Shown: in pieces, positions 1 through 64,000 of the stretch | Position numbering within the stretch: position 1 is the stretch's first letter | Layout: the number at the start of each line of letters is the position of its first letter | NCBI RefSeq assembly: GCF_017377715.1 | Contig: NZ_JAFVMF010000012.1 | Span: 1 to 64,000 of the forward strand | Source: Acetobacter sacchari | Lineage (GTDB): Bacteria > Pseudomonadota > Alphaproteobacteria > Acetobacterales > Acetobacteraceae | Reading direction: 5' to 3' | Length of the DNA: 64,000 nucleotides | Program-made: the position numbers and the translations under genes | Notes under the pieces: model-generated | Told to the model about the DNA's origin: nothing | Databases searched by the model: none | Seen by the model: the letters and a program-made list of their open reading frames with translations, nothing else

Positions 1-184
<184 letters not shown>

Positions 185-326
185 TCGTGCGCGCTCCTGT
201 ATGACACGACCGCGCCCCGGAACCGTCGGCCAGCTCGGACGGCGACGACGCTCCGTGAATAAGAACCCGGGCGCGCCCGACGAGGCCGCCCCTCGCCTCT
301 TTGACGTCCAGTGATGAAAGCCGCCT

Positions 327-1610
327 ATGCGCGAGTTCAATTTCGACGGCCTGGTCGGCCCGACCCACAACTACGCAGGCCTCTCCTTCGGCAACCGCGC
401 CTCGACCGGTAATGCTGGCGACGTGTCCCGCCCGCGTGCGGCCGCGCTGCAGGGTTTGGAGAAGATGCGGCGCATGGTGGAGCTTGGGCTGGGTCAGGGA
501 TTGCTGCCGCCGCATGACCGCCCCAACGCCGCGTGGCTGCGCCAGTGCGGGTTCGGCGGCACAGACGAAGCCGTATGCGCGGCCGCGTGGCGCGACGAAC
601 CCGGCCTTTTAAAGGCCGCCTTCTCCGCCTCGCCTATGTGGACCGCAAACGCCGCGACGGTGTCCCCATCTCCCGACACCGCTGATCGCCGTTGCCATGT
701 CTCTGTGGCGAATCTCTCCTCCATGATTCATCGCAGCCTGGAAGCGCCCGAGACGACGCGACTGTTGAAGACGCTGTTCGCGAACGAGCGGTATTTCGCG
801 GTGCATGACGCACTCCCAGCCGCGCTGGGGGACGAAGGCGCAGCAAACCACATGCGCCTGTGCACGCATCACGGCGCCCCGGGCATCGAGATTTTCGTCT
901 ACGGTGAGACGATCCCCGGAGGGTTCCCGGCGCGGCAGGCTAGGGCCGCGAGCGCTGCGATCGCCCGACGTCACGGCCTGCTGCCGGAGCGCGTTCTGCT
1001 GGCGCGGCAGAGCGACGCCGCGTTGCAGGCAGGGGCTTTCCACAACGACGTCGTGGCGGTCGCGAATGAATCGGTCCTGCTGACCCATGAGCAGGCGTTC
1101 GAGGACCGGGATGCGGTATACGGCTTCATCCGCCAGCACCTTCCTGAAGCCCGCATTCTGGAAGTGTCCGCCGATCAGGTCAGCCTGGAGGACGCCATTC
1201 GCTCCTACCTGTTCAACGCGCAGCTTTTCACCCGGCCAGAAGGCGGGATGACGCTGGTCGTACCGGCGGAATGCGACGCCACGCCGTCGGTGAAACAATG
1301 GCTGGACACCATGCTTGCGGGGAACGGCCCAATCCGACAGGTGCAGACGATGGATTTGCGGGAATCCATGCGTAATGGCGGCGGCCCCGCCTGCCTGCGC
1401 TTGCGTGTCGCCGTGGACGAGGCTGCCGAAGCCGCGCTGGACAGACGCTTTTTGCTGAGTGAACGTCGGATCGACGCCATTGCCGCTCTGATCGACGAAC
1501 GATGGCCCGAACGCATCGCGCCGGATGATCTCGGCCACGCCGATCTGTGGGCCGATTGCCGCGCCGCCCGCGAAGCCCTGTTTTCCCTTCTGGGACTGGC
1601 CGCAGCATGA
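327..1610 (+). CDS. astB: N-succinylarginine dihydrolase AstB
   Basis: This enzyme hydrolyses N2-succinylarginine to N2-succinylornithine, ammonia and CO2 in the cytoplasmic arginine succinyltransferase (AST) pathway. The 427-residue length is slightly shorter than the enterobacterial form. The N-terminus (NFDGLVGPTHNYAGLSFGN) is a hallmark of the family. The catalytic set can be placed by comparison: Glu170 (DEGAANH), His239 (AFHNDVVAV) and Cys356 (GGGPACLRLR), matching the Glu/His/Cys of the pentein-fold dihydrolases. The chosen ATG gives the conserved N-terminus directly. The stop overlaps the astA start (ATGA), so the two are translationally coupled. No astC, astD or astE is seen in the window; they may lie upstream or be supplied by general enzymes. 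Confidence 0.95.
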   Translation: MREFNFDGLVGPTHNYAGLSFGNRASTGNAGDVSRPRAAALQGLEKMRRMVELGLGQGLLPPHDRPNAAWLRQCGFGGTDEAVCAAAWRDEPGLLKAAFSASPMWTANAATVSPSPDTADRRCHVSVANLSSMIHRSLEAPETTRLLKTLFANERYFAVHDALPAALGDEGAANHMRLCTHHGAPGIEIFVYGETIPGGFPARQARAASAAIARRHGLLPERVLLARQSDAALQAGAFHNDVVAVANESVLLTHEQAFEDRDAVYGFIRQHLPEARILEVSADQVSLEDAIRSYLFNAQLFTRPEGGMTLVVPAECDATPSVKQWLDTMLAGNGPIRQVQTMDLRESMRNGGGPACLRLRVAVDEAAEAALDRRFLLSERRIDAIAALIDERWPERIAPDDLGHADLWADCRAAREALFSLLGLAAA

Positions 1611-2668
1611 ACCGCATCGCGCCGCCCCTCGCGCAATCTGCGACCGCAGCACGTCAGGGAGCGGAGTCTCCCTGGATCGTGCGCCCCGCGAATTCCAGCG
1701 ACGTTGATGCTCTTTACGAACTCGCGGGCCACACCGACGGGGGATTGCTCAACCTGCCCCACGACCGCGACGCGCTTAAGGCTCGGCTGGGATGGAGCGA
1801 GGCATCGTTTGCGCGTCAGCTCGAGGCGCCGGAAAATGAGCTTTATTTTCTTGTGCTGGAAAACGAGGACACCGGCGCGATGGGCGGATGCGCCTGCGTC
1901 TTCTCGCGCATCGGCGTTCCCTGGCCGTTCTACAGTTACAAGATCGCCACGCACACGCATGTTTCGCGCGAATTGTCACACAGCTTCGCCGCACGGCTTC
2001 TGCATATCGTCAACGACTTTGACGGCGCAGCGGAAGTCGGCGGCCTGTTCCTGCACCCCGATCACCGTTCCGGGGGACTCGGCGCCCTGCTGGCGCGCAG
2101 TCGTTACCTGTTCATCGCCCAGCACCGAGACCGCTTCCCCGAAAGAATCATCGCCGATCTGCGCGGTTATGTCGGCCCCGACGGGTCGCCATTCTGGAAC
2201 GCCATCGGTCGCATTTTCTTCGGTCGCGACTTCCGTGAAGCCGATCACTACAATGCACTTCACGGCAACCAGTTCATCGCCGACCTGATGCCGCGCTATC
2301 CCATCTATGTGGATCTGCTGCCTAAAGCCGCGCGAGAGTGCATCGGCCGTGCGCACGATCAGGCCTTACCTGCCCGACGCATTCTTGAAGCAGAAGGCTT
2401 CAGCCACGACGGCTACATCGACATCTTCGATGGCGGCCCTACGCTTTCGGCGCAGATCGCAAACTTGCGCACCCTGCGCGAAAGCCGCGAAGCCGTCGTG
2501 ACCGACACGTTGTCGCCCGATGAAAACGGCGGCGCGGCGCTCGTGACGTCAGGCGCATTGAAATCATTCCGTGTGTGGCGGGATATTCTGGTCGATGACG
2601 GCGGAGAGGCGCGATTGCTCACGGCACGCCGGGCAGGCGCCGGCGCGGCGATCAGATACGTCGCCTGA
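1607..2668 (+). CDS. astA: Arginine N-succinyltransferase AstA
   Basis: AstA transfers succinate from succinyl-CoA to the alpha-amino group of arginine, the first step of the AST pathway. The 353-residue protein has a GNAT-type acyltransferase core. Conserved stretches include the start of the core (IVRPANSSDVDALYELA), the FYSYKIATHTHVSREL segment, GGLFLHPDHRSGGLGALLAR (the acetyl-CoA-binding type loop) and the ADLRGYVGPDGSPFWNAIGR block. The ATG used overlaps the astB stop by four bases. It adds about 22 residues before the conserved core, so a slightly later start cannot be excluded. Order here is astB then astA, the reverse of biochemical order and unlike the astCADBE order of E. coli. Confidence 0.94.
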   Translation: MNRIAPPLAQSATAARQGAESPWIVRPANSSDVDALYELAGHTDGGLLNLPHDRDALKARLGWSEASFARQLEAPENELYFLVLENEDTGAMGGCACVFSRIGVPWPFYSYKIATHTHVSRELSHSFAARLLHIVNDFDGAAEVGGLFLHPDHRSGGLGALLARSRYLFIAQHRDRFPERIIADLRGYVGPDGSPFWNAIGRIFFGRDFREADHYNALHGNQFIADLMPRYPIYVDLLPKAARECIGRAHDQALPARRILEAEGFSHDGYIDIFDGGPTLSAQIANLRTLRESREAVVTDTLSPDENGGAALVTSGALKSFRVWRDILVDDGGEARLLTARRAGAGAAIRYVA

Positions 2669-2781
2669 ACGTCGTGCGGGACATCTGGCGCGCTCTCCGG
2701 ATATTTTGATTTCCGACGCCGCCCTCCCGAAGCGCAGACAAGTGGCACGCCCGTTCCCGCCACGAGAAACCTGCGCGCCCC

Positions 2782-3780
2782 ATGCTCGAAGACGCCCTTC
2801 TGATCGACGCCGACGGCCTGCCTCGCCGACAGCGCCACAAGCCCCATTCATCCGATTGGGATGAAGTCAGAAGCTTCTGCCGCGACGCCTACATGCCCTA
2901 CAGAACGGAAGCCTTGTCGGCGGCGGCACGGCCGGACGCCACCATGTACTCGTTCGACACCGGACGCATCCTCGCAACCCGCTTTGCCTACGGCACGCCA
3001 GTCCATCTCTCGGACTTCGATCCTTCCGCCGGTCGTGTTCTTGTCCTCACCACATTGCGCGGCGGTATCGAACATGCCGCCAGTGGATCTGGAAGCGTTT
3101 CGACAAAAAGTGGCGAGAGCTTTGTCGTTGACTGCAGTCGAACATCTTACTGGCTGCGGGCCAGTCCGGATCACCTGCAACTGAACCTGACGATCGCGCA
3201 TGACACACTGTCGGACTTCGCCCGTCAGTGGTTCGATGCCGCACCCGGCGACGAGCTTTGGACCACAAAGACGCGTTTCGGAGACCGAAACAGCTCATGG
3301 ATCGCGCTGATGGAATATCTTGCGCGCTTCGCAAGCCAGTGGTCACCGGACAGCCGCGCCAGCGCGCGCGTCGAGGAGATGGTGTGTCTGGAGCTTTTGA
3401 AAAACTGGGCGACGAACGCCGGTATCGAACTTGACCGTCCGACGCACGAAGCTGCGCCGTTCTACGTGCGGCGCGCGGAGGAATTCATGCGCGCGCATGT
3501 CGCGGCCATGCCCACGATGATTGAGGTCGCCGCAGCGTCAGGAGTCAGCGTCAGAACGCTGTCCGGCGCCTTCCGACGCTATCGCGGTGTCAGTCCCAGC
3601 GCCTTTCTGCGCGAACAGCGACTGCTGCATGCCCGCCGAGATTTGCTTGAAGGTGGGCCGAACGAGACTGTCGGCGCTGTCGCCAGCCGCTGGGGCTACG
3701 TCAACTTCAGCGAATTTGCGCGCAGCTTCCGACAACGTTTCGGGGAGCTTCCCTCCGCAGCACGACGCACTCACAACTGA
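2782..3780 (+). CDS. AraC family transcriptional regulator
   Basis: This 332-residue protein has a C-terminal AraC-type double helix-turn-helix at roughly residues 228-328. The first helix-turn-helix falls around IEVAAASGVSVRTLSGAFRR, and the second ends in the typical signature (GYVNFSEFARSFRQRFGELP). The N-terminal ~200 residues resemble the AraC-binding-like domain of FeaR-type regulators (residues DRILATRFAYGTPVHLSDFD and onward). It lies 113 bp after astA in the same direction. It could regulate the arginine genes or the serine hydrolase behind it, but nothing in the sequence decides this. In many bacteria AST genes answer to ArgR of the AraC family, which makes the link reasonable. Confidence 0.88.
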   Translation: MLEDALLIDADGLPRRQRHKPHSSDWDEVRSFCRDAYMPYRTEALSAAARPDATMYSFDTGRILATRFAYGTPVHLSDFDPSAGRVLVLTTLRGGIEHAASGSGSVSTKSGESFVVDCSRTSYWLRASPDHLQLNLTIAHDTLSDFARQWFDAAPGDELWTTKTRFGDRNSSWIALMEYLARFASQWSPDSRASARVEEMVCLELLKNWATNAGIELDRPTHEAAPFYVRRAEEFMRAHVAAMPTMIEVAAASGVSVRTLSGAFRRYRGVSPSAFLREQRLLHARRDLLEGGPNETVGAVASRWGYVNFSEFARSFRQRFGELPSAARRTHN

Positions 3781-3816
3781 TTGACGCCAATCGGGCCGTT
3801 ACGGCGCCGATAACAG

Positions 3817-3843
3817 GCGCCGCCTGCCGATCAGAGGCGGCGC
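3817..3843. repeat. Inverted repeat, 9-bp perfect stem
   Basis: GCGCCGCCT (3817-3825) pairs perfectly with AGGCGGCGC (3835-3843) around a 9-nt loop. It sits 37 bp after the AraC gene and 54 bp before the serine hydrolase start. No T-run follows, so it is not a classical intrinsic terminator. It could still slow transcription leaving the regulator, or act as a binding site. Confidence 0.5.
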
Positions 3844-3897
3844 ACAGGTCGATTCAGAGCCATTGTCCCGAATATATTCCGATTCGAAGGGACAGTT

Positions 3898-5088
3898 ATG
3901 CGCAACAAGACAAAAAACCGCTGCGACGCCATCCTTGAGCGCGCCGTTACCGCCAACGATAGAGTGCCCGGCGTGGTCGCCATGGCGACGAACCGAAACG
4001 AAGCGATCTACGAAGGCGCGTTCGGAGAGCGCTCCCTCGGCGGCGGAAGCGCCATGACGACCGACACGGTGTTCCGCATCTTCTCCTGCACCAAGGGCGT
4101 GGCGGGCGTCGCCGTCATGCAACTGGTCGAGGAAGGCAGGCTCAACCTCGACGCGCCCGCGAAAAACTATGTCCCGGAGCTTGGCGATATTCAGGTCATC
4201 GAGGGGTTCGACGCGGCGGGCGCGCCCATGCTGCGGGCGCCGAAACGCGACATCACCACCCGGATGCTGATGCTGCACACGGCCGGCTTCGGATACGATT
4301 TCTTCAGCGAAATCTACCGGAGACTGGCGGAGGACGGGCGTCTGCCGAGCATCGTCTCCGCGAGCAAGGCCTCGATCACGGCGCCGCTGCTGTTCGATCC
4401 GGGCGAGCGCTGGAACTACGGCGTGAATATCGACTGGGCGGGGCTGGTAGTGGAGCGCATCGCCGGGGCGCGGCTGGGCGATGTGTTGAAAGCGCGCGTG
4501 TTCGAACCCCTCGGCATGAGCGATACCTCGTTCACTTTGTCTGCTGACATGCGCTCCCGCCTTGCCGCCATGCACCAGCGGGAAGAGGGTGGAGCGTTGA
4601 AGCCGTTGGCCGATTTCGAGCTGGCGCAGGACCCGGAAATTCATATGGCCGGACACGGCCTGTATTCCACCGTAGGCGATTACATGCGCTTCATCCGCAT
4701 GATCCTGAACGACGGGGCCGGAGAAAATGGCCGCGTCCTGCGCGCGGAGACGGTCGCCGCCATGGCGCGAAACGGCCTGGGGGACCTGAAGGTGACCAGT
4801 CTGGACGGCGTCATCCCGAGCCTTTCCAATGACGCGGAGTTTTTCCCCGGCCAATCAAAATCGTGGGGATACACATTCATGATCAATGATGAAGACGCCC
4901 CCACCGGGCGCCCGGCGGGCGCGCTCGGGTGGGCCGGGCTCGCCAATCTCTATTACTGGATAGACCGCAGGAACGGGCTGGGCGGTTTCTGGGCCACGCA
5001 GATTTTCCCCTTCGCCGACGGACCATCCTTCAGCGGTTACATGAATTTCGAAACGGCGATCTATGAGAGCCTTCCACACGGCGGCTGA
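3898..5088 (+). CDS. Class C beta-lactamase-family serine hydrolase (EstB-like)
   Basis: This 396-residue serine hydrolase belongs to the beta-lactamase/DD-peptidase/family VIII esterase fold. The nucleophile motif Ser-x-x-Lys is SCTK, with Ser63 and Lys66. The catalytic tyrosine is probably Tyr174 in RWNYGVN. A HGLYST segment and a C-terminal [13 protein letters not shown] stretch match family VIII esterases. No signal peptide is visible, which argues for a cytoplasmic esterase rather than a periplasmic beta-lactamase. The ATG follows GGGACAGTT, which contains a weak ribosome-binding site. It is monocistronic as far as can be seen. Likely activity is hydrolysis of short-chain esters or lactones; the substrate is unknown. 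Confidence 0.88.
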
Positions 5089-5180
5089 ACCCACACAGCC
5101 GATCATGTCGCGCGCTTGAGCGTCTCCGGGCACTGGCGGCGCTCCGGCACGGCGCCCATATGAACCCGGACTGTCAGTCC

Positions 5181-5185
5181 GGAGG
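5181..5185 (+). promoter_or_regulatory. Ribosome-binding site GGAGG deciding a GTG start
   Basis: A perfect Shine-Dalgarno core lies 8 nt before the GTG at 5194. It supports that GTG over the ATG at 5160, which is in another frame. Confidence 0.75.
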
Positions 5186-5193
5186 CCCGCAGC

Positions 5194-6183
5194 GTGATCC
5201 CCTTCTCTATCCTCGACCTCGCAGTGATTACGCAGGGTTCAACGCCGGCGGATGCTTTCCGCAACACGTTCGACCTCGCGCGACTGGGCGACTCACTTGG
5301 CTTTCACCGCTACTGGCTCGCCGAACACCACTCCATGCCAGGCATCGCCTCCGCCGCGACCAGCGTCCTGATCGGACAGGTGGCGGCCCGCACGGAGCAT
5401 ATTCGCGTCGGATCCGGCGGCGTCATGTTGCCCAACCACTCGCCACTGGCCATCGCTGAGCAGTTCGGTACGCTGGAGACCCTGTTTCCCGGCCGTATAG
5501 ATCTCGGCCTTGGCCGCGCGCCCGGCGCGGATCAACGCACGGCCATGGCGCTGCGCCGCGACCCGCACGCGCCGGACCGCTTCCCGCAGGACGTAGTCGA
5601 AGTGCTGCATTACTTTGAACCATCGGATCCTGCCGACGCGCATCTGGTGCGCGCAGTGCCGGGCGCGGGATTGCGCGTGCCGGTGTGGATCCTTGGCTCA
5701 TCGCTGTTTTCCGCGGTTCTGGCCGCGCAGCTCGGTCTGCCCTATGCCTTCGCGTCCCATTTCGCGCCCGGGCAGATGGAGGAAGCGATCGCTCTTTACC
5801 GGTCCCGTTTCGAACCCTCCGAACGCTGCCAGCGCCCCCGTGTGATGCTGACCGTCAATATCGTCGCTGCGGACGACGAGGCGGAAGGGAAGCGTCTGGC
5901 TACGTCGTTACATCAGTATTTCATCGCGTTGCGGCGCGGTCGCCCTATTCCATATCCGCCGCCGATCGACGCGCCGAACTGGCTCCCGCAGGAGCAGGCG
6001 ATGCTCGACCACACGCTGTCCTGCACCTTCGCGGGCTCCCCGGAGAGCATTTTGCCGCGCCTGTCGCGGTTCATTGATCGCCATCGGCCAGACGAGTTGA
6101 TGATCGCGTTTCCGCTTTACGATCACGCTGCACGACGTCGGTCGGCGGAACTGGCTATGGCGATGCGGGATAGGCTGGGGTAG
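5194..6183 (+). CDS. LLM-class flavin-dependent oxidoreductase (MsnO8-type)
   Basis: This 329-residue protein belongs to the bacterial luciferase-like monooxygenases that use reduced FMN or F420. The start ([20 protein letters not shown]), the [16 protein letters not shown] block, the [20 protein letters not shown] block and the [14 protein letters not shown] segment are diagnostic of the MsnO8 subgroup common in Proteobacteria. The fold is a TIM barrel of about the usual length. The start is a GTG preceded by a strong ribosome-binding site. It is 105 bp downstream of the serine hydrolase and is probably expressed separately. The physiological substrate of this subgroup is not known, so no pathway is assigned. 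Confidence 0.9.
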
Positions 6184-6455
6184 CTGGAAAGCGTGCTCGG
6201 TGAGGCTATATCGTCGCTACCGGGACCGTCCTGGCCGCAAACAGGCTGCATATTCGAACACTGACCTGAGCAAGCGATCTTTTTTCTTGAAAACAAGAGC
6301 ATAAAAGGAATCGTGCGCTCCCGTCGCGTCATACCGGCATAAACGCTGACGTATCTAATAAACCAAATGTAATACTTAAGATTTTAGACACCACGCAACC
6401 GGGCGCTCTTGCACGGGTTGGAACATGCAGAGCCAACCAACACAGCAGGCATCAG

Positions 6456-8312
6456 ATGTCCGAATTGTTGCAGCTGACCGCAGGTTCGCCTGACGCGAGG
6501 TCGTACCGGCCAATCGAAGATTACGCGCTGCTGAGCAATTGCGAAGGCAGCGCGCTCGTCGCACGTGACGGCTCTATCGACTGGGCGTGCCTTCAGAGCT
6601 TCGATGCCGCGCCAACTTTTTCGCGTTTGCTCGATCGTCTCCGTGGCGGGTATTTTATTCTCCAGCCCGTCGGGAGTTTTGAAACAACGCGCGAATATCT
6701 GGGGCGCACCAACATTCTGGCTACGACCTTCATCCACGACGATGGCATTGTGACTGTTCATGACTTCATGGCGCGGCCGGGGCCTTCACGGGAACGCCCA
6801 TGTCTCGTGCGCCATCTGGTCGGCATTTCCGGGCGCGTTCCCATGATCGTCCGATTTCGGCCGCTGGATGGCTTTTCCACCACTCCGGACACCATATCTC
6901 GCGCTGCAAACGGACTTACGGTTGGCGGCAGACTTTCCCTTGGATCTGAACTGAATTTCGAGATCAACGAGGGAGAGGCCATAGCCCGTTTCGACGTCAC
7001 GGCCACACAATGGCATTCTCTCCTGATCTATCTCGGCGACCTTCCGCTCACGCCACCCGATGTGCCTGCATTGATGGACTACGTGCGGGCTGCGTGGACC
7101 CGCTGGTCATCTGGCGCTGCGTACATCGGCCCCCTGAGCGGAGAACTCAATCGTTCGGCGTTGGTGCTGAAGGCTCTCGTCTATACGCCCACAGGAGCCA
7201 TTGTCGCCGCCGCGACCACATCCCTTCCAGAGGAAATTGGAGGCGTACGCAACTGGGACTATCGATACTGTTGGATTCGCGACGCCTGTCTTTCATTTTA
7301 TGTTCTTAAAAAATTCGGAATGACCCAGGAGGCCGAGCATTTTTTCGGCTTCATCTCGACCCTTGTCAACGATGACGACCTGTTACGTCCGCTATACGGC
7401 GTCAGGGGTGAAACGACAGAACTGACAGAGCACGAAATTTCGCACTTCGAAGGTTGGCAGGGTAGCGCGCCGGTTCGGCACGGCAACAAGGCTGCCGAAC
7501 AGCATCAGGCGGACGCCTATGGCCAGTTGCTGGACCTGTTCCATTTCTACGATCAACTAGGCGGAAAACTGACCGCGGTTATGCAAAAGCATGCGGTCCG
7601 GCTTGCCGATATTGCGGCGGCGCACTGGCGCAGACCAGATGCCGGTCTTTGGGAGCCGCGTAAACCTGAACAGCGATACCTGCATGCCGCGATTATGAAC
7701 TGGGTCGCCCTGGACAGGGCGATCCGGCTGTTTGGAGAGCGTCCACAGTGGACGCGCGAACGCGATGCAATCGTCGCCTGCGTTAATGGAGCGGCTGTTC
7801 ACGCCGAAGGATTTTATCCCCAATATATCGGCTCGGACGATGTCGATGCAGCCCTTCTGATTGCGCCTCTGGTAGGTTTTCCTGTCGACCGGCGGATATT
7901 TGAGAGAACTGTCGATAGAATTATCGATCGCCTTGGGCATGGTCATCTTGTATACCGATACCGTAACGATGACGGGTTGCCGGGACACGAAGGCACGTTC
8001 CTGATTTGCGCGTTCTGGATGGTGGACGCCCTTCTATGGCTTGGTCGCGAAAAAGAGGCGCGCGCGCGCTTCGAGGCGCTTCGCGCCTTGCAGAACGATG
8101 TCGGGCTCTACTCGGAAGAAATTGCGGAAAATGGTTCTTTTCTCGGCAATTTTCCTCAAGCTTTCAGTCACCTTGCCTTCGTTCACAGCGCCTTGCTGAT
8201 GGATCTGTTCGAGCACGGCGGGCAAGCGGCGATCACGGGCACCTACGCCGACCGCGCACTGCGCGAAACCCCCACGCGACGGGCACCGAAGATAAACTCC
8301 CGTCTCGATTAA
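6456..8312 (+). CDS. Glycoside hydrolase family 15 (glucoamylase-type) protein
   Basis: This 618-residue protein has a trehalase-like N-terminal beta-sandwich (about residues 15-200; YRPIEDYALLSNCEGSALV, RDGSIDWACLQSFD) and a GH15 (alpha/alpha)6 barrel (about 220-600). The barrel carries NWDYRYCWIRDACLSFYVLK and, near the end, the base-bearing segment YSEEIAENGSFLGNFPQAFS, both typical of bacterial GH15. The family includes glucoamylases, glucodextranases and trehalases that release glucose with inversion. No signal peptide is seen, so it probably acts in the cytoplasm on trehalose or maltodextrin. The start ATG gives the usual N-terminus. It has no obvious operon partner; 272 bp of non-coding DNA precede it. 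Confidence 0.93.
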   Translation: MSELLQLTAGSPDARSYRPIEDYALLSNCEGSALVARDGSIDWACLQSFDAAPTFSRLLDRLRGGYFILQPVGSFETTREYLGRTNILATTFIHDDGIVTVHDFMARPGPSRERPCLVRHLVGISGRVPMIVRFRPLDGFSTTPDTISRAANGLTVGGRLSLGSELNFEINEGEAIARFDVTATQWHSLLIYLGDLPLTPPDVPALMDYVRAAWTRWSSGAAYIGPLSGELNRSALVLKALVYTPTGAIVAAATTSLPEEIGGVRNWDYRYCWIRDACLSFYVLKKFGMTQEAEHFFGFISTLVNDDDLLRPLYGVRGETTELTEHEISHFEGWQGSAPVRHGNKAAEQHQADAYGQLLDLFHFYDQLGGKLTAVMQKHAVRLADIAAAHWRRPDAGLWEPRKPEQRYLHAAIMNWVALDRAIRLFGERPQWTRERDAIVACVNGAAVHAEGFYPQYIGSDDVDAALLIAPLVGFPVDRRIFERTVDRIIDRLGHGHLVYRYRNDDGLPGHEGTFLICAFWMVDALLWLGREKEARARFEALRALQNDVGLYSEEIAENGSFLGNFPQAFSHLAFVHSALLMDLFEHGGQAAITGTYADRALRETPTRRAPKINSRLD

Positions 8313-8343
8313 GGCAGAAGACGGGCGGAGCAGTATTGAACAA

Positions 8344-8364
8344 TAGCGCCGTCAAACGGCGCTA
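8344..8364 (+). terminator. Hairpin after the GH15 gene, possible terminator
   Basis: TAGCGCCGT (8344-8352) and ACGGCGCTA (8356-8364) form a perfect 9-bp stem with a 3-nt loop, 31 bp after the GH15 stop. The downstream T-run is poor (CCGGTTTC), so termination would be weak or Rho-assisted. Confidence 0.5.
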
Positions 8365-8518
8365 CCGGTTTCACGTCCTTACGCCTCAGACGCCCGCATC
8401 TTCGGCCCAACGGTTGGCGTGCTTTTGCTGACGAGCATACGAAGACTGAAACACCATTTTGCGGCGCCTATCCACAATAACGAAATCCGAAACGACAGGT
8501 TTCAGAACTTCAGGCAAC

Positions 8519-9082
8519 TCAGACTCCAGCCTCAGGCCTGGTCCATTCGTTGCCCTTCATAAAAGCGTCGAGCGGAGTGTGCACGATATGGTTCGTATAA
8601 TTACTGATCACCTTAGTCGCGACGCCGAGAACAACTTCCAGCACGTTACGGCGTGTGAAACCTGCGGCAATGAACGCATCAACCTCCTCATCTGACACCC
8701 AGCCACGATTTCGGACAACCCGCGAAGTAAAGTGATGCAAGGCTTCAAGACGTGCGTCGGGCAATTCCGTTCCATCGCGAAGGGCGGCGATGACAGCGGA
8801 GTCCATCTTCTGCATCATCGCCAGGGTCGTATGACCGGCCATGCAATAATGGCATTCATTTTCGAAGTTTGCTGTCAGATAGACAACCTGTTGCTCATGC
8901 ATCGTCAGGGTCGTCTTAGAGAACAGATCCCAGAGCGCGGTATATCCCGATAGAAGCTCCGGGGACTCCGCCATGTAGGATTGAAGATTAGGCACAAATC
9001 CGAAAGCGGCTTCAACGCCCTCAAAGATCGGCTTCGCAGCGTCTGGCGCGGTGTCGCCGGTGTATGCGGTAAACTGGGTCAT
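8519..9082 (-). CDS. Carboxymuconolactone decarboxylase / AhpD-like protein
   Basis: This 187-residue all-helical protein belongs to the CMD family. It carries the AhpD-type redox motif Cys77-x-x-Cys80-x-x-x-His84 (ECHYCMAGH) preceded by glutamates 74 and 76. This is the arrangement used in alkylhydroperoxidase-like peroxide reduction. It lies 113 bp downstream of the LysR gene on the same strand, next to a glutathione transferase, an Old Yellow Enzyme and a peroxiredoxin-like gene. A role in detoxifying peroxides or electrophiles fits this setting. The single domain and length are normal. The reductant partner is not visible. Confidence 0.9.
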   Translation of the reverse strand: MTQFTAYTGDTAPDAAKPIFEGVEAAFGFVPNLQSYMAESPELLSGYTALWDLFSKTTLTMHEQQVVYLTANFENECHYCMAGHTTLAMMQKMDSAVIAALRDGTELPDARLEALHHFTSRVVRNRGWVSDEEVDAFIAAGFTRRNVLEVVLGVATKVISNYTNHIVHTPLDAFMKGNEWTRPEAGV

Positions 9083-9195
9083 GATCTGGTTCCATCCTGT
9101 TTGTATCGTTTCGACAAACCAGAACCTGCTGGAACAAGACCGCGGCGCGTAGCAGGCGCGTGCGACTAACGTTTATTCCAGATTGGAATATTGGC

Positions 9196-10074
9196 TCATC
9201 GATTCATCAGCGCTTCTACAAAGGCTGCAAACCGACGCGCCTTGGCGCTCGCCATGCGCCCTGTCGGAAATACCGCCCAAAGATCGATCGTCGGCAGACT
9301 CCACCCCGCCAGCACCTTGCGCACGACGCCGGACGCCAGCTCATCGGCGAACATCCAGTCAGACGAGATAACCAATCCCATATCAGCCAGAACCGCAGCC
9401 CTTATTCCCTCTGCGGCGCTGAGTTTTAAGCGCCCATGCACCGTGACTGACGCCGCGGCTCCATCTCGGGTGAAGGACCAGACATTGGGTTGTCGGCTAT
9501 AGACAATTGCCTGATGAGCCGCGAGGTCGGCCGGCGTTTTCGGCTCACCCGCCCTCGCCAGGTAAGCCGGCGTCGCCATGACGGAACGCAGCCCCGTGGC
9601 AAGGCGGCGCGCAACAGCAGCAGAATCAGGTAACTCTCCCATGCGCAATGACACGTCCACACCCTCACCCACCAGATCGATCATCCTGTCGTCGAGGATG
9701 AAGTCGATTTCCAATCCTGGGTTGGCGTCGAGGAATTCTGGCAAGTGAGGCACAATATGCAAGCGGGCGAACGTGGTCGCCGCCGAGACACGCAGTTTAC
9801 CTGTCAGGCCCGCCCCAGCCCCGCGCGCTGCAGATTCCGCCTCATCAGCTTCCTGAATCGCCGCGCTCGCCCTCTCGTAAAACAGTTGACCCGCTTCGGT
9901 CGGATTGAGCCCATGCGTCGAGCGGACCAGCAGGCTCACCTGCAAACGCGCCTCCAGCTGCGCAATCGTCTTGGAAACTGCAGGCTGGCCCACATTCAAC
10001 AACCGAGCAGCGGCGGAAAACGAGCCGGTCTCCACCACCCTTAGAAAAGTGGTCATCGCCTGATAACGATCCAT
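9196..10074 (-). CDS. LysR family transcriptional regulator
   Basis: This 292-residue protein has an N-terminal winged helix-turn-helix (residues 1-60; FLRVVETGSFSAAARLLNVG, PAVSKTIAQLEARL) and a periplasmic-binding-like effector domain from about residue 90. It belongs to the CrgA/AaeR-like LysR group that often controls quinone- or electrophile-responsive reductases. It is divergent from the glutathione transferase gene across a 264-bp gap, the usual position for a LysR protein controlling both itself and its neighbour. The natural target set is the glutathione transferase, Old Yellow Enzyme and peroxiredoxin-like genes, and possibly the AhpD-like gene behind it. The effector is unknown. 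Confidence 0.93.
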   Translation of the reverse strand: MDRYQAMTTFLRVVETGSFSAAARLLNVGQPAVSKTIAQLEARLQVSLLVRSTHGLNPTEAGQLFYERASAAIQEADEAESAARGAGAGLTGKLRVSAATTFARLHIVPHLPEFLDANPGLEIDFILDDRMIDLVGEGVDVSLRMGELPDSAAVARRLATGLRSVMATPAYLARAGEPKTPADLAAHQAIVYSRQPNVWSFTRDGAAASVTVHGRLKLSAAEGIRAAVLADMGLVISSDWMFADELASGVVRKVLAGWSLPTIDLWAVFPTGRMASAKARRFAAFVEALMNR

Positions 10075-10338
10075 GTCATTCCTCCCGGGAATGAGCGTTA
10101 TCGCCGCAAGCTGCCTGCCGTGTCCAGACTGACGCCGCTACGCCTTCACCATGCTTCGGGTGGTTCGGAGCGCAGCAGGAGATCAGGGCATGCTGGAGCG
10201 GCTGGTAAGCGCACCGTCGGTGTTGAATGCGCTCTTCGCATTCCAGCTTCACGGCAGCCCGACGCAGGCGGCGATCGCCTTACTGGTTCCAATTTTTCGC
10301 CGCTTCCGCCCGGCTCTGCAGTATAAAGGATAACGACG
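10075..10338. promoter_or_regulatory. Divergent LysR / glutathione transferase control region
   Basis: This 264-bp gap separates a minus-strand LysR gene from a plus-strand defence operon, so it should hold both promoters and the LysR operator. I could not pick out a confident T-N11-A site. A TATAAAGGATAACG stretch just before the plus-strand start contains an AAAGGA ribosome-binding site. Confidence 0.45.
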
Positions 10339-10974
10339 ATGCTCGATGTTTATGCATTTTCGACGCCGAATAGCGTCAAAGTTCTGATCGCACTTGAGGA
10401 ACTTGATCTGGATTATAGGCTTCACAGCGTCAATGTCCGCCTGGGCGAGCAGAAAGCCGTTGATTTCCTTACATTGAATCCAAATGCCAAGGTTCCGGTT
10501 CTGGTCGACTCCAGCGCAGACGATCATCGGCTCGTGCTGACGGAGTCCGCAGCCATTCTGGTCTACTTGTCCGAGAAAACAGGAAAACTCCTTCCTGCTT
10601 CTGGTGAAGACCGTTTTCGGACATTCGAGCAGCTTTTCTTTCACGCCTCGGGCCTCAGCCCCTCCTTCGGACAGGCCGGTTTTTTCCAACGCCAGGCGAC
10701 AGCCCCTCAGCCATTGGCGATCGAGCGCTTCTCCAACGAAGCGCTCAGAACACTCGGAATTCTGAATGGCGTTCTTGCAAATCGTCAATTCGTTGCCGGG
10801 GAAAACTTCACCATCGCAGACATCGCTCATTTCGGATGGCTCTGGCGGCGCGAATTCGCAGGGGTGACATTAGACGCCGCCCCCAATGTCGCACGCTGGT
10901 TCGCAGAGGTAGAGGCCCGCCCGACTGTGCAGCGCGCCATTCAACGCATCACCGCTCTTGTTCCACAATCCTGA
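10339..10974 (+). CDS. Glutathione S-transferase family protein (YfcG/Nu-class-like)
   Basis: This 211-residue protein has a thioredoxin-like N-terminal domain (residues 1-80) and a helical C-terminal domain. The Thr9-Pro10-Asn11 motif near the start, the NPNAKVPVLVD cis-proline loop and the LTESAAILVYLSEKTG glutathione-binding segment point to the Nu-class/YfcG group. Members of that group act on peroxides and disulfides of glutathione. It is the first gene of a plus-strand cluster; the Old Yellow Enzyme gene starts 23 bp after its stop. Together with the LysR regulator it suggests a response to electrophiles. Confidence 0.92.
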   Translation: MLDVYAFSTPNSVKVLIALEELDLDYRLHSVNVRLGEQKAVDFLTLNPNAKVPVLVDSSADDHRLVLTESAAILVYLSEKTGKLLPASGEDRFRTFEQLFFHASGLSPSFGQAGFFQRQATAPQPLAIERFSNEALRTLGILNGVLANRQFVAGENFTIADIAHFGWLWRREFAGVTLDAAPNVARWFAEVEARPTVQRAIQRITALVPQS

Positions 10975-10984
10975 ATGCAGACCT

Positions 10985-10989
10985 GGAGG
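10985..10989 (+). promoter_or_regulatory. Ribosome-binding site GGAGG for the OYE gene
   Basis: GGAGG lies 8 nt before the ATG at 10998. It favours that start over upstream in-frame codons that would overlap the glutathione transferase gene. Confidence 0.8.
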
Positions 10990-10997
10990 CATTTCTC

Positions 10998-12092
10998 ATG
11001 AGCAAGTTATTCACGCCGTTCCGGGCAGGCGCCCTGGAACTCGGGCATCGCGTTGTGATGGCGCCGCTGACCCGTGTGCGCGCCAGCGCCGGGGATCTCC
11101 CCAATGCCCTGATGCGGGAATATTATGACCAGCGCGCTTCCAAAGGCGGCCTGATTATCACCGAAGCGACGCCGATTTCCCGTCAGGGATACGGCTATGC
11201 TGCGGCGCCCGGCATCTATGACGACGCGCAAATTGCCGGTTGGCGCGCTATTACGGACGCTGTTCATGCGCGGGGCGGCAAGATCGTCCTGCAGTTGTGG
11301 CACGTCGGACGGCAGTCTCACCGCGCACTGCAACCGAACGGCGCCGCGCCGGTCGCGCCGTCCGCAATTGCAGCCGCAGGCGACGCCTACACTGCCGACG
11401 GCGCTTTGCCATTCAGCATGCCGCGCGCGCTGGAGCGTCATGAAATTCCCTTGATCGTGGCCGAATTCGGCGCCGGCGCAGCACGAGCGAAATCCGCAGG
11501 CTTCGACGGCGTCGAGATACACGGCGCCAATGGGTATCTACCGGATCAATTCTTGCAAGACGGCTCCAACATCCGCACCGATGACTACGGTGGCCCGATC
11601 GAGAACCGGGCGCGCTTTCTTCTGGAGATTACGCAAGCCGCCATCGATGTCTGGGGAAGCGACCGGGTCGGCGTGCGCCTCACGCCTGACGGATCTTACG
11701 GCTCCATGCAGGACAGCAACCCGGCCGCGACCTTCGGATATGTAAGCCGCAAGCTGGATGAGATGAGTATCGCGTACCTACATGTGGTCGAACCGAGGAT
11801 CAAAGGCACTGAACTGATCGCCTCCACTCCGCCGATCGCCGCGCGTGATCTTGGCAAAATTTTCCGCGGAACAGTGATCGGCACTGGCGGTTTTACCGGG
11901 GAAAGCGCTGAAGCATTGCTGAACGCTGGAGACGCGGATGCCGTCGCATTCGGGCGCGCCTTTATTGCGAACCCGGACCTACCTGCACGACTACGCGCGG
12001 GCCTTCCGCTTAACCGATATGATCGCTCAACATTTTATGGCGGCGACGCTCGTGGCTACACCGACTACCCGGCATACCGAGATGCTGCGTGA
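10998..12092 (+). CDS. Alkene reductase, Old Yellow Enzyme family (NemA-like)
   Basis: This 364-residue FMN-dependent TIM-barrel enzyme would reduce activated C=C bonds of enones, quinones, maleimides or nitro compounds with NAD(P)H. It has the usual N-terminus (LFTPFRAGALELGHRVVMAP, then LTR with the FMN-contacting Thr25). The substrate-binding pair is His175 and Asn178 in VEIHGANGYL, with the proton-donor Tyr180. The IRTDDYGG and IGTGGF segments complete the phosphate site. Length and motifs match NemA and XenB types. It is second in a probable operon after the glutathione transferase gene. The next gene follows after a 99-bp gap containing an inverted repeat. Confidence 0.95.
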   Translation: MSKLFTPFRAGALELGHRVVMAPLTRVRASAGDLPNALMREYYDQRASKGGLIITEATPISRQGYGYAAAPGIYDDAQIAGWRAITDAVHARGGKIVLQLWHVGRQSHRALQPNGAAPVAPSAIAAAGDAYTADGALPFSMPRALERHEIPLIVAEFGAGAARAKSAGFDGVEIHGANGYLPDQFLQDGSNIRTDDYGGPIENRARFLLEITQAAIDVWGSDRVGVRLTPDGSYGSMQDSNPAATFGYVSRKLDEMSIAYLHVVEPRIKGTELIASTPPIAARDLGKIFRGTVIGTGGFTGESAEALLNAGDADAVAFGRAFIANPDLPARLRAGLPLNRYDRSTFYGGDARGYTDYPAYRDAA

Positions 12093-12103
12093 GCTCCATC
12101 CCC

Positions 12104-12137
12104 CAGGGAAGCTACGCCTGACCGCGCAACTTCCCTG
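12104..12137. repeat. Inverted repeat between OYE and peroxiredoxin-like genes
   Basis: CAGGGAAG (12104-12111) pairs with CTTCCCTG (12130-12137) around an 18-nt loop, 11 bp after the OYE stop. No T-run follows. It may attenuate or protect the transcript between the two genes. Confidence 0.4.
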
Positions 12138-12191
12138 ATAACTCCACTTGATAAACAACTCCTGCTCTTAACATAATTTTGGAGAAACCTC

Positions 12192-12875
12192 ATGACTCTT
12201 CAGGAAAAACTGGACGCGTTCAAGGCTGACTTTGAGGCCGGCAAGCCTCCCTACAACGTTCCTCCATCTGTCATCGCAACCATGCATCGCGCCACGGCGG
12301 AACTGATCGCATCGAACGCCGCAGGCCTTGCGCTAAAGGCGGCCGACAAAGCTCCAGCCTTTATCCTTAATGACCCGGACGACCGCCCGATATCCTCAGT
12401 ATCACTGCTGACCAACGGGCCACTGGTTCTCAGCTTTTATCGTGGCGTCTGGTGCCCTTATTGCAATATGGAGTTGCAGGCTCTTCAGGAATCACTGGCG
12501 AGTTTTCAGGACCTTGGCGCCAGCGTTGTCGCAATTTCACCTCAAAACTCCGTAAACAGTCGAAAATCCGTGCGGCAGAACGCGCTCGACTTCCCCATCT
12601 TGTCCGACGCACATAACGACGTGGCGGCGGCTTTTGGATTGCGCTTTGCGCTACCTGATTATCTGGTTGCACTGTATAAAAGCCTTAAAAATGACCTACC
12701 CAACTTTAACGGCGACAATAGCTGGACGTTACCGATGCCCGCCCGTTACGTAATCGGACAGGACGGAACAATTCTATATGCCGAAGTCAATCCGGATTAT
12801 ACGCGACGCCCGGAGCCGTCGGACATGCTTCCAGCCCTGCGCCGTGCATTACAAAAAAATTCGAACGCCGTGTAG
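12192..12875 (+). CDS. Peroxiredoxin-like AhpC/TSA family protein
   Basis: This 227-residue protein has a thioredoxin-fold redoxin domain (about residues 50-215). The active site is Cys88-Pro-Tyr-Cys91 in FYRGVWCPYCNMEL. This differs from the classic peroxiredoxin Pro-x-x-x-Thr-x-x-Cys motif and belongs to the peroxiredoxin-like group with a Cys-x-x-Cys pair. A helical N-terminal extension (residues 1-45) is typical of this subgroup. A GGAG ribosome-binding site lies just before the ATG. It is the third plus-strand gene of the defence cluster. It probably reduces peroxides or disulfides, but enzymatic data for this subgroup are sparse. Confidence 0.9.
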   Translation: MTLQEKLDAFKADFEAGKPPYNVPPSVIATMHRATAELIASNAAGLALKAADKAPAFILNDPDDRPISSVSLLTNGPLVLSFYRGVWCPYCNMELQALQESLASFQDLGASVVAISPQNSVNSRKSVRQNALDFPILSDAHNDVAAAFGLRFALPDYLVALYKSLKNDLPNFNGDNSWTLPMPARYVIGQDGTILYAEVNPDYTRRPEPSDMLPALRRALQKNSNAV

Positions 12876-13348
12876 AGGGCGAAACATATGCCAAGCGTCT
12901 TCCTCGTGACCGGCGCTCGCGAAGGCATGCTTCAGTATCTGGAGAATCCTGACTAAAGCCGGAAACTGTTGGCAGGGCTAATCCCCTGTCCGAGCGCCAC
13001 GAACGCTGTTCCCCGCCGTTCGTGGCGCCCATAACTCCCCGACTACGGTGCTCACCTCCCTGACATCGCGCCATATCCCATGACCTCCCGCCCCCTCATG
13101 GGGCCGCCCTCATCGCTGGCGCGACAATTCGATTTTCTAGCGGAACCTCAATTGGCCGCACGGGCATTTGACGTGAGCAATATAGATCGTAGTGCAGATG
13201 GGCCATAGGGCGGACTTCTCGTAAGACCGCCTCGCAGTTTTCTGATAAACATCAAAGTTCTGCGACGCTTTTACGATTAAAAATACATTGCATTGGAGTT
13301 GTTCTTGTAGACGGAATTAGATGATCATCCTGCTAAAGGGCCCCGTCG
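12876..13348. other. Intergenic region with inverted repeat
   Basis: This 473-bp gap lies between the peroxiredoxin-like gene and the convergent cardiolipin synthase gene. It contains one 12-bp perfect inverted repeat (listed separately) and a moderately AT-rich patch near 13240-13320. I see no coding sequence or RNA gene. Confidence 0.6.
12994..13028. repeat. Perfect 12-bp inverted repeat
   Basis: GCGCCACGAACG (12994-13005) and CGTTCGTGGCGC (13017-13028) form a perfect stem with an 11-nt loop, in the gap between two converging genes. There is no T-run on either side. It may be a bidirectional, Rho-independent-like stop without a U-tract, or a dispersed palindromic element. Confidence 0.6.
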
Positions 13349-14794
13349 TCAAAGAACCGGTCCGATCATCGCCAGAACGTTGTTCCAAAGAACGCGGTAT
13401 TTGGGCCAGCTGTCCACTACCTCTTCGCGGACCGGGATCGAGGCGTTGATATAGGTTTGCTGCCTCTCCCGGATGTCCGCAGTGAACGGCTTGTCCGCAA
13501 GGAGAATGTTGTTTTCGAAGTTAAGGTCAAAGCTTCTACGATCCATGTTAGCGGAACCGATCAACGTCATTTTCCCATCGACAGTCATCAGCTTGGCATG
13601 CAGAAGCCCGAGTGGATATTCGCAAATCTTTACGCCCGCGTCCAAAAGATCCCTATAATAGCTTCTGCTTGCCCCCGCGACGATCCAGGAGTCATTACGC
13701 AACGGCACCGTGAGCGTTGTCTTCACGCCGCGTCTGGCGGCGGCGCAAAGAGCCATCTGGATCGGTTCGTCGGGCACATAATACGGCGTCGTGACCGTCA
13801 GCTCCTCCGCCGCCGCATCCATCAGCGAGACGAACATTTCTGGCATGGCGGCGTAACGCACGGCGGCGCTGGTGCCAATCACCTGCGCGACGATCCCACC
13901 GGTTTCCTCGGCCCGCGCGTTGCTGAGAAGCGTCGTCAGGTCTTCATCTGTGTGTGCGAACCAGTCCGTGGCGAACAGGTGCTGGTTCTGCAGCACCACA
14001 GGTCCCTCGAAGCGCGCCAGCACATCGACCCACGGCGCATATTTCGCCTTGACCCTGAACGCCGCATCCGCACAGTTCTGACTGCCGCAATATGTGACGC
14101 GACTGTCGATCACGACGATCTTGCGGTGGTTGCGCATGTCGAAGCGCCCACGAAAGGGTCTTTGCAACACGTTACCCAGCGGCAGGGCCTGGACCAGCCT
14201 CACACCGGCGCGCTCCATCGCGCTCCAGTGGCTGCTATGTATAAGGCGGCGCGACCCCAGATCGTCCGCCATCACACGGCAAACCACCCCGCGCTTCGCC
14301 GCAGCGATCAGCGCCGTCACGACCTTCATGCCGTTGTTGTCGGCCAGCCAGATATAAAAACTTATGTGTACATGCTCGCGGGACGCCTCGATATCGGCGA
14401 CGATGGCGTCGATCGCCGCATCCGAATCCCGCACTAGTGTGGCGCTGTTACCCGCAAGCGGCAGATAACCGCTGATAGACTGACCGACCCGAAACAGTGG
14501 GGCCAGACGCGGCTCCATCCCGAATTCACGTTCGGCGTCTATCAACTCATCCGAATGACGCCCCGGAACGGGCAGGCGCCGCATCGCCTCGCGTATCCGC
14601 GTTACGATTTTTGGCGCGAGATATGTTTCACCGAGGAGAATATACGCGACCGTGCCGAGCAGCGGCAGAGCGCCAAGGATAGCGACCCAGGCCACGCGCG
14701 ACGTGGGCTGGCGGTGGGGGCGCAATAATGCGCGAATGATGAAAAACACCTGGAGACCGACGGTGACGACCGCCCCGAAAGTGCTCCATTTCAT
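13349..14794 (-). CDS. cls: Cardiolipin synthase, phospholipase D family
   Basis: Cardiolipin synthase of the ClsA type joins two phosphatidylglycerol molecules at the inner membrane. The 481-residue protein starts with two membrane segments (about residues 5-24 and 33-54). Two phospholipase D HKD motifs follow: His223-x-Lys225-x4-Asp230 (NHRKIVVID) and His399-x-Lys401-x4-Asp406 (LHAKLMTVDG), the second followed by LIGSANMDRRSFDLNFE. Length and spacing are those of ClsA. It appears monocistronic; the exported-protein gene begins upstream on the same strand after about 110 bp. The plus-strand open frame inside it is a shadow. Confidence 0.95.
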   Translation of the reverse strand: MKWSTFGAVVTVGLQVFFIIRALLRPHRQPTSRVAWVAILGALPLLGTVAYILLGETYLAPKIVTRIREAMRRLPVPGRHSDELIDAEREFGMEPRLAPLFRVGQSISGYLPLAGNSATLVRDSDAAIDAIVADIEASREHVHISFYIWLADNNGMKVVTALIAAAKRGVVCRVMADDLGSRRLIHSSHWSAMERAGVRLVQALPLGNVLQRPFRGRFDMRNHRKIVVIDSRVTYCGSQNCADAAFRVKAKYAPWVDVLARFEGPVVLQNQHLFATDWFAHTDEDLTTLLSNARAEETGGIVAQVIGTSAAVRYAAMPEMFVSLMDAAAEELTVTTPYYVPDEPIQMALCAAARRGVKTTLTVPLRNDSWIVAGASRSYYRDLLDAGVKICEYPLGLLHAKLMTVDGKMTLIGSANMDRRSFDLNFENNILLADKPFTADIRERQQTYINASIPVREEVVDSWPKYRVLWNNVLAMIGPVL

Positions 14795-14903
14795 TCGCGA
14801 AACCCCGTCCCGTTTTCAACAAGTCAGGGCAGCGTAGAATGCGCGGCTAACGCCAGCAAGGCGAGGGGTTGACGGCCGTCGGAACCCGACGACCGAACTG
14901 TAA

Positions 14904-15512
14904 TTAGTGCTGTCCGGCGTTTTCCTGAACCTTGACGTCAGGCGTCACGGTCCGGTTGAGGACCTCGAACCCGACCGAGTCCATGGTGGTCAGGTCGACG
15001 GTATCGCCCGGCTTCAGCGTCGCAAGGAAATCACGCATGGCCTTTTGGCGCACAGTGACCGTCCGGCTGGCCAGATCACCGTCGCTGAACGTCACTGTGT
15101 GATGCGGCGCGTCAACGGCGAGGACATGCACGCGCTGGCGACGGAACGAGACCATCGTCCCGTGAGGATGCCGACGCGCATAGCCTTTGCTCGCGGAGAC
15201 GGTGGACTCAGGCAACGGCGCGTCAGGCAGCGCGATTTCGGCGTCAACGGTCTGGAAGAAATGCAGGCGAAGCTGATCACCGGGCTCAATGTGCGGCAGT
15301 TTCTTGCGAGCGTCGGCCGGGACGCTGACCGTCACATGGTCGCCGTTGGCCGTCGTCAGCAGCACCGTCCCGGTGTCGGGATCAATCGTCTCCACAGTGT
15401 CGACTGCAGTCATGTTGCTGGTGATTACGCCTTGCGCGGACGCGGGCGAAATTACTGTTGCGCCGAGAACGGCGGCGCCCAGCGCAAGAGCGAAGCGGTG
15501 CGGGAAGGACAT
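14904..15512 (-). CDS. Exported protein of unknown function
   Basis: This 202-residue protein begins with a clear signal peptide (MSFPHRFALALGAAVLGATV) and a probable cleavage after PASAQG around residue 26. The mature part has two similar beta-rich stretches. Each pairs a VxxVDxxxHTVTF- or IDPDTGTVLLTT-like segment with a PGD-containing segment, so an internal duplication of a small barrel is possible. I do not recognise the family. The ATG at 15512 is chosen because it gives the signal peptide; an open frame extends further upstream without such a signal. It lies between cardiolipin synthase and the HerA-like ATPase on the same strand. Confidence 0.75.
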   Translation of the reverse strand: MSFPHRFALALGAAVLGATVISPASAQGVITSNMTAVDTVETIDPDTGTVLLTTANGDHVTVSVPADARKKLPHIEPGDQLRLHFFQTVDAEIALPDAPLPESTVSASKGYARRHPHGTMVSFRRQRVHVLAVDAPHHTVTFSDGDLASRTVTVRQKAMRDFLATLKPGDTVDLTTMDSVGFEVLNRTVTPDVKVQENAGQH

Positions 15513-15616
15513 GATTTCGTTCTTTCTTTCTGGCCAGGTTACGCAACCAGCGCGCGGCCTTTTATCCACGCTGCATCTCTCCATGGCAATCCACCGGAAC
15601 AACGCTCTGCCCCGTC

Positions 15617-17095
15617 TCAACTCCCCGGGTCGCCCGGCGCGGTCTCCCACCCAAGGCCTATGACCGCCGCTCGGCGACGCCCCGCGCCGTCGAGCCTCAG
15701 CACGACGAAGTTGCGCTCCTCCAGCCATCCGAGCATCCGGCGCGCACGGCCAGTCGAATGCGTCCCGTAAATCCGTGCAATGTCCGCGTCCGAAGGGCAT
15801 GGAGCTCCATCCATGGCGGCTCGCGCAAGAAAGAGAAACGTCCCCTGCATATCGTCGGGCAAGGAGAACGCGACTTCCTCAGCCGCACGCCATTCTTCCG
15901 TTTCCTCCGCCTCTTGGGCGACGCCGCTGCGGGCGGTGGCGAGCGCGCGACGAAAAGCGCGCATGTCCATGGCGTCGCGACCGAGGCCTGCGATACGGCA
16001 GCGAACGAGAAAATCCTGATACAAGGACGCCGGAGGCCTGAATCCCCCGTCGTCCTCAGCCAGAACTTCCCGCAAAACGGCCGCCAGCGCGCGGCGCCGT
16101 TCGGCCGGATCGACAGGTTCCTGCGCCTCCGCCGTGGCGTCCGTCGCCGCCTCGGCCAGCGCATCACCATGACTCGCCAACTGCATCAGCAGGTCGGGCG
16201 GAGGCGGGGCAACACGACGAGGGCGGACGAACTGCTCCGGTTCAGGAAGCGGCGCCAGAATCAGTTCTGCAACCGGCTCGACTGGCGGAGAAAACGGCGC
16301 GAGCACCGGGCCAGCGGAACGGCTTTCAGTGTGCACGGCGCCGACTCGAATGGTTTGCGGGCGCCGGGTCAGAGCCGGGCCAAGCGCCACGAAATTCCCG
16401 CGCGGAAGATCGCGAAACGCTTCCGCCTGCCGCCGCTCCATGCCGAGCAGGTCTGCCGCACGCGCCATATCGATATCGAGGAAGGTGCGGCCCATCAGGA
16501 AATTGGACGCCTCCGCCGCGACGTTCTTGGCCAGCTTGGCGAGCCTCTGCGTTGCGATCACGCCAGCAAGACCGCGCTTGCGTCCACGGCACATCAGGTT
16601 GGTCATCGCCCCGAGCGAGGCGCGACGCGCCTCCTCCGTCACCTCTCCAGCAGCAGCCGGCGCGAAGAGTTGCGCTTCGTCGACCACGACCAGCACAGGA
16701 TACCAGTGCGCCCGCGGCACATCGAACATGCCGCCCAGAAAAGCCGCCGCGCGCTTCATCTGGAGATCGGCGTCGAGCCCTTCCAGATTCAGCACGACGG
16801 ACGCCCGGTGCACCCGCATCCGCTCGCCAGCCGCCTGCAACGCTGCTTCAGTGTGCTCCGCCGCGTCGATCACGAGATGGCTGTAGGCCTCGGCCAAACT
16901 GACGAAATCGCCTTCAGGATCGATGATCGCCTGCTGCACCAGCGTCGCCGTCTGCTCCAGCAAGCGGCGCAAAAGATGGGATTTTCCGGAACCTGAATTG
17001 CCCTGCACGAGCAAACGCGTGGCCAGAAGCTCGGCAAGGTCGAGCGTCGCCGGTCCGCCGCCGGAAATTTCACCCATATCGATCGCGCTGCTCAT
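15617..17095 (-). CDS. HerA/VirB4-like ATP-binding protein (DUF87)
   Basis: This 492-residue protein has a P-loop at residues 32-39 (GNSGSGKS) and a Walker B at 135-140 (LVVVDE). A glutamine-bearing sensor region (GRKRGLAGVIATQRLAKL) is typical of the HerA/FtsK superfamily. The C-terminal third (about 350-480) looks like winged helix-turn-helix regions joined by a charged, Ala-rich linker. No NurA partner is adjacent. In alphaproteobacteria this architecture is common but poorly characterised. It overlaps the flavoprotein gene upstream by four bases, so the two are co-translated, though no shared pathway is apparent. Confidence 0.85.
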   Translation of the reverse strand: MSSAIDMGEISGGGPATLDLAELLATRLLVQGNSGSGKSHLLRRLLEQTATLVQQAIIDPEGDFVSLAEAYSHLVIDAAEHTEAALQAAGERMRVHRASVVLNLEGLDADLQMKRAAAFLGGMFDVPRAHWYPVLVVVDEAQLFAPAAAGEVTEEARRASLGAMTNLMCRGRKRGLAGVIATQRLAKLAKNVAAEASNFLMGRTFLDIDMARAADLLGMERRQAEAFRDLPRGNFVALGPALTRRPQTIRVGAVHTESRSAGPVLAPFSPPVEPVAELILAPLPEPEQFVRPRRVAPPPPDLLMQLASHGDALAEAATDATAEAQEPVDPAERRRALAAVLREVLAEDDGGFRPPASLYQDFLVRCRIAGLGRDAMDMRAFRRALATARSGVAQEAEETEEWRAAEEVAFSLPDDMQGTFLFLARAAMDGAPCPSDADIARIYGTHSTGRARRMLGWLEERNFVVLRLDGAGRRRAAVIGLGWETAPGDPGS

Positions 17096-18369
17096 GACGG
17101 GTGGGGATACAGTCCCGAATCCTGTTCGCGCAACAGCCCTCGCATCTCCAGCCAGCGCGCGGCGCCCTCTCCTGCCGCCCTTCCGGTCGAAAAGCAGGCT
17201 TGCAGAAGATACCCGCCGGTCGGGGCCTCCCAGTCGAGCATTTCTCCGCAGACAAAGACGCCAGGAATGGCATTGAGCATAAAGCGTTCGTCACACGCCG
17301 ACGCTGCAACGCCGCCCGCGACGGATATCGCGCGGTCGATTGCATCCGTGGCGGTCAAGCAAACTGGAACCGCCTTCAATAAGCGGGCGAGCGAAGCGGG
17401 GTCTTTCGGCGTTTCGCCGACCTCGCGCAGCAACGCAGCCGCGACGGGCGGAAGTTGAGCCGCTTTACGCAGACGATTCGACAGACTTTCGCGCGGACGC
17501 ACACCAGCGAGGCGACGGGCGAGCATCGCCTCGTCGATATCCGGTCGCAAATCGAGATGTATAATGGTTGAACCGCCTCGGTCGATAGCGTCCCGTAACG
17601 CCGCCGACAGCGCATAAATGACCCCGCCCTCGATCCCTCGGGCCGTCACCACTGCCTCACCACGCAAGGTCGCGCCTTCAAATGTTACGGCGATACGCTT
17701 CAATGGCGTTCCGGCGAAGCGTTCTCGAAAAGTATCCGACCACGCAGCGATGAAGCCGCAGTTTGCCGGGCGAAACGGCGTCATATCGACGCCCCTTTCC
17801 ACCAGCGCGCCCATCCAGCGCGCATCCGAACCGAGCCGGGACCAGCTGGCGCCGCCAAGAGCAAGAATGGTCGCATCGGGCGTCATCGATGCAACGGCGT
17901 CCTTGTGTTCAAATAGGAGAGCGCCATCCTCACTCCACCCGATCCAGCGCGAGCCGCTTTGAACCGACACGCCAGCCACACCGAGCCTTTGCAGCCATGC
18001 CCGCAACAATGGCGACGCTTTCATCGCCTTCGGGAACACGCGACCGCCGCTACCGCTGTAACAGGGCTGCCCAAGCTCCTCGGCCCAATTCACCAGCTTC
18101 TCAGGCGGGAACGCCCGCACCGAGGAACCCAACCACGATGAAGCATCGCCATACCGGCGAATAAATCCGCCGCTGTCAGAGCCAGAGAGAGGTTCATTAT
18201 TGGTGAGATTGAGGCCACTTCGACCAGCCATCAGAAACTTGCGGCCAAGACTGGGCATACGATCCACCACCGTCACGGCGCAGGATCGCGCCGCGAGTGT
18301 TTCCGCCGCCGCCAGCCCCGCAGGACCGCCGCCGACAACCACGACATGCGGCTTCTGCAGTTCGTTCAT
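17092..18369 (-). CDS. HI0933/BaiN-type flavoprotein (PP_4765 subgroup)
   Basis: This 425-residue FAD-binding oxidoreductase has an N-terminal dinucleotide-binding motif GGGPAG (about residues 12-17) and the family-specific KFLMAGRSGLNLTNNEP segment. A C-terminal motif with GVFVCGEMLDWEAPTGGYLLQ completes the FAD site. These features fit the TIGR03862-like flavoproteins, relatives of RdsA/BaiN. The reaction is not known. The ATG at 18369 gives the usual start next to the FAD motif and follows an AAGGAA ribosome-binding site; upstream codons of the open frame are not conserved-looking. Its stop overlaps the HerA-like start. Confidence 0.88.
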   Translation of the reverse strand: MNELQKPHVVVVGGGPAGLAAAETLAARSCAVTVVDRMPSLGRKFLMAGRSGLNLTNNEPLSGSDSGGFIRRYGDASSWLGSSVRAFPPEKLVNWAEELGQPCYSGSGGRVFPKAMKASPLLRAWLQRLGVAGVSVQSGSRWIGWSEDGALLFEHKDAVASMTPDATILALGGASWSRLGSDARWMGALVERGVDMTPFRPANCGFIAAWSDTFRERFAGTPLKRIAVTFEGATLRGEAVVTARGIEGGVIYALSAALRDAIDRGGSTIIHLDLRPDIDEAMLARRLAGVRPRESLSNRLRKAAQLPPVAAALLREVGETPKDPASLARLLKAVPVCLTATDAIDRAISVAGGVAASACDERFMLNAIPGVFVCGEMLDWEAPTGGYLLQACFSTGRAAGEGAARWLEMRGLLREQDSGLYPHPS

Positions 18370-18844
18370 CCTCGGGTCGTTCCTTTCCGTAGTGGGCGGA
18401 CAAGTTATCGATGATCGTTTCAAGCGCGAATGCACATGCGTCAACTCTCCCTTGTCCAGGCATCCGGAAAATCCGCGCAGGCCGGCATCAATCGAATTCG
18501 TGTATTTGGTCACCGGAATGACGCCTTTGATCAGAAAGAACACGCGTCTCCGTTTACCGGGTTGCAGGATTTACCGTAATCGGGATTGAAAAGACTTCCT
18601 CTCCCTTTCTTCAGGACCATATCCGGCCAACGAGCGACCTCATGGTCAGCTGCAGCAGATAAGACCCTTTCTAACCGGACTGAGAAAGCACATCACGTCG
18701 TCGCCGACATATGCAATGTAAGCGATGGCGACGTCTGTTGAGCATGCGGAATCATGCAATTCGCAACACATGACCTCGCGCCATCCTTCAGTGATCTTTT
18801 TATTTACCGAAGAAGTTCCTGCTCCACGACGGTATACAGCATTA
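18370..18844. other. Intergenic region between the flavoprotein gene and flhB
   Basis: This 475-bp stretch lies downstream of flhB and upstream of the flavoprotein gene (both on the minus strand). Small open frames exist but look like chance. It should contain the flavoprotein promoter and the end of the flagellar transcript. I see no clear terminator hairpin. Confidence 0.5.
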
Positions 18845-19930
18845 CTAGTGCACAGGGGGGAGGGCATTCGATGCAGGCTTTTTAAGCTTCCAGACATATG
18901 CGATGATCGCAGCTACAGCCTGAAAATACTCGTAGGGGATTTCAGCGTCTTCCGGCAATGTATACAGACTTCGCGCAAGCGGAGGGTTGGACACGACTGG
19001 CACCCGCGCCTCGTAAGCGAATTCACGTATGCGCGCAGCCAGCTCGTCGGCGCCCTTTGCAACCACGCGCGGCGCTGCATTAACGCCAGAATCGTAAGAT
19101 AATGCTACGGCATAATGGGTCGGATTTGTGACGACCACAGTCGCGGTCTTAACGGCCTCTCGAATTCGTTTTCGTGACCGGCTCATGCGTATCTGCCTGA
19201 GCCGCCCCTTCACATGCGGATCGCCCTCGGATTGTCGCATCTCGTCACGTATGTCATGCCTGCTCATACGCAGGTCCTGCGTGCGCCGATAACGGGTCCA
19301 TCCTTCATCCAAAACGACGATGATCGCCTGAACGGCCAGGATCGTCGCTACAGATCTGATAAAGAAACCGTAGAGTTGCCGGGTAAATAATTCCACCGTC
19401 CATCCTGGTGACACCATGGCTGCAGATAAAGTGTCACGAATAACGCCGAACAGGAGAAAAGAAAATACACCCAGCTTTACAAGAGATTTTATCACCTCGA
19501 CGGCATTGTTGACGCTGAATATACGTTTTATTCCCGATAGCGGGTTTAAGCGACCGACGTCGGGGATCAAGGCCTCCATCCGGAGCAGAAACCCGGACTG
19601 CAGAAGCGCCGTAGCGACGCCGCCCAAAGAAGCCGCTGCCACGATGGGCGCTCCCACCACCAGCATCATGCGAACGCCCAACCAAGACAGTTTCGCAACG
19701 CTCGCAGGGTCGAGATCTATTTGCGAGCTATTAGCCATCAGCCCACGCATCCTGATGACAAAATCTCGAGAGCCTTCAGGGAGCGCCATGGTCAGCGCCA
19801 ACGTCGCAAAACCCAGGCTGGACAGAAGATGCAATTCCCGCGACTGCGCGATGTTACCCTCATCACGGGCGCGAGCCAATCTTTGAGCGGTCGGAGCTTC
19901 GGTATTCGAGCCTGAATCATCCTCAGCCAT
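18845..19930 (-). CDS. flhB: Flagellar type III export protein FlhB
   Basis: FlhB is the switch protein of the flagellar export gate and controls the change from rod/hook to filament substrates. The 361-residue protein starts with the conserved segment TAQRLARARDEGNIAQSREL and has four membrane segments (about 35-55, 88-110, 145-170, 185-208). The cytoplasmic autocleavage motif Asn269-Pro270-Thr271-His272 is intact. The C-terminus ends with a typical PLARSLYTLPEDAEIPYEYF segment. It follows fliR after a 63-bp gap and closes the minus-strand flgBC-fliEQR-flhB operon. Confidence 0.97.
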   Translation of the reverse strand: MAEDDSGSNTEAPTAQRLARARDEGNIAQSRELHLLSSLGFATLALTMALPEGSRDFVIRMRGLMANSSQIDLDPASVAKLSWLGVRMMLVVGAPIVAAASLGGVATALLQSGFLLRMEALIPDVGRLNPLSGIKRIFSVNNAVEVIKSLVKLGVFSFLLFGVIRDTLSAAMVSPGWTVELFTRQLYGFFIRSVATILAVQAIIVVLDEGWTRYRRTQDLRMSRHDIRDEMRQSEGDPHVKGRLRQIRMSRSRKRIREAVKTATVVVTNPTHYAVALSYDSGVNAAPRVVAKGADELAARIREFAYEARVPVVSNPPLARSLYTLPEDAEIPYEYFQAVAAIIAYVWKLKKPASNALPPVH

Positions 19931-19993
19931 AATCAGAAATCGTCGATCTGTTCCTAAGAATTTTCCATGTCTTGTGATACGGGTTTATGATCA

Positions 19994-20791
19994 TCAAAAT
20001 ACGCCTATCCCAGGAAGACCATTCAGGGACGAAGCGAATGCAGTTGTCCACGCCTCCAGCATGCCGCGCATGAACAACGCCAGCAGCAAAATTCCACCGA
20101 GCATCTGGGCGGGCATCGCAAGATAGTAAATTTGCAATGATGGAGAAAAACGATTCAATAACCCCAGCATGGCTGGCCATAACGTACCAATCAAAACGAA
20201 AGGCATGGCAAGCTGGAAGGCCAGAAGAAACGAGTGAGACGTTGTTTCAGCAACGCTTCTCGCAGCATCACCCGGAAACGGGAATTGTCCCGGCGGAAAC
20301 ACATTGTAGCTTCCTGCCAACGCCCGCAGAGGCAGCACATAGAGATTTGACGAAAAAAGTGCTATAGGGATTAGAATCGAAGCCAAACGACTTGGTGGCG
20401 TCTCCTGTGAACCAAGAGCCGGATCAGGCTGAAGGACGTTCGACAGACCTGTAAACGTTGAAAGTATTTGCGCCGCAATTGGAAACGAAAGCGCCATCAA
20501 CTGAGCCAGCCAGCCAACCAGCGCCCCGTTCAACAATTCGCCGCCGATAAGCAAGATCATTCGCCCCGGGTCGAGGATATCGATCGCGCTGGTTCCAGAA
20601 AAATATTTCGCCAAAAGTGGAAACATCAGCAACGATATGACCATCGCCAGAGCAGCTCTCACTGAAGTCGGCGTCTCTGTTTCCAACCCAGGCATAGTAA
20701 CGACCATCGCTCCGACCCTGGAGAGTATCGCGGCGAAGACCACTACCTGCGCTGGGAATTCCGCGATCAAAGTCGTAAGGTCGCCACTCAA
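19994..20791 (-). CDS. fliR: Flagellar export gate protein FliR
   Basis: FliR is an integral membrane part of the FliPQR export gate. This 265-residue protein has about six hydrophobic segments and the typical FliR pattern: an N-terminal LSRVGAMVVTMPGLETETPT, a central SFPIAAQILSTFTGLSNVLQ-DPALG region, and a MPFVLIGTLWPAMLGLLNRFSP segment. Its start overlaps the end of fliQ by four bases. The C-terminus is slightly short but within the family range. Confidence 0.95.
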   Translation of the reverse strand: MSGDLTTLIAEFPAQVVVFAAILSRVGAMVVTMPGLETETPTSVRAALAMVISLLMFPLLAKYFSGTSAIDILDPGRMILLIGGELLNGALVGWLAQLMALSFPIAAQILSTFTGLSNVLQPDPALGSQETPPSRLASILIPIALFSSNLYVLPLRALAGSYNVFPPGQFPFPGDAARSVAETTSHSFLLAFQLAMPFVLIGTLWPAMLGLLNRFSPSLQIYYLAMPAQMLGGILLLALFMRGMLEAWTTAFASSLNGLPGIGVF

Positions 20792-21060
20792 GATCCGCCT
20801 GCGACGATAACCTGATCAAAAATATGCCGCGTGTATGTTATCAGCGTTTCATACATAAAAGATCCGGAAAACAATAACGCCGCCATAGATGCTAGAAACT
20901 TTGGCAAAAATGCAAGCGTGGACTCATTGATCTGTGTAACCGCCTGCAAAATGGATATACATAGGCCAGCAGCCAATGACGCCAGAAGAGTGGGCGCTCC
21001 GACCTTCACCGCCACAAATAGGGTTTCACGTAAAATATTAGCAATATCTATCGTATTCAT
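20788..21060 (-). CDS. fliQ: Flagellar export gate protein FliQ
   Basis: This 90-residue protein has two membrane hairpin segments (about 17-38 and 52-75), as expected for FliQ, which assembles with FliP and FliR into the export gate. The region with AGLCISILQAVTQINESTLA is the conserved family core. It overlaps fliR and follows fliE after 36 bp. Length and context leave little doubt. Confidence 0.95.
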   Translation of the reverse strand: MNTIDIANILRETLFVAVKVGAPTLLASLAAGLCISILQAVTQINESTLAFLPKFLASMAALLFSGSFMYETLITYTRHIFDQVIVAGGS

Positions 21061-21096
21061 TGAACTTCTTTTCGAATATAAAAAGCGAATTAAATA

Positions 21097-21432
21097 CTAT
21101 ATCGTCATGCGCATGACTTCCTGATATGACTGGATAACACGATCACGCACTGCCGACGCGGTCTGCAGAACCATCTGCGCTTCGGATACGGACGTCACGA
21201 TATCGGTCAAGTTACCTTGCCCTTTCAGTCCTGAAGACGCTTTTTTCTCTGCGGCCTTACTGGAACTGGAAAAATCTTCGACCGCACTTTCCAACGCGGC
21301 GCCGAATCCCGAGACGCTCTCACCCTCTCCGGAAAACGTCGCGTCAGAATCGCCCAAAGCAGCCGCACCTGCCTGAGTGCGCGCATACGCGGCCGCAGCC
21401 AGGGAGTTGGCCGAGTTCGGTTCAATTATCAT
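21097..21432 (-). CDS. fliE: Flagellar hook-basal body protein FliE
   Basis: FliE links the MS ring and export gate to the rod. The 111-residue protein has the usual poorly conserved N-terminus and the characteristic C-terminal helix (SEAQMVLQTASAVRDRVIQS, then YQEVMRMTI). The start overlaps the stop of flgC by four bases. The central part is Ser/Lys-rich, as in other alphaproteobacterial FliE proteins. Confidence 0.93.
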   Translation of the reverse strand: MIIEPNSANSLAAAAYARTQAGAAALGDSDATFSGEGESVSGFGAALESAVEDFSSSSKAAEKKASSGLKGQGNLTDIVTSVSEAQMVLQTASAVRDRVIQSYQEVMRMTI

Positions 21433-21836
21433 TTAAGCAGATCAATCGCGCGCGTCATCATTGAGCGTGTCGCCTGTAATGTATTCAGGTTAGCCTCATA
21501 CGAGCGTTGTGCTTCATGCGCATCCATCACCTCCACCATCGTGTTGACGTTCGGCTTCTTCACGTAGCCACGTGCGTCCGCTACGGGATGAGATGGATTA
21601 TATTCGGTTTCGAAATCAGACATGTCCTGACCGATCCTCTTCACCTTGACTGTCGAGACTCCGCTTTGTCGATCAACTTCATTCTGAAAAGTGATGGTCT
21701 TGCGTCGGTATGGATCTGCTCCCGGCGTAGAGCCAGTAGTGTCCTGGTTGGCCAGATTCTCCGCCACGACACGAAGACGCTGCGATTGTGCGTCCATTCC
21801 CGCAGCGGATATATTCAGCGTTGAGGTCATATCCAT
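21429..21836 (-). CDS. flgC: Flagellar basal-body rod protein FlgC
   Basis: FlgC is a proximal rod subunit. The 135-residue protein has the N-terminal rod motif (LNISAAGMDAQSQRLRVVAE, then NLANQDTTGS), a central YVKKPNVN segment, and the C-terminal coiled segment (AQRSYEANLNTLQATRSMMT). It starts 11 bp after the flgB stop. Size and order (flgB-flgC-fliE) are standard. Confidence 0.96.
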   Translation of the reverse strand: MDMTSTLNISAAGMDAQSQRLRVVAENLANQDTTGSTPGADPYRRKTITFQNEVDRQSGVSTVKVKRIGQDMSDFETEYNPSHPVADARGYVKKPNVNTMVEVMDAHEAQRSYEANLNTLQATRSMMTRAIDLLK

Positions 21837-21847
21837 TTTTTAGACCG

Positions 21848-22243
21848 TCATTTTCCCAAAACAGCGCCAAGCATCGTCTTGTACGCCGTGTAAACATTGG
21901 CCGCGAGGCGTTGCTGATCTCCGGTATCAGCCACCATCTCCATCTGCGTTTCAAGGGAAACGCGGTTTCCATCAGGCGATTGCTCGTCAACGCCTGTGAC
22001 TTTCTGCATTCTTCCGCGCGCCCCAACAGGGATGTGTTTTGGGGATGTCGTTTCAAGCGGGATATCGAACTGTCCCATCATCCCGTCAAATGGTGCGACG
22101 TCCTGTGGCGCGTATCCGGGCGTATTCGCGTTGGCGACATTGCCTGCGAGAACCTGCTGGCGTGCCTCCAGCCATTGCATACGACGCTGAGCGAGGCCAA
22201 AAATATCGACCCCGCCAGCAACTGATCGGGAAGCCTCCAGCAT
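21848..22243 (-). CDS. flgB: Flagellar basal-body rod protein FlgB
   Basis: FlgB is the first proximal rod subunit of the basal body. The 131-residue protein has the rod-type N-terminal helix (QRRMQWLEARQQVLAGNVAN, then ANTPGYAPQDV) and the C-terminal segment (GNRVSLETQMEMVADTGDQQ) that pairs with it in the coiled coil. It is the first gene of the minus-strand flagellar operon and faces fliO across a 183-bp gap. Confidence 0.95.
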   Translation of the reverse strand: MLEASRSVAGGVDIFGLAQRRMQWLEARQQVLAGNVANANTPGYAPQDVAPFDGMMGQFDIPLETTSPKHIPVGARGRMQKVTGVDEQSPDGNRVSLETQMEMVADTGDQQRLAANVYTAYKTMLGAVLGK

Positions 22244-22426
22244 CTACGTTCTCCAGTTCACTTAACGCTTCATCCCAAGCGTCGATCATGAGCATCAAAA
22301 GCTGAAAATACGTTAATTGACATCATATTCTGGATTTTTTGTTTATATTTTCGAATTGGATTTTTCGCTAAATACTTCGTTAGCTTTTGCAGTCCACATG
22401 ACGTCCATACGCATCAGCCACGGAAC
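22244..22426. promoter_or_regulatory. Divergent promoter region of the two flagellar operons
   Basis: Promoters for flgBC-fliEQR-flhB (minus) and fliO-fliP (plus) must lie in or near this 183-bp gap. It has an AT-rich centre at 22310-22370. I found no convincing sigma-54 (GG-N10-GC) or sigma-28 element by eye. Confidence 0.5.
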
Positions 22427-22702
22427 ATGCGAATGGGATTTCACGACGCCGTCTCCGCCCTGCTTGCGCTCGTCGCGGTCGTCGCGATGATCCTGCTCAG
22501 CCGCCACGGATGGAAATTTGCCGACCGCCTGCGACCGAACGGGAAAACGGTTGCAGGCGTCGTCGTGGCAGGATCTCTCGCCATCGATCCTAAGCGGCGC
22601 CTGAATGTCCTGACATGCGACGGCAAGAGACTCCTTATCCTCACCGGGGGGCCAAATGACCTCGTAGTCGGATGGGCGCCGAACGAGGAGGCGGAATCGT
22701 GA
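22427..22702 (+). CDS. fliO: FliO-like flagellar membrane protein
   Basis: This 91-residue protein has one N-terminal membrane segment (about residues 8-24) and a short cytoplasmic beta-rich part (VAGSLAIDPKRRLNVLTCDG, then LLILTGGPNDLVVGW). This matches the FliO domain, which has a single helix and a small SH3-like part. The assignment rests on that layout and on its position directly before fliP; sequence conservation in FliO is low. A second ATG at 22433 would shorten it by two residues. Its stop overlaps the fliP GTG. FliO helps assemble FliP in the export gate. Confidence 0.8.
   Translation: MRMGFHDAVSALLALVAVVAMILLSRHGWKFADRLRPNGKTVAGVVVAGSLAIDPKRRLNVLTCDGKRLLILTGGPNDLVVGWAPNEEAES
22686..22691 (+). 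promoter_or_regulatory. Ribosome-binding site AGGAGG deciding the fliP start
   Basis: A full Shine-Dalgarno sequence lies 7 nt before the GTG at 22699. It supports that GTG over the in-frame ATG at 22672, which has no such site. Confidence 0.8.
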
Positions 22703-23493
22703 AAACGCGGGCGACGCCAGGAACAACCAACGCCATAAGTCGTTTGCTCCGTTATGCCGCAGGATATGCGATCGTCGTCGGTGTTGCGCTTTGTTTACAG
22801 CCTCACGCCGCACAGGCTCAGTCGATCAGTCTGGACCTCGGACAAGGTGGCGGCCCCGGCACTACGGGACGATTGATTCAACTTTCAGCGTTGATTACGG
22901 TTCTCTCGCTGGCTCCCAGCCTTATGGTGATGGTCACCGCGTTTACGCGGATCGTCATCGTCCTGTCGCTTCTGCGCAGCGCCCTTGGCGCGCAGGGAAC
23001 GCCGCCCAACACCGTGTTGATCGGCCTCGCCCTGTTCCTGACCTTCTTCGTCATGCAGCCGACGCTGGACCTGGCTTGGACGAACGGCGTAGCGCCCATG
23101 ATGGACGGTCGTCTGGCGGAACTGGACGGGATCCGCGCGACAGCGGAACCCTTTCGAAAATTCATGCTCGCGAATGCGCGTCCTGCGGACCTGTCCACAT
23201 TTTTCCACCTCGCCAACCTGCACCCGCCAGCAACGGCTACCGATACGCCCTGGCGCGTACTTATCCCGTCTTTCATGATCGGCGAGCTACGTCGCGGCTT
23301 CGAAATGGGGTTTCTGCTTTATCTTCCGTTTCTGGTGATCGACCTCGTCGTCGCCACCGTCCTGATGAGCCTCGGCATGATGATGCTGCCGCCCGCCACC
23401 ATATCATTGCCGTTCAAACTCATCTTTTTCGTGATGGTGGACGGATGGCAGCTGGTTACCGGAAGCCTTGTCCGCAGTTTCGGCGGCGGATAA
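22699..23493 (+). CDS. fliP: Flagellar export gate protein FliP
   Basis: FliP is the main pore-forming protein of the flagellar export gate. The 264-residue protein has an N-terminal cleavable signal (about residues 13-41, ending in PHAAQAQS), as usual for FliP. The conserved core follows: LSLAPSLMVMVTAFTRIVIV, LLRSALGAQGTPPNTVLIGL, the IPSFMIGELRRGFEMGFLLY segment and MSLGMMMLPPATISLPFKL. The GTG start overlaps the fliO stop by four bases (GTGA), so the pair is translationally coupled. No further flagellar gene follows on the plus strand. Confidence 0.97.
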   Translation: MKTRATPGTTNAISRLLRYAAGYAIVVGVALCLQPHAAQAQSISLDLGQGGGPGTTGRLIQLSALITVLSLAPSLMVMVTAFTRIVIVLSLLRSALGAQGTPPNTVLIGLALFLTFFVMQPTLDLAWTNGVAPMMDGRLAELDGIRATAEPFRKFMLANARPADLSTFFHLANLHPPATATDTPWRVLIPSFMIGELRRGFEMGFLLYLPFLVIDLVVATVLMSLGMMMLPPATISLPFKLIFFVMVDGWQLVTGSLVRSFGGG

Positions 23494-23556
23494 AGGCGTC
23501 CTTCATATTGTTATCGAAGGGCGGAATAGCCCCCCTCTCTACCCGACGGCCCCGCC

Positions 23557-25104
23557 TCAGGAACCGTCGCTCGCAGATACGTAGCCGCCGCCACGCGGAT
23601 CGGTCCAACCGCGACAGTGCTCACCCTCGCCGGGCAGGCCGCCAGGACAGGAGATGGCATTGGCGCGGCCGGCTTCGGTCGTCGGCGACATCGCCTTGAC
23701 GTTGCCGCCCAGAGCACCGGTCAGAGCAGCGGCCGCAGCGTCTGCGGCGTCGGCCTGGCCTGAGGCGGCCGAGGCGGCAAGGAATACATCCGCCCGGCGA
23801 TGAGCGATCGCAGCGGCAAGCAGCGGACCGGGTTTATGCGCAGCCGACGCGCCAAGAACGATACCCGTCGAACCCGCCATACGTCCTGTGCCGAACAGGT
23901 TGTTCATCGTGAGCGCGCATGCGACTGACTCGCCGTCACGATCGACCACCGCGAAGGACGTCGACGCTGGCAGGCTGGGCAACGTCCCGCCGCTGGCAGG
24001 AGCATGTCCGGAACTCAGCAACGCCTCGGCGCGCGCGGACTGCGTACTAACAGAACCACCGGCTTCGCTGGCGCGCCATGCGGCCACAGCCTGCCGCCCC
24101 CTGCTGGAACTCCCCTGTCCGTTCGCCAGTCCAAGCCATGCGACCGCCGCGCCATAACCACCATCCGCAGGCGGAGGCAGAAACGACACGCTCACATTGC
24201 CTGACGTCACGGTAAGCGGCGCAACCGAAGCAGGAAGAGCGCCGCGCAGACCGGCCATCGTCAGACCGCCGCCCGCCGCGTTGCTTGCCGCAACCAGCGT
24301 CTGCCCAAGGGCGCCCGTGTAGAGGTCGCCCACACCGCCACTGCGAATCCGCTCAAGAGATCCGGCGAGACGCGGCTGGCGGAGAATATCGCCCGCCTTG
24401 AGAGCCGAACCGTCGGCGCGCCCAAAGACGGCTCGCGCACCGTCATCCGCCAGAAGCGGCGCCTGCACGACAGACAGATCCGCAGCGAGTTGTCCGCTGA
24501 CCTCGAAACCGGCGCGGGCCAGACTGATCGCCGGGCGCGTAAGATCGGCAAAATCGACGCTCCCATACCGAATCTGCATCAAATACAGACCACGGGCCAA
24601 CATCGGCGCTGACGCGGGGCGATCCGCACGAGACGCCGACGCCTGCTGCGCGTCCTGCGGCGCATCGCCTGTGGGGAGGAAGAGGAACGCCCTGCCACCA
24701 TCCCGGTCGCCGGGCTTCCAGGCCAGACAGGCTCCGCCCCCCCCCAAAGAAGCCCGCGACGGAAGCGTGACGGACAAAGCGAGCCCCAAAGCCGCTGCCG
24801 CGTCAGCAGCATTCCCGCCTCTCAACAATACGTCATGGGCGGCGAGCGCCGCGATCGGCTCATCGGCGACGACCGTACCGACATAACCGGTACGAGCGGC
24901 CTGCCCGAGCCCCAGCAGCGACAGAGGAGACTTTTTCACGCCGCCTGAGCCGCCGCATGCGGAGAGCACGCTCGCTGCGGTCAGGAAAAGCCCTGCTTTA
25001 CGGATCGCCGCCCGCGCCGCGATCCCGGATATACGGGGACGCCAGGCAGAGGTTGCCCCCCGCGCTCGCTCGGCAGACCGGGGTCTCGTGGGAGGCTCAC
25101 GCAC
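23557..25104 (-). CDS. Gamma-glutamyltransferase-like lipoprotein, divergent active site
   Basis: The protein resembles gamma-glutamyltranspeptidases: YVGTVVADEPIAALAAHDVL, RGGNAADAAAALGLALSVT and LGGGGACLAWKPGD match the large-subunit start. The processing region reads PASTSFAVVDRDGES, where the nucleophile position of GGT (first Thr of TTHxSVVD) is a serine. The SPGGS-type motif of the small subunit is replaced by ASAASGQ. A lipobox (LSAC, then GG) near the N-terminus marks it as a lipoprotein. The start is uncertain: I chose a GTG at 25104, which gives a 50-residue signal region; the frame stays open to 25344. It may be a processing-defective or altered relative. It ends 63 bp from the convergent fliP. 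Confidence 0.7.
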   Translation of the reverse strand: MREPPTRPRSAERARGATSAWRPRISGIAARAAIRKAGLFLTAASVLSACGGSGGVKKSPLSLLGLGQAARTGYVGTVVADEPIAALAAHDVLLRGGNAADAAAALGLALSVTLPSRASLGGGGACLAWKPGDRDGGRAFLFLPTGDAPQDAQQASASRADRPASAPMLARGLYLMQIRYGSVDFADLTRPAISLARAGFEVSGQLAADLSVVQAPLLADDGARAVFGRADGSALKAGDILRQPRLAGSLERIRSGGVGDLYTGALGQTLVAASNAAGGGLTMAGLRGALPASVAPLTVTSGNVSVSFLPPPADGGYGAAVAWLGLANGQGSSSRGRQAVAAWRASEAGGSVSTQSARAEALLSSGHAPASGGTLPSLPASTSFAVVDRDGESVACALTMNNLFGTGRMAGSTGIVLGASAAHKPGPLLAAAIAHRRADVFLAASAASGQADAADAAAAALTGALGGNVKAMSPTTEAGRANAISCPGGLPGEGEHCRGWTDPRGGGYVSASDGS

Positions 25105-25888
25105 GCAGAGAATACTCCATACACTTGCGTCGGCGCCGACGACCGGCTCCGCTGATATAGCCGATCGTATCCGACGCGAGATGCGCCGCCACCTCGATCC
25201 AGCTTTGATCTCCCTCCCGATTAGCTTTCTTCCAGCCATGCGGCAACGGGCGCACCTCAGAGAGCCGGGGCGGCGTATGGGTGTCGTGTTACAGGCTATG
25301 GCCAAAACGGATAGGTGACGAACCCTGCCCTTGCATGTACCCATGCCGGATAACCGCTTCTCTCTACCAGTTTCGCGCGGCTACGCGCCTTTCCTGCCAA
25401 TAAGCCCCGCCTATGCCGGGCAGGCGCGTGCAGACATATTTTGATAGAATCCGGGTGCGCGAGGCAATCTCGGACGTCGCGAAAAATACCCACCGACACT
25501 CTAAGTCGCCCGCACCGCGCACGCAGCGCGAGTAACTCACGCCACAATCAATACGAGCCTCGTCACTACGCGAACAGAATTGGCGCGACGGCGGCGTCCG
25601 TAACTGTATCTGCACTTGTCGTCCCGAAATTCACTATTTATTATAGTATATAATTTACCTAATTATCTAAAGCACGAATCCAATAAATTTTCATTTATTT
25701 TCAAATATATATAAAAAATTCTCCTTTTGTGTTTGGAAAATTCTCAACCCGCCAAGCTCGCCATAAACCGAAACATTACGCGACGCGTCGATAAAATATT
25801 ATTTTCACCACTATATTGCGTTGTTAATTACACAATGCAAAATGCCATTAACCAGCGTCGCATATTGCATATATAACGGTGATCAGTA
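25105..25888. other. Long non-coding region with AT-rich stretch
   Basis: These 784 bp lie between the divergent GGT-like lipoprotein and barrel genes. The part nearest the barrel gene (about 25620-25880) is strikingly AT-rich against the GC-rich background. It should hold the barrel promoter and possibly sites for AT-preferring nucleoid proteins. The 25105-25344 part could be coding if the lipoprotein starts upstream. No RNA gene was recognised. Confidence 0.6.
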
Positions 25889-27589
25889 GTGAATAATATC
25901 CTCCCCCGTCTCTCGGCCTTCACCGTCGCCACAATCGCAATGTCCTGCAGCGCCGCAGTCGCCCAAACCGCATCACATGCGGCGACCACACACCGGTCGC
26001 CTGGCAAGATCGTCCAATCGCCCTCCACACAAGCGGCCGCTATCCCCGCCAGCATCCCGACAACAACGTCAGTCGTGGCGCCGCGTACCGTACGACGCAC
26101 GCCGATAGGGCGGATACCTTATGCCGGCTTCCCCGGGCAGCCGCTGACGACAATCACGACCTCATACGGCAACAACCTCGTGTTCAATCGCGGCACAGGG
26201 GAAGCCTCTGGCTTCGGTCCTTCCGGCATGACTCCCTGGGGACAGGACTGGACCGGCATCAGACCCCATCATGTCCGCAAGGGCGATCCTTTCGATTGGC
26301 TGAAATACGTCCCGCTCAACGAGAGCGGCTCTATCTGGCTTTCATTCTCGGGCGAGACGCGACTGCGCAACTGGTTCGAAACAAGGCCGATGCTCGGAAC
26401 AAAAAAGCCGAATGACTCCGGCCGTTTTGGCGTGCGCAATCTCTATGGCGCAGACCTGCATCTGGGCTCCCATCTGCGCTTCTTTGGCCAATTGGTTAAC
26501 GGGGACGCTGCGGGATGGGCTGCCTACGGCTACGGGACGACCTATCGCAAGCGTCTCGACGTGCAGCAGGCGTTCGTAGAGCTCAGCGGAAAATTTCTCG
26601 GCGCGCGCGCAGGCTTTCTCTTCGGTCGCCAGCAGTTCCTGGACGCCCCCACATACCTGCTCTACAACCGTGAAACGCCCAACGTTCCGCTATCGTGGAA
26701 CGGTTTTCGCGCCTATTCCATATGGTCTCGTTTTCGCATCGACGCCTACGATTTCGTGCAGACCGACGACTCCCAGACCGGAATGTTCCAGGACACGGAA
26801 AACTACAAAAATCGCCTTTACGGAGTCGACATGACCTGGGCGCCGCCAGATTTTCGCTTTCTCGGCGGCGACGGCTATTCGTTTCTGGATCTCTATTACA
26901 TAGGTTACAAACTCGCAGGATCTGGCGCGGCCATAGCCACGGCGACGAGCTCGTCATCGGGCTCCACCACACGCAACAATTTCGGCGGACGTTACTACGG
27001 CGTCGCGGGACCCATCGAATTCTCGATTGGCGGCACATGGCAGGGAGGCGTTTTCCAATACGCCAGTTCCAATAAGCCTCGGTCAGTGAACGCATTCGCC
27101 CTGAATACACTGATCGGCTATCGGCTCAAGTTGGCGACCAGCCCCTTTCTGGGCCTGCAGACGGATCTTTACTCGGGTGGCGACGACGCCAGAAAAACCG
27201 GGGATGTCGGCACATTTATCGTCCCCTTTAACCCCCAGACGAACTACCTCGACACCACAACCTATATTTCGGGATCGAACCTTGTCAGCCTTGCCCCATT
27301 GGTGCGTTTCTCACCATTCAAGCAGGTTTCTGTGCAGGTCAAATACCCTCTGCTGTGGCGAGAAAGCACCAACGACGCCGTATATATGAGCTCAGGACGC
27401 TACACCTTCGCACATCAGTTGCGTGGCGGCTTCATCGGCATGGCGCCGCAGGCGTCGCTAACATGGCAAATCCTTCCACATGTTACGTGGCAGCAGTATG
27501 TTTCGCGCTTCATGGTTTCTTCCGGCATGGCGCGCGCGGGAGCTTCCAGCGGCACTTATTATCAGTCGAACTTCATTTTCCGGTTTTGA
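25889..27589 (+). CDS. Alginate-export-family outer membrane beta-barrel protein
   Basis: This 566-residue protein has a signal peptide (about 1-26, ending AVAQT), a Thr/Ala/Pro-rich linker to about residue 75, and a beta-barrel domain of the AlgE/alginate_export type. Supporting segments are WLSFSGETRLRNWFETRPML, GARAGFLFGRQQFLDAPTYL and a C-terminal outer-membrane signature ending in aromatic Phe (QSNFIFRF). In acetic acid bacteria such barrels are common and their substrates mostly unknown, so alginate should not be assumed. The start is a GTG with a weak ribosome-binding site. It stands alone between two non-coding regions. Confidence 0.82.
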   Translation: MNNILPRLSAFTVATIAMSCSAAVAQTASHAATTHRSPGKIVQSPSTQAAAIPASIPTTTSVVAPRTVRRTPIGRIPYAGFPGQPLTTITTSYGNNLVFNRGTGEASGFGPSGMTPWGQDWTGIRPHHVRKGDPFDWLKYVPLNESGSIWLSFSGETRLRNWFETRPMLGTKKPNDSGRFGVRNLYGADLHLGSHLRFFGQLVNGDAAGWAAYGYGTTYRKRLDVQQAFVELSGKFLGARAGFLFGRQQFLDAPTYLLYNRETPNVPLSWNGFRAYSIWSRFRIDAYDFVQTDDSQTGMFQDTENYKNRLYGVDMTWAPPDFRFLGGDGYSFLDLYYIGYKLAGSGAAIATATSSSSGSTTRNNFGGRYYGVAGPIEFSIGGTWQGGVFQYASSNKPRSVNAFALNTLIGYRLKLATSPFLGLQTDLYSGGDDARKTGDVGTFIVPFNPQTNYLDTTTYISGSNLVSLAPLVRFSPFKQVSVQVKYPLLWRESTNDAVYMSSGRYTFAHQLRGGFIGMAPQASLTWQILPHVTWQQYVSRFMVSSGMARAGASSGTYYQSNFIFRF

Positions 27590-28142
27590 CGGCCTATCGG
27601 CTCACTCGGGCCTCACGGTAAATGTGCGCCCGCGGCACGGGTGCACATCCGTGCCCGTGCAGGTGATTTCGGTCGGTCAGACGACATTCGCCTTCAAGAG
27701 TTGACGCTACGCAATCAGAACGAGTTCGCGTCCGTGCGTGGTGATGTTACCGAACGAAAACCGTATCTTCCTCCATGCCAGCGACAATCGAACGCGAAAC
27801 ACAAACACTCGGATATGGCTCAAACCTGCTGCACGACCGGACCATGTGCGCAGTTCCGCAGCTCATTGCCATCTTAATAACGCTCCGAAAATTCGCTTCG
27901 CCGTTCCTCATCGATTCAGGCACGCCCGATGGAACGACAAGCAGAGCAACGCATGTTGCGTGGCAATTCCGCTCCGGTTGCATGAGGCGCTGCATCCGGG
28001 GCTGAACGCAAGGGCAATGGTGTTTGAACGTCCGAGAGACTGGCCCATCCCAAGCTGGCTAATAAACCCGCCAGGGGAATACGCATGCGCAGGGCGTGGT
28101 TACACTATTTTGCAATCGCCCCAGCGCTTCCGCCCGGCAGCG
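27590..28142. other. Non-coding region after the barrel gene
   Basis: This 553-bp gap lies between two convergent genes. A plus-strand open frame crosses it (27738-28298) but lacks any recognisable domain and runs into the reverse lipoprotein gene. Around 27635-27654, GCACGG and CCGTGC can pair as a short hairpin without a T-run. Nothing else is recognised. Confidence 0.5.
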
Positions 28143-28751
28143 TCACTTGAAGGCTGCGGTGACGCCATGGTCGCGATTATAGGCCAGCTCCGCTGGCGTA
28201 AGCTGAAATCCCAACTCGAATCGATAATCGTTGTCGCCGTTCGTCGGCTTCACCGGAAGGTCGACCGTGGTCAAAGGCGTGTCGAATTCGACGGTTGAGG
28301 CGTTCGCAGGGAACGTTACCGGCTGGATGAAGACATGCTTGCCGACGATCTTGTCATTGTGAACCACAGCTACGAACCACGGCAACGTCAGGTCGCCTGT
28401 CCACGGCGCAGGGCCGCGACGCGCAACGATATGCAGACCCACCCTCGTCTTCAGCATTTTGGGGCCGCCCGCGATGCAGTCGCCGCCCAGGCGCGTGATG
28501 CTCGCCCGCATGATCAGATGCGCAAAATCTGTCTTGCCACCAGCATAGGCGTAATAATCTCCCACCTCAGCCGGAATGTGCGGCGTCGGGCATGTCGGAG
28601 CGAAACGCATGTCCGCGTCGTCCGAGCCGCAGGCGGCGATGCCGAAGCACGACGCCAACGCCAGCGTGGCAGGCAGCCCCCTGCGTCGAACGTATGAGCC
28701 TGCACGGCGGGCGGCGAAGAAAAATTCAGTGGTTTCCGTGTAGCGAGACAT
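28143..28751 (-). CDS. Small lipoprotein of unknown function
   Basis: This protein of about 202 residues has a lipoprotein signal (LPATLALASCFGIAACGSD; lipidated Cys at about residue 41). Four further cysteines and a beta-rich mature part follow; the latter includes HIPAEVGDYYAYAGGKTDFA and an EFDTPLTTVDLPVKP stretch. I do not recognise the family. Two ATG codons are possible (28781 and 28751); the shorter is listed because it gives the more usual lipoprotein N-region. It is divergent from ispH across about 400 bp. Exposure in the periplasm or outer membrane is inferred from the lipobox. Confidence 0.7.
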   Translation of the reverse strand: MSRYTETTEFFFAARRAGSYVRRRGLPATLALASCFGIAACGSDDADMRFAPTCPTPHIPAEVGDYYAYAGGKTDFAHLIMRASITRLGGDCIAGGPKMLKTRVGLHIVARRGPAPWTGDLTLPWFVAVVHNDKIVGKHVFIQPVTFPANASTVEFDTPLTTVDLPVKPTNGDNDYRFELGFQLTPAELAYNRDHGVTAAFK

Positions 28752-29154
28752 AACCGAAATCCGAGTGGCTGGAGCTGTCATGAAAGGGTCCGGACTGACG
28801 GGCGTTCGACGCGCTGGCGACTGATCCAATGCAACGGGCGACCTCTGAAGAAACATGCATAACGTTCGGAAGAGCATACGGGCTTCGCCATGCGCTTCAC
28901 AGATGGCGACTATTCAACAGATGTCACGACATGAAAACCCGTCCATCTTGTCAGCGCGCCTTCATGGCGAAAAACCCCTGTCGACGCCATCCTGACGAGA
29001 CGTCGCCCACCGCCCGCAGACATGTCCGGCGCCCGTTACCGCTTGCACAAGAGGCGCGTATTGCCGTAGGGCGAGGACAAACCCATCTTGCAGTGTGGCC
29101 CCGACCGTTTCTCGGCGGCCGTTCGTCCTGTCCGCCGACCGCCTGGGGAAGACA
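28752..29154. other. Non-coding region before ispH
   Basis: About 400 bp lie between the divergent lipoprotein and ispH genes and should contain both promoters. The first 126 bases may be coding if the lipoprotein starts upstream. I see no RNA gene or strong hairpin. Confidence 0.5.
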
Positions 29155-30165
29155 ATGCCCGATCAGCTCACCGTCTCTGACACCCTTGCCGACGACGACC
29201 GCGCCACGGCTGGCGCGGCGCGCGATCTACGGGTCATTCTGGCGGGCCCGCGCGGCTTCTGCGCCGGTGTGGACCGGGCCATCCGCGTGGTTGAGGAAGC
29301 CATCCGCGCTTACGGCGCTCCGGTCTATGTCCGCCACGAGATCGTGCATAACCGCACGGTCGTCGAAGAGCTGGAAGCCAAAGGCGCCATCTTCGTCGAA
29401 GAGCTGGACGAGGTTCCGGCCGACGGCCACGTCGTCTTCTCGGCGCACGGCGTTCCCAAGACCGTCCCGGCAGAGGCAGCGCGACGCAACCTGCTGTATC
29501 TGGACGCGACGTGCCCACTCGTCTCCAAGGTTCATCGTGAGGCCGAACGCCACTACGCCGATGGCGGTCCCGAGTCGCGCCACATCCTGATGATCGGTCA
29601 CGCCGGACACCCCGAAGTGATCGGCACCATGGGCCAATTGCCACCCGGCGCCGTCACACTGATCAATGATGCGGAGGAAGCCCGCACTGTGCAGCCCGCC
29701 GACCCGGCGCGCCTCGCCTTCATCACGCAAACGACGCTGTCGGTCGACGACACCGCCGAGATCGTGGACATTCTTCGCTCACGCTTCCCCCTGATCGAAG
29801 GCCCGAAGCGCGAGGACATCTGCTACGCGACGACCAACCGGCAGGAAGCGGTCAAAGCGATCGCTCCTGACTGCGATCTGGTGATCGTCATCGGTTCGCC
29901 GAACTCCTCCAACTCCCAGCGCCTGCGTGAAGTCGCTGAACGTTCCGGCACGAAGCGCGCGCTGCTTGTCCCCAAGCTCGCAGCGCTGGACTGGTCGGTT
30001 CTGGAAGGCGTACGGACACTGGGAATCACCGCCGGGGCGTCCGCCCCCGAGGCTCTCGTGCAGGAAATGGTCACGGCTCTGGCCAAAAGCTACACGCTGA
30101 AGATTGAGGAACGGACGGTGAAGGAAGAGAACGTCACTTTCCGTCTTCCCGCCCCGCTCGGCTGA
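29155..30165 (+). CDS. ispH: 4-hydroxy-3-methylbut-2-enyl diphosphate reductase IspH
   Basis: IspH performs the last step of the MEP isoprenoid pathway, reducing HMBPP to IPP and DMAPP with a [4Fe-4S] cluster. The three cluster cysteines are visible: Cys36 ([12 protein letters not shown]), Cys120 (DATCPLVSK) and Cys223 ([10 protein letters not shown]). The catalytic glutamate region ([15 protein letters not shown]) is also intact. The 336-residue length is normal with a short N-terminal extension. The ATG follows GGGGAAGACA, a fair ribosome-binding site. It begins an ispH-thrB-rnhA gene group with tight spacing (13 bp to thrB), a known alphaproteobacterial order. Confidence 0.98.
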
Positions 30166-30178
30166 TCGCCGGACTCGC

Positions 30179-31171
30179 ATGGCGGTTTACACGGATGTCA
30201 GTGACGACGCTCTGGCGGCGTTCCTGACCGAATATGACATCGGCGGTCTGGTGGCCTTTCGCGGGATCGCCGAAGGCGTTGAGAACAGCAACTTCGTCTT
30301 GCGCACAGCGCATGATGAAGCTCAGCGCGACTTCATCCTGACGCTCTATGAAAAACGGGTCGATCCCGGCGATCTGCCCTGGTTCTTGGGCCTGATGCAG
30401 CACCTTGCGGCGCAGGGACTGAATTGCCCGTTGCCCGTGGCAGGACGCGACGGCGAGGCGCTACGTCACTTGGCCGGACGTCCGGCCGCCATCACCACGT
30501 TTCTTTCCGGCGTGTGGCCTCGACAGGTGCACGCGCATCATTGCGCGCCTCTTGGCGCCGCTCTTGGCCGCCTTCATCTCGCTGGCAGCGGTTACGCGCC
30601 TGTCCGAGCCAACGGACTTGGGCCGGAAGCATGGCCGCCGTTGCTGAGGGCTAGCGCGAAGAATGAGCGGGCCTCATCTGCCTTTCCTGGCCTGATCGAC
30701 GAATTGCAAGCGGCTCTGGACCGTATTCTGCCTCATTGGCCCGGTGTGGCCGGGCGACCGGATTTGCCGCACGGACATATCCATGCCGATCTTTTTCCTG
30801 ACAATGTCTTCTTCCTCGGCGATGAGCTTTCCGGCCTGATCGACTTCTATTTCGCATGCACGGATCTGCTGGCGTACGACGTCGCAATCTGTCTCAACGC
30901 ATGGTGTTTCGACGATCTGGGCGATTTCAACGTGACCTACGCTCGTCGCCTGCTGGAAGGCTATGAAAGTGTGCGACCACTGTCAGCGGCGGAGCGCGAA
31001 GCGCTCCCCGTGCTGGCAGCCGGAGCCGCGATGCGCTTCAGCCTCACCCGCCTGTACGACTGGCTCAACACGCCCGCCGAGGCCTTGGTGACGCGCAAGG
31101 ACCCGATGGCTTATGTCAGACGGCTCCGCTTCCACCTCGCCACCCCGACGATCGGAGCCTACGGTGTCTGA
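30179..31171 (+). CDS. thrB: Homoserine kinase, ThrB type II (APH fold)
   Basis: This enzyme phosphorylates homoserine in threonine synthesis. The 330-residue protein has the aminoglycoside-phosphotransferase fold of the type II ThrB found in alphaproteobacteria, not the GHMP fold of E. coli. Diagnostic segments are [14 protein letters not shown] near the start, the catalytic loop [15 protein letters not shown] and the metal-binding [11 protein letters not shown]. It begins 13 bp after ispH and its end overlaps the likely GTG start of rnhA by eight bases. Confidence 0.96.
31154..31157 (+). promoter_or_regulatory. Ribosome-binding site GGAG deciding the rnhA start
   Basis: GGAG lies 6 nt before the GTG at 31164, inside the end of thrB. 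It favours this start over an ATG 51 bases upstream. Confidence 0.6.
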
Positions 31172-31676
31172 AAGCACAGATCTTGAGGGCGGTGACGCGT
31201 CCACGCTGTCGGCTGAAGACGCCGCTTCCGTGGTCGAAGTTTGGACAGACGGCGGCTGCAAACCGAATCCCGGCCCCGGCGGATGGGCCGTGTTGTTGCG
31301 CTTCAAGGGGCGGGAGCGCGAGTTGTCGGGCGGCGAGGTTGAGACAACGAACAACCGCATGGAGCTGACGGCTGCATGTGAGGCTCTTGAAGCGTTGACC
31401 CGCCCTTGCGTCGTCAACCTGCACACCGACAGCGAATACGTCAAAAACGGCATCACGCGCTGGCATACCGGTTGGGTAAGGCGGAATTGGCGGAATGCTG
31501 CGGGGGATCCTGTCAAGAACATGGATCTGTGGCGCAGGCTTCTCGACGCCGACAAAAAGCATCAGGTGACCTGGAAATGGGTGCGCGGTCATTCAGGCGT
31601 CGCCGAGAACGAGCGGGTCGATCAGATTGCCACGGCGGCTCGGCAGGCGATCGAGGACAGCAAACGCGGGACGTGA
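31164..31676 (+). CDS. rnhA: Ribonuclease HI
   Basis: RNase HI cuts the RNA strand of RNA-DNA hybrids. The 170-residue protein has all four catalytic acids in context: Asp in [15 protein letters not shown], Glu in [13 protein letters not shown], Asp in [11 protein letters not shown] and Asp in ENERVDQIA. The WVRGHSG loop with the catalytic His is present. The GTG start is chosen from the ribosome-binding site; it gives a 24-residue N-terminal extension before the core. The gene is co-translated with thrB. Confidence 0.96.
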
Positions 31677-31921
31677 ACTGGCCATTTCTATCATTTTATC
31701 CTCAAAACACAGCCATTTATTGAATATTTATATTAATAATAGTTTCTGCACCGACGCCATTTACAATATCTGCGTTCCCGCGATCCTCTGTCTGGCTTCA
31801 GAAAATATAGGAGCCGATCGCTCCGCGCTGCTTTGTTTTGCTCGACGACGATATATGAGGGCGAATTACGCCACCTTCAGTTTTCAACTGCAATAGAAAC
31901 CATAAATATAAAACACATCAA

Positions 31922-32143
31922 TCAGGACATGGCGAACGGACCGGCGTCCGAACACCGTGTCTCAGCTGCCGGCTCCAGTCCAGAATCTGTCCGACCGTCG
32001 GCCCAGCCACCACGATAAGATTCCGACGAATCGCATCCGGGCTTTGGTCCGCCGTAGAATCCGTCTAAATAACCGTTCAGAATCTCACCTTCGTTGAGAG
32101 ATTTGAATTCATTAGCCGTTTTGACCAGATTCAGATCAACCAT
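31922..32143 (-). CDS. Small protein with a GYLDGF...GWADGR motif
   Basis: This candidate 73-residue protein starts at an ATG preceded by GGAAAG with good spacing. Its core (residues about 20-52) reads LNGYLDGFYGGPKPG followed by SESYRGGWADGRTD. Pairs of aromatic-Gly-Asp/Gly-Arg repeats like this occur in small cytosolic proteins reminiscent of ribosome modulation factor and its CrpP-like relatives. The resemblance is by eye only and the function is not assigned. It is divergent from the FeeM-type gene, leaving a very short gap (24-51 bp depending on the start used), so the two promoters must overlap. Confidence 0.55.
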   Translation of the reverse strand: MVDLNLVKTANEFKSLNEGEILNGYLDGFYGGPKPGCDSSESYRGGWADGRTDSGLEPAAETRCSDAGPFAMS

Positions 32144-32194
32144 TCTTTCCAAACTTTCGTTTATCCGATGACCGCAGTCGGAGCCGAGGGAACA

Positions 32195-32980
32195 ATGCTC
32201 GTGGGAAACCAAAGACAGGGACGACCGAATATGTCCCCAGTCCAAAACGCCCGTATTAATTCCGCGGATCACCCTCTGGCCCCATTTCTGGCCTCATCGC
32301 ACACATCCAATTACGTCGCGCGTATAGCGCTGGACCCGAAAACGCGTCAGGACGCCTTTCGGCTGCGTTACGAAAGCTATTTGTACTTTGGTTACATTTC
32401 CCCCAATGACGACGAACTTTTCTTTGATGAATACGATTCCCTTCCGAACAGCCGCACAGTGGTCCTGTATCGATTTGGCGTGCCCGTTGGGTCAGTTAGG
32501 ACCTGCCTGCTGACGACTAGAGGAGGACAGCGCGGCGCCTCCCCCGCCTCTCATGCGTTCCCTGAAGAGGTGGAGCGTATTCTCGCCGGCAACAGGCCCA
32601 GCGGCCATGGAGGATTTCGCGCAGTGGAGACCACCCGCCTTGTTCGCAGCCCGTCAGCGCTGAACAGCACAGGGTTGATTTTCATGCTTTACCGCATGGC
32701 GGCCTATATCGGCATCGCCGCCGACGCGGAGATTTTGCTAGCCTGTGTTCGCGAGGAACACGTCTCATTCTACCAGCGCCTCGGATATTCATCCAAAACT
32801 GGATTGCGCCCTTATCCCGGTCTGCACTGTCCGATGCTGCTGATGGCCTGCGACCGCGAACGTTACGACGTGACTCGCCTTACGTATCCAATTCTCGATC
32901 CATTTGCGGGCGCAACCGGTCCACTCGAGGGTTTTCTTTCCGGCGAGCCCGTGGCGCTTGCGCTCTTGGCCCCGCAATGA
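32195..32980 (+). CDS. N-acyl amino acid synthase FeeM-type acyltransferase
   Basis: This protein of about 261 residues belongs to the GNAT-related acyltransferases of the FeeM/autoinducer-synthase group, which move acyl chains from acyl carrier protein to amino acids. The diagnostic part is RQDAFRLRYESYLYFGYISP followed by DDELFFDEYDSLPNSRTVVL and then VGSVRTCLLT. This is the substrate-entry pattern shared with LuxI-like and FeeM enzymes. Further on, RAVETTRLVRSPSAL and HVSFYQRLGYS close the acetyltransferase core. Three in-frame ATGs (32168, 32195, 32231) are possible. The one at 32195 has a GAGGGA ribosome-binding site and is listed. It overlaps the next gene by four bases. Confidence 0.8.
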   Translation: MLVGNQRQGRPNMSPVQNARINSADHPLAPFLASSHTSNYVARIALDPKTRQDAFRLRYESYLYFGYISPNDDELFFDEYDSLPNSRTVVLYRFGVPVGSVRTCLLTTRGGQRGASPASHAFPEEVERILAGNRPSGHGGFRAVETTRLVRSPSALNSTGLIFMLYRMAAYIGIAADAEILLACVREEHVSFYQRLGYSSKTGLRPYPGLHCPMLLMACDRERYDVTRLTYPILDPFAGATGPLEGFLSGEPVALALLAPQ

Positions 32981-33549
32981 CCATGGGGACGACTCTTCTG
33001 GCGCTTACCTCTCTGGCGCCGTTCGCTTCTTTCGTGTGGGGCGTCGTCGCCCATTTTCGCAAAAGCGCCGGCACGCCTTGGAGCATGAAGGCGCTCTCTG
33101 TCGTCAATGCGTTGGGATATGCAACATTTCTTCTCTGCCTTCGCCATGAAGACATTCTGACAGAAGGCGCGACATCGATTGCGATCGCGCTGTTCGGGGC
33201 GTCTTTCTCCCTCTTCTGGTGGGCGGCAAGAACCACCCGCGCATTGCCTCCGCGCATCGCGCACTCGAAGGCTGACGCGGACACACTCTATCGTCACGGC
33301 CCTTACGCGTTCGCACGCCACCCGTTCTACCTTTCCTATATAATTTTCTGGGTCGCCTCCGCTGTCGGCGTCGGGGGCGTTCAATGGCTTGTGTGCGGCG
33401 CATTTATCGGTTGGTACGCGCTGCTGGCGCGTTCGGAGGAGCGTCGTTTCTCGTCTTCTGCGCTGGCGGCTGGATATATGGAATACCGGCATCAGACGGC
33501 CATGTTTTTCCCCAAGCTGACTAAAGCGATGCTCGGACGAAAACTATGA
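32977..33549 (+). CDS. Isoprenylcysteine carboxyl methyltransferase-like membrane protein
   Basis: This 190-residue membrane protein has about four to five hydrophobic segments. The C-terminal half holds the ICMT/phospholipid N-methyltransferase signature (YRHGPYAFARHPFYLSYIIF, then a glutamate-bearing RSEERRF region). This is the S-adenosylmethionine-binding site in that superfamily. Bacteria do not prenylate CAAX proteins, so the substrate must be another lipid, fatty amine or carboxylate. Both ends overlap neighbours by four bases (FeeM-type gene before, GGDEF-EAL gene after), so the three form one translationally coupled operon. Methylation of the FeeM product is an attractive but unproven idea. 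Confidence 0.82.
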   Translation: MTMGTTLLALTSLAPFASFVWGVVAHFRKSAGTPWSMKALSVVNALGYATFLLCLRHEDILTEGATSIAIALFGASFSLFWWAARTTRALPPRIAHSKADADTLYRHGPYAFARHPFYLSYIIFWVASAVGVGGVQWLVCGAFIGWYALLARSEERRFSSSALAAGYMEYRHQTAMFFPKLTKAMLGRKL

Positions 33550-35855
33550 AAGACAGGGCTGACGATATCCACCTCCGTTACCCCGGGAACCTCCCGAGAA
33601 TCTGGCGCTTTTTTCGCCTGAGTCAGGCGGGAGAGAACCGTCGCGCTCTGCGTCACGAACAGGCCCTGATTCTCTCGGACATGGTCATTCTTTTCATCGG
33701 TCTCGGGATTGGAAGCTGCCTCCTCTTCACCTTCGGATTTCGCGAACAGTTCGATCGCTCAACCGCATTTTTGTGCGGGCTGATCGTCACGCTCTACACG
33801 GCTCTGGGAGCGACTTCATGGCGTTGGAGGCGCGATCAGGAAGACTCGGCTTTCATCAACGCCGCCTTCTGGATTCTGATCATGCTGGCGTTCGCGTGGG
33901 GCGCCTATACAAACCTGATGGCCCTTCGCGCTCGCCCCGATCAACACGGGATCGTCATCGGCCTGATCATGGGCCTGCTTTCCAGCTCGATGCTGGGCGT
34001 CCCCATCGGAGCGGCTCTCGCATTCTATATCCCCACGACGCTATTCTGCTCATGCGCGATCCTTATCGACCTGCAGCCGATGCAGGGTGTCGCGATCTTT
34101 TCCTTTCTCGGCTTTCTGGCGTTCGTCTTCGTCGGGCTTGTTTACATGAACAAGCTGCTTCTCGACCGTTCGTTAGGACGTCTGCATCTCGAGCGACAAC
34201 ATGAAACGCTGCACATCTTCCTGCGTGAATATGAGGAAGTCTCCACAGACTGGACTTGGGAAACCGACGCCAGCGGCCGACTTCGCAACGTCAGCGCCGG
34301 CATGTGGCTGTTACTTATCGACGCAAAAACCAAGGATCTTGAAGGGCGCTCGTTCGCCGAACTTAACCTCGTCAATGCGCCCGGAGAGGAGCGGAGTCTG
34401 GCCTCGCTGCTCGCCGACCACACCGCATTTCGTGACCTCATCGTTCTGGTTCCAGACGAGGCACGCCCACGCCGGATCAGCCTGACCGGCCATCCGTCTC
34501 ATGACCGCGATGGCCTGTTCAACGGCTTTCGCGGCATAGGTTCCGACATCACGGAGAAGTGGGAAGCGCAGCAACGCATCCAATATTTGGCCACACATGA
34601 CGATCTGACCGGCCTGCTGAACCGCCGCGCCTTTGTCGAAAGTGTGAACGAGATATGCCTCGCAGGCGAACCTTTCGCCCTGCTGTTAATCGATCTCGAC
34701 GACTTCAAGCGCGTCAACGACGATTTGGGACACGCCATCGGCGACAGCCTGTTACGCATTATCAGTCAGCGGTTACGCGGCGCCCTGGGACCGAATGATT
34801 TCGGTGGACGTCTCGGCGGAGACGAATTCGCTGTGCTGCTCTCCGGCGCCACCGAAGCTACCGCCCTCAGCGTCAGCAACGAACTCAACATCCTGTTGCA
34901 TGAGGCCTATCGTGTGAACGAGATGTCCCTGGAGCCCAGCGCAAGCATTGGCGTGACCCTGTTCCCGGAACATGGAGGCAGCCCGGATTTACTGATTCGC
35001 CGCGCGGATCTCGCGCTCTACCAGGCGAAAGAACGCAAAAATGTATGCGTCATGTTCAACGAGTGGATGGAGACGGAATATCTTGGTCGTATGCGCCTGA
35101 GCCTAGAACTCTCCACCGCGCTCGACAGCCATCAGATTTTTCTCCAATACCAGCCGGTGCGGGACACGATCACCGGCGCAGTGGTCTCGGCGGAAGCGCT
35201 TGTGCGCTGGCAACATCCGACGCGCGGCGTTCTCTCCCCCGGACAATTCATCGCCATCGCCGAAACGAACGACCTGATCGAGGAACTCGGCGCATTTGTG
35301 CTCTACGCCGCCTGCCTTGAAGCCATGACATGGCGCGAGCCCATCCCGGTTGCGGTAAATCTGTCTCCTCGGCAGTTGCACTCCGGGCGTTTCGTTCCGG
35401 TATTACGGGCCTGCATCAGGGATACAGGCATCCAGCCTGAGCGTTTAATTCTGGAAGTGACCGAAACAGTCTTCCTCGCTGCCAGCGCAGGAACCGTAAG
35501 CCAGCTCGACGCCATCAGGCGGATGGGCGTCCGTATTGTGTTGGACGATTTCGGAACCGGTTATTCGTCACTGACATATCTGCGCGGCTTCGATGTGGAC
35601 GGCATAAAAATCGACGCCAGCTTCATCAGGGACCTGCCTCAGTCAAGGAAGGTCGGGGCTATTGTCCGCACCATCGCCCGTCTCGCATCGGATATGAATG
35701 TGTATGTGGTCGCCGAGGGCGTGGAGTCGAACGAGCAACTGGAGTGGCTACGTGACAATGATATCCCCTTCATTCAAGGGTTCATGCTTGGGCGGCCCGG
35801 ATCAGCGGCGCAGATTGATGCCATGCTTTCCGAACCCGTAAAGCGACACGCTTAA
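33546..35855 (+). CDS. Membrane GGDEF-EAL protein with PAS-like domain
   Basis: This 769-residue c-di-GMP protein has five to six membrane segments in the first ~205 residues, a PAS-like sensor region (about 230-345), a GGDEF domain (about 350-505) and an EAL domain (about 515-765). The cyclase active site is intact (GGDEF at 424-428). The usual RxxD inhibitory site before it reads GPND, so product inhibition is probably lost. The phosphodiesterase side is also intact: EAL at 550-552, DDFGTGYSSL, KIDASFI, AEGVES and QGFMLG. It could make or degrade c-di-GMP depending on the signal. It is the last gene of the FeeM operon. Confidence 0.95.
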   Translation: MKDRADDIHLRYPGNLPRIWRFFRLSQAGENRRALRHEQALILSDMVILFIGLGIGSCLLFTFGFREQFDRSTAFLCGLIVTLYTALGATSWRWRRDQEDSAFINAAFWILIMLAFAWGAYTNLMALRARPDQHGIVIGLIMGLLSSSMLGVPIGAALAFYIPTTLFCSCAILIDLQPMQGVAIFSFLGFLAFVFVGLVYMNKLLLDRSLGRLHLERQHETLHIFLREYEEVSTDWTWETDASGRLRNVSAGMWLLLIDAKTKDLEGRSFAELNLVNAPGEERSLASLLADHTAFRDLIVLVPDEARPRRISLTGHPSHDRDGLFNGFRGIGSDITEKWEAQQRIQYLATHDDLTGLLNRRAFVESVNEICLAGEPFALLLIDLDDFKRVNDDLGHAIGDSLLRIISQRLRGALGPNDFGGRLGGDEFAVLLSGATEATALSVSNELNILLHEAYRVNEMSLEPSASIGVTLFPEHGGSPDLLIRRADLALYQAKERKNVCVMFNEWMETEYLGRMRLSLELSTALDSHQIFLQYQPVRDTITGAVVSAEALVRWQHPTRGVLSPGQFIAIAETNDLIEELGAFVLYAACLEAMTWREPIPVAVNLSPRQLHSGRFVPVLRACIRDTGIQPERLILEVTETVFLAASAGTVSQLDAIRRMGVRIVLDDFGTGYSSLTYLRGFDVDGIKIDASFIRDLPQSRKVGAIVRTIARLASDMNVYVVAEGVESNEQLEWLRDNDIPFIQGFMLGRPGSAAQIDAMLSEPVKRHA

Positions 35856-36168
35856 TGGTTTTCGTGAAACTGAACGACACTCCCTAAGTCCGCAATTACT
35901 TTCAGGCCCAATCTAGGCTCAGAGGCAAAAGATCGCCGCTGGTGAAAATATTTTTCCAGAAAGCACTTTAGAAGGCGGACCTCGCCAAGGTCGTCATAGT
36001 TTTCCGCGATCCACTTTCTACCTGTATTTTCAACCAATCAGAGCAACGGCAGATTCTCACCTTGAGGCTACAGGATTTCCAGATCGTCGGCGCCGCTTTT
36101 CTTCAGATAACTTCAATCCGTGCGTAAAGATTGTCCTCCGGACGAAAGCGCCGATGCGGAGCGACGGC
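35856..36168. other. Non-coding region after the GGDEF-EAL gene
   Basis: This region of about 310 bp holds a 61-codon minus-strand open frame (35852-36037) ending in VVQFHENH. It has no family I recognise and its 3' end overlaps the GGDEF-EAL stop. No terminator hairpin is evident. Confidence 0.4.
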
Positions 36169-36503
36169 ATGCTCCACGAACTTGACGCCGAATCCCAGAC
36201 ATTTCACCGCACGTAGGCTTCGTTGCCGAGAATACCACTCTAATTGGCTCGATCACTGTGAGGGCTTGCGCAAGCATCAGGTGCGGCGCTGTCTTACGCG
36301 ACGACACGGAGGCTATTGTCATTGAGGAGGGCAGCAATGTCCAAGACAACGCCGTCCACTGTCCTACTCTGATGTTTTCTTACCCGACATGCCAAAGTGG
36401 CAATGGTTCAATGAGTTGCCCGCCGCTCGGTACGTGCGTAGGACACCACAATCTTCTTCGCCGTTTTCAAGGCTCCGATGTCCGAGCAGTGTTTCAAGAC
36501 TGA
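36169..36503 (+). pseudogene. Degraded gamma-carbonic anhydrase family gene
   Basis: Joining two frames recovers a left-handed beta-helix protein of the gamma-carbonic anhydrase/PaaY/YrdA type. An ATG at 36169 opens MLHELDAESQ, which resembles the family N-terminus but hits a stop at about 36216. In another frame, HVGFVAENTTLIGSITV and AVLRDDTEAIVIEEGSNVQD follow, matching the hexapeptide-repeat core and the conserved SNVQD(N/G) region. After NAVHC the match is lost until a TCVGHH that recalls the usual TVGHxAxLHG, with extra sequence between. The gene therefore has at least one frameshift, a scrambled middle and no C-terminal third. Confidence 0.6.
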
Positions 36504-36674
36504 CGACGCGCCAAATTATCAAATAGAAGCACAATTATTCTCGGAATATACTTTTTCAAACAACATTCGTTATTGTATAATATAATAAAAACGTCTTTGC
36601 GTAAAAATGTCCCCCAATTCAAAAAAAGCGCTTTCAGAAAATCGCCGAAATCGCACACATCGCGATGGCGCATG

Positions 36675-37727
36675 TCAAGCGATGAAAAAGTGGCTTAAGC
36701 CCATTGCTCTCAATGATCGACGGTAGGCGATTGAACTGCGATCAGCCATCACATGCGCTTCCAGAGCGATGTCGAGCGGGAGGTTTTCAGGCTTCTGCGC
36801 TTCAACAAGCGCCCGGTCCTCCTCGAATACGCGCCGATTGAACTCATAGACTGCATCGACAGACTGATCCGTATCGAAATTCCTGCAAATCGGCGCGAAC
36901 ATTCTCGTCATGCGCGCGGAAACAGGCGATGCCGCATTCATAATGACCAATCTCCCGTCACGAGGGAAATGTATCTCCAGCGTGGCTGTGAAGGGCGTAT
37001 GCAGACGAAAATGCCGCAGCCATTCAAATCCTGGCAATCGCCAATCGGAGTGGCCGATCGGGTAATTGCCCACGCTGCTGCGGTACTCGGCCTCGAACCC
37101 GTCCTCCGTCAACTTCGGCGTATATGACGGCACGACAGCGTTCTCCGGGTCGGCGAACGTCTCCGTATGGACGAAGGCGAAATGCGCAACGTCGAGAAAC
37201 CCCTCCACCTGTCGCCCCGCAAAGCCTGCGATGTCGATCGAGGGGCAGGTAATCCGCTGGAACCCCTCATCCTCCCAATGCGGCATTGGAGGAATAGTCG
37301 CGGCACCTTCATGCGCAAGGCAGGTCCATATCAGCCCGTAGCGCTGAACAGCAGGGTACGTCTTCAGATTCAGCTTCTTCGGGATGCCGCTGTCTGGATG
37401 CGCCGGCACGCGAACGCAACGCCCCCCTTCCCCAAACCGGAACCCGTGATAAGCGCAGGCTACGGTTTCCCCATCGCCGACGCCCATACTAAGGGGCACG
37501 CCGCGATGTGGGCAGAGATCGTCGGCGATCACGATTTCCTTGCCGGCTCTATAGACCACGAGGGGGGCATCCAGCAGGGTCACACTCAGCGGCTTGGCTC
37601 CGATGTCACGAACCAGCGCCACGGGATGCCAGCAGCCGGCGAGTATGCGCCAGTCGGCTGGCTCGAAAGTGCAGCCTCTCGGCAACAGAGGCGCACTCGA
37701 CGGCGAGGACTGAAGCGTTGCTGACAT
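36675..37727 (-). CDS. Rieske 2Fe-2S aromatic ring-hydroxylating oxygenase
   Basis: This 350-residue protein has an N-terminal Rieske domain with Cys72-x-His74 (CPHRG) and Cys91-x2-His94 (CAYHGF). The C-terminal catalytic domain has the mononuclear-iron motif Asp179-x2-His182-x4-His187 (FLDVAHFAFVH). This layout is that of VanA-type oxygenases, which act as O-demethylases or hydroxylases with a separate reductase. No reductase gene is adjacent. The opposite gene across the upstream gap is a TetR regulator, a likely controller. Two copies of TGATCGT (37760 and 37775) lie just upstream. The substrate cannot be deduced. Confidence 0.92.
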   Translation of the reverse strand: MSATLQSSPSSAPLLPRGCTFEPADWRILAGCWHPVALVRDIGAKPLSVTLLDAPLVVYRAGKEIVIADDLCPHRGVPLSMGVGDGETVACAYHGFRFGEGGRCVRVPAHPDSGIPKKLNLKTYPAVQRYGLIWTCLAHEGAATIPPMPHWEDEGFQRITCPSIDIAGFAGRQVEGFLDVAHFAFVHTETFADPENAVVPSYTPKLTEDGFEAEYRSSVGNYPIGHSDWRLPGFEWLRHFRLHTPFTATLEIHFPRDGRLVIMNAASPVSARMTRMFAPICRNFDTDQSVDAVYEFNRRVFEEDRALVEAQKPENLPLDIALEAHVMADRSSIAYRRSLRAMGLSHFFIA

Positions 37728-38229
37728 TGGCGCCCCCTGAGGATATCGACCTGCGTTGTTGATCGTTACGGTAGTGATCGTAGCAGAAACTCGCCCATTT
37801 CATGCCAGAAAGAGAAGAGATCTTACAGAAAAGCTTTCCACCTTGCTCACTGTCGAAAATACTTATGTATAAATTTGGACCACAGTAAAAATATAGACCA
37901 TCGAGATTCGGGGGAGGACCGCAGACCCTACTCAGGGGCGCGATTGACAGCTGTCCCCGCAAACGAATTGTTGCATAGACACGCCGCCAGCCCGACGCTT
38001 TAACCTGAACAGCTGCCCATTCGGGCGACGCCTAAACAGGTGACCAATTCTACAGCCCATCGCCCGCAGTAGCGCAGTAAGAGAGGAGTTAATTTTACGG
38101 CGCGCTTCGACGCCGTGTCGCCGAGCAATCCCGCTCCGCTAGCACATGATATTCTCGCTGGCCGTTGACTGCGGTTTTCCGCACGCAGCCTTTCGAGACG
38201 AACGACAGCGTTTCAAAAGAACGACCAGC
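37728..38229. promoter_or_regulatory. Divergent control region of the Rieske and TetR genes
   Basis: This 502-bp gap should contain both promoters. Two direct copies of TGATCGT start at 37760 and 37775, a 15-bp period that places them about 33-54 bp upstream of the Rieske start. They are a candidate operator. The part near the TetR gene could be coding if that gene starts at the ATG of 38146. Confidence 0.4.
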
Positions 38230-38856
38230 ATGGAGCCACAGATTTTGCCCTCGTCACCTGATTCCCCTCTGTCCCGACGTGAACAACGTCGCATCGAAAC
38301 GCACGACGCGCTTGTAGACGCCGCGATGTCCCTGCTCTCCAGTCAGGGCTTTGATGAGACGACTGTGGATGAAATAGCAGCCACAGCGGGAATTTCGCGA
38401 CGAACGCTGTTTCGGTATTTCCCGACCAAAGCGGACATCGTCACCGCCTGGACGCTGCAGATGACGTCCGTTCTGGCCGCCACGGTGGACGCCTGTCCCG
38501 ACGGATGTTCCGCTCAGACGTTGATAGGGCATGCGCTGGAAGCTGTGATTCCCCACATTGCGCCTACTGAAGCGAAGGCGCTGGCTTTCGTCGTGCTCAT
38601 CGAACGCACGCCTGCGCTTCAGCCTGTCAGCCTGAGGAAATACGCGCAGTGGGAGGACAGCCTCGCCAATGCCCTGTCCCGACGGCTACCGCCATCAGAC
38701 GACCGGGCGCTCTCGGCGCGTGTCGCCGCACGTTCAGGGATAGCCGCATTTCGAACTGCGCTCGACGAATGGATTCACATCGACGGGAAGCAACCTCTTG
38801 TTCCGATTCTTCGTTTGGTAATGAAACTGCAATCCGAATTACTATCACCCGCATAG
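38230..38856 (+). CDS. TetR family transcriptional regulator
   Basis: This 208-residue protein has an N-terminal TetR helix-turn-helix (about residues 15-65; ALVDAAMSLLSSQGFDETTV then DEIAATAGISRRTLFRYFPT) and a helical ligand-binding C-terminal domain. The TTVDEIA and RRTLFRYF pieces are classic. The ATG at 38230 is chosen because the conserved region starts soon after; an in-frame ATG at 38146 would add 28 residues without similarity. It lies opposite the Rieske oxygenase gene and probably represses it. Its inducer is unknown. Confidence 0.9.
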   Translation: MEPQILPSSPDSPLSRREQRRIETHDALVDAAMSLLSSQGFDETTVDEIAATAGISRRTLFRYFPTKADIVTAWTLQMTSVLAATVDACPDGCSAQTLIGHALEAVIPHIAPTEAKALAFVVLIERTPALQPVSLRKYAQWEDSLANALSRRLPPSDDRALSARVAARSGIAAFRTALDEWIHIDGKQPLVPILRLVMKLQSELLSPA

Positions 38857-39244
38857 AGCGTTTGCTGACCGAAACTTCCATTATCTGCGATTTTAAAAAA
38901 ATACGAAGGAAATTTTCTCGCGGCGGCGAACAGGAAAAATAAAGAGAAAATATATCCACGCGATTTGATAGCGAGTGCATGATGGGCCCACGATCTTAAT
39001 CCGGCTGAGGAGATACTTCCGCGCTGTCGCCCAATTGTTCGCGCAAGAGACAATCCTCCATAAATTTTCACGGGATTTACAATAAAAATCACAAATTCGG
39101 CAACCAACTTCCACAAAGCCAGTTCCCGCAAAAATCTGATCAAAAGATATATGAATCACCATTCACACAGCTGCACAGTGACGTCACAATCACGAGCAGG
39201 ATCATGACCAGCCATCAGCCAAGAAGTTCGATGGCGCACTGCGA
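38857..39244. other. Non-coding region between converging genes
   Basis: This 388-bp region separates the TetR gene from the convergent P-loop gene. It is AT-rich around 38880-39160. An open minus-strand frame (38775-39143) overlaps the TetR gene and looks like chance. No hairpin with a T-run was found. Confidence 0.5.
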
Positions 39245-39784
39245 CTACGTCCCCCGCGAGAGCCCTTGCTGCTGGCAGAAGCGAGTTATCTGGCGCAACG
39301 ACGTCAGTTCAATCGTCGGCGTGGATACCCCCGCCAACATAGACCGATATCGTCTCCTGTTTTCCCGTCCTGCACCGACGATGTGGCGAATCATATCCCA
39401 TTTGACGCTGTCCGCCCCAGCATCCAGTCCACCAATACGATCACGCTTCCCCCATGATCGACGAAGATAGCGGACCAGACTGATTACAGTTGAAACATCA
39501 AGCAAAATTACCCCGGTAGAACGGGCAAAACGCTGCTGCATGCACCTGGAATAATTTCCATCCATGACCCAACGCTCATCAGCGATCGCCGCATCGTGAA
39601 GGGTTACGAATTCTTCGACAGGCCTCGGGCGCCAATCCGTATTCGGCAAGTGATAAAGTTGATCAAGATGAATTGGCGCATGTCCTCGGGATCGGGCGAT
39701 CATATCCGCGAGCGTCGATTTGCCGCTATTGGACGGTCCCAGAATGCATATGCGCGGACCAAGATCGCCAAGCGTGACGGGCAC
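39245..39784 (-). CDS. P-loop NTPase, adenylate-kinase/FlaR-like
   Basis: This 179-residue nucleotide-binding protein has a Walker A at about residues 16-23 (GPSNSGKST) and the LDQLYHLPNTDWRPRP segment typical of the 'topology modulation'/FlaR-like AAA proteins. These are small kinase-fold proteins found in many bacteria. A WVMDGNYSRCMQQRF stretch and a VILLDV strand complete the core. Function is not established for this family; phosphorylation of a small molecule is a common guess. It is a single gene between two non-coding regions. Confidence 0.8.
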   Translation of the reverse strand: MPVTLGDLGPRICILGPSNSGKSTLADMIARSRGHAPIHLDQLYHLPNTDWRPRPVEEFVTLHDAAIADERWVMDGNYSRCMQQRFARSTGVILLDVSTVISLVRYLRRSWGKRDRIGGLDAGADSVKWDMIRHIVGAGRENRRRYRSMLAGVSTPTIELTSLRQITRFCQQQGLSRGT

Positions 39785-40299
39785 GATAGAACCTCAATCT
39801 TCGATTGAGCATGCGCGACATGCGCTTACGCTCGCCATTGCCACAGCAACAAAAGCCACAATAAAGAAATATACTCATTGCGGCCTGTATCGATACAAAC
39901 ATAAAAATCCGTGCGGCGTTCCGCCAGTCAAACGGGACTAAGATAGGCACGAAGCGCGCAGAATTACGAAGGTCGGCTTGAGTTTGTCACTGTGAAATTT
40001 GGCGAAACGCTACGACTCAAGCCTTTGATGGCTCGTTCTCTAAAAACTTCATGAGTTTAAAACGCGACTATCACCTCACCCATCAATTTTTTTTATTCTT
40101 ATCAACTACTCTAAAATGATCCGCTCAACCCATGCGCGGCATAAAGCCTGTTGGCTAAGAAAATTCTTCCCAACGCCTTACTAAAATAAAAACAGAGACG
40201 GCTTCTATTGCGAGGCAAGTAACTCTGGGGCTCGCTTTTTCGGCGAGGGACCAAAAACAACCGCCGAAAGCGCGCTCCGGCCCTCATATGAACCTATTC
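39785..40299. other. Non-coding, AT-rich region
   Basis: These 515 bp lie between the P-loop gene start and the trpE end, both on the minus strand. The stretch 40030-40200 is AT-rich with a T8 run near 40090. It should carry the P-loop gene promoter. One hairpin near 40233-40272 is listed separately. No RNA gene is recognised. Confidence 0.5.
40233..40272 (-). terminator. Possible trpE terminator hairpin
   Basis: Downstream of trpE on the minus strand, CGCTTTCGGCG (40262-40272) can pair with CGCCGAAAAAGCG (40233-40245) with a two-base bulge and a 16-nt loop. There is no clean T-run, so the call is weak. Confidence 0.3.
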
Positions 40300-41832
40300 T
40301 CAGTCGCCCCTGTTTCGCATGGCGACGCGCACTGCCTCATCAGCAGCACGGAACAAAGCACGCGCCTTGTGCTCCGTCTCCTCACGCTCCAGCTTCGGCA
40401 CGCTGTCCGCGACGACGCCACATCCGGCCTGAACGTGCATCTTCCCGTCCTTGACCACCGCCATGCGCAGGCCAATGCAGGTGTCCATGTCCCCGCCCGC
40501 ACCGAAATACCCGATGCAACCGGCATAGGTCGCACGTCGTGAGCGCTCGACCTCGTCGATGATCTCCATAGCCCTGATCTTCGGCGCCCCGGTCAGAGTC
40601 CCTGCCGGAAACGCCGCGACCAGCGCATCGAGCGCCTCCAGTTCGAGACGAAGCATACCTTCGACCGTCGATGATATGTGCATGACGTGACTGAAACGCT
40701 CGATCACGAAACTCTCCGTGACCTTCACCGATCCTGGCGCCGCGACGCGTCCAACGTCGTTACGCCCGAGGTCGATCAGCATCAGATGCTCCGCCCGCTC
40801 CTTCTCATCAGCGAGCAGATCCTGTTCGAGGCGCAGATCTTCCGCGGCGTCCGCGCCGCGCGGGCGGGTGCCCGCCAGCGGACGCACCGTCATCTTGCCG
40901 TCGCGCAGACGGACCAGAATTTCCGGCGACGATCCAACCAGAGAGAACCCGCCGAAATCGAGATGGAACAGAAACGGCGCCGGATTGACGCGCCGCAACG
41001 CGCGATAAAGCGACAGTGACGGCAGCCCGAATTCCGTAGTGAAGCGCTGGCTAGGCACAACCTGGAACGCATCGCCCGCCGCGATATATTCCTGAATACG
41101 CGCGACGATCGCCTCAAATTCCGCCGCCGAAAACGTCGAACGCGGCGGCTGGATGGCGCTGACATACGGATCTTGCGGCGGCGTCAGAGGAGCGGCGAGA
41201 CTGGCCCGCGCGCGGGCGATCAGATCCTCGGCGCGATCGAATGCGGCTTCGGCCGTCGAGCCCTCGGTGGGACGAATTGGCGCTGCGAGGATCAGTTCGT
41301 CAGTCACCGAGTCGAAGATCGCAAACAGACCCGGCCGCATGAGGATCGCCTCGGGCAATCCGAGATCGTCGGGCGGCGCGTCAGGCAGCCGCTCCATCTG
41401 GCGAACCATGTCGTAACCGAGATATCCGAACAGCCCCGCCGTCATCGGGGGCAACCCGTCCTGCAACTCAAGGCGGCTCTCATGGATCAGCGCTCGAAGA
41501 CTGTCCAGCGGCGCGGTCTCCAGCGGCGCGAACGCCTCCGGGTCGGCGCCCGGCGTCCGATTGATCGAGGCTTTTCCGTCGTGGCAGCGCCATACGAGAT
41601 CAGGCTCTAGCGCGATCACGGAATAGCGTCCGCGCGACACGCCGCCTTCGACCGACTCAAGCAGCAGCGTGTTACGTCCACCCTGCCGGTTCAATGCGAC
41701 AAGCCGCATATAGGCGGCGACAGGCGTCAGTAGGTCCGCCGCTTCCACGGCGTAGATCACCGTGGCTTCGCCTCGTCCCCAGGCCTCCGCACACTCGGCG
41801 CGAGTGGGAGAAGAAAAGCTCGTCAAACGCAT
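40300..41832 (-). CDS. trpE: Anthranilate synthase component I TrpE
   Basis: TrpE converts chorismate to anthranilate with ammonia from TrpG, the first step of tryptophan synthesis. The 510-residue protein has the regulatory LLES motif (residues 57-60) that binds tryptophan in feedback-controlled enzymes. The chorismate-binding core is complete: FQVVPSQRF, GSSPEILVRL, RPLAGTRPRGA, LIDLGRNDVGRV and FPAGTLTGAPKIRAMEII. The start overlaps the stop of the PpiD-like gene (TGATG), so they are translationally linked. No trpG or trpD follows within the window. Confidence 0.97.
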   Translation of the reverse strand: MRLTSFSSPTRAECAEAWGRGEATVIYAVEAADLLTPVAAYMRLVALNRQGGRNTLLLESVEGGVSRGRYSVIALEPDLVWRCHDGKASINRTPGADPEAFAPLETAPLDSLRALIHESRLELQDGLPPMTAGLFGYLGYDMVRQMERLPDAPPDDLGLPEAILMRPGLFAIFDSVTDELILAAPIRPTEGSTAEAAFDRAEDLIARARASLAAPLTPPQDPYVSAIQPPRSTFSAAEFEAIVARIQEYIAAGDAFQVVPSQRFTTEFGLPSLSLYRALRRVNPAPFLFHLDFGGFSLVGSSPEILVRLRDGKMTVRPLAGTRPRGADAAEDLRLEQDLLADEKERAEHLMLIDLGRNDVGRVAAPGSVKVTESFVIERFSHVMHISSTVEGMLRLELEALDALVAAFPAGTLTGAPKIRAMEIIDEVERSRRATYAGCIGYFGAGGDMDTCIGLRMAVVKDGKMHVQAGCGVVADSVPKLEREETEHKARALFRAADEAVRVAMRNRGD

Positions 41833-43775
41833 CAGGAGCCGTCTCCGAAGCCCGCCATATCAAGCGCCGCCTTCACCCCGGCGGGAACAATCTTCGCCTT
41901 GTAACGCTCGCCCAGCGACCTAGTCAGCACCCCGGTCAGATCTGACGTCAGCGAGTCGGTCAACCCGTCGCGAACGCGCCCGAACCCGAGTGAGTCGGCG
42001 GCGGGATCAGGATGCTGCACGGCCGTCGCGGTCACGACGATGTAGCTTTCCGAATCTTCTCCCATGACGCTACGCCCGGCAGGCATTCTCAGCACCGTCT
42101 GCGCCAAATCCTCCGGCAGTCCTTCCGGCGGCCGCGCGCGCGACGCGAAGACGCCCTTCTTGAGGTCGGCGCCCGTGGGAGCTACGGCCGCAATGCCGCC
42201 CTGCTGCTGGGCGGCCAGATACAGGCCCGTAGCCTGCTCGTCCGCCGCATGCCTGCGCGCCTCGTCCCGCCACGCCGCGATTACGCGAGCACGAGCCTGA
42301 TCGAACGGCACCGGCTGACTCACCGTCACGTCGTCGACTGAGACGGCGTACCAGCCAAGCGACTGGCCCGGCTGCCCCTGCTTCGCCGGAGCGGTCGCTT
42401 CCGTCAGCACGGGAGGCGCGCCTTTCGCCTGCGAGAAAATGCGCGCCACGACAGCGTCCCGAAGCGCACCGGACGCGGGCAGGGGCGCGGGCTCGCCGTC
42501 TTTCGTCATGCCTGCTGAATCCAGCGTGCCCGCAGCGGCGGCCGCCCCAAGGTCGGATGGAATCGCGTCGAGTCCGCCTCCGGCGATCGCGTCCTGCAGC
42601 TTTTTCACATTGGCGTTCACCGTCTCCGGCGCACGCGCCTTGACGATCTGATCCTTCAGCGAAGCCTTCGCGTCGTCAAAGCCCGTATCCTTGGGCGGCG
42701 TGACCTTGACCACATGGAAGACCACCCAGCCGGTATCGACCTTCACAGGCCCCTGCACGGTGTCGGCCGGAGCCGAGAAGACCAGCTTCTGCAGGGCCTC
42801 CGACGGCAGGCTGCTTTCGCGCGCGTCGTCGAACTCCACGGCGGCGCTGTCCTTCGCCGCCGCCTGTACTTGGGCCCAGGTCGCCCCGCCGCGCCATACT
42901 GTTGCGATCGCCTGCGCCTGCGTCTCGTCGGGCGCCGTCACAAGCTGAACGCTGCGCAGTTCCGGCAGATGGAACCGCTCTTTCTGCGCGTCATAGAGAC
43001 GATGCATTTCCTCGTCGGTCGCAGACACGGTGGACGCAACCGTGTCGGGCGACAGAACGACAACTCTTGCATGACGAAGTTCCGGGCTGACGAACAGCCA
43101 CGGGTGGTTCGTATAGAACCGCCGCAGAGTGGCGTCGTCGGGGTCTTGCGGCATCGGTTCGGACGCAAACGGAATGTGAAGCACGTCCAGAACGCGCGTC
43201 TCCGTCTCAAAGCCATATGTCCGGCTCACCAGCACGTCGGGGACATGAGCGCCGGATAGAGTAGCGTCGAGCACACCACGGCCGGCGAGGTCGTCGCGCA
43301 CGAGACCGATCAGGCGCTGCTCCGTCATGCCTGCCTGCGCCATACGCGAGTCGAACAATTTACGGTCGAACTTTCCGTCCTTGTCCTTGAAGTAGGGCAT
43401 CGCAAAAATTTCTTCACGGACGGCGGAATCGGGGACCACGAGACCCATCGCCGCTCCAGCCTCCAGCACCTGCGCCTGGCCAATCAGCCGTTGCAGCACC
43501 TGTTGCGCCATCTGATTGCGGAACTGGGGCGGAAGGTTCTTGATATCGGGCGCGCCCATGCGCTGCGCCATCTGCGGCAGTTCGGCCTGCAGCGCCGTCG
43601 CCAGTTCGCGAGAGGAAATCTTGCGCGACCCTACGCTGGCGGCGACGGACGGATCATCCCCGAGATTGCTGATCACGTCACCCACACCCCAAGTGACGAA
43701 TGCGATGAAGATCACCAGAGCGAGGACCCGGCCGACCCATGAGTCGACGACGAAACGGCGCAGAAACGAGATCAT
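41832..43775 (-). CDS. ppiD: Membrane-anchored peptidylprolyl isomerase, PpiD/SurA-like
   Basis: This 647-residue periplasmic folding factor is tethered to the inner membrane near the Sec exit. A short cytoplasmic start precedes one membrane helix (about residues 13-34, GRVLALVIFIAFVTWGVGDV). SurA-N-type segments (around 40-190) and a parvulin domain of the rotamase type follow (about 240-360), with PELRSVQLVTAPDE and a DTVQGPVKVDTGWVVFHVVK end. A second diverged parvulin-like region lies further on. The ATG at 43775 gives the membrane start; a TTG 33 bases upstream is less likely. It precedes trpE. Confidence 0.9.
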   Translation of the reverse strand: MISFLRRFVVDSWVGRVLALVIFIAFVTWGVGDVISNLGDDPSVAASVGSRKISSRELATALQAELPQMAQRMGAPDIKNLPPQFRNQMAQQVLQRLIGQAQVLEAGAAMGLVVPDSAVREEIFAMPYFKDKDGKFDRKLFDSRMAQAGMTEQRLIGLVRDDLAGRGVLDATLSGAHVPDVLVSRTYGFETETRVLDVLHIPFASEPMPQDPDDATLRRFYTNHPWLFVSPELRHARVVVLSPDTVASTVSATDEEMHRLYDAQKERFHLPELRSVQLVTAPDETQAQAIATVWRGGATWAQVQAAAKDSAAVEFDDARESSLPSEALQKLVFSAPADTVQGPVKVDTGWVVFHVVKVTPPKDTGFDDAKASLKDQIVKARAPETVNANVKKLQDAIAGGGLDAIPSDLGAAAAAGTLDSAGMTKDGEPAPLPASGALRDAVVARIFSQAKGAPPVLTEATAPAKQGQPGQSLGWYAVSVDDVTVSQPVPFDQARARVIAAWRDEARRHAADEQATGLYLAAQQQGGIAAVAPTGADLKKGVFASRARPPEGLPEDLAQTVLRMPAGRSVMGEDSESYIVVTATAVQHPDPAADSLGFGRVRDGLTDSLTSDLTGVLTRSLGERYKAKIVPAGVKAALDMAGFGDGS

Positions 43776-44053
43776 AAGGGAAGCAGTCCGGGCGGTTTGA
43801 CGTATCAAGGATGCCGGGCGGCTTGCGATGACGCGAAGCGTCCGGGCGGCGCACCTTATTCATCCCTCGCCCTGTTGACCAGAAGCGGGGCTTACAAGCT
43901 GCGCCACAAGTTCAGGCGGCGCGCATTTACCCCCGGCTTGCCCGATCGCGCCGCAGTGGATTACGCATTGTCGAACAAACATGACGCGCGGAAAGACGGG
44001 ACGCGGGAAAGACAGGCGCGCCAGAAGACGAGCGCGTGGAGGGGAGACGTCGG

Positions 44054-44803
44054 ATGAGCAGGCCACTCGTTGTCGGAAACTGGAAGATGAACGGCCTGCG
44101 CGCCGACTCCGCCGCCCGCGTCAATGCGCTCCTGGACGGGTTGCGCGAGAAACCCGCCGCTGGCGTTGACGTCGCGATCTGCCCGCCCTTCACCCAGTTA
44201 GCGTTAGTCGGCTCTCAGCTTGAAGGCGCGCCCGTCGCCCTCGGCGCACAGGATTGCCACAAGGCGGAGCGCGGCGCACACACGGGCGACACCTCTCCCG
44301 AGATGCTCTCGGACGCGGGCGCCTCTTACGTTATCCTCGGGCATTCGGAGCGTCGTCGTGATCACGGCGAGATCGACGAAACAGTGCGCGAGAAAGCCGT
44401 CGCCGCCGCCAAGGCCGGACTGACGCCAATCATCTGCATCGGAGAGACCGAAGATCAACGACAGAGCGGGGAAACGGAAAGCGTCCTCGGCTGGCAGATC
44501 AAGGGGTCGCTGCCGGACGGTTTCACCGGCGTCGTCGCCTATGAGCCGGTCTGGGCGATAGGCACCGGCCTCGCCGCGACCAGCGAAGATATTGAGGCGA
44601 CTGTAGGCTTCATCCGCGCTGAACTGGTGCGCCAGTTCAACGAGAGTGGAAAAACTCTCCGGATTCTGTATGGTGGTTCCGTCGATGCTGGGAACGCCGG
44701 ATCGATTCTGGCTATCCCCAACGTAGGGGGCGCGCTTGTCGGCGGCGCCAGCCTGAAGCCGGACGCGTTCCTGTCCATCATTCACGCCGCGCCGGGCGCC
44801 TGA
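44054..44803 (+). CDS. tpiA: Triosephosphate isomerase
   Basis: TpiA interconverts dihydroxyacetone phosphate and glyceraldehyde 3-phosphate. The 249-residue protein shows the active-site residues Lys11 (GNWKMN), His96 (ILGHSERR) and Glu163 (AYEPVWAIGTG), with the phosphate loop LYGGSV. The ATG is preceded by GGAGGGGAG with ideal spacing. It opens the plus-strand group tpiA-secG-pyrG-kdsA, a standard order in this lineage, and is divergent from the PpiD-like gene across 278 bp. Confidence 0.98.
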   Translation: MSRPLVVGNWKMNGLRADSAARVNALLDGLREKPAAGVDVAICPPFTQLALVGSQLEGAPVALGAQDCHKAERGAHTGDTSPEMLSDAGASYVILGHSERRRDHGEIDETVREKAVAAAKAGLTPIICIGETEDQRQSGETESVLGWQIKGSLPDGFTGVVAYEPVWAIGTGLAATSEDIEATVGFIRAELVRQFNESGKTLRILYGGSVDAGNAGSILAIPNVGGALVGGASLKPDAFLSIIHAAPGA

Positions 44804-44856
44804 CGCCCGTCAGTCTCAAGGCCGCGCGGATCGTTTAATTTCGAACCGGATACTCC

Positions 44857-45237
44857 ATGACCACCGCCCTGCTCGTCCTGCATCTTTTCGTCACCATCGC
44901 CCTCATCGGAACGGTGCTCATTCAGCGCAGCGAGGGCGGCGGTCTGGGCATCGGCAACTCGCAGGGCATGGGCGCCTTCATGTCAGGACGCGGCACGGCT
45001 AACCTGCTGACGCGATCCACCTCCATTCTTGCGGCGCTTTTCATGGTGCTGTCCCTGACGCTCGCGGTCATCAACCGCGGCGCGGTCACAGGTGGCGGTC
45101 ACGACATCCTCGCAACTCCTGCACAGACCACGTCGACCCAGACTGCGCCCGCGCCGAGCGCAACTTCCCCGGCCACTGTCCCTGCAGCGGCGTCCACTGC
45201 GACCACCACGCCTGCGCCCGACGCCACGCAGCACTGA
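44857..45237 (+). CDS. secG: Preprotein translocase subunit SecG
   Basis: SecG is the small accessory subunit of the SecYEG channel. The 126-residue protein has two membrane helices (about 2-20 and 52-72) joined by the conserved loop RSEGGGLGIGNSQGMGAFMS. The family part ends near residue 75. The last 45 residues are a low-complexity Ala/Thr/Pro/Ser tail, common in alphaproteobacterial SecG. It lies between tpiA (53 bp before) and pyrG (60 bp after). Confidence 0.94.
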   Translation: MTTALLVLHLFVTIALIGTVLIQRSEGGGLGIGNSQGMGAFMSGRGTANLLTRSTSILAALFMVLSLTLAVINRGAVTGGGHDILATPAQTTSTQTAPAPSATSPATVPAAASTATTTPAPDATQH

Positions 45238-47783
<2,546 letters not shown>

Positions 47784-47790
47784 CGAGGCC

Positions 47791-47816
47791 TGTCCCGGAG
47801 GCGTCACTCCGAGACA
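47791..47816. terminator. Small hairpin between converging kdsA and ammonia-lyase genes
   Basis: TGTC-C-CGGAG (47791-47800) pairs with CTCCG-A-GACA (47807-47816) with one mismatch and a 6-nt loop. It overlaps the lyase stop codon. There is no T-run, so the terminator role is tentative. Confidence 0.3.
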
Positions 47817-49336
47817 ACCATCGCCACAGGCGTCTCCGCGAGACGCGCTTTCATCCCGGCGATATCTCCGGCCAGCGGCCTGTCGTCGGCATACCGGGCG
47901 ACGCCGCTTCGAACGAACTCAAATATCAGACGAGTGCGCGGAGCCAGATCCCCGGCACATCCGACCAGGTCGCAGGCCTGCGCGGCCGCTAGCAGCTCGA
48001 TCGTCAGAATCAACGCGGTTCGATCGAGAATCGTCTGAGCTTTCATGACGGCCGCGGTTGCGTGGCACAGCATGTCTTCCTGCAATGCCGACGTGACGCC
48101 TCCGTCCAGACTGGCCGGAAATCCATCGCGACGATTGGCCGAAACTAGCGCAGAGGCCGTGTACTGCGCGATCATGAAGCCTGATTCCGCACCAGACGCC
48201 CCCGCCAGAAAAGCAGGCAGCCCACTCAGCACCGGGTTGAGCATCCGATCGAGGCGGCGCTCCGACATCATCCCCAGTTCCGCAATGGCGACGCCGAGCT
48301 GGTCAAAAGCCAGTCCCATATCCGGGCTGACCGCGTGCGCTTCCGACATGGCGAACGGTCCATCGGGACCGTCAAGAAGCGCCGGATTGTCTGTGACGCT
48401 CGCCAGCTCCCGATCCACGCAATCCGCCGCGTTCGCCCAGACGTCCCTGACCGCCCCATGAAGGTGCGGAATGGTCCGTAAGCTGAGCGCGTCCTGCGTA
48501 CGCTTGCCGCGGGCCGCCTCGATCCGCGCCGAACCCTCCAGAAGCTTCGCCATGCGGGCGGCGACAAGCGCCATGCCGAGGCGGGCGCGTAAGGTCGTGG
48601 ACTCAGGTCGAAAAATTACGTCCTGCCCTTCCAGACATTCGAACGTCAGGGCTGCAATAGCGTCCGCCCACTCGAGCCACCGTTCCAGCCGCGCCAGCAG
48701 AAGCGCGCCCATCCCCGTGGCGCACGGCGTGCCGTTGACGAGCGACAGCCCCTCCTTCGCCTCCAGACGCAGAGGCTCCTTGCCTATCCGCGCAAGCGTG
48801 GCGACGCCCTCCGTTTCCCGATCTTCGCCGGGCAACACAGCCGCCCCCTCCCCCACCAGTGTGAGAGCGATATGCGCCATGTGGGTCAGGTAACCGACCG
48901 ATCCGTCTCTCGGGACCGACGGCGTGCAGCCTGCGTTCAGAAGGTCGAGAATCTGCGCAACGACAGCAGGGCGGACGCCCGATCGGCCGTGCGCAAAATT
49001 ATTGACCGCAGCGACCATGATCGCCCGTGTTTCGACAGGCGGCAGTAGCGCGCCAACGCCCACGGCGTGGCTGCGCAGGATGTTATGGGACAGCGCGCTT
49101 TGAGCTTCCCGCGAGACGACGACTTCGGACAACGCGCCGACCCCTGTCGTGACGCCATAAACCCGGTCGCCGCTGGCGACGATGGCGCGACGGCGGTCGT
49201 CTCCGGCAGCCACGCGTGCGAGTGCTGCCGCTGAAAGGATCACGCGCTTCCCCTCTGCGACCGCGGCGACGTCGCGCCAACGCAGACTTTCCTTCAGTTC
49301 GATCACGCCATCGGACGATGCATGGGTGTGCGGCAT
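47804..49336 (-). CDS. Histidine ammonia-lyase-family protein lacking the MIO tripeptide
   Basis: This 510-residue protein is clearly of the HAL/PAL/TAL fold. It keeps the tyrosine loop (Tyr60, YGVTTGVG), the HAVGVG histidine (His90), the LVNGT asparagine (Asn201), KRTQDALSLR and QEDMLCHAT. At the cofactor site the family reads GSVG-ASG-DLAPLAH; here it reads GSVGYLTHMAH (residues 145-155, bases 48872-48904). The three residues that cyclise to MIO are exactly missing. It is therefore unlikely to be an ordinary histidine ammonia-lyase, despite likely automatic labelling as hutH. A HAL-fold lyase without MIO has precedent in ergothionase, which eliminates trimethylamine (recalled, not checked). 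It opens a catabolic island; no hutU or hutI is near. Confidence 0.85.
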   Translation of the reverse strand: MPHTHASSDGVIELKESLRWRDVAAVAEGKRVILSAAALARVAAGDDRRRAIVASGDRVYGVTTGVGALSEVVVSREAQSALSHNILRSHAVGVGALLPPVETRAIMVAAVNNFAHGRSGVRPAVVAQILDLLNAGCTPSVPRDGSVGYLTHMAHIALTLVGEGAAVLPGEDRETEGVATLARIGKEPLRLEAKEGLSLVNGTPCATGMGALLLARLERWLEWADAIAALTFECLEGQDVIFRPESTTLRARLGMALVAARMAKLLEGSARIEAARGKRTQDALSLRTIPHLHGAVRDVWANAADCVDRELASVTDNPALLDGPDGPFAMSEAHAVSPDMGLAFDQLGVAIAELGMMSERRLDRMLNPVLSGLPAFLAGASGAESGFMIAQYTASALVSANRRDGFPASLDGGVTSALQEDMLCHATAAVMKAQTILDRTALILTIELLAAAQACDLVGCAGDLAPRTRLIFEFVRSGVARYADDRPLAGDIAGMKARLAETPVAMVVSE

Positions 49337-49462
49337 GAGAGGAATTCCTTGCAGGCGTCAGAGTATTATCCGAGCGAACGGAATCATTCAGTCGGATCAG
49401 GATGCTCGCCAAAACAATAAGCTGGAGCAACATCCGTGAACGGACGTGGCTCCAGACGACGT

Positions 49463-50668
49463 TCAGAGGGCTGCGCGAAGTTCCCGATGCAGCACAGGAT
49501 AGCAGAACGGAATCGCAAGTCCGGCAACCACGGCGGCCATCAGCGCCAGAGTCAGAAAACTGCCGTGATCCACCACCAGCCCGCCAAGCGGCGCGCCCAA
49601 AGCGAACCCCAGCCTGTCCATTCCACTGCACAAGGTCCCCGCCTTACCAGTGTCGTCGAGAGAGGCGGCGCTCCCAAGCAGATACGCGTAAGACAGCATC
49701 GAAAACACCCAGAATCCCGTGATGGCTATGGCGTAACTCCACGGACTCCAGGCTGCGCAGGAGAAGAAGCAGGCAGCCGCGACGCCCACCAGACTGGTAA
49801 GCAACACGACGGAACGCGGCAGCATCGTCGCGATGACGGCGCCGCCGAAACTGCCAAGCACGCCAGCGATGATTCCGACAGATGACAGGGTGACGATGAA
49901 TTTTTCAGTCAACGCCAGATGGGCGCCGACACGCCCGGCGAACGACCACGCAACGCTTTGACCAAGCGACGACAACGTCCACATGACGACCAGCGCCACG
50001 CCGCCCGCGCTGAGACGCAGCGGCGCACGCTCATGGGCCATCGGCGCGTGAGGAGCCCTGCGGAGCATCAGCAGTAACGGCGTTGCGACCAGCATCGGAG
50101 CGCAAAAAGCGAGAAACGCGCCCAACGGGCCGCATAGACGCGTCGCCAGCGGCACCAGCGATATCGCCCCGACTATGACGATCAGGCCGCCGCCGCTTGC
50201 AATCGAATACACGCGATCGACGTTGCGCGACGCGGACACTGCCTGAATATAGGAGCGCGCCAAAGATCCTGAGGCGACTCCGATCAGAATTGCGCAAGTC
50301 CAGCAGGCGAGCGTCGAGCGCGCGACACTGAAGAGCAGTATGTTTGCGATTGCGCCAAGGGCCGCTCCAGCTACGGCGGTCACGACTGGCGGAAGTGGGC
50401 GATGCAGGCGCGACAGGGCGATCATCGTCAGCGACAGGGCGATGATCTCAAAAAAACCGAACCATCCGGAATTCGTCGCTGAAAAATTCGCGCCAGTCAT
50501 CAACGCGTCGACCTGAAACGGCATCGCAGAGGAGGCCAGATGCGCCGTGCCTGAACCGATACAGGCGCCGATCAGGACCGGCAGAGGCAACACAGCCACC
50601 GACGGAGAATCGTCCCGACTATTTCCTGAGTTTTCGGACTGGAAATCCGCATAACTATCCATCGTCAT
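49463..50668 (-). CDS. MFS transporter, 12-TM type
   Basis: This protein of about 401 residues has twelve hydrophobic segments in two halves with a charged loop around residue 205 (LMLRRAPHAPMAHERAPLRL). It belongs to the major facilitator superfamily. A GSGTAHLASSAMPFQVDALM first helix and a GMDRLGFALGAPLGGLVVDH late segment are typical of small-solute MFS proteins. The start is uncertain: ATGs at 50668 and 50662 both fit, and the former is used. It lies between the ammonia-lyase homologue (126 bp) and the TonB receptor (92 bp), all on the minus strand. Inner-membrane uptake of the same compound as the receptor is the natural inference. Confidence 0.88.
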   Translation of the reverse strand: MTMDSYADFQSENSGNSRDDSPSVAVLPLPVLIGACIGSGTAHLASSAMPFQVDALMTGANFSATNSGWFGFFEIIALSLTMIALSRLHRPLPPVVTAVAGAALGAIANILLFSVARSTLACWTCAILIGVASGSLARSYIQAVSASRNVDRVYSIASGGGLIVIVGAISLVPLATRLCGPLGAFLAFCAPMLVATPLLLMLRRAPHAPMAHERAPLRLSAGGVALVVMWTLSSLGQSVAWSFAGRVGAHLALTEKFIVTLSSVGIIAGVLGSFGGAVIATMLPRSVVLLTSLVGVAAACFFSCAAWSPWSYAIAITGFWVFSMLSYAYLLGSAASLDDTGKAGTLCSGMDRLGFALGAPLGGLVVDHGSFLTLALMAAVVAGLAIPFCYPVLHRELRAAL

Positions 50669-50760
50669 GCGGATATCACTCTCGATCTGTTGGTAAGCGA
50701 ATCGATTTTTGCAGAGCACAGGCGCAACCGATCACGCCCTACCCCCATTCCGATCGATTA

Positions 50761-53220
50761 TCAGAACCCAGTGCTGAAGGTCGCCAGACAGGCGAAATTC
50801 GGCGCCGCGAGAAGCTGTGCCGTGCCCGCGGTCGTTCCCGGCGAATACACGCCCGAGAGATAATGGTGATCGGCCAGATTGATGATATTCAAACGAATTG
50901 AAGGAGACTTCATGAATCCGATCTTCTTCATCCGCGCGCCGATCATCATGTCGACCTGCTTGTAACCCTTGATCTGCTCGTCATTCGTGTAAGTGCTGTA
51001 CTGCTTGTCGACATAGCGAAGCGTCACGCTGCCGAACATCGTACCGTCGTCGTAGTTGAGCGCGACTGACGCCTGCCAACGCGGCGCGGACGGCGCGATT
51101 TTCCCTTTGGTGTTGAGATATCCGCCAGTATCGTCAGGAATATTGTTATCCGTCGTGGCATAGAGGTATTCGCCAGAAGCGTAAGGCGAGAAGTGATGCC
51201 ACGGACGCAGGCCCATCTGGGCGTCCACGCCTCGGATCGTCATGCCGCCGACGTTCATCGCAACAGGCAGCGGGTTGGCGCCGTTATAGGCGTTCACCTG
51301 ATGGTTAGTGAAGTTGTAGTTGAACCCCGTGATGGACGCGTTTCCAAGGCTGCCGGAATACCGCGCGCCGACTTCTTCGACGATGCTGTATTCATTTTTC
51401 AGCTTCGTATTGCCCGTGGTGATCTGCGATCCGTTCCAGGGGTTATCGTAAGCGTTATACATCGCAGTACCGACTGGCGTGCGAAAATTGGTGTTGACGC
51501 TGGCGAAAACCATGACGTTCGGATTGACGTGGTAGTCGATGGACATCCGCGGCAAGGGCTCTGCGGTATTGTAGCCTACCTTGTAATATCCCTCGACAGG
51601 CTGACCAAACGTGCCGTCGCGCGAGATCATCGCTTCCTTGAAACCTGCAGAAATATGCAGGCGATCATTGAGAAGCGTCACCTGATCGCCGATATAGAGC
51701 ATATTGGTCATGGTGATCGTGTGGTACGACTGCTCGCTCAAAAGCGTCCCGTCTGTCAGCTTCAGATTGTAGCGACCATCGAAGTTGGCGGCCTGACCGG
51801 TCGCGGTCAGCGCGGAAAAGGGCTCGAGAGCCTGCATATCGGTATAACCAAACCACCAGCCGAACGTCAGTTCGTTGTGTTTGGTCTTGTATTTCACCGA
51901 CGAATTAAGGCCAGCGTACCCTTCGGTGCCGAGCCAGTTATACATGGCGTTGATGGCTTCGCCTTGCGCGGTGCTATAGGTGGCGGCGTTGCCGGTCGCG
52001 ATCGACGCGCCAGTCGTGCCCGTTCCGTTGTAGTTGGAGCCATTGATCGCCAGCAAACCGCCGTAATCGCCTGCGCCGTTCGAAAGGCTGCCTGCACCGA
52101 ACGGATAGGCGCCGCTTCCGTGATAGACATACGGCGAAACGTCGAAAGTCAGCTTCGGGCTCGCCTCGAAATGCATCGGCGCGCTGATCAGAATGTCGGC
52201 CCAGTTGGTCTGATAAAATTTATAGTAGCTGTTCAAACCGTTATAGCTGGCGTCGTTGACGTTATATGTACCCGAGAAATTGTGGCTCAACCCCTCCTGA
52301 TTCCACTGACTGACGGAATCGTAGGTCGGATAATACGCCGTGTTCTCATTGTTGTAGGATCCGGCGACGGAAATAAAGCTGTTGCCCCACTCCTTGATCG
52401 CCTTGAAATCCATATGACGTCGGTTGTTCCTACCGGGGCCACGCCACGCCTTGCCGGAAAGATTGGAGTAGGAAGCAAACGCGCGAACGCCGCTATGGCC
52501 GATTTCGCCAGTGTCGTAACGGATGAACTGTCGATTCAGCTGATGCGTGCCGTAGCTGACGTCTAACTCGCCGCCATGCTCGTACTTCGGATTGCGCATA
52601 TTCACGGCCATGATGCCGCCAGCGGAGTTCGTCAGTGGCGAATTCAACTCGCCCGACCCCTGCTGCAACTGCACATTATCCATGTTTTCGGAGTCGATCC
52701 ATTCCGACGAATTCGGCGTGTAGTCGTCGGGATCGTTCATCGGCGCACCTTCGAAGGTGTAGCCGATCTGCTGCTGGTTCATGCCGCGCACGGTGATCAT
52801 CGATTCATCGCTGACGCCGAACGGATCGCCCATGGCGACGTTGGCGCCCGGCGCCATCTGGATCAACGCCAATGCATTGGAGGCGGGAGACTGCTTCGAG
52901 ATATATTCGTGCGTAACCGTGCTGACGGCTTTCGCTGCAGTTTCCGCGCGCATCATGCCGCCGCCCGAAACATGCCTGTGCCCGACGGCCGCAACGGCCT
53001 CTGTTCCGGCTGCGTTAAAAACGGTCGGCGCCCGCTTTACAGGCACCGCTGCAGCGGCGCCCCCATTACGTGGAGAAATTGCCGAACTCGCCGCGGCGCT
53101 AGCGCCTGATGACCCGCGATGATGGGCTCGCGTGGCGGCTCCCGCCGCCCCTGCGAGCGCGATCGCCAAAATCGCTGAAACTGCCACGCAGCCGGTAAGG
53201 CATGTCGTGTGTTTGATCAT
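50761..53220 (-). CDS. TonB-dependent outer membrane receptor
   Basis: This 819-residue receptor starts with a signal peptide (about 1-29, ending AGAAGAATR), a low-complexity Ala/Ser linker and a plug domain around residues 90-220. ALALIQMAPGANVAMGDPFG and TVRGMNQQQIGYTFEGAPMN are the plug hallmarks. The barrel has many Asn/Tyr-rich strands and ends in the aromatic C-terminal Phe. The ATG at 53220 gives the signal peptide; the longer frame does not. It follows the RidA gene on the same strand after 357 bp. Such receptors take up siderophores or other scarce, large or poorly diffusing compounds. No TonB/ExbBD or sigma/anti-sigma pair is near, so induction by the local LysR protein is likely. 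Confidence 0.93.
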   Translation of the reverse strand: MIKHTTCLTGCVAVSAILAIALAGAAGAATRAHHRGSSGASAAASSAISPRNGGAAAAVPVKRAPTVFNAAGTEAVAAVGHRHVSGGGMMRAETAAKAVSTVTHEYISKQSPASNALALIQMAPGANVAMGDPFGVSDESMITVRGMNQQQIGYTFEGAPMNDPDDYTPNSSEWIDSENMDNVQLQQGSGELNSPLTNSAGGIMAVNMRNPKYEHGGELDVSYGTHQLNRQFIRYDTGEIGHSGVRAFASYSNLSGKAWRGPGRNNRRHMDFKAIKEWGNSFISVAGSYNNENTAYYPTYDSVSQWNQEGLSHNFSGTYNVNDASYNGLNSYYKFYQTNWADILISAPMHFEASPKLTFDVSPYVYHGSGAYPFGAGSLSNGAGDYGGLLAINGSNYNGTGTTGASIATGNAATYSTAQGEAINAMYNWLGTEGYAGLNSSVKYKTKHNELTFGWWFGYTDMQALEPFSALTATGQAANFDGRYNLKLTDGTLLSEQSYHTITMTNMLYIGDQVTLLNDRLHISAGFKEAMISRDGTFGQPVEGYYKVGYNTAEPLPRMSIDYHVNPNVMVFASVNTNFRTPVGTAMYNAYDNPWNGSQITTGNTKLKNEYSIVEEVGARYSGSLGNASITGFNYNFTNHQVNAYNGANPLPVAMNVGGMTIRGVDAQMGLRPWHHFSPYASGEYLYATTDNNIPDDTGGYLNTKGKIAPSAPRWQASVALNYDDGTMFGSVTLRYVDKQYSTYTNDEQIKGYKQVDMMIGARMKKIGFMKSPSIRLNIINLADHHYLSGVYSPGTTAGTAQLLAAPNFACLATFSTGF

Positions 53221-53577
53221 CTCGCCGCAACTCCTCACCACGACGCCCCAATGCGCCAGTTATGTCCTGCCGCATGCGGCGTCGCACACGTCGCCCCGAA
53301 AGACGCTAACCATTATTGATTATGGTTGCATATACGGAATGTGGGCGACAAGCCAAATTCAAAACATTTTCGGAACAAAAATTGAATGTTGCGATCTTAC
53401 AACACTCACCAAAATCTCCGCGAGACGCGGGACATTCAACAGCCGACGACGCCGGGCCATACTCGCCTTTTTGAGCCGGAAATCAGTCCTCGCAATTGAA
53501 CTCAAATTGGATGGAATAAACGCCGACGATCACCACAAATCACTCACCGAATTGTATATACAATACTACGTCGGCGA
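53221..53577. promoter_or_regulatory. Region upstream of the TonB receptor
   Basis: The 357-bp gap between the RidA stop and the receptor start is AT-rich in its middle (53300-53560). It should hold the receptor promoter. I found no cobalamin-type or other riboswitch signature by eye, and no Fur box. Confidence 0.45.
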
Positions 53578-53985
53578 TTATGGAAGCTCGGCAATTACGT
53601 CCACCTCAATCAACCATTCTGGCCGAGCAAGAGCCACGACGACGAGTCCAGTGAAAACCGGAAATACGCCCTTCATCCACTTGCCAAGCACACGGTAGGT
53701 CGTTTCGCGATGACGGATATCGGTCAGATACACTGTCACCTTGCAGATATGCGCGAGTTCCGCCCCACATTCGCGCAGCAGCAACTCGATATTCTGCATC
53801 ACTTTCTCCGCCTGCCCCTCCGGGTCGCCCACCGCGACATTTTCTCGCGTATCCAGATCCTGAGGAACCTGCCCGCGCAGATAGATGGTCTTGCCAGCCA
53901 CCACCGCCTGGCAGAGATCGTTATCGAGGCTCTGCTCCGGGTAGGTGGCTTTCGTATTGAACGGACGGATGCGTTTGTGAATCAT
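53578..53985 (-). CDS. RidA family (YjgF/UK114) enamine/imine deaminase-like protein
   Basis: This 135-residue protein has the RidA fold. The N-terminal piece HKRIRPFNTKATYPEQ, the KTIYLRGQVPQDLDT segment and KVTVYLTDIRHRETTYRVLG are family features. The key arginine of canonical RidA (in a Cys-x-R or similar context near residue 105) is not obvious, so this may be one of the Rid1-7 subgroups found in catabolic clusters. The ATG at 53985 gives the common start. Rid proteins hydrolyse enamine/imine intermediates from ammonia-releasing or dehydrating enzymes, which suits an ammonia-lyase cluster. Confidence 0.9.
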   Translation of the reverse strand: MIHKRIRPFNTKATYPEQSLDNDLCQAVVAGKTIYLRGQVPQDLDTRENVAVGDPEGQAEKVMQNIELLLRECGAELAHICKVTVYLTDIRHRETTYRVLGKWMKGVFPVFTGLVVVALARPEWLIEVDVIAELP

Positions 53986-54264
53986 ACTCTTGTCTTTCCC
54001 TGACAGTGACGCTCTCATCAGGAACGCCTTGCCTAAACCTGAATAGTCTCAGACGCAGCCCGGCAAGCGAGCCTGACGAAGCAGTAACCACCGCCCCCGT
54101 CACAGCCACGGTGTCCCGGCGATACGTCGCCAACGCGCGGGCGTGACGCCCAGAACATCCGAACAGTAGGGTTGCGCATCGTTCTGACCAAGCAAGGACT
54201 ACCGATGCCTATCATCAGAAAATGCGATGTAAATTTCGAAATAACAATTTTTTACAAAATTCAT

Positions 54265-54942
54265 TCATTCGTCGCCGGGCACCCCATAGGACGGGGCGCC
54301 CAGCGGATTCAGCGCACGACTAAGATAATCGCGCATTTGCGGTCGCCACAGCTCCCACAAGCCGCGCAGATCAGCGACAGGCGCCTCTGACCAGTCGATC
54401 CGCAAGTCGACAAGCGGCCACGCCTCACCCTCGACGATCTGCAATCCTGCCGAGTGCACCGGACCTGCTTCGCCGCCCACAGCCAAGCCAGCCTCCAAAG
54501 CAAGTAGAATCCTTTCAGCCAACTCCTGTTCAGGGTCGGACGCGACAAAGGCCGCAACGATCGCTGCCGGGACGCCGTCATTCGCCAGAAGGTTACCTGC
54601 GGACACGACGTTAGGCGCCAGAGCTTCCGCGTTCACGCCAAGGGTCCGCCCCCCCGACCATATCGCCCCCTCGCCATTTCCATCCACGATGGTCACCTGC
54701 CTGAATTCAGCATAGGTCGCCGCCGCAGACACCCGATCGCGGGCAGCGGCCGCCGACATTCCCCCTGCGAGAAAATCGAGAGCTTTCGGCCCCAGGCGTG
54801 GATCGGTGACGTTCTGGGTCGTCACGGCGCCAACTCCTGCGCGAGCGAAAGCGCATCGCGCCGCGACCGCCGGCGATGACGAAACGACGGCGACGCCGAA
54901 TTGACCCGTACGCTCACATCGGGCGACAATGGAAAACGTCAT
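54265..54942 (-). CDS. DUF1028 protein (Ntn-hydrolase-like)
   Basis: This 225-residue protein belongs to the DUF1028 family, recognised by the start MTFSIVARCERTGQFGVAVV and the GAVTTQNVTDPRLGPKALDF segment. The fold is expected to be Ntn-hydrolase-like, and such proteins are often found beside M20 peptidases and RidA. No function is proven. It is divergent from the LysR gene, with 60 bp between starts, so it belongs to the LysR-controlled set. RidA follows on the same strand after about 280 bp. Hydrolysis of an amide or peptide bond in the same pathway is a reasonable guess. Confidence 0.9.
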   Translation of the reverse strand: MTFSIVARCERTGQFGVAVVSSSPAVAARCAFARAGVGAVTTQNVTDPRLGPKALDFLAGGMSAAAARDRVSAAATYAEFRQVTIVDGNGEGAIWSGGRTLGVNAEALAPNVVSAGNLLANDGVPAAIVAAFVASDPEQELAERILLALEAGLAVGGEAGPVHSAGLQIVEGEAWPLVDLRIDWSEAPVADLRGLWELWRPQMRDYLSRALNPLGAPSYGVPGDE

Positions 54943-55002
54943 TCTCTATACCTCTCTATTGACGGGTGTCGGCATGCCCGATGGACCGTTCGGAGCAACT
55001 CC
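54943..55002. promoter_or_regulatory. Divergent DUF1028 / LysR operator region
   Basis: Only 60 bp separate the minus-strand DUF1028 start from the plus-strand LysR start, a classic LysR arrangement. A TCTATACCTCTCTATT stretch at 54944-54959 is the most likely operator core. GGAG at 54992-54995 is the ribosome-binding site of the LysR gene. Confidence 0.5.
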
Positions 55003-55920
55003 ATGCGGTTCACCCTGAGACAAATCGAATATTTCGTGGCGGCTGCTGAAACTGGATCGATCACAGCGGCCTCGCGACAGGTCAACATTTCGCAGCCGTC
55101 CATATCCGCAGCCATTTCCCAACTGGAGGCGGCTTTCAACATTCCGCTTTTTATCCGCCATCACGCCGCCGGATTGTCGTTGACGCCGGAAGGCCAGAGC
55201 TTTCTTCGGGAAGCGCAAAGCCTTCTGCTTCATGCGCAGGAATTCGACGCCGAAGCAGCGGGTCTGTCCAACCGGATCAATGGCCAGGTCGAAATCGGCT
55301 GCATGACGACGCTGTATTCGCTGATCGTCCCGGAACTGCTGCAGTCGTTTGAAAACCATCATCCGGCTGCGCGGCTTCTCGTCAGCGCCGGGCATCACGC
55401 CGAACTTGTGGACCGCCTGCGACGAGGGGAAATTTCCGCATGCCTCGCCTACGATCTTAACACCCCGCCGGACGTCCAGTTCGAACCGCTGGCCACCTTG
55501 CCCCCCTTTGTCATGGTGTCGACCACGCACAGGCTTGCGCGCCGCAAATCCGTTTCGCTGTCCGAACTGATCGACGAACCCTTTCTCCTGCTCGACCTGC
55601 CTCTGTCGCGTGACTACTTCCTCGGCCTGTTCAGTCAGCAGACTCTGTCGCCGAAAATCGCCGGACGTTTCGGCAGCATCGACGTTGTTCGCAGCCTTGT
55701 AGCGCGCGGCGACGGTTACGGGCTGGCGAACGCCCGGCCGCGCAACAAGGCGGCGTTGGACGGAAGGGCGCTGGCCTACCTCGCCCTGAAAGACGACGTC
55801 CGCCCGCTGCGCTACGGCATAGCGACGATCTCCGGAGTGCGACGGACCGCCCGCTGCCGCGCTGTTCTCGATGTGTGTCGCAAGCTGCTCGCCGGAAAAA
55901 AATTGCCCGGCAGCGACTGA
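55003..55920 (+). CDS. LysR family transcriptional regulator
   Basis: This 305-residue LysR protein has its winged helix in residues 1-60 (LRQIEYFVAAAETGSITAAS, then QPSISAAISQLEAAF) and an effector domain from about 90. It resembles OxyR/CynR-type LysR regulators of catabolic operons. The ATG at 55003 is supported by a GGAG 7 nt upstream and by the conserved start; the open frame extends 34 codons upstream without similarity. Its position between DUF1028 and the M20 deacetylase marks it as the local regulator of the island. The inducer is presumably the compound being degraded. Confidence 0.93.
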   Translation: MRFTLRQIEYFVAAAETGSITAASRQVNISQPSISAAISQLEAAFNIPLFIRHHAAGLSLTPEGQSFLREAQSLLLHAQEFDAEAAGLSNRINGQVEIGCMTTLYSLIVPELLQSFENHHPAARLLVSAGHHAELVDRLRRGEISACLAYDLNTPPDVQFEPLATLPPFVMVSTTHRLARRKSVSLSELIDEPFLLLDLPLSRDYFLGLFSQQTLSPKIAGRFGSIDVVRSLVARGDGYGLANARPRNKAALDGRALAYLALKDDVRPLRYGIATISGVRRTARCRAVLDVCRKLLAGKKLPGSD

Positions 55921-55930
55921 CGCGTTTCTT

Positions 55931-57100
55931 TCAGACAAGCGCATCAACGAGCTTTGACAGGAACCTCTCGCACCCGGCCAGTTCGCCACGCGTGACGTAT
56001 TCGTCCGCCTTATGCGCACGATCTATCGACCCCGGACCGCATATGATCGTGTCCAGACCAAGTTTTTCCTGAAACAGCCCGGCCTCCGTCCCGAATCCTA
56101 CAGTTACGACGTCATTACGTCCTGCTGCAGCCAGCACGAGCGCGCCTGTCGCAGAGCCCGCCTCGGCTTTAAGGCCCGGGTATGCGTTAATGACCTCGAT
56201 CCCGATTCTACCGCCCGGAAACTCGCACTGAACGCGCTCTGCATGCCGCTGCAGACGCTCGATCCAGACATCCGACGCTTCTGCGGGCAAAAGCCGCATC
56301 TCAAAGTCCACGGTACACAGATCGGGCACGATATTCAGCGCCACGCCGCCAGATATCAGCCCAACCTGCGCGGTGTTGTGCGGCGTCTCGAACATGGCGT
56401 CCTGCCGTCCGTTCGCGATCATATCCGCCTGTATGGCCTCGATTTCGGAAATCATGCGCGAAGCCATAAGAATTGCGTTGCGACCCAGCGCAGGATTAGC
56501 GGAATGCGCAGCCTGTCCATGACACGTAATCCGCGCCGCGACTTTGCCCTTGTGCGCGACGGCGATCCGTAACCCGGTCGGTTCGCCGACCACGCACCCG
56601 GCGGCGGCGAACTCCCGCTCCTGCAATCGTCGCAACAGCGAATGAACGCCGACACAACCGATTTCTTCATCATAGGAAACGGCGAGATGCAGCGGCCGAG
56701 CCAGGGACGGTCGCGCCGCCGCGTCGCGGATCGCCGTGACGGCGCAGGCCAGAAACCCTTTCATGTCGCTTGAGCCGCGTCCGAACAACTTGCCGTCGCG
56801 CTCTGTCAGGCCGAACGGATCAGTGGTCCACGACTGCCCTTCGACCGGCACCACGTCGCTATGAGCGGACAACACGAGGCCGTCTGGACGATCAGGACCG
56901 ACGCTTGCGATAAGCCCCGCGCGCCCCGGTTCGTCCCCCGGCACGATTTCCACGCGCGCGCCCGCCTCCGTCAGCGTGGCGGCGAGCCAGTCGATCAATT
57001 CAAGATTATCGTGACGACATATGGTCGGAAACGCGACGAGACGTTCCAGCAGCGCCACCGTTCCTGCCGCAGTCTTCCGATCCGAGTGCTCCGTCTCCAT
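55931..57100 (-). CDS. M20 family deacylase, ArgE/acetylornithine deacetylase type
   Basis: This 389-residue two-metal hydrolase has the metal ligands in LSAHSDVVPV (His), GRGSSDMKGFLA (bridging Asp), YDEEIGCVG (catalytic Glu-Glu), VVGEPTGL (Glu) and RAHKADEYV (His). This is the ArgE/DapE subfamily of M20, which removes acyl groups from amino acids. In a catabolic cluster it more likely releases an N-acylated intermediate than makes ornithine. It converges on the LysR gene (10 bp between stops). The start has normal length for the family. Confidence 0.92.
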   Translation of the reverse strand: METEHSDRKTAAGTVALLERLVAFPTICRHDNLELIDWLAATLTEAGARVEIVPGDEPGRAGLIASVGPDRPDGLVLSAHSDVVPVEGQSWTTDPFGLTERDGKLFGRGSSDMKGFLACAVTAIRDAAARPSLARPLHLAVSYDEEIGCVGVHSLLRRLQEREFAAAGCVVGEPTGLRIAVAHKGKVAARITCHGQAAHSANPALGRNAILMASRMISEIEAIQADMIANGRQDAMFETPHNTAQVGLISGGVALNIVPDLCTVDFEMRLLPAEASDVWIERLQRHAERVQCEFPGGRIGIEVINAYPGLKAEAGSATGALVLAAAGRNDVVTVGFGTEAGLFQEKLGLDTIICGPGSIDRAHKADEYVTRGELAGCERFLSKLVDALV

Positions 57101-57570
57101 CGCGCCGCCTCACATGAAATCATTGGCGCGCCGGAGCCCCGACGCCCGGTGCGGCCATAGCCGCACTGGACAGAATGCACGCAACCCCCATCGCCCACGC
57201 ATCGAAACTTCCGAGGCGGGGACACGCCTGCGCCTAGCCAACGCCGCCAAAATAAGCGCCGACGCCTACGAAACGATCAATCCTTGTTCAAGGCTTTAAA
57301 TCGCGGAAAGCGGGCAGGTTCCGATCTTCATTTCTATAACAGCAAACGATCCGGAGCAGGCAAGAGCATTTCCGCGTCGTTCAAATGTTTGGCGCGCTCG
57401 CCACTCTGACGACGTCGCCCATTGCGGCCAGATTGGCGCTGTCACGATAAGCTTATACAATCAGGGCCATATATGAGCCTGAAATGCAGATCGCTCAGGC
57501 TCACGCAGACCCCGGACAGCGGGCGCGACGCGCGCAAGGGGCTTCAGCTTTATCTTCGGGGAACACAGGC
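57101..57570. other. Divergent non-coding region, deacylase / amidohydrolase
   Basis: This 470-bp region lies between the M20 deacylase (minus) and the amidohydrolase (plus) and should hold both promoters. Its last 87 bases (57484-57570) are open in frame with the amidohydrolase and could be coding if the gene starts earlier. No RNA gene or strong hairpin was seen. Confidence 0.5.
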
Positions 57571-59199
57571 ATGACGCTCGACCTGGCCCTTCTCAACGCC
57601 ACGGTTCATACAGGATCTCACACTTGGCCCCTGATCGGAGCGGCCGTTGGGATATCCAATGGACGCATCGTCCATATCGGCCCGACGGAAGAGATCCGCG
57701 CCTTATGCCGCCCTGAGACGACTATTCGAAATCTGGACGGCATGTTCCTGACGCCCGGCTTCATTGACGTGCACGTTCATGTGTTAATGGCGGCGGAATA
57801 CCTCTCTGCGGTAGGTCTTCGCGACGCCCGTAGCATGCAAGAGGTCGTGGACCGTGTTGCGACGCGCGCCGCCGCCACTCCGGACGCGCCCTGGATATAC
57901 GGGCTCGAATGGAGCTACGGCTACCCTGACCTGCCCGGCGGTGTCTTCGACCGCGCGATGCTGGACGCGGTCTCTTCCGACCGGCCGATCCTGCTTGTTT
58001 CCGCCATGGCGCACGCCGCCTGGGCCAACAGCCGCGCTCTCGAAATTGCGGGAATCACCGCCGAGACCCCCGACCCGCCGAACGGCGAGATCGTCCGCCG
58101 GCCTGACGGTTCCCCCTCGGGCTGGCTCAAGGAGCACGCCGTTGATCTGGTCCGCCGCCACATGCCCGCTGCAAATGAGCAGGATCGGCGACGCGGCCTC
58201 GATCTGGCGTTCCAGGAAGCGGCGCGTTGCGGCGTGACCCGGATGCAGAGCGCAGCCTTCGACGAATCGCTCCTTCCCATGCTGCACGATCTTGAGTTAT
58301 CCGGAAAACTCCCTATCCGGATTGGCATGATGACGGAAATCGCGCCGCCCTCAATGGCGGAAGCGAGACTGCGCGACGCAGTTGCGCTGCGCGCAGCCTA
58401 TGACACGGATATGCTCCGCATCGACGGGCTGAAATTCTTCCTCGACGGCGTGCTTGAATCCCATACCGGATCCATGCCGGATGGCTATGCGGATCGGCCG
58501 GATCTGGCCGGCGCGTTGCTGTGGGAGAGGGAACCCTATATCGACGCCGTCCGCCGCGGCATGGAAGCTGGTTTCACCACATGGACCCACGCCATCGGTC
58601 CCGGCGCCATCGCCCTCTCTCTGGACGCCATTGAAGCCGCCGGGCCGCTGTCGCATCGTCTGCGGCCGCGCGTAGAGCATGTCGAACTCCCTTACCAGGC
58701 GGATATTGATCGCTTTTCTCGCATTGGCGCCATCGCGAGCATGCAGCCTGTCATGGTCGCGCCGTCCGATGTCTGGATGGGCATGGAAGGCGTGTGGGAA
58801 GCCCGCGTCGGAACGCAACGCCTGCAAAACGCCTTTCCCATGCGCGCCCTTCTGGATGCTGGGGCCAGGCTCGCATTTGGCACCGACTGGCCCATAGTGC
58901 CGCTTGATCCAAAGCTGGGCATGCGCAAGGCGGTGCTGCGCCGTCCGCTTGGCGCGCCCGCCGACGCCGGGTGGGTGAAGCGGCAGGCGATAACGTTCCC
59001 GGAAGCCTTTCACGCCTATACTGAAGGCGCGGCCTACGCAGCAGGGCGTGACCTGGACGAGGGGAGGATAGCCGAGGGCGCGTACGCCGACCTTACGGTG
59101 CTTTCCGCGAACCCGTTCACGGTCGATCCCGACGTCCTCCCTTCACTTCAGAACGTCCTGACCATCGTGGGCGGGCGCATCACGCACGAGACGCTGTAA
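57571..59199 (+). CDS. Amidohydrolase family protein (YtcJ-like)
   Basis: This 542-residue metal-dependent hydrolase has a small N-terminal beta domain, the metal motif HVHV in FIDVHVHVLMAAEYL, later histidines in TTWTHAIGPG and RVEHVELPY, and the aspartate in AFGTDWPIVPLDP. It is the YtcJ subgroup (exoenzyme-regulatory-protein-like amidohydrolases), whose substrates are mostly unknown but include cyclic amides and N-acyl compounds. The ATG at 57571 has a GGGGA ribosome-binding site 8 nt before it. It is divergent from the M20 deacylase, so both may be under the same regulator. Hydrolysis of a ring or amide bond in the pathway is inferred. Confidence 0.9.
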   Translation: MTLDLALLNATVHTGSHTWPLIGAAVGISNGRIVHIGPTEEIRALCRPETTIRNLDGMFLTPGFIDVHVHVLMAAEYLSAVGLRDARSMQEVVDRVATRAAATPDAPWIYGLEWSYGYPDLPGGVFDRAMLDAVSSDRPILLVSAMAHAAWANSRALEIAGITAETPDPPNGEIVRRPDGSPSGWLKEHAVDLVRRHMPAANEQDRRRGLDLAFQEAARCGVTRMQSAAFDESLLPMLHDLELSGKLPIRIGMMTEIAPPSMAEARLRDAVALRAAYDTDMLRIDGLKFFLDGVLESHTGSMPDGYADRPDLAGALLWEREPYIDAVRRGMEAGFTTWTHAIGPGAIALSLDAIEAAGPLSHRLRPRVEHVELPYQADIDRFSRIGAIASMQPVMVAPSDVWMGMEGVWEARVGTQRLQNAFPMRALLDAGARLAFGTDWPIVPLDPKLGMRKAVLRRPLGAPADAGWVKRQAITFPEAFHAYTEGAAYAAGRDLDEGRIAEGAYADLTVLSANPFTVDPDVLPSLQNVLTIVGGRITHETL

Positions 59200-59574
59200 T
59201 TCACTTCTTTCTGTCGATATTATTTTCATAATTTATAACATCGTTTTTCACAAAACTTACAACAGAGAGCATTCACTGATCGAACGCATAAGGCTCTTAG
59301 CGACGGAGAAAGGGAACTCTGTCCGTTACCCGGCACAAGCGGATGGGGATTCATCGTCATAGCGAAACGTCCGCACTCATGAGCTATAGCTTACGCAGAC
59401 ATTCAAACGATCTTTCAATCGTTGCAGGAACGCCTCCGTATAAAATGTTAAAAACTTATAATTTACAATGATTTTTTAAAAATATTATTCTCGAGAAATA
59501 CGCCATCGAGAAAAATCAAACCGCAAATAAACCTTACCCCGCAACGCCAAACACGATGAGCAGCATCCACCGCC
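59200..59574. other. Non-coding AT-rich region between converging genes
   Basis: These 375 bp are AT-rich, especially at 59205-59260 and 59440-59500. The palindrome TTCTCGAGAA lies at 59488-59497. No coding sequence or clear terminator is present. Confidence 0.5.
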
Positions 59575-60468
59575 TCACGGACCACCAAACAGGCGCTCCA
59601 ATCCCTCCTGCAGCGCCAGCGGCGTGACGCGCAGACGCTCGCGCATCTCCGTGACGTCGAACGCCTTATCTTCAAGCAGCCTTCGGACTTCGGCCCCGCC
59701 GATATCCGGCGCTCCGGGAATTGCCCGTGTCACGCCTGCCAGAGCGATCAGGGGCGCAGCGGGCACGGACAGCACTGGTCGACGCCGGACGCCCGCCGCG
59801 TCCGCCACCATCCGGACGAAGTCACGATAGGAGACAGGCGCCGCGCCCGCGATCACGATGGCTTCCGGCCCGCGCCAGTCGATGTCGATCGCCGCCAGAA
59901 CGCTCGCCGTGACGTCGCTCTGATGAATCGGCTGCACCAACGCTCGCCCGCCAGCAGGAAGCGGCACGACAGGCAAAAGCCGCAAGAGCGCGGCAAGGCG
60001 CTGCACGTTGTTTTCCCCCTCCGCCCCATAGATCATCGTCGGGTGCAGAATGACGCCGGGACGGCCAGACTCCAGCAGTGCTCGCTCACCGCGCAACACC
60101 CCATCGCCATGAGCATCAGGCCAGCGCGTGAACTTCCGCGTGCTGCCAAGACACACCAGTTGCGCACGCTCAGGCATACAGGAAAGAACGACCGGAACAT
60201 TGCGCGCGTGTGCGGTGCAAACGACAGTCGTCGCATCGGCGAGTGCGCGACGTAACGGTGGGAGAGAGGCTTCGAGATCCCCAAACCGCGCCTCCCGCAG
60301 TGCGCCCTCACCCGTCAGAGCCACGCCCGCGCGCACTAACCCGCGCCGATAGCGATCTTCGTCCCGGACCACCGGCACAACGGCTCGCCCCTGAGCGAGC
60401 AGCGCCTTACACAGCGCCGCGCCAGAACGCCCGCCCGCGCCGATGACATGAACCGTTCCTCCGCTCAT
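59575..60468 (-). CDS. NAD(P)-binding Rossmann-fold protein (NDUFA9/SDR-like)
   Basis: This 297-residue protein has an N-terminal dinucleotide-binding motif (VIGAGGRSGAALCKALLAQG; Gly-x-Gly-Gly-x-x-Gly pattern). An atypical-SDR pattern follows: STRKFTRW, RPGVILHPTMIYGAEGENNV and VQPIHQSDVTASVLAAI. These features match the complex I NDUFA9-like/nucleotide-sugar-epimerase-like group. The classical YxxxK pair is not obvious, so a binding or weakly catalytic role is possible. Its start overlaps the end of the upstream membrane-anchored protein gene by four bases, so the two are co-translated. Confidence 0.82.
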   Translation of the reverse strand: MSGGTVHVIGAGGRSGAALCKALLAQGRAVVPVVRDEDRYRRGLVRAGVALTGEGALREARFGDLEASLPPLRRALADATTVVCTAHARNVPVVLSCMPERAQLVCLGSTRKFTRWPDAHGDGVLRGERALLESGRPGVILHPTMIYGAEGENNVQRLAALLRLLPVVPLPAGGRALVQPIHQSDVTASVLAAIDIDWRGPEAIVIAGAAPVSYRDFVRMVADAAGVRRRPVLSVPAAPLIALAGVTRAIPGAPDIGGAEVRRLLEDKAFDVTEMRERLRVTPLALQEGLERLFGGP

Positions 60469-61991
60469 GGACGCGGCGCCGCCTTGGACGGTACGGAAAG
60501 CGCATCAGGCGGCACCTCGTCCGTGGCGTCAGCCGCATCGCCATCGGCGCCCATCGGCGCATCCGGCGCCTTCACCCCCTTACCGCCACCTGCGGGCGCG
60601 CGAACCATGAGCCCCATGGATTGAACCAGCTCGGAGGACCCGCCGGACGAAAGCGCCATCGGCAACGCAGCAATGACTGCGATCAGCGGCAGCGGCTGAG
60701 GCGGCGCCAGCGATATCCGCAGCATTCCCTTGTCTGGCGCCTGCAGGTATAGAGCCAACTGCGCCCCCATACTGTCCGGCGCAGCCCCGGCTGGGGCCAA
60801 CGAACGCTTCAGCGCCGCGAGATAGGCGTCCGGATCGACGCCCTGAGCCACGGCCGATCGAGTGATCGCCCGATTCACCAGCCCCTCGTCGCGCCAGCCA
60901 ATATCGAGACGGTTGACCTTCGCGCCTGTCATGCCCGCGCCCCCAAGGTCGAGGACGCTCGGCATATCCATCTCGCTCAGATCTTCGCTGACAGTAAGAC
61001 GCCCAGCCCCCGGCGCGGTCAGGTCGAAATTCTTGACGGTCGCTGTATGCGCGCGACCGTCGACAAGCACGTTCAGGGCAATCGAGGCGTCCAGCGACGG
61101 GTAGCCCAGTTCCTTCAGAATCTCGAAATGCGGCGCCGACGGCCAGATCAGCAGGTGATCAACCGTCACCCTGGCGTTGCTCTTCGGGCCGTTTGTCGTT
61201 GCGTGCTCGACCAGCCGTTTCAAGGAAAGAAGCGCCTGCATTTTACCCGGAACGCCGTCCGCTTCTCCGTTCAGCTTCAGGTCGTCCAGACGCAGGCCGC
61301 TGTCGCCCTCGTGGGGCGGAAGTCTGGCGCCGAGGCCGCCATTGACGCGCGACGCGATATCCTGACCATCCACTGCGAGATGCGCGAACGTGATCTGACG
61401 CGCGGGCGTCGCGTATCCGTGGAATACGAAATCGGCGACATCCAGCCGCGATGTCCGACCAACGCCAAAATTGTCGATCGAGGCGGCCTTGATAGCAAAG
61501 TCAGCCTGCACCCCGACTGGCTTTATCGACAACTCGGACAACTCCCCATGCCCGAAAGTCAGCTTCTCCAACGACTCATCCTGCATCGGCGTCTGCAACT
61601 GGTCGACCGCAAGGCGCTTGAACATGACCTCCAGAGACGGCGCCTGCAGACGCCCGTCGTAAGCAATCAGATGATCGAAGCGCAGCGGCGCTTTCGTCCC
61701 TGCGTCAGGCGCCACAACGCCGAGCGCCTCCAGCTTGGACGCGGTGAACGTCAGCCCCTCCTCCCTGAGCGTGACGTCCTTCAAGCGCGCGCCATGTCCG
61801 AGAGGCATCGCCTTGGCCTGTCGGTAGGTCAACTCGCTCCCCGGCGGCAGTTGCGTGCGAAACTGCGCCAGAGCAGCGTCCAGCCGGGAGTTCGCAACAC
61901 GCTGCGCCCATACCCAGGCCGCTCCGCCGCCGCCAAGCAAAACAACGGCGAGAACCGCGGAAGAGGCTATGAGGACGCGGGGTTGCATCAT
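60465..61991 (-). CDS. Membrane-anchored protein of unknown function (YdgA/AsmA-like layout)
   Basis: This 508-residue protein has one N-terminal membrane helix (about residues 6-30) and a long periplasmic beta-rich part. The part reads like repeated strands (VMFKRLAVDQLQTPMQDESL, LTFGHGELSELSIKPV) followed by an Ala/Pro/Asp-rich C-terminal tail. The overall layout resembles E. coli YdgA (DUF945) and AsmA-like proteins, but I cannot assign a family with certainty. It precedes the NAD(P)-binding protein with overlapping codons. A role in envelope maintenance is a guess from topology. Confidence 0.7.
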   Translation of the reverse strand: MMQPRVLIASSAVLAVVLLGGGGAAWVWAQRVANSRLDAALAQFRTQLPPGSELTYRQAKAMPLGHGARLKDVTLREEGLTFTASKLEALGVVAPDAGTKAPLRFDHLIAYDGRLQAPSLEVMFKRLAVDQLQTPMQDESLEKLTFGHGELSELSIKPVGVQADFAIKAASIDNFGVGRTSRLDVADFVFHGYATPARQITFAHLAVDGQDIASRVNGGLGARLPPHEGDSGLRLDDLKLNGEADGVPGKMQALLSLKRLVEHATTNGPKSNARVTVDHLLIWPSAPHFEILKELGYPSLDASIALNVLVDGRAHTATVKNFDLTAPGAGRLTVSEDLSEMDMPSVLDLGGAGMTGAKVNRLDIGWRDEGLVNRAITRSAVAQGVDPDAYLAALKRSLAPAGAAPDSMGAQLALYLQAPDKGMLRISLAPPQPLPLIAVIAALPMALSSGGSSELVQSMGLMVRAPAGGGKGVKAPDAPMGADGDAADATDEVPPDALSVPSKAAPRP

Positions 61992-62357
61992 ATCTGGTCC
62001 TTAAATGACGATTCGACGTCGACAACCCGCAAACCGGAATCGACACAGGCGCAAGCGAACCCCCTAGGTAACAGCATGAGCGTCGACCGACACCCCGGAG
62101 AGGTTGTCATACGTTATAAAACAAGGCGCTGGGCTTCGGGATCAGCCTGCTGACACCGTAGCAACCGGGCTTTTCCAGACGGGGACAGTCGAAACAGAAA
62201 AAGCGGTATCATGTTACCGCAGTCAAAAAACCCTGAAAAACGGCGAACAAACCCAAAAAACTCCATCACTCCTTATGATCGTGCTTGACGAAGCCCGTGT
62301 CCGTGCGCATAACGCGCCACCCGAACCGATCAAGATTTCTGGACGGACATACGACCA
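61992..62357. other. Leader region of rplM-rpsI
   Basis: This 366-bp gap should contain the rplM-rpsI promoter and the promoter of the minus-strand gene. No known ribosomal leader structure could be recognised by eye. Confidence 0.5.
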
Positions 62358-62837
62358 ATGAAGACCACCCTCTCGCTCAAGCCCGCGGAGGTGACGAAGA
62401 ACTGGATCCTGATCGACGCCGAAGGCCTCGTTCTCGGTCGGCTCGCCGCCATCATCGCCCAGCGTCTGCGCGGCAAGCACAAGCCGCAGTTCACCCCCCA
62501 TGTCGATTGCGGCGATCACGTCGTCGTCGTCAACGCCGAGAAGATCAAGCTGACCGGCGACAAGGTTGGGCAGAAGCTGTTCCACTACCACACCGGTTAT
62601 CCGGGCGGCATCAAGGAACGCACCATCACCCAGCGTCTGACCGGCAAGAACCCGGGCCAGGTCGTTGAGAAGGCTGTCGAGCGTATGATCACGCGCGGCC
62701 CGCTGCAGCGCGCCCAGATGCGCAACCTGCATGTCTACGCCGGAGCCGAGCACCCGCATGACGGGCAGCAGCCGGTGAAACTGGATGTCGCGGCGATGAA
62801 CCGCAAGAACACCGCCATTGCGAAGAGTGGGGTCTGA
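62358..62837 (+). CDS. rplM: 50S ribosomal protein L13
   Basis: L13 is a primary binder of 23S rRNA in the large subunit. The 159-residue length and segments [54 protein letters not shown] and the C-terminal [18 protein letters not shown]-like end (here [20 protein letters not shown]) are unmistakable. It is followed by rpsI after 5 bp, the universal L13-S9 operon. Confidence 0.99.
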
Positions 62838-62842
62838 TCACT

Positions 62843-63334
62843 ATGTCCGAAACTCTGGAACGCACCGGCACACTGGCCGATCTGAAGGACATCGCCCCGG
62901 CGACGCTCGCTTCGGAAGCCCCCGTGTATGAAGTAAAGCGCGACGCGCAGGGCCGCTCCTACGCGACCGGCCGCCGCAAGGACGCCGTCGCTCGCGTGTG
63001 GATCAAGCCCGGCAAAGGCGACATCACCGTCAACGGCCGCCCGGTGGTCACGTATTTCGCACGCCCCGTGCTGCGCATGCTGCTGACCCAGCCTTTCCTT
63101 GTGGCTGATCGCTACAACCAGTTCGACGTCGTCTGCACCGTCACCGGCGGCGGACTGTCAGGTCAGGCTGGCGCTGTTCGTCATGGCATCAGCCGCGCGC
63201 TGACCCATTACGAACCCGGCCTTCGCGGCATCCTGAAGGCAGCCGGGTTCCTGACCCGTGACTCCCGTCAGGTCGAGCGTAAGAAGTACGGTAAGGCCAA
63301 GGCCCGCCGCTCCTTCCAGTTCAGCAAGCGCTGA
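62843..63334 (+). CDS. rpsI: 30S ribosomal protein S9
   Basis: S9 sits in the head of the small subunit with its C-terminal tail reaching the P-site tRNA. The 163-residue protein has a ~35-residue alphaproteobacterial N-terminal extension before the core ([20 protein letters not shown]), the [19 protein letters not shown] segment and the basic tail ending in FSKR. It is co-transcribed with rplM. Two hairpins follow. Confidence 0.99.
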
Positions 63335-63366
63335 TCTGCTTCCGGTTCATATCGGAAGTTTCAGAC

Positions 63367-63406
63367 AAGGCCGCCAACCTCCCGGGTTGGCGGCCTTTCT
63401 GTTTTC
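63367..63406 (+). terminator. Intrinsic terminator of rplM-rpsI
   Basis: GGCCGCCAACC (63369-63379) and GGTTGGCGGCC (63385-63395) form a perfect 11-bp stem with a 5-nt loop, extended by two A-T pairs and followed by a T-rich stretch (TTTCTGTTTT). It lies 32 bp after the rpsI stop and is a clear rho-independent terminator. Confidence 0.92.
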
Positions 63407-63441
63407 AAACGGCACTAAACACACCTGCCTCGTTCGCAAAC

Positions 63442-63479
63442 AAAAGGCCCCTCGAAACATACGTTTCGAGGGGCCTTTT
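63442..63479. terminator. Second, bidirectional terminator hairpin
   Basis: AAAAGGCCCCTCGAAAC (63442-63458) pairs perfectly with GTTTCGAGGGGCCTTTT (63463-63479): a 17-bp stem with a 4-nt loop. With A-runs on one side and T-runs on the other it can stop transcription from both strands, both rpsI read-through and the opposite small gene. Confidence 0.9.
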
Positions 63480-63554
63480 ACTGTGAGTTCATCAGGGAGA
63501 TGGTTCAACTAAAGCACTCAGATGCAGTTTAACCACATCCAGAACCGATAAAGA

Positions 63555-63818
63555 TCAGGCGGTGATATCGAGTGCGGAACTATCGGCGCTGGACGCAGTC
63601 TTCGATCCGCCTGTAGTTGTTTCGGAAATAATGTCGCCCTGAGAATCCGTGACGGTTGTCGTGATGGATCCGTCAGCATTCGTCGTCACCGTCGTGGTGT
63701 CTTGTGACGAGTTCGTTCCCGAACTGGATGATGCGCCTGAAGACGACGCCGAGGAAGATCCTGCGCCGTAGAGACTGCTCAACGCCGAACCGGAAAGACC
63801 AGAAATCGAGGAAGACAT
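63555..63818 (-). CDS. Small Ser/Thr/Gly-rich protein of unknown function
   Basis: This 87-residue protein is about half Ser, Thr and Gly (SSLYGAGSSSASSSGASSSS near the start, then TTVTTNADGSITTTVTD). The second half has a short repeat-like pattern of TTVT/DGS units. No signal peptide or family is recognised. It has an ATG with upstream CGGAGC and is bounded by the bidirectional terminator, which supports it being a real gene. Such low-complexity proteins often carry T-rich repeats that could be O-glycosylated or disordered; nothing more can be said. Confidence 0.7.
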   Translation of the reverse strand: MSSSISGLSGSALSSLYGAGSSSASSSGASSSSGTNSSQDTTTVTTNADGSITTTVTDSQGDIISETTTGGSKTASSADSSALDITA

Positions 63819-63925
63819 GCTGTAAGCTCCGAAGTGACGATACCAGGCGCATCGTCACTTCGAGCCATTAATAACGTCTTAGCAAAGGCGTAACGAAGAG
63901 CAACGTTACGCCCACAACACTTCAC

Positions 63926-64000
63926 TCACTGCGCGCTTTGGGCACGAACTTCCTCAATCAATCCCGGCAGGATCGACGGGTCGGAAAGCGACGAAAGATC
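63926..64000 (-). CDS. acs: Acetyl-CoA synthetase, C-terminal fragment (runs off window)
   Basis: The last 24 codons of a minus-strand gene end here (DLSSLSDPSILPGLIEEVRA and a short tail). The pattern GD-x-S-T/S-L-A/S-D-P-S-V/I is the typical C-terminus of acetyl-CoA synthetase, which activates acetate with ATP and CoA. Its main part lies beyond the window. Assignment from so short a tail is moderate, but the motif is distinctive and fits acetate metabolism in this kind of organism. Confidence 0.65.
   Translation of the reverse strand, partial: DLSSLSDPSILPGLIEEVRAQSAQ

Follow-up and report, generated by a model that had tools for sequence, protein, structure and literature searches.

A MIO-less histidine ammonia-lyase homologue of Acetobacter sacchari as a candidate hercynine trimethylamine-lyase

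In histidine ammonia-lyase (HAL, HutH), an Ala-Ser-Gly (ASG) tripeptide at the MIO place cyclises to the cofactor MIO, without which ammonia is a poor leaving group. The window analysed here, a stretch of 64,000 nucleotides from Acetobacter sacchari, carries a gene for a HAL homologue in which the tripeptide is missing from this place. Which compound could such an enzyme act on, and what would it release? We examined the protein, its relatives and the genes found next to them.

The lyase gene and its former cofactor site

The reading frame is intact over 510 codons, as an earlier note on this DNA had indicated, and lies on the minus strand, which the note did not specify. The protein matches the PF00221 profile nearly from end to end (450 bits, residues 18-476 of 510), and this full-length match together with a fold match assigns it to the aromatic amino acid lyase fold. 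In the predicted structure, the pLDDT was 73 for residues 141-150 and 59 for residues 411-420. With the NCBIfam hutH model the protein scored 410.4 bits, below the cut-off of 539.15. The features of the locus are collected in Table 1.

Table 1. Features of the window lyase and its island, and members of the GY2 subfamily
Feature	Position	Strand	Basis
HAL-fold lyase without MIO tripeptide (510 aa), candidate hercynine trimethylamine-lyase	47804..49336	-	ORF, PF00221
Former MIO site GSVGYLTHMAH, residues 145-155; Ala-Ser-Gly deleted, next Asp replaced by Tyr149	48872..48904	-	alignment
QDALSLR, residues 281-287; Gln281 and Arg287 retained, HAL Tyr280 replaced by Leu284	48476..48496	-	alignment
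Tyr60, candidate beta-proton base	49157..49159	-	alignment; role inferred from HAL
His90, imidazole-side residue	49067..49069	-	alignment; role inferred from HAL
Asn201	48734..48736	-	alignment
Glu420, imidazole-side residue	48077..48079	-	alignment; role inferred from HAL
MFS-like transporter; MFS_1 26.2 bits, under cut-off 33.4	49463..50719	-	Pfam
TonB-dependent receptor	50761..53241	-	Pfam
LysR-type regulator, possible island regulator	54901..55920	+	role inferred
GY2 subfamily members	L041:15184-16809; L043:15313-16887; L217:7989-9539; L218:8004-9551

The MIO site was compared with that of the canonical HutH encoded in the same genome (L001, GSVGASGDLAPLAHM). Where the canonical enzyme reads PEKGSVGASGDLAPLAH, the window lyase reads PRDGSVGYLTHMAH; besides being shorter by three residues, it has a substitution for the Asp that follows ASG. 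The alignment confirmed the absence of the tripeptide from its place, the observation with which the earlier note had begun, and the motif coordinates in the note are correct. The letters ASG are present elsewhere, at residues 54-56 (ASGD, just ahead of the Tyr60 loop) and at residues 380-382 (ASGA). Neither lies at the MIO place, and we have taken both occurrences as chance. The former lies in the region of window positions 49172-49176; among 70 relatives with a locatable Tyr loop, ASG stands at this position only in L034, a 94%-identical copy (ASGD), and in L097 (ASG).

Tyr60, His90, Asn201, Gln281, Arg287 and Glu420 are retained, and we take Tyr60, His90, Asn201 and Glu420 to be the equivalents of HAL Tyr53, His83, Asn195 and Glu414. 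The list of conserved elements in the earlier note (the Tyr60 loop, His90, Asn201 and the QED segment) agrees with our alignment. Concerning the changes, its description was right as to the loss of ASG but incomplete: the place of HAL Tyr280 is occupied by Leu284, and the GGNFH loop of HAL is recast as SEAHAV. Compared with HutH proteins (PF00221, TIGR01225), the window lyase thus lacks ASG at the MIO place, lacks Tyr280 and has a recast loop.

A sequencing error or a pseudogene was ruled out. Genome G152 harbours the same gene (L034), with 477 of 511 positions identical when the stop is counted and a dN/dS of 0.17, and all 71 relatives examined carry GS[VA]GYL at this site.

The MIO-less clade and ergothionase

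We searched 299 genomes from the order to which the window belongs, and 142 gave a match at 1e-60. Thirteen of the 299, including that of the window, stood apart with at least 422 bits, 48-100% identity and GSVGYL in every case; the next-best 17 matches retrieved from the order (L017-L033) all carry ASG. When a wider genome collection was scanned, 54 of the best 80 loci listed were MIO-less (referred to below as the named loci). The genera among the MIO-less matches listed include Rhizobium, Burkholderia, Paraburkholderia, Mesorhizobium, Nitrospirillum, Thalassospira, Salinicola, Halomonas, Pseudomonas and Rhodoferax, along with others, and the group, designated the GY clade, is found in alpha-, beta- and gammaproteobacteria. 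Motifs were examined in 71 loci (L034-L103 and L118), made up of 12 relatives from the order, 5 plasmid copies and the 54 named loci among the best 80 listed. QD[AP]LS[LMI]R is present in 71 of 71, placing Leu at the Tyr280 place throughout, as against Tyr (QDxY) in 38 of 38 ASG entries within L034-L130. The remaining active-site residues are conserved over approximately 50% divergence. All five plasmid copies that were opened are annotated as histidine ammonia-lyase.

A MIO-free lyase with the HAL fold is already known. Ergothionase converts ergothioneine to thiourocanate and trimethylamine. In the ergothionase of Treponema denticola (PDB 6s7j), ASG is also absent and the motif around the Tyr280 place is QDPLSFR. 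Aligning the window lyase with ergothionase, to which the earlier note had likened it, revealed that the two have Leu at this place in common and differ in the length of their deletions: the ergothionase-like relatives are one residue shorter than HAL and the GY clade three. The MIO site of 6s7j reads SSIGEGDITTLSH and differs from GSVGYL. In terms of score, the window lyase is closer to an archaeal HAL (266 bits) than to 6s7j (138 bits).

The GY clade was recovered in the tree with support of 100/99, and the ergothionase-like rows formed a separate group in this tree, which does not contain 6s7j itself. A single change in MIO state is sufficient to explain the unrooted tree. Adding five ASG rows, PAL-like by motif, did not settle the number of MIO losses, which are not countable because both trees are unrooted; the different deletions, three residues and one, are the only hint that the losses were separate.

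The genome of the window encodes a third PF00221 protein (L003:1318-2856, contig C157:136695-138230), an ergothionase-like protein with GSIGCADVGLMSH and QDPLSFR. Its best match in the PDB is 6s7j (187 bits), and its gene adjoins an MFS-like gene approximately 30 kb from the canonical hutH.

In spite of the shared loss of MIO and of Tyr280, a second ergothionase acting on ergothioneine is hardly a credible identity for the window lyase. Its clade and its deletion are different, the L003 protein is a nearer relative of 6s7j in the same genome, and the hut enzymes encoded beside many of its relatives act on urocanate rather than thiourocanate. We rejected this identity on the basis of score, deletion pattern and tree. 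Judging from these comparisons, the window lyase may work in the manner of ergothionase without grouping with it, and it resembles HutH without the defining feature of HutH.

Neighbouring hut genes and transporters

Neighbours within 8.5 kb were annotated by tblastn. At least one hut gene was found at 43 of the 54 named loci among the best 80 listed, with hutC at 42 of these; at the other 11, some of which lie on short contigs, no hut gene was found within this distance. The MIO-less gene is clustered with hutU, hutI, hutF, hutG and hutC in 10 of the 12 relatives from the order (L035, L036, L038-L045), although the hutF of L040 was seen in one annotation pass and not in a second. HutC responds to urocanate. 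Taken together, the partners from the urocanate pathway and HutC point to urocanate as the product. A regulon study describes HutC regulons as often containing several HutH paralogues (PMC5343134).

The island in the window itself contains no hut genes, only homologues of hut-linked MFS and TonB genes. In ten hut clusters, the gene adjoining the MIO-less one is a relative of the window's MFS-like gene (44-48% identity), and relatives of its TonB receptor (36-38% identity) are present in the same ten. Genes for RidA-like, DUF1028, LysR, ArgE-type M20 and Amidohydro_3 proteins occupy window positions 53578-59199, and in G152 (L034) they are conserved together with the lyase, MFS and TonB genes at 93-100% identity.

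We then compared the occurrence of canonical lyases. A PF00221 search of the 13 carrier genomes of the order found ASG lyases in four (G000, G152, G159 and G113) and none in the other nine, each of which has a hut-linked MIO-less gene; protein L153 of G159 was left unclassified. In these nine genomes the MIO-less protein is the only candidate lyase for the hut cluster, which counts against hercynine (N,N,N-trimethyl-histidine, the betaine of histidine) as the substrate and also fits a MIO-free histidine ammonia-lyase. Such an enzyme would activate the imidazole by acid/base catalysis alone and replace HutH in some genomes. The retention of the substrate-side residues of HAL, as well as hutC and a HisP-like ATPase adjoining the gene in rhizobia, also speak for it. 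We nevertheless consider it unlikely. Ammonia leaves poorly without MIO, MIO and Tyr280 were lost together as in ergothionase, and a BCCT transporter is linked to the gene in halomonads (see below). Furthermore, an ASG HutH is encoded within 8.5 kb at 8 of the 54 named loci listed, and, of 13 named genomes tested, 12 have a hut-type ASG lyase (QDPY) somewhere, so that histidine is already served in these 12. The protein might also be a HutH paralogue that has lost catalysis and serves in regulation or as a scaffold; the loss of both the MIO tripeptide and Tyr280 would be in accord with this. The low dN/dS between the window gene and L034, the conservation of the other active-site residues and the presence of the gene in the nine genomes without any ASG lyase make this highly improbable.

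With respect to the substrate, the linkage to transporters was clearest in the Halomonadaceae, the family of Salinicola. Out of 121 genomes sampled, 48 gave a match and 9 had the MIO-less form (motif confirmed in 9 of 9). In eight of the nine, the MIO-less gene has a same-strand neighbour, at a distance of 29-86 bp, that encodes a BCCT (betaine/carnitine/choline) transporter, compared with none of 20 canonical-only hut loci of the family, all ASG (Fisher 2.1e-6, shared descent ignored); owing to this descent the nine loci are not nine independent events. BCCT is lacking at L191, the remaining halomonad with the MIO-less gene, and at L192, a further hut locus of G338. Four of the nine regions (L193-L196) contain an ASG hutH as well. 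The gene order is hutI-hutU-BCCT-MIO-less gene-hutH (ASG) in L194 and L196, and hutU-hutH without the inserted pair in L200 and L208; in L194 and L196 the BCCT and MIO-less genes were added as a pair to an operon in which the original HutH is retained. In an alignment, the hut-linked BCCTs (L099:8284-9975 and L101:7879-9546) have WTMYDWSIWIAYAP where BetP has WTIFYWAWWISWSP, so that the aromatic box of BetP is partly kept, with a new Asp.

OpuAC betaine-type ABC systems are encoded directly upstream at 7 of the 54 named loci among the best 80 listed, and the ATPase of L091 exceeds the betaine/proline/choline cut-off of TIGR01186. At L099, an OpuAC-type system lies 5 kb from the MIO-less gene, beside an ergothionase-like gene. 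On the other hand, HutXWV of S. meliloti, an OpuAC-type system, transports histidine and accepts betaines as well, which makes OpuAC linkage alone ambiguous. Betaine-type ABC matches were also found near 4 of the 20 canonical halomonad loci (L207 and L209 with an OsmF-like binding protein, L204 and L205 partial). Both observations weaken the argument from OpuAC but not that from BCCT.

The island at L099 in Salinicola (L099:8284-16439) comprises genes for BCCT, the MIO-less lyase, hutI and hutG, followed by the ergothionase-like gene (GSLGAADLAQ) and an OsmF-like binding protein; it is possibly a joint locus for hercynine and ergothioneine. In the window's order, ergothionase-like genes are present in 6 of the 13 carriers, against 14 of all 299 genomes (Fisher 4.6e-6, uncorrected). 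We infer that such co-occurrence is to be expected if hercynine and ergothioneine share producers. For a pigment-like neighbour at L051, no Pfam family was found.

The commonest neighbouring transporter is a polar amino-acid ABC system, present at 26 of the 54 named loci (best 80 listed). The nearest solved relatives of its binding protein are octopine- and nopaline-binding proteins, not betaine binders. Genes for SolA, of the N-methyl amino-acid oxidase family, lie within 8.5 kb at 10 of these 54. The relation to opine-binding proteins and the presence of SolA-type oxidases would be explained if the enzyme formed urocanate from a different N-substituted histidine, for example the opine histopine or mono- or dimethyl-histidine. 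To this we give little credence, as the leaving groups of these compounds are hardly better than ammonia, and quaternary amines are the typical substrates of the BCCT and OpuAC families.

A proposed hercynine lyase and related proteins

The earlier note had suggested that a quaternary amine is eliminated, without MIO, from a histidine-like betaine. Our results on sequence and gene context support such a reaction, because hut genes and hutC are neighbours, BCCT or OpuAC systems are present at part of the loci, Leu284 is found as in ergothionase, and a separate ASG HutH is retained. The SolA genes near 10 of the 54 named loci, the co-occurrence with ergothionase-like genes and the OpuAC neighbours of a second MIO-less subfamily (GY2, see below) speak in its favour as well. 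The betaine transporters paired with part of the relatives and the retained ASG HutH suggest a substrate other than histidine, and the missing MIO and Tyr280, as in ergothionase, are consistent with a group that leaves without being activated. Hercynine fits the expectations for product, substrate and leaving group together and is favoured for this reason. We therefore consider that the window protein is probably a MIO-free HAL-fold hercynine trimethylamine-lyase, which would supply urocanate to the hut pathway and release trimethylamine. Besides the nine genomes in which the gene is the only candidate lyase and the ambiguous OpuAC linkage, several observations weigh against this reading: the 11 named loci at which no hut gene was found, the window's own island, with no hut gene and with RidA, DUF1028 and M20 genes that the proposal does not account for, the halomonad locus L191 with no BCCT, the polar amino-acid ABC system as the commonest neighbouring transporter, and the only partly kept aromatic box of the hut-linked BCCTs.

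By analogy with ergothionase, for which trimethylamine is the known leaving group, MIO-free loss of trimethylamine from hercynine seems feasible; the proposed substrate lacks the thione sulfur of ergothioneine. HAL variants reportedly perform MIO-free elimination with 4-nitrohistidine too, whose beta proton is more acidic. Hercynine would be imported by the TonB receptor and MFS permease in the window, by BCCT in halomonads and by ABC systems in rhizobia and burkholderias. In the active site, His90 and Glu420 would hold and polarise the imidazole, Arg287 would bind the carboxylate and Tyr60 would take the beta proton. The space vacated by the MIO loop and Tyr280 may accommodate the bulky trimethylammonium group. 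Because trimethylamine would depart as a neutral amine, neither an electrophilic cofactor nor Tyr280 as a proton donor would be needed. The urocanate formed would enter the hutU-hutI-hutF-hutG route and would also relieve repression by HutC.

No description of a hercynine lyase was found in searches of an open-access library. Reported sources of hercynine are fungi, actinomycetes and cyanobacteria (PMC7653990, PMC4595634). A study of biocrust recounts that histidine betaine vanished although none of its isolates took it up, and suggests unknown consumers (PMC4595634).

Besides the GY clade, we found a GY2 subfamily (Table 1). Its members share GSVGYL and QDALSLR with the GY clade, and those of L217 and L218 also have OpuAC-type ABC neighbours. 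They differ in a GGNGHG loop and in their partners, which are genes for a CoA transferase, a 3-hydroxyacyl-CoA dehydrogenase and an enoyl-CoA hydratase instead of hut genes. In two annotated records (L217 and L218) a UTRA regulator and an OpuAC ABC system precede the lyase, and the CoA transferase, the dehydrogenase and the hydratase follow it in this order; in L041 the GY2 gene is found with the CoA transferase and dehydrogenase. A grouping of GY and GY2 was not rejected (p-AU 0.297). GY2 is a candidate lyase of another amino-acid betaine, and as its partners suit such a role, the GY motif seems to be a signature that betaine lyases share more widely. Two other PF00221 proteins were noted: a very divergent one whose gene adjoins the GY2 gene in L041 (L041:17195-18613), with HADGNLLLTNAD at the place of the MIO loop, and L152 (G067:C73:8466-9830), another MIO-less form with GALSEGDLAPMAH at the MIO site.

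On balance, we lean towards a whole class of betaine lyases with the HAL fold and no MIO that has so far gone unrecognised. It would be marked by GSVGYL together with Leu where HAL has Tyr280, and be annotated as histidine or aromatic ammonia-lyases across Proteobacteria. The branch of the window would convert hercynine to urocanate and so give the hut pathway a concealed entry, with some bacteria of the acetic-acid type using this pathway for hercynine only. The second branch would convert another betaine to an acrylate that is burnt via CoA esters, and ergothionase would be one case of recurrent MIO loss. If the hercynine reading is true, a widespread gene is mislabelled as hutH, hercynine gains a dedicated catabolic enzyme and the hut pathway a second entry point, and there is an additional environmental source of trimethylamine. 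It would also mean that a suitable leaving group allows the HAL scaffold to dispense with the cofactor it makes from its own residues. The MIO-less genes indicate which bacteria to examine as consumers of histidine betaine.
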